A stretch of DNA of 22,435 bases from a virus: positions 1 through 22,435 of the IMG/VR virus record IMGVR_UViG_3300032271_000925. One strand, 5' to 3'. Both the position numbers and the translations under genes were made by a program. The stretch's first letter is position 1, and each line of letters opens with the position of its first letter. Shown one piece after another: positions 1-22,435 of the stretch. The notes under the pieces were generated by a model, which saw only the letters and a program-made list of their open reading frames with translations, was not told the DNA's origin and did no database searches.

Positions 1-103
1 ATCCTGCGATCTTTTGTTCAAACAGATCCACCACTTGCCAGGTCTCATCAAATTGATAGCCGGTTGCACGCAATTGATCCAGTTCGGTTCGTAGCATGTT
101 CAT
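1..103 (-). CDS. N-terminal fragment of a probable DegT/DnrJ-type aminotransferase
   Basis: Only the first 34 codons are inside the window. The gene runs off the left edge on the minus strand, starting with ATG at 103-101. The visible residues include the stretch YQFDETWQVVDLFEQKIAG. The pattern of an aromatic-rich helix, then FE, then a basic residue and alanine-glycine resembles the N-terminus of PLP-dependent sugar aminotransferases (DegT/DnrJ/EryC1), where it precedes the Y-x-G-x-x-x-A-V block. The start codon directly follows the TAA of the upstream gene, so the two are almost certainly co-transcribed. The family call is an inference from a short piece; any protein with a similar helix would also fit. 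Confidence 0.4.
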   Translation of the reverse strand, partial: MNMLRTELDQLRATGYQFDETWQVVDLFEQKIAG

Positions 104-1027
104 TTAGATTTTTTCCACTAGACGTTGTACAATCTCTCGACAAGACAATATTTCAGTCACATGGTCAATACCATGACCAAGATAAACATGGCTGTCTTTT
201 TTGCCATTTAATCCGCGAACCAATCCAATGGTGCCGTTGGCATCATCAGGGCCGGCGTAGTGACCAAACTTCAAGGTGGATTGTTTGCGTTCAACACCAC
301 CAAAGTCATGTGTTGATTGTACCAGATCATGCGATTGTTTTTGTATTGCCGCAAGTTTAGTTGATGTGGCCATTGTGCTTTCTGCGCTTAGTGCAAATAC
401 TGTGCCCACAGCAACCATTTCGGCACCTAACTCAATGTAATCCTGCACCTGTTCGGCTGTGCCTATGCCACCGTAAGGTATCAACATGGCACCAGGAGTC
501 AGCTCGCGCTGTCGTAAAAATGTTTCTCTAATAGGAGTATACGAACTGAATCCTGCACTTTCCACTCCTTTGATGCAAAAACCATCCAGCAAATGTCGAT
601 CCATGATCTCCTGATCCACTGTTTCATATACCCGTTTAAAGATTTGTGTACCTTGCTCTTTCAAAGGTGCAAGTAATTGTAGCAAGGTCATTTCTAATTC
701 TGATTCAGAGTCTGTGGGACGAAAGGTGTTGGTCTTGCCATAGATGATTTCTATGGTGGGAATATTGCATGATTGCACTATGTCGTGTACTGCTTGATTG
801 TCAAATTGATTTAATTCAAAACTCAAATGTATACGGTTACTATTGGTCAGTTTGACAAAACGGTCCAGATCCTGTTGCATGGCCTGACTGTGTTGATTGT
901 AAGTCCATGAACACAGGCTAGGATATCCGCCAGCCTCATGTACTGCCACCGCCAGTTCTACAGTACTGCCACGATTCATACAGGCTTCTAGGATCGGATA
1001 CTGTGATTGGAAAACTCGTTGGGTCAT
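104..1027 (-). CDS. Nitronate monooxygenase-like (2-nitropropane dioxygenase family) flavoprotein
   Basis: 307 aa, a near-complete TIM-barrel flavoprotein related to nitronate monooxygenase and FabK. The N-terminal block (PILEACMN at 11-18, then LAVAVHEAGG at 25-34) matches the family opening P-I-x-x-x-x-M followed by A-x-x-x-A-G-G. The FMN phosphate-binding part is GGIGT at 186-190 followed by GAEMVAVGT at 201-209. The position of the family's catalytic His, in G-x-E-x-G-G-H, reads GVESAGF (154-160), so a Phe replaces it. Classical nitronate oxidation may therefore be lost and another flavin reaction is likely. The start ATG at 1027 overlaps the TGA of the upstream ligase gene (ATGA), which indicates translational coupling. 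The partnership with an AMP-forming ligase and an aminotransferase suggests a biosynthetic cassette, but the product cannot be named. Confidence 0.7.
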   Translation of the reverse strand: MTQRVFQSQYPILEACMNRGSTVELAVAVHEAGGYPSLCSWTYNQHSQAMQQDLDRFVKLTNSNRIHLSFELNQFDNQAVHDIVQSCNIPTIEIIYGKTNTFRPTDSESELEMTLLQLLAPLKEQGTQIFKRVYETVDQEIMDRHLLDGFCIKGVESAGFSSYTPIRETFLRQRELTPGAMLIPYGGIGTAEQVQDYIELGAEMVAVGTVFALSAESTMATSTKLAAIQKQSHDLVQSTHDFGGVERKQSTLKFGHYAGPDDANGTIGLVRGLNGKKDSHVYLGHGIDHVTEILSCREIVQRLVEKI

Positions 1028-2163
1028 TTGGAATTGAAATGTTGTCGTAAAAAACTTCTAGAAATTTTGCCAGGATATACCGTGGGTATGTCGTCGACCC
1101 GGGTCAGTAATGCGGGTCTAAGATGTCGATCCAGTGCAAGTAAAAATTGTTGTATTTGTTTTGGATCACATTCGCCCACATACAAACAATTGAGTTCATG
1201 ATCTCCAAATATGACACATTCTTTGAGGGTGGTAAAATGCGCTAACAACTGTGATTCTAAACTGATGGGATTGAATTTTTTCCCTTTGATGTTCAATTGA
1301 TCGACACTGCGACCCAGGATGCGATAGTATCCATGATCATCTTGCTCGGCCAAATCCCCGGTGTCAATCCAGCTATTGGTCCAAACTCCGGCACCGCGTA
1401 TCATCAGGTGCTGATTGTCAATACGTGCCTCAATACCCGAAGGCAATCCTACAGTTCCTATACGCTGTTCACCATACAAGGGATTGGTAAAACAATGGCT
1501 GTATGCTTCGGTCATGCCAAATGCTTCAATAATGGGAATATGGAACCGGTCGCCAAGATCTCGGAACAACCAATCGGGCATGGCCGAACTGGCACTGCGT
1601 ATAAAACGCAAATGGTCAAAAGACAACTGTCTCACAGTCTTTAATACATCAGGGACGCCGGTAATAAAAGTGGGACTGTAATCGGGCATGTGTCTGATAT
1701 TGGCCACAGATAAAAAATGTGTTTCGCAACCAATCTGTCGAGTGGCCCAATAAAATGCCTGTCCGTGAGCATGCCATAGCGGCATTATGCCTACATATCT
1801 GTCATTGGCCGTGAGTTCATACGATTGCACGATTGAGTTGACACAGTGATCAACTTGTGCCTGGGTAAATGAATAAAATTTACTATCTCCGGTGGTACCA
1901 GACGTGTATGCGTAGATGCGTTCGCCAGGGTAATCGCCGCCGTCACGATACTCAATACCGTTTTCGGTGATCATCATGCTCCAATCACTGTTTTCCAAAA
2001 GGTATTGCTGTCTTACTGGACTGTTGTCCGGATTCACAGTCATTATGCTCCAATCCTGCAATTGGTCATAGTAGTTCCAAGGATCGGTCACGCACACCAC
2101 AGCTCTTTTCATGTCAATACTTATCTTGATGGGTATGCAAGTGCAATTTATTTGATCTGTCAT
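1024..2163 (-). CDS. Short AMP-forming acyl ligase (ANL superfamily adenylating enzyme)
   Basis: 379 aa. It carries the hallmarks of AMP-dependent synthetases: the P-loop YTSGTTGDSK (86-95), the adenine-site motif FGMTEA, the ATP ribose Asp in DTGDL, the hinge region GRSVDQLNIKGKKFNP, and a C-terminal PGKISR with K366 at the place of the catalytic lysine (A10). It activates a carboxylic acid as an acyl-adenylate; the acceptor (CoA, carrier protein or amine) is unknown. Family members are usually 500-600 aa. Here only about 85 residues precede the P-loop, so much of the N-terminal subdomain is missing although both ATP-binding halves are intact. I chose the ATG at 2163. Met18 (2112) is an alternative, and neither has a clear Shine-Dalgarno sequence. 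The gene overlaps the flavoprotein gene by 4 bases. Confidence 0.85.
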   Translation of the reverse strand: MTDQINCTCIPIKISIDMKRAVVCVTDPWNYYDQLQDWSIMTVNPDNSPVRQQYLLENSDWSMMITENGIEYRDGGDYPGERIYAYTSGTTGDSKFYSFTQAQVDHCVNSIVQSYELTANDRYVGIMPLWHAHGQAFYWATRQIGCETHFLSVANIRHMPDYSPTFITGVPDVLKTVRQLSFDHLRFIRSASSAMPDWLFRDLGDRFHIPIIEAFGMTEAYSHCFTNPLYGEQRIGTVGLPSGIEARIDNQHLMIRGAGVWTNSWIDTGDLAEQDDHGYYRILGRSVDQLNIKGKKFNPISLESQLLAHFTTLKECVIFGDHELNCLYVGECDPKQIQQFLLALDRHLRPALLTRVDDIPTVYPGKISRSFLRQHFNSK

Positions 2164-2178
2164 AGTTGGTTGTATAAT
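2152..2178 (+). promoter_or_regulatory. Candidate promoter inside the 22-bp divergent gap
   Basis: A perfect -10 box TATAAT lies at 2173-2178, with TTGATC at 2152-2157 (15-base spacer) as a poor -35. The ATG of the binding-protein gene begins at 2186, only 7 bases after the -10, so transcription would start at or next to the start codon and the mRNA would be leaderless or nearly so. No Shine-Dalgarno sequence is present. The -35 lies within the oppositely oriented ligase gene. Confidence 0.5.
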
Positions 2179-2185
2179 TAAACAT

Positions 2186-3103
2186 ATGAAAACTTTTATC
2201 TCTTTGCTGTTCTTGGTTGCAACTTGGGCCTGGGCAGGGCCAGAAACAATACGTATACAAACTCCTTATACTGCCAGCCACAGTGGCACTCCAGCCATGT
2301 TGAGAATTATCGAAACTGCTAACCAGATACAACGGGATTATGTGTTTGTACTTGAGTTCAGGCCAGGAGGCAATCAGGTCATCGCTGTCAGACAAACGGA
2401 ATTAGATCCGCAAACCAATTTGGCCATTGTTGCGGCATCCTGGGTGGAAAACGTTGAATCAGGCTGGATTCGACCCGCTGACTATGTGCCTGTTTGGAGT
2501 CTGGGCGATGCCTGTTGGACCGTGATGTCTACTGCAGCCTCCGATAATACTGTGTCGGGATTGCGCTCTGCACGAGAACTCGTAGTTGGTACCGTAGGCG
2601 TCGGAAATGCCACACATTTGACCGGATTGGTCATTGGCGAACGTTATGGCATTCCGGTACAAGTAGTTCCGTTCAAGTCAAATTTTGATGCTGTAGTAAA
2701 CATGGCCGGAGATAATGGAGTCAACTTTGGAATTGACACAGCCGACGCTTTTGAAAATTTTCGAATCAAAAATCCTCGTCTTAGAATGTTGGCTGTCAGT
2801 TGTTCTAGCAGATTGTCTGCGTATCCCAAAGTTCCAACTCTAGCCGAGCAAGGAATACGAGCACCGGCAGTTTTAAACGTTGTCATGGCCAGAGTCGAAA
2901 TGAGTGAAACAAAAAGAAAAAGACTGGCTGACGTATTAGAACAGGCCACAGCACGAATCGGTCGCGATGAAATCGAACGAGTCAGCGGATTTATTCCACC
3001 ACAGTTCTACAAAGTAACTGCCCAGGAGCATTTTACCAAAAGTACTGACCTGATCCAGCAGTTACGCACACGTTTCCAAAAAGAAATCACAATCTCAAAA
3101 TAA
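2186..3103 (+). CDS. Secreted TctC/Bug-family solute-binding protein
   Basis: 305 aa. A short signal peptide (MKTFISLLFLVATWAWA) with an AWA cleavage site at residues 15-17 directs it to the periplasm. The body has the two-lobed fold of tripartite tricarboxylate transporter binding proteins: an RPGGN segment, a VGTVGVGNATHLTG block that binds the ligand carboxylate in relatives, a VPFKS motif, a NFGIDTADA stretch, and the typical C-lobe signature LRMLAVSCSSRLSAYPKVPTLAEQG, here written in two parts: LRMLAVSCS, then YPKVPTLAEQG. Length fits the family (about 300-330 aa). No membrane components TctA/TctB are nearby, so it would have to work with host transporters or bind and sequester a metabolite. 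It is transcribed away from the ligase cassette. A Bug protein on a phage genome is unusual and was probably taken from the host. Confidence 0.8.
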   Translation: MKTFISLLFLVATWAWAGPETIRIQTPYTASHSGTPAMLRIIETANQIQRDYVFVLEFRPGGNQVIAVRQTELDPQTNLAIVAASWVENVESGWIRPADYVPVWSLGDACWTVMSTAASDNTVSGLRSARELVVGTVGVGNATHLTGLVIGERYGIPVQVVPFKSNFDAVVNMAGDNGVNFGIDTADAFENFRIKNPRLRMLAVSCSSRLSAYPKVPTLAEQGIRAPAVLNVVMARVEMSETKRKRLADVLEQATARIGRDEIERVSGFIPPQFYKVTAQEHFTKSTDLIQQLRTRFQKEITISK

Positions 3104-3105
3104 CA

Positions 3106-3134
3106 TTGACAGTCAAGACGTTGTACTGTATAAT
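3106..3134 (+). promoter_or_regulatory. Consensus sigma-70 promoter
   Basis: TTGACA at 3106-3111 and TATAAT at 3129-3134 are separated by exactly 17 bases, which is a perfect consensus. It begins two bases after the stop codon of the solute-binding protein gene and serves the dsbA-like gene, whose Shine-Dalgarno sequence AAGGAG is at 3144-3149. The polymerase gene may be expressed by read-through from here. Confidence 0.85.
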
Positions 3135-3156
3135 TAGTTTTTAAAGGAGAAATCTA

Positions 3157-3417
3157 ATGACAAATCGCGTCTTTACCGCAGAACAAACTGCCAAACTAAC
3201 ACAAATCATCAACGAAGGTATGCAGGTCACTCATGAGATTGAAACGCTTACCGAAGGCTTGAACGATACTGTGAAAGCCATTGCCGAAGAAATGGAAATC
3301 AAGCCTGCTATTCTCAAACGTGCTATCAAACTAGCACATAAGGCTGAATTTGGTCGCGCTCAACAGGATCATGAAATCTTAGAACAGATCTTGACCACAG
3401 TTGGCAAAACATTATAA
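3157..3417 (+). CDS. dsbA: DsbA-like phage double-stranded DNA-binding protein
   Basis: 86 aa, small, charged and all-helical. The core LNDTVKAIAEEMEIKPAIL followed by KRAIKLAHKAEF looks like a helix-turn-helix-containing DNA-binding protein. It matches the size (T4 DsbA is 89 aa) and style of the DsbA proteins of T4-like phages, which bind double-stranded DNA near late promoters and modulate late transcription. The C-terminus ILEQILTTVGK is typical of the marine forms I remember. The start is fixed by AAGGAG with a 7-base spacer. The gene has a strong promoter of its own and is followed by a 69-base leader before the polymerase gene. The assignment rests on pattern memory, not on an alignment. 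Confidence 0.65.
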   Translation: MTNRVFTAEQTAKLTQIINEGMQVTHEIETLTEGLNDTVKAIAEEMEIKPAILKRAIKLAHKAEFGRAQQDHEILEQILTTVGKTL

Positions 3418-3435
3418 GTAGTAGTAAAATGAGTC

Positions 3436-3480
3436 GCTCACACACGAGCATGAATCATGGTCGACCGGCCATAAACGGAG
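3436..3480 (+). promoter_or_regulatory. Hairpins in the polymerase leader: candidate translational operator
   Basis: In the 69-base gap before the polymerase gene there is a first small stem (GCTC 3436-3439 with GAGC 3446-3449, 6-base loop). A second stem has 6 base pairs, ATGGTC 3457-3462 with GGCCAT 3467-3472, including one G-U pair and a 4-base loop. The second hairpin ends 4 bases before the Shine-Dalgarno GGAG at 3477-3480. In T4 and RB69, gp43 represses its own translation by binding an RNA hairpin next to its ribosome binding site. The position fits, but binding is inferred. Confidence 0.4.
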
Positions 3481-3486
3481 AAACTT

Positions 3487-6147
3487 TTGAGTTATATTGA
3501 CGCACTTTTTGATCGTGAACACGATCGTATACACATAGTTGAACGCAGAGATGGCCAACGGCAATATCGCGAATATCCGGCCAACTATATCTTTTATTAT
3601 GATGACCCAAGAGGCAAGTTCCAAAGCATCTTTGGTACGCCAGTGGCCAGATTCAGCACAAGAAACAACAAAGAGTTCCGCAAGGAAATGCGTATACAGA
3701 GCGGAAAACGCCTGTTTGAGTCGGACATCAATCCAATCTTTAGATGCCTGGAAGAGAACTACAAAGGGCAAGATGCTCCTAAACTAAATGTAGCGTTCTT
3801 TGACATCGAAGTAGACTTTGACCCCGACCGTGGATTCAGTCCACCCGCCGATCCTTTCAATGCCATCACGGCCATAAGTGTGTACTTGGGTTGGCTGCAA
3901 CAGATGGTCACACTAGTGATTCCACCCAGACACATGAGCCCTGAAACCGCCGAAGAGATCGCCGGTGAGTTTGAGAACACCATGATTTTTGAACGCGAAG
4001 AAGATTTACTAAAGACTTTCTTGGACTTGATCGAAGATGCTGACGCACTTAGTGGCTGGAACAGTGAAGGATTTGATATTCCTTACACCATTAACAGGGT
4101 GACTCGGGTGTTATCCAAAGATGACACACGCAGATTTTGTCTATGGGATCAGTTTCCCAAACAACGCATGTTTGAACGCTTTGGTGCAGAAAATCAAACC
4201 TATGACTTGATTGGCCGTGTACACATGGACTATATGCAACTGTATCGCAAGTATACCTATGAAGAACGACACAGTTACAGTCTAGACGCTATTGCCGAAT
4301 ACGAACTGGGCGAGACCAAAACTGTGTTCGAAGGCACACTAGATCAACTGTACAATCAAAACTTCAAACGATTTATCGAATACAATAGACAAGACACCAT
4401 GATCTTGGCCAAACTGGATCAGAAACTGAAATTCCTGGATCTGGCCAATATCCTGGCACATGAAAACACAGTGTTGCTACAGACCACCATGGGTGCTGTG
4501 GCCTTGACCGAACAGGCCATCATCAACGAAGCACATGAACGTGGTATGGTAGTACCCAATCGCAAGGAAAGGCTTTCAGATGAAGATACGCAAGCCGCAG
4601 GTGCCTATGTTGCTTACCCTAAAAAAGGTATCCACGAATACATCGGGTCAATCGACATCAACAGTCTATATCCGTCAGCGATCCGTGCTCTTAACATGGG
4701 GCCAGAAACCATCGTTGGGCAACTGCGTCAAACCATGACCGAACGCTACATCTCAGACAAGATGCGTGGTGGAGCCAGCTTTGCAACTGCCTGGGAAGGC
4801 CTGTTTGGAAGCCTGGAATATACCGCAGTAATAGAACAACAACGTGGTACTGAAATTACCATAGACTGGTCGGATGGAGCGGAAACTGTGCATAGTGCCG
4901 CGGAAGTATGGAAGATGATATTTGATAGTAACCAACCTTGGATGATCACTGCCAACGGTACTATATTCACATATGAACGTGAAGCAGTAATCCCTGGCTT
5001 GCTCAAACGCTGGTATGCCGAACGTAAAGACATGCAGGCTCGACTTAAGGAATGCGACAACAAAGATGATGAAGAATACTGGGACAAACGACAGCTCGTT
5101 AAAAAGATTAATCTTAATAGCCTTTACGGTGCTATTCTTAACCCTGGGTGCAGGTTTTTTGACAAGCGTATTGGACAAAGCACAACTCTTACAGGTCGTG
5201 CGATTGCCCGGCACATGGATGCTTATGTGAACGAATGTATCACCGGCAAATATGATCACGTGGGTGACGCAATCATCTATGGTGACACTGATTCATGTTA
5301 TTTTACAGCCTATCCTGTGCTCAAAGCCGAGATAGATGCAGGCTCCATGTCATGGTCAAAAGAAATTGCCATACAGTTGTATGACAGTATTGCCGATCAG
5401 GTCAATGCCAGCTTTCCCGGCTTCATGGAAACTGCGTTCCATGTGCCAAGAGAAATAGGTTCTGTGATCCGTGGTGGTCGAGAAGTGGTTGCCAGTAAAG
5501 GCCTGTTCATTACCAAGAAACGCTATGCTGTCATGATCATTGACAAAGAAGGCAAGCGCATAGATGTCAATGGCAAGCCGGGCAAGGTCAAGGCCATGGG
5601 CTTGGATCTCAAACGATCAGACACACCCAAGGTCATACAAGAATTCCTAAGCCAAATACTGGATGACGTACTAACAGGTTCTACTCGTGAAGACATCATA
5701 GAAAAGATCCGTGAGTTCAAATACTTGTTCAAGGACAGACCCGGCTGGGAAAAAGGTAGTCCCAAGCGTGTGAACAACTTGACCAAGTACGGCAAAGAAG
5801 AAGAACGGTTGGGTCGGGCCAACATGCCAGGCCATGTGCGAGCGGCCTTGAACTGGAACAACTTGCGAGCCATGAACGGCGACCGGTACAGTCTACAGAT
5901 TGTAGACGGCATGAAAACCATCGTGTGCAAACTCAAGAACAATCCCATGGGTTGGACAAGTATTGGGTATCCCACAGACGAGATACACTTGCCACAGTGG
6001 TTTAAGGACTTGCCATTTGATGACTCGGAGATGGAGGCCACTGTGGTTGATCAAAAGATCGACAACTTGCTGAATGTGTTGGATTGGGACTTGGCTTCGG
6101 CTACCAATACCGAAAACACATTCCAAACACTATTTGATTGGTCATAA
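3487..6147 (+). CDS. 43: Replicative DNA polymerase, family B (T4 gp43 type) with 3'-5' exonuclease
   Basis: 886 aa, close to T4 gp43 (898 aa), and it should be the phage replicase. All catalytic motifs are present. Exonuclease: Exo I FFDIEVD with D106 and E108, Exo II GWNSEGFD with N192 and D197, Exo III YNRQD with Y299 and D303. Polymerase: motif A DINSLYPS with D390, motif B K540 to G548 (KINLNSLYG), motif C YGDTDS 598-603 with D600 and D602. The C-terminus ends TFQTLFDWS (878-886), which resembles the short hydrophobic-acidic tail by which RB69 polymerase binds its sliding clamp. The start is TTG at 3487, chosen because GGAG at 3477-3480 is 6 bases upstream and the reading frame has no upstream ATG that suits. 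The gene ends in TAATG, overlapping the next start. No intein or frameshift is seen. Confidence 0.96.
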   Translation: MSYIDALFDREHDRIHIVERRDGQRQYREYPANYIFYYDDPRGKFQSIFGTPVARFSTRNNKEFRKEMRIQSGKRLFESDINPIFRCLEENYKGQDAPKLNVAFFDIEVDFDPDRGFSPPADPFNAITAISVYLGWLQQMVTLVIPPRHMSPETAEEIAGEFENTMIFEREEDLLKTFLDLIEDADALSGWNSEGFDIPYTINRVTRVLSKDDTRRFCLWDQFPKQRMFERFGAENQTYDLIGRVHMDYMQLYRKYTYEERHSYSLDAIAEYELGETKTVFEGTLDQLYNQNFKRFIEYNRQDTMILAKLDQKLKFLDLANILAHENTVLLQTTMGAVALTEQAIINEAHERGMVVPNRKERLSDEDTQAAGAYVAYPKKGIHEYIGSIDINSLYPSAIRALNMGPETIVGQLRQTMTERYISDKMRGGASFATAWEGLFGSLEYTAVIEQQRGTEITIDWSDGAETVHSAAEVWKMIFDSNQPWMITANGTIFTYEREAVIPGLLKRWYAERKDMQARLKECDNKDDEEYWDKRQLVKKINLNSLYGAILNPGCRFFDKRIGQSTTLTGRAIARHMDAYVNECITGKYDHVGDAIIYGDTDSCYFTAYPVLKAEIDAGSMSWSKEIAIQLYDSIADQVNASFPGFMETAFHVPREIGSVIRGGREVVASKGLFITKKRYAVMIIDKEGKRIDVNGKPGKVKAMGLDLKRSDTPKVIQEFLSQILDDVLTGSTREDIIEKIREFKYLFKDRPGWEKGSPKRVNNLTKYGKEEERLGRANMPGHVRAALNWNNLRAMNGDRYSLQIVDGMKTIVCKLKNNPMGWTSIGYPTDEIHLPQWFKDLPFDDSEMEATVVDQKIDNLLNVLDWDLASATNTENTFQTLFDWS

Positions 6148-7121
6148 TGACATTTAGAGAACTCATAGTGTTTTGGGAACAACTACAACGGGTATCGTCT
6201 GTTGCCACACACGATATTGTGTTGCAGGACATGATCAAGATCATGTTTGTTGCACAGCGTTCGTCAGGTGCCATCAATACCGAACAGTTACAACGCAAAT
6301 ACCAAGATATAATCACCGGATTCACCGACTTTGAACACTTACTGAACGAACTCAAACATCAAATAAAAGATCGTGTGGAACAAGAAGAAAAAGAATGGTT
6401 TCATCGCAGTTCTCAATGGTACAAATCCGAACTGGATATGCGACTGTCCCAACACCCCGACTTTCCCAAACAGTTACGTAATCAACGAGTTGATATCCCT
6501 CCTGAAACTGAAGCCTTGTATGTGGCCCGCATAATGCAACACAACAACTGGCACTATCCGGGCATGATCATACATCCAGGTGAAGAACCATTCATGCAGT
6601 ACATGGTTGGTAATGATCCGTTGTATCTTGTTGACGAAAGCCACGATTTATTAGATCTAGTAGACATGTCAAACTACGACGAAGTGTATCAACGAAGATT
6701 GCGTAATTATGTGATTGACGAAAGTCTCGATCATGAGATCCTGGAAAAATTACCCGATGCACAGTTTGGTATTTGCCTGGCCTATCACTATTTTGATTTC
6801 AAACCATTTGAAATAATTGAAAAATATCTTGTGGAAATCTATCAAAAACTCAGACCAGGCGGAACACTAATCATGACCTTTAACGATTGCGAAAGACCAG
6901 CGGCCTTGACCTTGGTGGAAAACAATTATGCCAGCTATAACCGGGCCCCTATGATTCGAAATCTAGCCGAACGATTGAACTACACTGTTGAATTTTTCCA
7001 TTGGGAACAAGACAATCCCAGCAGTTGGATAGAACTGCGCAAACCCGGAACCTTGACTTCCCTACGTGGTGGCCAGACCCTGGCAAAAATAATGCCGAAA
7101 CCTGTTGCAAATTCTAAATAA
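6147..7121 (+). CDS. Putative SAM-dependent methyltransferase-like phage protein
   Basis: 324 aa. I start it at the ATG 6147, which overlaps the polymerase stop (TAATG), rather than at the in-frame TTG 6138. The N-terminal half is helical and highly charged (QIKDRVEQEEKEWFHR) with no recognised domain. The C-terminal half has the order of a class I methyltransferase: PLYLVDES where motif I would be, a hydrophobic strand FGICLAYHYFDF, and a strong post-motif block KLRPGGTLIMTFND. The glycine-rich SAM loop is not canonical, so activity is uncertain. It sits between the polymerase and the clamp genes, where T4 has regA and the clamp-loader genes. A nucleic acid target is possible but unproven. 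Its stop codon overlaps a CTAAATA motif (7114-7120). Confidence 0.5.
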   Translation: MTFRELIVFWEQLQRVSSVATHDIVLQDMIKIMFVAQRSSGAINTEQLQRKYQDIITGFTDFEHLLNELKHQIKDRVEQEEKEWFHRSSQWYKSELDMRLSQHPDFPKQLRNQRVDIPPETEALYVARIMQHNNWHYPGMIIHPGEEPFMQYMVGNDPLYLVDESHDLLDLVDMSNYDEVYQRRLRNYVIDESLDHEILEKLPDAQFGICLAYHYFDFKPFEIIEKYLVEIYQKLRPGGTLIMTFNDCERPAALTLVENNYASYNRAPMIRNLAERLNYTVEFFHWEQDNPSSWIELRKPGTLTSLRGGQTLAKIMPKPVANSK

Positions 7122-7134
7122 CCCATGCTACAAT
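7105..7134 (+). promoter_or_regulatory. Promoter of the clamp-dpdA operon (extended -10)
   Basis: TACAAT at 7129-7134 is preceded by TG at 7126-7127, an extended -10, and TTGCAA at 7105-7110 with an 18-base spacer serves as -35. A CTAAATA sequence at 7114-7120 lies inside the same stretch and resembles the core of T4-type late promoters (TATAAATA), so the operon could be read both by host-type and late transcription. The clamp gene's AAGGAG follows at 7143-7148. Confidence 0.5.
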
Positions 7135-7155
7135 AACACTTCAAGGAGAATTACA

Positions 7156-7881
7156 ATGAGAGATCACTTATTAGATTTAGTAGAACACACGCATGACCTA
7201 GGCAGCATTGACCTAATCAGAATTATTGGCACTGACACAGAAACTGCGATTGATGCAGTTGCTGAGGATCGCAGTGTGGTGGTAAAAGCCAAGTTTGCCA
7301 CTCCGGTAGCCGACTTTGTTGGCACATTTGGCATGCCCAACTTGGGCAAGCTCAAGATCATGTTGAATCTGCAAGAGTACAAAGAAAATGCAGTGTTGAG
7401 CCTGACCAAGAACGCAAGCAACGAACCCGACGGTGTTGAATTCCAGAACGCCACTGGAGACTTTAAAAACAGTTATAGATTCATGAGTGGAGCATTGGTG
7501 AATGGCAAACTCAAGACTGTGACGTTCAAACGAGTTCCGGCCTGGACAGTGGAATTTACACCAACTGTGGCTGCCATCCAGCGTTTGAAAATGCAGGCAC
7601 AGGCCATGTCCGAAGAAGTCAATTTTGAGACCAAGACCGAAAATGGCAATCTAAAGTTTTACTTTGGTGATCATAGCACACATGCTGGTAACTTTGTGTT
7701 TGAACCCGGTGTGTCGGGCACACTCAAGCACACATGGTCATGGCCGATCAAGACCGTGATCAGTATACTGGATCTGACCGGGGACAAAACATTCCGTATC
7801 AGCGATGATGGTGCAGCCATGATCACTGTCAACTCTGGTTTGGCCACTTATGACTATATTATCCTAGCGCAGACCAAGTGA
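7156..7881 (+). CDS. 45: DNA polymerase sliding clamp (T4 gp45-like processivity factor)
   Basis: 241 aa, compared with 228 for T4 gp45. The ATG at 7156 is chosen over the upstream in-frame codon because AAGGAG (7143-7148) lies 7 bases before it. The protein is built of repeated beta-alpha-beta units without cysteine or catalytic residues. It has the gp45-like features of an early SIDLIRIIG strand, the central TFKRVPAWTVEFTP linker between the two clamp domains, and the terminal strand TYDYIILAQ. It should form a trimeric ring that tethers the polymerase to DNA and, in T4, also activates late transcription. It lies downstream of the polymerase gene and overlaps dpdA by 4 bases (GTGA), so clamp and transglycosylase are made from the same ribosome traffic. 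Clamp-loader genes 44/62 are not in the window. Confidence 0.8.
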   Translation: MRDHLLDLVEHTHDLGSIDLIRIIGTDTETAIDAVAEDRSVVVKAKFATPVADFVGTFGMPNLGKLKIMLNLQEYKENAVLSLTKNASNEPDGVEFQNATGDFKNSYRFMSGALVNGKLKTVTFKRVPAWTVEFTPTVAAIQRLKMQAQAMSEEVNFETKTENGNLKFYFGDHSTHAGNFVFEPGVSGTLKHTWSWPIKTVISILDLTGDKTFRISDDGAAMITVNSGLATYDYIILAQTK

Positions 7882-9443
7882 TTCAAGATAACCTAACTGC
7901 TAAACAAAAAGATTATGCTGTGTTCTTGCCGGCTATTTCGGGCTTCTATGCCACATTTGTGGGCAAACAGCGTGATCCAGTAAATGGACCATATGTGGAT
8001 CCTGCTAGAATGCCAGCTGGTATCCAGGACATGGAACAGATGAACTGGCTCAATGATCAGAAGGGCCTGTTCCCTTATAAATGGTCATTGTACTCAGGTG
8101 GGCATGCCAATCTAGATTTGACCAAGTCAGATTGGTCAGAAGACATGGTTCGCAATAGAGATCCTAACACGCTCATGCTAGGCGATTCAGGTGGATTCCA
8201 GATTGCCAAAGGTCTTTGGGAAGGTGACTGGAAAGCCAATTCAGGATGTCCCAAGGCACAGAAGCGTAGGGAAGCCGTGGTCAAATGGTTAGATGGCATC
8301 TGTGATTATGGCATGACCTTGGATATTCCAACCTGGGTCATACACGACAAAAAAGCTGCTAAGGCATGTGGCATCAGTACCTTGCAAGAAGCCGTAGATG
8401 CTACCAAGTTCAACAATGAATTTTATATGAAGCATCGTAAGGGCATCCGTAACGGCGGTATGAAGGTCTTGAACGTGTTACAAGGTGCCAATCACCCAGA
8501 TGCCGATCGTTGGTATGACACAATGAAGCACTACTGCGATCCTACTCAATATCCAGACACACACTTCAATGGCTGGAGTATGGGTGGACAGAACATGTGT
8601 GATGTACACTTGGTCCTGCGTAGATTGGTAGCTTTAAGACATGACAACTTGTTACAACCAGGCATACATGATTGGATGCATTTTTTAGGCACAAGCAAAC
8701 TGGAATGGGCAGTGCTACTCACAGACATACAACGAGCGGTTCGCAAGTATGTAAATCCCAACTTTACCATCAGCTTTGACTGTGCCAGTCCGTTCCTTGC
8801 TACAGCAAATGGACAGGTGTATCATCACATTGATTTGCCGCACGAAGGAAAATGGTGTTATCGGATGAGTCCTATTGTGGATGACAAGAAGTACGCCACA
8901 GATACAAGACCATTTGGACCAGCTGTGCTTGCGGATGGTCTGATCAAGCATTTTGATGAAAGCCCAATCAGCCTACAACTACAGATGAAAGACATTTGCA
9001 TCTACAAGCCAGGCGATCTAAACAAAATTGGCAAAGAAGGTAAAACATCCTGGGACAGTTTCAGCTATGCTTTACTGATGGGACACAATGTTTGGATGCA
9101 CATCGAAGCAGTACAACGAGCTAATCGTGAGTATGATTCGGGCACTTGGCCGGCCATGATGTGTAACGAAAACGGGGACCATGCTCGATTCAAAGACATT
9201 GTGGATGCCATATTTGCCACACCAGATCGTGTCGAAGCCGAAGCCATTATTGAACACTATGATCGCTATTGGATGGATATTATTGGCACAAGAGGATTCA
9301 AAGGCAAGAAAGCCAAGAGTGGTCGTCCCATGTTTGATTTACTGTTTGATATTGAAGACGCAGAAGTTGACACTGAAGCAGACGATAGTGTACAATTAGA
9401 TGAGTCAGCACTGGATCAATTGGAACAGGAACAACGAACATGA
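7878..9443 (+). CDS. dpdA: DpdA-type DNA guanine transglycosylase (7-deazaguanine insertion)
   Basis: 521 aa TIM-barrel enzyme of the tRNA-guanine transglycosylase superfamily. Visible motifs are GDSGGFQ (DSGGFQ 103-108, base-binding Asp), GWSMGGQ (232-238, the substrate loop that in TGT contains the GGL/GG signature), HFLGTS (268-273, matching the HYLMG block) and SFDCASP with D301 at the position of the TGT nucleophile. The Cys-x-Cys-x-x-Cys-His zinc site and the tRNA-recognition end of canonical TGT are missing. This is what defines viral DpdA enzymes that exchange guanine in DNA for preQ0 or derivatives; the length and motif variants suggest a DpdA2-like form, a subfamily guess. The start is GTG at 7878, overlapping the clamp stop. 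The region 484-492 (PMFDLLFDI) followed by an acidic tail resembles a clamp-binding peptide. Confidence 0.85.
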   Translation: MIQDNLTAKQKDYAVFLPAISGFYATFVGKQRDPVNGPYVDPARMPAGIQDMEQMNWLNDQKGLFPYKWSLYSGGHANLDLTKSDWSEDMVRNRDPNTLMLGDSGGFQIAKGLWEGDWKANSGCPKAQKRREAVVKWLDGICDYGMTLDIPTWVIHDKKAAKACGISTLQEAVDATKFNNEFYMKHRKGIRNGGMKVLNVLQGANHPDADRWYDTMKHYCDPTQYPDTHFNGWSMGGQNMCDVHLVLRRLVALRHDNLLQPGIHDWMHFLGTSKLEWAVLLTDIQRAVRKYVNPNFTISFDCASPFLATANGQVYHHIDLPHEGKWCYRMSPIVDDKKYATDTRPFGPAVLADGLIKHFDESPISLQLQMKDICIYKPGDLNKIGKEGKTSWDSFSYALLMGHNVWMHIEAVQRANREYDSGTWPAMMCNENGDHARFKDIVDAIFATPDRVEAEAIIEHYDRYWMDIIGTRGFKGKKAKSGRPMFDLLFDIEDAEVDTEADDSVQLDESALDQLEQEQRT

Positions 9444-9955
9444 ATCGAGCAGGACACAAAGATGTAGATTTTTTTACAGGAACCGAAGTAGAACACACGC
9501 CTGCTTACGGAATGAAGACCTTGTTTGTAGTGGGCGTGCAAACCCACGATAACATCGTCAAACATGTACGAGCCAACAGTGTGACGCACATTTATTTTGG
9601 TGCCAACCAAAGTTTTCCACGTTTGGAAACTGACGATGGTCCGGGATGGAGTCCTTGGGAACTCATGATCATGACCTGTTTGGATGCTGGTTTTTGGTGC
9701 ACACTTGACATGGATGTGTCACAGGTGGAAGGCATGCTTGAATCCAGATTTCTAGAATATCATAATTTTATTCCCATGATTTCGGTCAAACTGCCCTATA
9801 TACGACAGCTGGGATATAATGCTACAATTAAGCTAGACGACCGAGACTTTGCCTCAACCAATCCCGGAGTCTGGTGTCATAGCGTACATGCGTTACAGGA
9901 CCGTACTAAGTTTACGGCGTGGAATCAATATACCAAAGATGAGATAGTAAAATGA
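9440..9955 (+). CDS. Conserved unknown protein encoded directly after dpdA
   Basis: 171 aa, start ATG overlapping the dpdA stop (ATGA). I recognise no enzyme family. The protein begins with an FFTGTEVEHTPAYG segment, has a buried strand KTLFVVGV, and a highly polar C-terminal half with KLDDRDF and NPGVWCHSVH. The predicted layout is mixed alpha/beta. Three cysteines are scattered and do not form a radical-SAM CxxxCxxC cluster, so it is not QueE. The clustered Asp, Asp-Arg-Asp and His residues could form an active site, but this is only an impression. Because it is translated right after the transglycosylase, it is a candidate accessory factor of DNA modification, for example targeting or a further step on the base. 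Confidence 0.85.
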   Translation: MNRAGHKDVDFFTGTEVEHTPAYGMKTLFVVGVQTHDNIVKHVRANSVTHIYFGANQSFPRLETDDGPGWSPWELMIMTCLDAGFWCTLDMDVSQVEGMLESRFLEYHNFIPMISVKLPYIRQLGYNATIKLDDRDFASTNPGVWCHSVHALQDRTKFTAWNQYTKDEIVK

Positions 9956-10383
9956 AAATTGGACTGAGTTTCAGCCGTTGTATTCGAGACATTGTGGACG
10001 GTGTGGTCGACATTGACGATGTGCTGGTGATCATCAGTCGCACCGACTTTGACCCACACGATGACGAACAGTGGCGCAGTCTTTGGCTGGGCTATGGTGG
10101 CGGGCAAACCATGGGCAGTCCTTTCAGCAGTCCTGAATGGATTGGCTACACAGACCAAGATGAAGATCGATTGAGAAGCGTCAGCATAGAACTTTGGGAG
10201 TCTGGAAAGTTACATCAACCCAGAAAATTTGGCACACATCCTAGACGACTTCCTTACGTGTGGCTGGATACAGTGTTGTCCGATGACCAGATCAACACCA
10301 ACCCAGCGGCCAAGTTGGCCTGGCAACATTTTCAAACAGTGGCTGGCTTGACCGGCGTTAGACTTGACCAACACAAGGAATAA
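9952..10383 (+). CDS. Conserved unknown phage protein
   Basis: 143 aa, beginning ATG at 9952 inside the stop of the previous gene (ATGA). It starts with a compact hydrophobic segment MKIGLSFSRCIRDI followed by VDIDDVLVIISRTDFDP, suggesting a small alpha/beta fold with a Rossmann-like first strand and an acidic turn. The middle is rich in Gly and Trp (LWLGYGGG) and the end is polar. No catalytic signature is recognisable. The Asp-rich DIDD and the TDFDPHDD segment could bind metal. It is part of the dpdA operon by position and overlap. A role in modification is possible only by context. Confidence 0.82.
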   Translation: MKIGLSFSRCIRDIVDGVVDIDDVLVIISRTDFDPHDDEQWRSLWLGYGGGQTMGSPFSSPEWIGYTDQDEDRLRSVSIELWESGKLHQPRKFGTHPRRLPYVWLDTVLSDDQINTNPAAKLAWQHFQTVAGLTGVRLDQHKE

Positions 10384-10385
10384 AA

Positions 10386-10724
10386 ATGGATCTTACACCC
10401 GAAACACCGGCCCAGGGCATACTGAAAAAGAACAATTGGGGAGACGCTATGACTTATCAAGTGACCTGTGAATGTGGACAACCTGACCATGAACACACAG
10501 TCTGGATTGAAGCCAGTGAAACTGGTGTGGAAGTACAGGTATATGTCACAGTCAAAACTGACTTTTGGTCCAAGACACGCTGGTCGCACATGTGGCAGTT
10601 GCTGACAAAAGGCCATGTGCGATGTGAAACCATAATTGGCATGACCCAACAACAGGCCATGAACTATGCCGCAACTTTGCATCACGCAGTAGAAGATGTC
10701 ACTAGATTTAGGAAAGCACCATGA
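10386..10724 (+). CDS. Small unknown protein with a Cys/His cluster
   Basis: 112 aa. The ATG at 10386 follows AAGGAA (10375-10380) with a 5-base spacer. A second Met (residue 22) begins the conserved-looking part MTYQVTCECGQPDHEHTVWI. C28-x-C30 and the following DHEH could be half of a metal site. The rest alternates beta strands (EVQVYVTVKT) and a helix ending RFRKAP. There is no known family that I can name. It lies two bases after the previous stop and overlaps the next start, so it is operonic with dpdA. It may be a small nucleic-acid-binding or zinc-binding protein, which is a guess. Confidence 0.75.
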   Translation: MDLTPETPAQGILKKNNWGDAMTYQVTCECGQPDHEHTVWIEASETGVEVQVYVTVKTDFWSKTRWSHMWQLLTKGHVRCETIIGMTQQQAMNYAATLHHAVEDVTRFRKAP

Positions 10725-10990
10725 TCCGACGTTGGTTAAATCGTGTAATACAGTGGGCAGATGGATATAATAATCATACACTGGAAATTGGTTCTCCGCC
10801 CTATATTGAAATGCCAACACCATTGAGATTCAAGGTGCAACCGGCTGCAGGCGGAACCATTGTTGAGATCGTCCATTGGGATCGCAAGACATGCGAAGAT
10901 CGTGTAAACTTACACATTATACCTGACTCTGAATCGGACATGCCGCAAGCCATTGCTCGAATCATAACCATTGAACTATTGAAAGCCTAA
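10721..10990 (+). CDS. Small unknown protein
   Basis: 89 aa, ATG at 10721 overlapping the previous stop (ATGA). A basic N-terminal helix (MIRRWLNRVIQWADG) is followed by beta strands (RFKVQPAAGGTIVEIVHW) and a C-terminal helix (AIARIITIELLKA). No domain is recognised. It is read as a real gene because it fits into the overlap chain of the dpdA operon and shares its codon habits. Function unknown. Confidence 0.75.
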   Translation: MIRRWLNRVIQWADGYNNHTLEIGSPPYIEMPTPLRFKVQPAAGGTIVEIVHWDRKTCEDRVNLHIIPDSESDMPQAIARIITIELLKA

Positions 10991-10991
10991 C

Positions 10992-11435
10992 ATGATACAA
11001 CAACAAAGAGAAACTGCGGAACGTATCCGCGAAGCCGCTGAACGCAAAATCTGGATCACATTCCGTAGAGAAGGCATACATCGCTATCCGGCGGCTGCTA
11101 CCGATCCGCTGTTGTGTACACCAGGTGAATATGATGTCAGCTTCCTGGCCAACGCACACAGACACATATTCCATTTCAGAGTTTGGATTGATGTGTTCCA
11201 CAACGACAGAGACATTGAGTTTATACAGTTCAAACGCTGGCTGGAAGGTCTTTACAGCCGAGACATTCTCGAACTAGACTTCAAAAGTTGTGAGATGATC
11301 GCAGATGACCTATATATACAGATAGCAGATCGATATCCCAATCGAGCTGTCTGGATCGAAGTGGCCGAAGATGGCGAGAATGGCTGCTTGATCAAATATG
11401 AACTTTCTCGCCCTAGTTTATCAATTGTGATCTAA
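10992..11435 (+). CDS. Probable T-fold (QueD/PTPS-like) paralogue
   Basis: 147 aa. Its order of residues follows the 6-pyruvoyltetrahydropterin synthase fold: H30 in GIHRYPAA, then the His pair H56/H58 in AHRHIFHFRVWI at the place of the HGH zinc site, then an acidic-aromatic IEFIQFKRW where QueD has its MVxDFxxLK strand, then SCEMIADDL (99-107) at the place of the substrate-holding Glu block (T-S-E-N in QueD), and finally the strand WIEVAED. The Asp-His of the catalytic triad falls in a deleted segment (LELDFKSC), so ordinary QueD activity is unlikely. C42 could stand in for the catalytic Cys but its spacing is off. It is the penultimate gene of the dpdA chain (ATG at 10992, TAATG at its end). 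The fold call is my own alignment by eye. Confidence 0.5.
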   Translation: MIQQQRETAERIREAAERKIWITFRREGIHRYPAAATDPLLCTPGEYDVSFLANAHRHIFHFRVWIDVFHNDRDIEFIQFKRWLEGLYSRDILELDFKSCEMIADDLYIQIADRYPNRAVWIEVAEDGENGCLIKYELSRPSLSIVI

Positions 11436-12178
11436 TGCATACGTTGTATCTTGGACCAAGCTGGGCGGTCCAAAGTTATGAATCACATACAGGACTCAAC
11501 GATCCTGTCAAAACCAATCTGGCTCAAGAACTAGGATTGACCAATTATACTTCATTGGCTCGATATGCTCACAGCAATCTTGATCAATTCATGATGGCTC
11601 AACAGTTTATGCAACGGCATACAAAATTGGCACCGTTTAGGATTGTGTTTGTGACTGCCAACTCGTTACGAGATGGACCTCAAGACTCGGTCATGAGCGA
11701 GGTCGAGTGGGCCAAGGTCTTTTTGGTCAGTCGCGATCCTGTGGACATAGCCATGAGTCTTGAACAGGAATTTTATAAACGACTAGACGCTCTTGGCATT
11801 CCGGTAGCCTTGATCGGCGCACACACCGATGTTGTGTGTGAATCTCATAACAATATCACTGTGATACATCCAAGCTGGCAAAATTTTCTTGGAGAGCAAT
11901 CGGGCCTGGCACAATTCCGTGGATGGGCTGCGGATATCGCACATAGATGGTTACAAGGCATATATATACCTGAATCAGGCCCACCTGCCACATTTGAACT
12001 GGGTCAAGATCCGTCACCAGCAGTGGTTGATGAGGTATATAAAATAATAGTTAAAACTTGGATGAAAATGGGAAAACACAAGTTGTTCAGTGGAGCTCAT
12101 CCAAACATCCAGGGCAATCAGTTGTTTGCCCAAGAAATTGCCAAACCATTCAAACAATGGATTGACAATGCTGTATAA
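11435..12178 (+). CDS. SGNH/GDSL hydrolase-like phage protein
   Basis: 247 aa, start ATG 11435 overlapping the previous stop (TAATG). The N-terminus reads LYLGPSWAVQSYE with S9 at the position of the SGNH nucleophile after a beta strand. The middle has a strand RIVFVTANSL. The C-terminus has GAHPNIQGNQLFAQEI with H222, like the final block (D-x-x-H-P-x-x-x-G) of SGNH esterases. The Asp three residues before that His is Ser219, and the Gly and Asn of blocks II/III are not clear, so the oxyanion hole or triad may be altered. If active it would be a carbohydrate esterase or deacetylase, which would suit the sugar genes that follow. It closes the dpdA operon; the next promoter begins within its last codons. 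Confidence 0.5.
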   Translation: MHTLYLGPSWAVQSYESHTGLNDPVKTNLAQELGLTNYTSLARYAHSNLDQFMMAQQFMQRHTKLAPFRIVFVTANSLRDGPQDSVMSEVEWAKVFLVSRDPVDIAMSLEQEFYKRLDALGIPVALIGAHTDVVCESHNNITVIHPSWQNFLGEQSGLAQFRGWAADIAHRWLQGIYIPESGPPATFELGQDPSPAVVDEVYKIIVKTWMKMGKHKLFSGAHPNIQGNQLFAQEIAKPFKQWIDNAV

Positions 12179-12190
12179 AACTTGTATACT
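12162..12190 (+). promoter_or_regulatory. Sigma-70-type promoter before the decoration cluster
   Basis: TTGACA at 12162-12167 and TATACT at 12185-12190 are separated by 17 bases. The -35 lies inside the last codons of the SGNH-like gene. The promoter serves the small gene at 12224 (AAGGAA at 12213-12218) and probably the following sugar genes, which are linked by overlaps. Confidence 0.8.
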
Positions 12191-12223
12191 AACTTTAATC
12201 AACGTAATCTAAAAGGAAGAACC

Positions 12224-12451
12224 ATGGGCAAGCCCCAACACAAACCCAATCCAAGAGCAATCGCTGTCATGGACGATCTTGATCTTTTTCGCGACTTCTG
12301 TGTCGAGTATGGTTATCGATTCAGAGAAGAAGATCTTTACAACTTCAAGAGCTATGCTTGGCAACAGTACAACAAGTACAGCCAAGGTAAAAATGCCAAG
12401 AACATGTGGGAGGAAGACACCCGCAGGTTTGCCGGATATCGTCGTGGTTAA
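12224..12451 (+). CDS. Small conserved hypothetical protein (75 aa)
   Basis: 75 aa, starting at the ATG 12224 because AAGGAA lies 5 bases upstream; the open frame extends further upstream through the promoter but without a usable site. The protein is basic and aromatic: an N-terminal GKPQHKPNPRAIAVMDD, then FRDFCVEYGYRF and a helix rich in Tyr and Lys ending in NMWEEDTRRFAGYRRG. No signal peptide, membrane segment or catalytic motif is present. The style is that of small nucleic-acid or virion-associated phage proteins, but no function can be assigned. It has its own strong promoter, which implies substantial expression. The next gene starts immediately after its stop codon. Confidence 0.75.
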   Translation: MGKPQHKPNPRAIAVMDDLDLFRDFCVEYGYRFREEDLYNFKSYAWQQYNKYSQGKNAKNMWEEDTRRFAGYRRG

Positions 12452-13090
12452 ATGAAACATTGGTTTGTGATTTTTCCTCCTGGTGCAGGTGGCAATCATC
12501 TGGCCAATTTATTGAGTTTAGAACATAGTTTTACTACCAGATTTGATAATTCAGTTTACACGACTCAGATCGATAGCAAGAACAAGAGCGTGCATCCGGA
12601 TATTGAATCAGGCACCAATCTAGACCACACATACATATCAAAAAATCTAGAACAGTTGGTAAATCAAAACACTGTGATGTGCGGGCATCTGAACGAATAT
12701 GTGCTGTTCACCGAACAACCGTATTTTAAACAATTTAATAACAAATTGTTTTTTCTAATGAAATTTCCCGAATATCACACTCGTGCATTTGCCAGAATTG
12801 AACAGCATAGCGAAGGCAAAATACCCAAATGGCTTTACAGTGAAGTTAGCATGATGTACAGAAATTTTGAAATACTCAAAATGTTAGCCAAAGAATCTTT
12901 TGGTCAACCGTGTGTTTACATCGAGACTGAAATGCTGTATAATGAAAATATTGCTCCGTTATTTTTATCTATAAAGAACAGTCTGAATCAGTTTGAGCTT
13001 GATTTGGATTTTGACATTGATATGAATCTAGTGCAACAAACACACCAATTGTGGTTACAAAGAAATTATCCTAAGGGGTTTGAACAATGA
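12452..13090 (+). CDS. P-loop sulfotransferase-like protein
   Basis: 212 aa. The start ATG directly follows the previous TAA. The N-terminus WFVIFPPGAGGNHLANLL places a glycine-rich loop (PPGAGGNH, residues 9-16) after the first beta strand, as in sulfotransferases, where it binds the 5'-phosphosulfate of PAPS, or in nucleotide kinases without the GK(S/T) lysine. The absence of GKS/GKT argues against an ATPase. Relatives in this style are found next to glycosyltransferases in phage and bacterial surface clusters. It overlaps the glycosyltransferase gene by 4 bases. Base composition is more AT-rich than in the flanking genes (many AAT, TTT, ATA codons), which may indicate a separate origin. 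Sulfate transfer is inferred from the loop only. Confidence 0.45.
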   Translation: MKHWFVIFPPGAGGNHLANLLSLEHSFTTRFDNSVYTTQIDSKNKSVHPDIESGTNLDHTYISKNLEQLVNQNTVMCGHLNEYVLFTEQPYFKQFNNKLFFLMKFPEYHTRAFARIEQHSEGKIPKWLYSEVSMMYRNFEILKMLAKESFGQPCVYIETEMLYNENIAPLFLSIKNSLNQFELDLDFDIDMNLVQQTHQLWLQRNYPKGFEQ

Positions 13091-14292
13091 GAAAACTGTT
13101 TTACATGGGGCTTGAAAGCTACGAGGCCCGCTACACTCTACAACTGACTGAATGGAATCGGCGTGTGTTTGATCGACGTGGCCTGGACGTGGTGTATGTT
13201 CCCGGAAGCACCATTGACAACACACAGAGCATCAGCGTAGGGCAGGTGCTAGACGCACACGGACGCAGTTATTTTTCAATGAGCCAGATGATGAACCTGG
13301 TGCAGATGATGAGAAATGGAGAAGTTACCAATGAAGATATTATCTACTTTGAAGACATGTTTCAACCCGGTATCGAGAGCTTACCTTATATTCTCGATCA
13401 AGTTGATCCTGCTCAGCGTCCTAGGATTTATGTTCGCTGTCTTGCTCAAGCCATTGACCCTGATGATTTCGTTCATGTATGGGGCATGGCAGGCTGGATG
13501 TCGACTTATGAAAAGATGGTTAACCAATTTGTAACAGGTGTACTGGCCACAAACGAAGAGATGGTGGCTCATATGCGTATTGCTGGTTGGACTGCGCCAA
13601 TTTACAATATATCAGGCCTGGCATTCAACAAAGACGAAGTTGTAGAACGCATCGGTGGTCGTGAAAATATTCAACCGTTTGACCAAAGAAAGATGCGTGT
13701 GGGTTTTGCCGCAAGATTTGATCAAGAGAAACAGCCAGGATTCTTCATGGACTTGATTGAAATGTATCATAACCAAGGACGACACCGAAACGTTGAGTTC
13801 GCCATCATGCAAGGTGGCCCATTACGCAGTAACAATCCTGAATACGTCACTCGTGCTAGAGTGTTACAAAGTGAAGGTCGACTGGTAATTTACGAAAACT
13901 TAAAGAAAAATGATTATTATAATTTGCTTAATGATACTCGTGTTTTGTTTAACTGTGCTTTACAGGACTGGGTCTCGAACACCGTTAGCGAAGCTGACAC
14001 TCTGGGTTGCAATGTTTTATATCCTGCTTATCGCAGTTTTCCTGAGACATTTGCTGACGACCCTAATCGATTATATGTTCCTTGGTCGATAGATGATGCC
14101 TATCACAAGTTAGAAAACCTGTTACAGGCACCACATCACAACATGGGCCTGATCAGTGACTGGACTGATGCCACTGCAGATCGTATCGTGGACATATTAC
14201 AAGGTTCAGGTGAGCAGTGGAATCGTGCAGGCACGCGATATCGAGATCATGTGAGTCAAGCCAAATATCCAGTGAGAAAGATCGAAAAATGA
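13087..14292 (+). CDS. GT-B-fold glycosyltransferase
   Basis: 401 aa, ATG at 13087 overlapping the previous stop (ATGA). The C-terminal half shows a GT-B nucleotide-sugar domain: the linker and first strand MRVGFAARFDQEKQPGFF (R and K that contact the donor phosphates in GT4 enzymes), the strand VEFAIMQGG, and the acidic block WVSNTVSEADTLGCNVLYP, comparable to the E-x7-E region that holds the ribose and sugar. The N-terminal half would bind the acceptor. It has no signal peptide or transmembrane segment. It is followed with overlap by a GalE epimerase, so a UDP-galactose-type donor is plausible. The acceptor might be a host or virion glycan; modified DNA bases are also conceivable, as T4 glucosylates its DNA, but nothing in the sequence shows this. 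Confidence 0.7.
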   Translation: MRKLFYMGLESYEARYTLQLTEWNRRVFDRRGLDVVYVPGSTIDNTQSISVGQVLDAHGRSYFSMSQMMNLVQMMRNGEVTNEDIIYFEDMFQPGIESLPYILDQVDPAQRPRIYVRCLAQAIDPDDFVHVWGMAGWMSTYEKMVNQFVTGVLATNEEMVAHMRIAGWTAPIYNISGLAFNKDEVVERIGGRENIQPFDQRKMRVGFAARFDQEKQPGFFMDLIEMYHNQGRHRNVEFAIMQGGPLRSNNPEYVTRARVLQSEGRLVIYENLKKNDYYNLLNDTRVLFNCALQDWVSNTVSEADTLGCNVLYPAYRSFPETFADDPNRLYVPWSIDDAYHKLENLLQAPHHNMGLISDWTDATADRIVDILQGSGEQWNRAGTRYRDHVSQAKYPVRKIEK

Positions 14293-15245
14293 AAATAGCA
14301 GTTACCGGCGCCGCCGGCTACATCGGTGGTCAAACCCTATTAAACTTGGTGGATCAAGGCCATGAGGTATTGGGTATTGATAACCGGATACCGCCCAAGC
14401 ACTTGTTAAAGACTCCGGGAGTTTGGTGGCACACCGGCGATTACGCCACTGAATTGGCCTTTGCTGGCCTACATCAGTTCCAGCCCGATGCTATCATACA
14501 CTGTGCTGGGACAAGCCTGGTTGGTCCCAGCGTAACTACTCCTGCTGTTTATTACGAAAACAATTTTGTAAAGACCAAACAGTTGTTGGACTTTTTGATC
14601 GTGAACAAAATGACTTCGACTAGAATCATATTCAGCAGTAGCGCAGCCACTTATGGTGAACCGGTCATGACTCCGTGCCAGGAAACAGATCCGGCCGAAC
14701 CAATCAGCCCATATGGTCAAAGCAAGCTCATGATCGAATGGATGTTGGCCAGTTATGGTCAGGCCTATGGCATTGATTCGGTCGTGTTCCGTTACTTTAA
14801 TGCCTGCGGTGCAGACAGTCGTGCTCGACACGGACAAGAACCCGGTGCCACACACATCATTGCTCGAGTGCTTGAAGCCATACGTGATGGTAGCGATCAG
14901 TTTGTGTTGAATGGCACGGATTTTGCCACCGAAGACGGTACCTGCATCAGAGATTATATTCACGTAGAAGATCTTGCTCGGGCACATATACTGGCTGTAG
15001 ATCCGGCCATACCCGGTGGTGTATATAACCTAGGCACCAATCAAGGCTACAGCAATTTGCAAATACTACACGGTGCTATTGGTGTAACCAAACAGGATTT
15101 GGCCTATAACGTTGGCCCACGCAGATCCGGAGATCCAGCTACCTTGACAGCCGACGCCAGCAAGTTCATGGCCGTAAGCGATTGGAAACCTCAATGGGGT
15201 CTTGAAGACATAATCACGCATGCCTGGGCCTGGTACAATAAGTAA
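14289..15245 (+). CDS. galE: UDP-glucose 4-epimerase (GalE-like, extended SDR)
   Basis: 318 aa, start ATG at 14289 overlapping the previous stop by ATGA; the longer upstream frame is the end of the glycosyltransferase gene read in another phase. It shows the NAD-binding TGAAGYIG at 6-13, the catalytic Ser region FSSSAATYG (115-123), Y142 and K146 of YGQSK, RYFNACGA, the substrate-binding segment CIRDYIHVEDLA, and the late GPRRSGDPA motif that contacts UDP. All are intact, so it should interconvert UDP-glucose and UDP-galactose or their N-acetyl forms. It is a little shorter than E. coli GalE (338 aa). It supplies donor sugar for the neighbouring glycosyltransferase. Confidence 0.93.
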   Translation: MKIAVTGAAGYIGGQTLLNLVDQGHEVLGIDNRIPPKHLLKTPGVWWHTGDYATELAFAGLHQFQPDAIIHCAGTSLVGPSVTTPAVYYENNFVKTKQLLDFLIVNKMTSTRIIFSSSAATYGEPVMTPCQETDPAEPISPYGQSKLMIEWMLASYGQAYGIDSVVFRYFNACGADSRARHGQEPGATHIIARVLEAIRDGSDQFVLNGTDFATEDGTCIRDYIHVEDLARAHILAVDPAIPGGVYNLGTNQGYSNLQILHGAIGVTKQDLAYNVGPRRSGDPATLTADASKFMAVSDWKPQWGLEDIITHAWAWYNK

Positions 15246-15249
15246 ACTT

Positions 15250-16176
15250 ATGACTGCCAACACAGCAAATAATTTTCATTTAAAAAATCTCAAAACATTA
15301 AATTATGGTGGAGCATCCGCGATAATTGATCTGGACATGAACAAATGTGTCCAGGATTCCATTATCAATGCTGTACACAATCAGGCCCTGGACAATGTTT
15401 TGATCCAGGATCAATTCGTAGATCGATACAGCCAATGGATCATCGCCAGTCGACTGAATCAATTTCAAAATCTTGATCAGTTTCCTGTACGAGCCTATTC
15501 AAACGGTACTACCGAATCGTTTGACAAGTTTTATTTGAAACATCATACCAGAAGATTCAGATGTTTTCGTGGAGAATACATGTATCACGGAGCCAGTTGG
15601 CGAACCTATTTTCCCAATTGGTGTTATCTCAACGACCAAGATCTAGACGCAAACGATGCGGTCGTTATCAGTTTACCGTTCAGTGACACCGGAAACATAC
15701 ATGAGCATACACAACGCATCCTTGATCGTTGTAGCGAATTGGGCGTACCTGTTTTAATTGACTGTGCGTTTGTGGGTATATGTGCCAAGATCGAGTTTGA
15801 TTTTGATCAACCGTGCATCACCGACATCGTGTTTAGTCTAAGCAAAACTTTTCCTGTGGCCAACTTGCGGGTTGGCATGCGACTGACCCGAGTCGACGAT
15901 GATGATAGCCTGTTGATACATAAAAAGACCAACTATACCAATCGCTTGGGTGCCGCGGTAGGTTTGGATCTGATCGAACAGTATGATGTTGATTACAATT
16001 ATGCGACCTGGGCAGATCAGCAACTGGCCTTTTGCAAACAATTGAACATCGTGCCCAGTAACAGTGTTATTTTTGGACTGGGTGATCAACAGTATCAACA
16101 GTACAATCGAGGCAATCAAACCAATAGATTGTGCTTGGCCCGGTATTTAAAATCAGGCCAATTGCCTCATGATTGA
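15250..16176 (+). CDS. PLP-dependent aminotransferase-like protein (fold type I)
   Basis: 308 aa, start ATG at 15250, four bases after the galE stop. Fold-type-I signatures are present: NGTTES (85-90) for the cofactor phosphate, LPFSDTG (142-148) at the N-P-x-x-P-T-G position, D171 in VLIDCAF that pairs with the pyridine nitrogen, and SLSKTFP with K199 as the Schiff-base lysine followed by R207. Family members usually have about 380-430 residues; the C-terminal small domain is largely missing here, so the dimer or substrate pocket must be altered. It sits between the epimerase and a dioxygenase and may aminate a sugar or act on an amino acid. The final 8 bases overlap the next gene. Confidence 0.65.
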   Translation: MTANTANNFHLKNLKTLNYGGASAIIDLDMNKCVQDSIINAVHNQALDNVLIQDQFVDRYSQWIIASRLNQFQNLDQFPVRAYSNGTTESFDKFYLKHHTRRFRCFRGEYMYHGASWRTYFPNWCYLNDQDLDANDAVVISLPFSDTGNIHEHTQRILDRCSELGVPVLIDCAFVGICAKIEFDFDQPCITDIVFSLSKTFPVANLRVGMRLTRVDDDDSLLIHKKTNYTNRLGAAVGLDLIEQYDVDYNYATWADQQLAFCKQLNIVPSNSVIFGLGDQQYQQYNRGNQTNRLCLARYLKSGQLPHD

Positions 16177-16897
16177 TATAGAGTTAATTACCAGCAAGTA
16201 TGATCCAAAAGATTATGCGATCGATTACAGCCACGGCGTTCCGGTTCCGTGGTTAACTTTTGATAATTTTTTACCCACTGAATTATTAAATCAAGTTCAA
16301 GAAGAAATTGATCAGGTACCCAAACATATCTGGAGTGAGTTCACTCGCAACGGCAGTTTCATGTTGGAATGCAACAACATGAAATATTGCAACGTCATAC
16401 GAGACCTGGTGTTGAATTTCAACAGCGGTGAGTTTGTAGAATGGTTGCAGGGAATTACCGGAATAGAAAAAATTATTCCAGATCCACACCTGATTGGTGC
16501 TGGACTCATGCGTTGTGGAAACGGTGATAATCTCCAATTGCATACCGATTTCAACTGGAATGAACAGTTGCATCTAAACCGATCACTCAGCATGATACTG
16601 TACATCAGTAAAACTTGGGATGCCGACTGGGGTGGGGACTTGGAATTTTGGGATTTTGAAAAGAAACAATGCTTGCATCGCGTGAGTCCTAGACCCAATC
16701 GATTGTTGATCTGGAACTATGATTCAAGATTGATACACGGCCATCCGATTCCTATTGTTTGCCCCGAAGACGCCAGCCGAGACGGATTGAGAATGTTTTA
16801 TTATACCAGCAACGCTAGTCCACTTAGTCCACCGCATCGAAGCCTGTACTGGTTTGATGAATCGCGCGGCGCATACGATCTCAAGGAGAACAGATAG
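16169..16897 (+). CDS. 2-oxoglutarate/Fe(II)-dependent dioxygenase
   Basis: 242 aa, ATG at 16169 inside the end of the previous gene. It has the double-stranded beta-helix facial triad: H125 and D127 in LQLHTDFNW, H190 (or H192) in RLIHGHP, and R208 (or R204) in RDGLRMFYY for the 2-oxoglutarate carboxylate. The intervening strand SMILYISKTWDADWGGDLEFW is split by the typical W-x-x-x-x-G-G-x-L pattern of prolyl-4-hydroxylase-like enzymes (key residues W154, G155, G156, L158). It would hydroxylate a protein residue, sugar or small molecule using O2. Its place in the decoration cluster suggests a modified glycan or amino-sugar substrate, but this is only context. It ends in TAGTG, overlapping the next start. 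Confidence 0.85.
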   Translation: MIDIELITSKYDPKDYAIDYSHGVPVPWLTFDNFLPTELLNQVQEEIDQVPKHIWSEFTRNGSFMLECNNMKYCNVIRDLVLNFNSGEFVEWLQGITGIEKIIPDPHLIGAGLMRCGNGDNLQLHTDFNWNEQLHLNRSLSMILYISKTWDADWGGDLEFWDFEKKQCLHRVSPRPNRLLIWNYDSRLIHGHPIPIVCPEDASRDGLRMFYYTSNASPLSPPHRSLYWFDESRGAYDLKENR

Positions 16898-17529
16898 TGC
16901 AGTATCACTTGATCCACGATCAACAACGGCCGTTGTGTTTTATTGGAAAAACATTCCACAACCATACCTTGTATGAATATTTTCGAACACGTCGACCTTG
17001 TGAACACTTGACCGTGGAACAGGTGTTGGAAAAAGATCAGGACTGGTTTGATCAACGACAATTCATGTGTGCCGTTACCAATATAGGTTTTAAAAAACAA
17101 GTGATTGACAGTTTGGCCAAGGTCAACCTGCATTGGTTTAGCGTGATCGGTAACAATTCGATCATAGGACATCAAGTCTCCATTGGGTATAACACGTTCG
17201 TAAACAATTTCAATGTGATATTCGACGATAACACTATAGGCAATCATTGTACCATAACCAACTATATACAATTAAGCCACGGAGTTCGTGTGGGAGACTT
17301 TTGTCATATCAGTCCGTATGGCTATCTGTGTTTTACAGAATTAGGTCAAGGAGTTTGTGTAGGCCTACGGTCGTCATTTCCTGGCAAACCCGACAACACA
17401 GTAAAGATTGCCAACTGGTGCAACTTCATGATGAACAGTGTAGTGATCAACACGATTACTGACCCAGGAACCTATTCTGGCAAGCGGTTGCAATCTCTCA
17501 AAACCAGTTTAACCTATAAAATTCTATAA
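16897..17529 (+). CDS. Left-handed beta-helix acyl/acetyltransferase (NeuD/PglD-like)
   Basis: 210 aa, GTG start at 16897 overlapping the TAG of the dioxygenase gene. After an N-terminal alpha/beta part (about 1-75) come imperfect hexapeptide turns: SVIGNNSIIGHQVSIGYN, then NTIGNHCTI, then LSHGVRVGDFCHISPYG. The His in SHGVRVGD matches the catalytic base of PglD-type sugar N-acetyltransferases, and the ISPYG turn follows as in that family. It probably transfers an acetyl or similar acyl group from acyl-CoA to an amino sugar, which would follow the action of the aminotransferase two genes upstream. The C-terminal ending is short and lacks the long tail of some relatives. Confidence 0.75.
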   Translation: MQYHLIHDQQRPLCFIGKTFHNHTLYEYFRTRRPCEHLTVEQVLEKDQDWFDQRQFMCAVTNIGFKKQVIDSLAKVNLHWFSVIGNNSIIGHQVSIGYNTFVNNFNVIFDDNTIGNHCTITNYIQLSHGVRVGDFCHISPYGYLCFTELGQGVCVGLRSSFPGKPDNTVKIANWCNFMMNSVVINTITDPGTYSGKRLQSLKTSLTYKIL

Positions 17530-17532
17530 CCA

Positions 17533-17561
17533 TTGACAACGACCTAAATACTCCGTATACT
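17533..17561 (+). promoter_or_regulatory. Sigma-70-type promoter of folE
   Basis: TTGACA at 17533-17538 and TATACT at 17556-17561 have a 17-base spacer. The spacer contains CTAAATA (17544-17550), the same heptamer found upstream of the clamp-dpdA operon and of queD. GGAG at 17574-17577 precedes the folE ATG by 5 bases. Confidence 0.8.
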
Positions 17562-17582
17562 AATACAAAACGTGGAGAACAG

Positions 17583-18350
17583 ATGGGTTACGATAAAGCA
17601 TATAAAGATTTTGAGCAAGGTGAATCCTTGATTGACAGCATAGATGACAAAGGCTATGAAGAAGCCAACCTAGCAGACGCTATCCGCTTTAGGATGCGAC
17701 GTGATGGCAAAAGATTTTGGGCAGGAGACAACATCAGTGATTACTTGCATGCGGGCGATCGAGAACGATTAATTGCAGAAGCCACTGAGGCTTTTGAACT
17801 GGTATTGGATAGATTATTGATCGACCGAGAAACAGATCCAAATTCAAAAGGCACAGCCAAGCGATTGGCCAAGATGTATTTTAACGAAATCATGGCAGGT
17901 AGATATGAACCTGCTCCTGACGCTACAGCTTTTCCAAATGACTCTGAAGATAGATATGAAGGCATGTTGGTTGTGCGTAGTGAACTCCGTAGCATGTGTA
18001 GCCATCATCATCAGCCCGTGTCTGGCGTTGCATATATTGGCATCATCGCCGCAAATAAACTCATTGGACTTAGCAAGTACACTCGTATTGCTCAGTGGTG
18101 CGCTAGGCGTGGTACTCTTCAAGAGGAACTTTGTAATGATATTGCTCGAGAAATAATGCGGGCAACTGCGAGTGAGAATGTGGGTGTGTACGTACAGGCC
18201 ACACATGGTTGCTGTGAAAATAGAGGAATAATGGCACACTCAAGTTTGACACAGACCACGGTGCTCAAAGGCAGTTTTGCCACGGATCCAGGCACCAAAA
18301 AAGAGTTCATGGACAATATCAAACTACAACAAGACTTTGCACCAAGATAA
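17583..18350 (+). CDS. folE: GTP cyclohydrolase I (FolE)
   Basis: 255 aa. It opens GTP to give 7,8-dihydroneopterin 3'-triphosphate, the first step to folate and to 7-deazaguanines. The catalytic core is clear: MCSHHHQP with C139 and H142 (zinc ligands corresponding to C110 and H113 of E. coli), KLIGLSKYTRIAQWCARR, and HGCCENRG with C210 as the third zinc ligand and R214 following. About 30 residues at the N-terminus (rich in Asp and Glu) are longer than in E. coli FolE (222 aa). It is a single-gene unit: own promoter, a Shine-Dalgarno and an intrinsic terminator directly after the stop. Together with dpdA and queD it most likely feeds DNA modification rather than folate. Confidence 0.95.
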   Translation: MGYDKAYKDFEQGESLIDSIDDKGYEEANLADAIRFRMRRDGKRFWAGDNISDYLHAGDRERLIAEATEAFELVLDRLLIDRETDPNSKGTAKRLAKMYFNEIMAGRYEPAPDATAFPNDSEDRYEGMLVVRSELRSMCSHHHQPVSGVAYIGIIAANKLIGLSKYTRIAQWCARRGTLQEELCNDIAREIMRATASENVGVYVQATHGCCENRGIMAHSSLTQTTVLKGSFATDPGTKKEFMDNIKLQQDFAPR

Positions 18351-18353
18351 TTG

Positions 18354-18378
18354 ATGTTGTGTAAAAACAACATTTTTT
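18354..18378 (+). terminator. Intrinsic terminator after folE
   Basis: A perfect 7-bp stem (ATGTTGT 18354-18360 with ACAACAT 18367-18373, 6-base loop GTAAAA) is followed by a run of six T at 18373-18378. It starts 4 bases after the folE stop codon and separates folE from the lipoprotein unit. Confidence 0.75.
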
Positions 18379-18383
18379 ACCGT

Positions 18384-18412
18384 TTGACCTCGAAATAGCC
18401 CTGTAGTATAAT
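18384..18412 (+). promoter_or_regulatory. Sigma-70-type promoter of the lipoprotein gene
   Basis: TTGACC at 18384-18389 and a perfect TATAAT at 18407-18412 with a 17-base spacer. It begins 6 bases after the terminator's T-run and lies about 30 bases before the lipoprotein ATG. The ribosome site is weak (GGAT at 18434-18437). Confidence 0.75.
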
Positions 18413-18443
18413 AGTATTATCGTGTAAATTATTGGATGATACC

Positions 18444-20918
18444 ATGAAAAGAAAACTATTATATGTGCTGATGTTTGGCACAGTGGGGCTATATGGCTGT
18501 GGTGGCGGAGGTGGTGGCGGAAGCCCCAGTTACACACAGTCCGGTTCGGCTCCATCTGCATCATATGTTCGAACTCAAGTTCCTTTCTCAACGCCGGTCA
18601 TGGTAGGAACTGTTGATCCACTAATCAACACCGGCAACAATGGTTCTCGGGCATTTGAAGGCGATACATTTGTTGCCAATATTTCAGGCTCGGGACAAGA
18701 TTTAATTGTTGCCGGACGTTCAACTGCCAACCCAGACTGGGTGCAGAGCCGAATGTCCATGTTCAGTTGGCGCAATAACACCTTGGTAGACACCACTGCT
18801 CAATGGTTTCCCAACAACATCAATGTCATACAAGGTACCGAAAGCAACGTGTTCTTTGCAGATTTTTTCAAAACTGGAAGAACCGGCATGTTTGTAACAC
18901 CTTTCAGCGACGGTAGTGTTGCTGATAACGGACCTGCTTATGTGTTTACCAACAACGGAACCAGTTTCACTAGACAAAGTATTGGCACAAATTTCAGTTC
19001 GCATGGATCAACCATAGCCGATCTAAACGGGGACGGGTACACAGATCTAGTAATTTTAGATTCAGCAAATTCTAAAAATTCAACTCTGGCGATCAACGAC
19101 CGAGTCAGCAGTTTTAGATCATATACTGCTACCACTGGACCATTTATATCAGGATCTGGTGTAGCGGCCGCAGACTTTTTGAATAATGGCACTACGACAT
19201 TGATCACCACTGACAATGCGACCAGTGCCGGTAACGTTCAAAAACTCTGGGGATTTCAAATTGCCAACGATCAATTGACCTTTAGCGAGTTGGCAACCTT
19301 GCCTACCAGCCGATTCAATTTGCCCAAATGGCAAGCCCTGGGCATTCGTGACAGTCATAACATACGAGTCAGTGCAGTTGACTTCAATGATGATCGTGTG
19401 ACAGATGCCATTGTGTTCAGCCAACCTGGCATCAGTCCTGGTGTGGACATCAGCCGATACTCCGAAATACAATTCTTAAAAAATAATGGATCTGGAACTT
19501 TTACCGATGTAACTGACAGCATCTTGGTAGGATATAATACCAACACTAGACCGACCTATCAACCCAAATTCTTGGACTTGAACGGCGATGGACTAACTGA
19601 TATTCTAGTCAGTGGCAGTGATGCAACCGGAACCAGCAGTCAATTTTTACTAAAGAGTCGAGATGGCAAATTTGTAGCCACCTATGGAACGGTCTTGACT
19701 GACTATTTGTCGCAGATTAAAACCTTGTCCGGAGCAAGTGGCAACGATGCCACTGTGAGTGTGATACGGGCCCCGGATGGCAAGTTATATCTGACATCCG
19801 CAATAAGTGTCATGAACGGCAGTGATCGACAGTTAAAAGTATATCTTAGTTCATTGGGTTCGCAGTCAGTGACCACTGCCGCAGATGCAGTGGCCCTTAT
19901 CAAACAGACTTGGCCTTACATGACCGACTACCAGGCCAATCTAGCCCTGGCCCGAACCACGGCCACTTATCTAAATGGCATTCCGGTCATTGACGATGTC
20001 AGCATACTACAACCGGCGGGTTTGTTGAATATACCCACCTTACGTGGACTACAGTCTATAAGAGGCACAGTTTCTGGTTTGCAAATGGATTCAGCTCAGA
20101 CCATAGCTCTTGACAGTACCGGCAGATACTTTAATATGAATCTGCAGAGCATGGTCACACAAGGTAGAAATATGTTTGGCAACAATACCGAACATATCGA
20201 CCAATATGAACTTACTTCACACGCTGAGTATTTGATTAACGGCACAGTCACCACGGTTCCAACTCCTTTGGGATTTAGTCTACGTGGTGGTGCTGAAGGA
20301 CGAACACCTTATAACACCATTGGTGGTAAAGAAGATCAAGGATACAGTTTATTGACCAAACCCATGCAATACACGATGGGTATCCCTGACTACTACAAAA
20401 ATGGATCCTGGAGTTTAGGTATGCAGTACAGCAATCTAAACTACAATCCCTGGATAGGTTTTGCTGGTGCCTGGGGCGAAGTCACCAACAGCACTGTATT
20501 CGACCACGTGGTTTCTTATCACAAACAAGGCTTCGTGGCCAAGGCCAGTATAATGTACGTGACTACCTCGATCAATCCAGGATTGATCACCAGTGTAGCA
20601 CCAATGACTGGTGGCTGGGCCGAGGCTGGTTATAGATACAACAGAAATGAGCAGTTTGGCGATCTTGGATTTTACGTGGGTATAAAACCGGTAGTATTTA
20701 GTGGATCAGTTGAAGCAAAGTTACCAACTGCCATTGACAACGCCGGCAATATCAACTATACTAGCAAAACACTAGGAGTAAGGAGTGATGTCACTGGATA
20801 TGCCAGGTTATTGTATACCAAACCCATTGACAAGTACACGCAGTATCGACTAAGTGGAACTGCGCTTTCCAATGGTGAATTCCGTGTAATGAATGAATTT
20901 AAATTCTTTTTAGACTAA
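18444..20918 (+). CDS. Large surface lipoprotein with FG-GAP/VCBS-type calcium repeats and beta-rich C-terminus
   Basis: 824 aa, ATG at 18444 (in-frame TTG at 18432 is less likely). The signal peptide ends in the lipobox LYGC with C19 as lipidated Cys, followed by seven glycines and a Ser/Pro-rich linker. The middle has FG-GAP-like repeats with calcium loops D-x-N-x-D-G-x-x-D: DLNGDGYTD (193-201), DFNDDRVTD (313-321) and DLNGDGLTD (378-386), which form beta-propeller blades in adhesins and secreted enzymes. The last roughly 250 residues contain amphipathic strands (GSWSLGMQYSNLNY, GGWAEAGYRYNRN) and finish on EFKFFLD, similar to the outer-membrane beta-barrel end of S8-type autotransporters. 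It should be exported to the outer membrane of the infected host or be a lysogeny/superinfection factor. No protease triad is visible. Confidence 0.8.
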   Translation: MKRKLLYVLMFGTVGLYGCGGGGGGGSPSYTQSGSAPSASYVRTQVPFSTPVMVGTVDPLINTGNNGSRAFEGDTFVANISGSGQDLIVAGRSTANPDWVQSRMSMFSWRNNTLVDTTAQWFPNNINVIQGTESNVFFADFFKTGRTGMFVTPFSDGSVADNGPAYVFTNNGTSFTRQSIGTNFSSHGSTIADLNGDGYTDLVILDSANSKNSTLAINDRVSSFRSYTATTGPFISGSGVAAADFLNNGTTTLITTDNATSAGNVQKLWGFQIANDQLTFSELATLPTSRFNLPKWQALGIRDSHNIRVSAVDFNDDRVTDAIVFSQPGISPGVDISRYSEIQFLKNNGSGTFTDVTDSILVGYNTNTRPTYQPKFLDLNGDGLTDILVSGSDATGTSSQFLLKSRDGKFVATYGTVLTDYLSQIKTLSGASGNDATVSVIRAPDGKLYLTSAISVMNGSDRQLKVYLSSLGSQSVTTAADAVALIKQTWPYMTDYQANLALARTTATYLNGIPVIDDVSILQPAGLLNIPTLRGLQSIRGTVSGLQMDSAQTIALDSTGRYFNMNLQSMVTQGRNMFGNNTEHIDQYELTSHAEYLINGTVTTVPTPLGFSLRGGAEGRTPYNTIGGKEDQGYSLLTKPMQYTMGIPDYYKNGSWSLGMQYSNLNYNPWIGFAGAWGEVTNSTVFDHVVSYHKQGFVAKASIMYVTTSINPGLITSVAPMTGGWAEAGYRYNRNEQFGDLGFYVGIKPVVFSGSVEAKLPTAIDNAGNINYTSKTLGVRSDVTGYARLLYTKPIDKYTQYRLSGTALSNGEFRVMNEFKFFLD

Positions 20919-20919
20919 T

Positions 20920-21321
20920 ATGAAAATCTACAACGATATACCCGACGATATAGAAGACAGTACAGCACCATGGGATTCGGTCTTTAGTGAAGACTTCCAT
21001 GTGGCTGTATACCATGACCGTTATCCGTGTACCCCTGGACACCTGTTGTTTGTGCCCAAACACAACACCATTGGTGTGTTGAGTGATGCCTTTGAAGATG
21101 CCATAAGATTTGGCAAAAAGAAAGTGGACGCTGGAGAATGGGCTGGTTTCAACATTGGCATGAACTACGGATCGGCCGCTGGACAGACCGTGAACTGGCC
21201 ACACATACATCTTATTCCAAGGCAAAACGGTGATGTTGCCGACCCTGTAGGTGGTGTCAGGAATACCATACCCGGACAAGGCAACTACAAGACAGATTCA
21301 TACAAGGACCCCACCAAATGA
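20920..21321 (+). CDS. HIT-family protein with an altered histidine triad
   Basis: 133 aa, ATG at 20920, one base after the lipoprotein stop. It has the HIT fold pattern: YPCTPGHLLFVPKHN for the nucleotide-binding strand, and GQTVNWPHIHLIPR at the active site. In the canonical Q-T-V-x-H-x-H-x-H-L-I-P the middle His is the nucleophile. Here W93 replaces the first His, while H95 (nucleophile position) and H97 are kept. The family hydrolyses or transfers nucleoside monophosphates (AMP-lysine, ApnA, ADP-sulfate and others). The C-terminal DPVGGVRNTIPG tail is a feature I associate with phage HIT proteins. It overlaps the cytidylyltransferase gene by ATGA, suggesting joint action on a nucleotide-linked compound. 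Confidence 0.85.
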   Translation: MKIYNDIPDDIEDSTAPWDSVFSEDFHVAVYHDRYPCTPGHLLFVPKHNTIGVLSDAFEDAIRFGKKKVDAGEWAGFNIGMNYGSAAGQTVNWPHIHLIPRQNGDVADPVGGVRNTIPGQGNYKTDSYKDPTK

Positions 21322-21815
21322 TAAACAATAAACGAGTTGGCTTTACGGCCAGTACATTCGATCTGTTACATGCTGGTCATATCAGCATGTTGCGCGAAGC
21401 CAAGGAACGTTGCGATTATCTGATCTGTGCTTTGCAAAATGATCCTACCCTGGATCGTCCAAGCAAAAATCGTCCGGTACAGAGCATAGTGGAACGACAA
21501 TTACAATTGATCGGATGCAAGTACGTGGACGAAGTTTGGGTGTACAATACCGAAAAAGATCTAGAAGATTTGCTGTTGGTGTTGCCGATTGATGTGCGTA
21601 TCTTGGGTGTCGAATACGAAGGTAAAGAATTTACCGGACGTGAGATCTGTCACAAACGCAGTATCGAGTTGTTCTTTAACGGTCGCGATCACAGTTTTAG
21701 CAGTAGCGAACTTAGACAGCGTGTGGCCCAGGCCGAGTCGCTCAAAGAGCAAACCCGTTTTTCGGATCCAACTGGAGTGATTCCTGATGACTCGGGTGGG
21801 CCCAGTGCTAAATAG
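21318..21815 (+). CDS. Cytidylyltransferase-like nucleotidyltransferase (TagD/RfaE type)
   Basis: 165 aa, ATG at 21318 overlapping the HIT gene stop. The HxGH nucleotidyltransferase signature is at H18-H21 (DLLHAGH), preceded by GFTASTFD. The C-terminal SFSSSELRQR (R133) corresponds to the I-S-T-T-x-x-R phosphate loop. RPVQSIVERQ is the conserved turn before the dimer helix. It should transfer CMP or AMP from the nucleoside triphosphate to a phosphorylated alcohol or sugar (glycerol-3-phosphate, heptose-1-phosphate or ethanolamine phosphate). The last 30 residues are polar and extra. It may make an activated polyol for the surface decoration cluster. Its stop codon overlaps a CTAAATA motif (21808-21814). 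Confidence 0.9.
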   Translation: MINNKRVGFTASTFDLLHAGHISMLREAKERCDYLICALQNDPTLDRPSKNRPVQSIVERQLQLIGCKYVDEVWVYNTEKDLEDLLLVLPIDVRILGVEYEGKEFTGREICHKRSIELFFNGRDHSFSSSELRQRVAQAESLKEQTRFSDPTGVIPDDSGGPSAK

Positions 21816-21867
21816 TAGTCCAGCGGCCTTTCTGGCATTCATCCCGCTATACAAATTCTGCAAGCCT

Positions 21868-21897
21868 ATGCTAACATTTAACATAGGAGAACAAGCA
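21868..21897 (+). promoter_or_regulatory. Weak extended -10 promoter candidate before queD
   Basis: TAACAT at 21872-21877 follows TG at 21869-21870 (extended -10), with no convincing -35. The stretch resembles the clamp promoter (both read ATGCTA at the -10). AGGAG at 21885-21889 is 7 bases before the queD ATG. The remainder of the 81-base gap from 21816 shows nothing else that I can identify. Confidence 0.3.
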
Positions 21898-22435
21898 TGA
21901 AATCATCAACACAAGACCTAATCGGTCACATGGAAGCCAACTTCCCAAACACTAGACCGGTAGTATACAAGTACACCAGTACCAAAGAATATCACGATGC
22001 CTTTCCATGTGCATATCGTCAGTGGCGAGCAGATAGTCACTGTAATTTAATACATGGTTATAGTTTTAGCATGAAATTCTACTTTGGTACCAATGATCTA
22101 GATGTTCGTAACTGGGCCGCTGACTACGGTGGCTTAAAAGAACTCAAAAAGACCTTGGAAGACCAATTTGACCATACACTTATTGTGGCCGAAGATGATC
22201 CCGAAATGGAAACATTCAAGTTGCTACAAGATCGGAATATGGCCAAGATCGTAGTGCTACCTAGACTGGGCTGTGAAGGACTCAGCGACATGCTGTACCG
22301 ATACGTGAATGGTGTTTACATTCCCGAACTTTGGGGTCCAGGTGAGGCGGCACGCCTATGGTGCTATCGTGTGGAAGTGCGTGAAACACAGTCAAACATG
22401 GCTTTCAGAGAAGGTCATAGAGAGTGGAACGAAGA
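21897..22435 (+). CDS. queD: 6-carboxytetrahydropterin synthase-like protein (QueD), 3' end cut off
   Basis: 179 codons are visible with no stop; the gene runs off the right edge. It is a member of the T-fold PTPS family that converts dihydroneopterin triphosphate into 6-carboxytetrahydropterin on the way to preQ0. The match is FPCAYRQWRADSHCNLIHGYSF with C49 at the place of the catalytic Cys, FDHT with D92 and H93 completing the triad, LGCEGLSDML as the substrate-Glu block, and RVEVRET as the last strand. Two of the three usual zinc His are replaced: A-H-R is AYR (Y40) and HGH is HGY (H53, Y55). The start is fixed by AGGAG 7 bases upstream. It works with folE (17583-18350) and dpdA. Confidence 0.85.
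   Translation, partial: MKSSTQDLIGHMEANFPNTRPVVYKYTSTKEYHDAFPCAYRQWRADSHCNLIHGYSFSMKFYFGTNDLDVRNWAADYGGLKELKKTLEDQFDHTLIVAEDDPEMETFKLLQDRNMAKIVVLPRLGCEGLSDMLYRYVNGVYIPELWGPGEAARLWCYRVEVRETQSNMAFREGHREWNE

Follow-up and report, generated by a model that had tools for sequence, protein, structure and literature searches.

A polymerase-like tail peptide in a distant phage DpdA-like transglycosylase suggests tethering to the phage sliding clamp

Introduction

The eukaryotic DNA methyltransferase DNMT1 carries a PIP box, which recruits the enzyme to PCNA. Among phage enzymes, the T4 alpha-glucosyltransferase reportedly works on the gp45 clamp, an association ascribed to Sommer in 2004. In T4, the C-terminal clamp motifs of gp43, gp55 and gp33 can be freely exchanged for one another and are functional at internal positions (PMC2988020), and the RB69 peptide occupies a hydrophobic clamp pocket with basic residues on its flanks (PMC3012046). 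Pull-down experiments confirmed that T4 alpha-glucosyltransferase co-purifies with gp45, whereas beta-glucosyltransferase does not, although expression of the enzyme, more than clamp binding, sets the share of modification (PMC13216743). In phage 9g, up to 27% of guanines are modified, and the 9g-type DpdA and the DpdA2 of phage nt-1 are TGT-like proteins found with phage 7-deazaguanine pathway genes (PMC6884629).

The protein described here is likewise TGT-like and occurs with 7-deazaguanine pathway genes, but it is of a type unrecognised by Pfam, NCBIfam, PHROG and PADLOC; 9g-type proteins end in QELF-like peptides, and no such motif was found in DpdA2. It would resemble T4 alpha-glucosyltransferase as a phage DNA-modifying enzyme that binds its own gp45-type clamp. 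However, the T4 enzyme glucosylates hmC and has an unrelated fold, whereas the DpdA is predicted to swap the base and has a visible polymerase-like linear motif. As in RB69 and T4 gp43, gp55 and gp33, this motif is a short hydrophobic/acidic aromatic peptide matching the tail of the phage's own polymerase, but it is internal (C-terminal in some relatives) and belongs to a modification enzyme. DNMT1 is comparable in that a short peptide brings a DNA-modifying enzyme to a sliding clamp, but it serves cellular maintenance methylation, and both enzyme and clamp are of unrelated lineage. An earlier note on this DNA had regarded a clamp-tethered DpdA as undescribed. We found no report of a DpdA-clamp link in the mostly open-access literature searched; the general idea is already known from T4 alpha-glucosyltransferase and gp45.

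Results

The window encodes a gp45-like clamp and a distant DpdA-like protein

The window is the whole stretch of DNA analysed, 22,435 nucleotides, corresponding to positions 1 to 22,435 of IMG/VR record IMGVR_UViG_3300032271_000925. The genes considered here are the following.

3487-6147, + strand: family B DNA polymerase gene, 886 aa (PF00136, E 1.7e-37; phrog_262, E 1.9e-196)
6138-7121, + strand: gene without assigned function, between the polymerase and clamp genes
7156-7881, + strand: PCNA/gp45-fold sliding clamp gene, 241 aa (fold match on the model of a relative; phrog_12062)
7878-9443, + strand: dpdA-like gene, GTG start, 521 aa, TGT fold at about residues 1-444, with GDSGGFQ and FDCAS motifs
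7878-7881, + strand: GTGA overlap of the clamp stop and the dpdA start, seen in the sequence
17583-18350, + strand: gene for FolE, GTP cyclohydrolase I, the first step of the 7-deazaguanine pathway (PF01227, E 1.4e-38)

The window DpdA had no match among the Pfam, NCBIfam, PHROG or PADLOC profiles, and the DpdA label of this 521-residue protein therefore required testing. An AF2 fold model was built on the relative L023, with clamp and DpdA in one chain, and not on the window proteins themselves. Its residues 249-686 matched the TGT fold of QTRT1, the catalytic subunit of tRNA-guanine transglycosylase (6h62_B; Z 17.6, 303 aligned residues, rmsd 4.8), and its residues 1-240 matched PCNA (8dr4_G; Z 18.6, rmsd 3.3, 226 aligned residues). 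By profile, the window clamp matched only phrog_12062, a family without assigned function; the homologue in Vibrio phage 2.275.O had an additional match to the processivity factor family phrog_223 (E 6.7e-5).

In a four-way alignment of the window, PA5oct, Phosso and Vibrio 2.275.O proteins, which reached down to about 30% identity, D103-Q108 (DSGGFQ), D301 and S304 were invariant. From what is known of TGTs, we take DSGGFQ and D301 to be the catalytic Asp motifs and nucleophile region. QueD was above the cut-off in five of six large related contigs and QueC in two of ten. The TGT fold, the invariant Asp motifs and the presence of FolE, QueD and QueC together indicate that the window protein is a DpdA-like TGT of a distant subfamily, predicted to exchange guanine in DNA for 7-deazaguanine. 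Several relatives within this subfamily, at L030, L050, L068 and further loci whose dpdA is 1.7 kb long, have about 50 additional residues inserted into the TGT domain after WEGEWRDPTSP.

Just 5' of the polymerase region, the window also encodes a TctC-type tripartite tricarboxylate transporter receptor (2186-3103; PF03401, E 9.2e-9), and a similar gene apparently lies 5' of the polymerase in the related contig G001. On the - strand, positions 104-2163 encode both an AMP-binding enzyme (PF00501) and a protein resembling nitronate monooxygenase (PF03060).

The DpdA tail carries a peptide resembling the polymerase C-terminus

The tail features of the two proteins are located as follows.

6118-6144, + strand: polymerase C-terminal tail TFQTLFDWS, the reference clamp-binding peptide (F-x-x-LF kept in relatives)
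9288-9443, + strand: DpdA C-terminal tail from residue 471 (TRGFKG...), acidic and predicted disordered (the L023 counterpart lies outside the TGT fold)
9333-9350, + strand: putative clamp-binding core FDLLFD, DpdA residues 486-491 (conserved in relatives)
9411-9425, + strand: second conserved tail element LDQLE, DpdA residues 512-516 (column conservation)

The likeness between the two tails, which the earlier note had pointed out, was confirmed: DpdA residues 484-492 read PMFDLLFDI and are followed by an acidic tail, and the polymerase ends in NTFQTLFDWS. In the window, 30 residues separate the DpdA core from the C-terminus, making it internal, whereas its polymerase counterpart is C-terminal; in all complete polymerase tails of relatives, F-x-x-LF was found at the C-terminus or within five residues of it. 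In the L023 model, the TGT match stopped at residue 686, and the tail beyond it, at residues 712-748, had a pLDDT below 50.

The LDQLE element was conserved at L512 (77/81), D513 (70/81), L515 (77/81) and E516 (70/81). Its PA5oct counterpart is LTELE, the region had a pLDDT of about 64 in the L023 model, and an LDxLE element was absent from the tails in which the clamp-type motif had shifted to the C-terminus.

The bare pattern F-[NDQTSEKH]-x-[LFM]-F occurred 12 times in the approximately 426 ORFs of a related 320-kb phage, by our estimate about as often as composition alone would give. Because this frequency is close to chance, the mere occurrence of the motif is no evidence, and its conservation is what counts. 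Such a background rate is also what would be seen if the likeness were a coincidence and the peptide simply a short run of hydrophobic residues within an acidic tail; this explanation appears very improbable in view of the near-invariance of the motif over 123 distinct tails and its relocation upon loss, the variant forms common to DpdA and polymerase tails, and the parallel occurrence of an LF terminus in another subfamily of DpdA, all described below. A further candidate, FQALFDFE at the N-terminus of a DegT aminotransferase in G001 (301815-302441), was rejected as a clamp motif because it is part of that protein's fold.

The peptide is conserved in relatives and reappears at the C-terminus when lost

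Among 81 close sequences, F486 was present in all, position 489 was Leu or Phe in all 80 readable rows, and position 490 was Phe in 80 and Tyr in one. Mean entropy was 1.85 bits over residues 493-521, in contrast to 0.39 bits over residues 1-420. The segment was neither predicted to lie within the barrel nor missing from close homologues, outcomes that the earlier note had named as contrary to its proposal: it is predicted disordered, it lies outside the TGT fold, and the core was found in 81/81 (one with Tyr). At the conserved Phe positions both synonymous codons occur, and five different Leu codons are found at the Leu position, indicating that selection acts on the amino acids.

A second search added relatives at 64-80% identity, giving 123 distinct tails from clamp-bearing loci. 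The core [F/Y]-x-x-[L/F/H]-[F/Y] was found in 118 of these and the strict form F-x-x-[L/F]-F in 110. The remaining five tails (L203, L207, L220, L222 and L230) had no internal core, and every one of them had a new LF-type peptide at the C-terminus (FNSDIFEV, LNPELFGE, LNPDLFEV, DTTLFSF or DNPLFEF). Internal loss was associated with C-terminal gain (Fisher's exact p 2.8e-8, phylogeny ignored), and at least three state changes were required by well-supported branches of a maximum-likelihood tree built from the catalytic parts. Loss in one spot with gain in another, in separate lineages, is the turnover expected of a functional linear motif. These results support the view that the DpdA tail, which is predicted to be disordered and lies beyond the TGT fold, contains a short linear motif that has been conserved.

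The dpdA gene was near the clamp and polymerase genes in most loci. From the GTGA overlap, the earlier note had deduced co-translation of clamp and dpdA. The overlap is present at 7878-7881, but it does not represent a general feature, since the two genes were within 15 nt of each other in only 54 of the 123 measurable loci and up to 1.9 kb apart in the others.

Distant phages pair the DpdA tail with their own polymerase tail

The DpdA of PA5oct, which is 35% identical to that of the window, contains SFNSLFDV, and the polymerase of this phage ends in HFDSLFGW. In Vibrio phage 2.275.O, DpdA ends in NNNDLFGW and the polymerase in NNTDLFDW, the first Phe being missing in both. When the ORFs of Vibrio 2.275.O were scored against the tail of its own polymerase, DpdA came out on top among 558 other ORFs, with a score of 38 against 30 for the next. 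The same genome-wide scoring with the full polymerase tail did not rank DpdA in G001 and PA5oct, where the terminal Trp dominates, and of these genomes only that of the Vibrio phage gave an informative ranking. PA5oct and Vibrio 2.275.O both have the clamp gene upstream of dpdA, separated from it by one or two genes. Phosso-type DpdAs had a weak ending only (IVEGLF/GGIFS). Searches of viral contigs with the PA5oct and Vibrio DpdAs as queries returned no matches.

The ORF that follows dpdA in Vibrio 2.275.O (NVP2275O_469; L087:7723-8835) has a clamp-motif-like N-terminus, MFNELFDFND.

Motif presence tracks the phage clamp gene

We searched 84,980 species of bacteria and archaea, each represented by one assembly. 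Contigs that also encode the phage clamp and polymerase carried six relatives at 39-63% identity, and F..LF was kept in all five of them that have a complete tail (L323-L327). About 28 further homologues, at 26-34% identity, had no phage clamp nearby and were mostly on long bacterial contigs; the strict form F..[LF]F was found in the last 60 residues of none of the 27 distinct tails of these chromosomal homologues. Over all tails, the strict motif was present in 115/128 from clamp-bearing loci versus 0/27 from chromosomal ones (p 1e-20), a contrast partly confounded by ancestry because the chromosomal homologues form a separate lineage. The comparison between homologues with and without a phage clamp, which the earlier note had proposed, thus came out in its favour, with 118 internal and 5 relocated motifs in 123 tails and 5/5 in the distant relatives, versus 0/27. 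At the sequence level, these data support the conclusion that presence of the motif tracks presence of the phage clamp gene.

Of three loci tested among the bacterial homologues (L330-L357), two had neighbours of defence type: L341 lies beside a type III methyltransferase (PADLOC, E 2.6e-146), and L354 beside RTasPolA (E 4.5e-176) and a reverse transcriptase of the DRT9 type (E 1.6e-238). These TGT-like genes may represent unrecognised 7-deazaguanine defence systems.

Structural modelling and the self-association alternative

The native in-frame clamp-TAA-TAG-dpdA read-through of L023 was modelled with AF2 (translation table 6; an artificial chain with the stops as Gln). Clamp and TGT domain folded, the motif had a pLDDT below 50, and there was no confident docking in this cis chain, a result obtained without a usable positive control. 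The earlier proposal that the transglycosylase rides on the clamp gained from a conserved motif that matches polymerase tails and tracks the clamp gene, but not from the docking model. A model of the L215 polymerase tail with its clamp, which had a strand at the peptide, was not used, as MAFFT had placed clamp N-termini over the polymerase tail.

The undocked peptide would also fit a role within DpdA itself, in which the FxxLF tail serves self-association or an intramolecular contact, for example by docking on the second subunit, and its polymerase likeness is incidental. The peptide is highly conserved and hydrophobic, and active TGTs are dimers (PMC6884629). We nevertheless consider this explanation improbable, since the tail is predicted to be disordered and outside the TGT fold, the peptide has shifted in at least three lineages from within the tail to the very C-terminus, that of Vibrio 2.275.O takes the same variant form as the tail of its own polymerase, and chromosomal TGT homologues that lack a phage clamp do not have the peptide.

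A second DpdA subfamily ends in a different, putative clamp-binding peptide

The 9g-type and window-type DpdAs were barely alignable (hhalign probability 1%). The 9g-type dpdA adjoined, or was within a few genes of, a gene for a beta-type clamp, followed by polB, in 11 named phages (9g, Seurat, MiCath, R7M, 1.207.B, BcepGomr, RHEph06, Yong-L2-223, BA3, Erebus and PSASB_03), and a beta-type clamp was present in 78 of 80 viral contigs with a 9g-type DpdA. All 61 distinct 9g-type tails had an L-[F/Y] ending at or near the C-terminus, mostly after Q-E (QELF at the very end); the DpdAs of Dinoroseobacter phage R5C and of Dp-1 end in QVSLF and QRRLF, respectively. The consensus of the beta-clamp-binding pentapeptide is QL[SD]LF, which these endings resemble by sequence. 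No such ending was found in the DpdAs of the actinobacteriophages Glass, Typha and Mufasa8, of Cellulophaga phage phi3ST:2 or of immuto, and the DpdA2 of the T4-like phage nt-1 had no clamp-type motif, although nt-1 has gp45. With 61/61 endings in the 9g type but none in several other DpdAs, the feature is recurrent and not universal.

In the halovirus HVTV-1 (L088), gp69, encoded beside folE, ends in NVLEF, the N6-adenine methyltransferase in DVLDF and the polymerase in GVLSW (genes with these endings at L088:33803-34963, 44172-45023 and 45517-48258). Judged by their sequence, the endings on the modification enzymes are possibly PCNA-binding. We do not claim gp69 as a hidden DpdA, as its hhalign probability against the 9g-type DpdA was 0.1%.

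Discussion

Our preferred reading, to which we give a probability of about 0.8, is that DpdA is tethered to the clamp by its tail peptide, in the same pocket as the polymerase C-terminus, for guanine exchange on clamp-loaded DNA. We infer docking, tethering and timing at the fork from the clamp fold, the TGT fold, the tail disorder, the conservation and relocation of the motif, and the association with the clamp gene. The flexible acidic tail of DpdA would present the gp45-type peptide F486-x-x-L489-F490-D/E, which would dock in the hydrophobic pocket of the PCNA/gp45-like clamp that holds the polymerase C-terminus. Docking would tether the TGT domain to clamp-loaded duplex DNA, and guanine would be replaced with 7-deazaguanine either on phage DNA that has just been replicated or on DNA bound by the clamp at a later time. 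Weighing against this reading are the AF2 chain in which the motif did not confidently dock, the motif-free DpdA2 of nt-1, the weak endings of Phosso-type DpdAs and the secondary role of clamp binding in setting the modification share of T4 alpha-glucosyltransferase.

The timing bears on an alternative in which the peptide does bind the clamp, but for a late-stage mobile platform or for storage or regulation of DpdA, and not for replication-coupled modification. T4 gp45 also serves gp55 and gp33 in late transcription (PMC2988020), and the modification share of T4 alpha-glucosyltransferase is set by expression level, not by clamp affinity (PMC13216743). The location of dpdA near the clamp and polymerase genes in most loci instead fits co-expression with replication genes, and we consider this alternative unlikely, though less so than self-association or coincidence. 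Under the tethering favoured here, modification of the phage DNA probably takes place aboard the replication machinery.

Taking both subfamilies together, we lean slightly towards clamp tethering as a general, repeatedly evolved rule for phage 7-deazaguanine modification, in at least two subfamilies, with each peptide fitted to its own clamp and the base exchange coupled to the replisome.

Hundreds of metagenomic phage contigs carry members of the window-type DpdA, a distant TGT subfamily that all profile libraries used here missed, and mimicry of the polymerase tail would offer a means of finding unrecognised phage modification enzymes. For the phages themselves, a clamp tether would supply both processivity and timing, which bears on how a large share of the guanines can be modified quickly enough to beat restriction.
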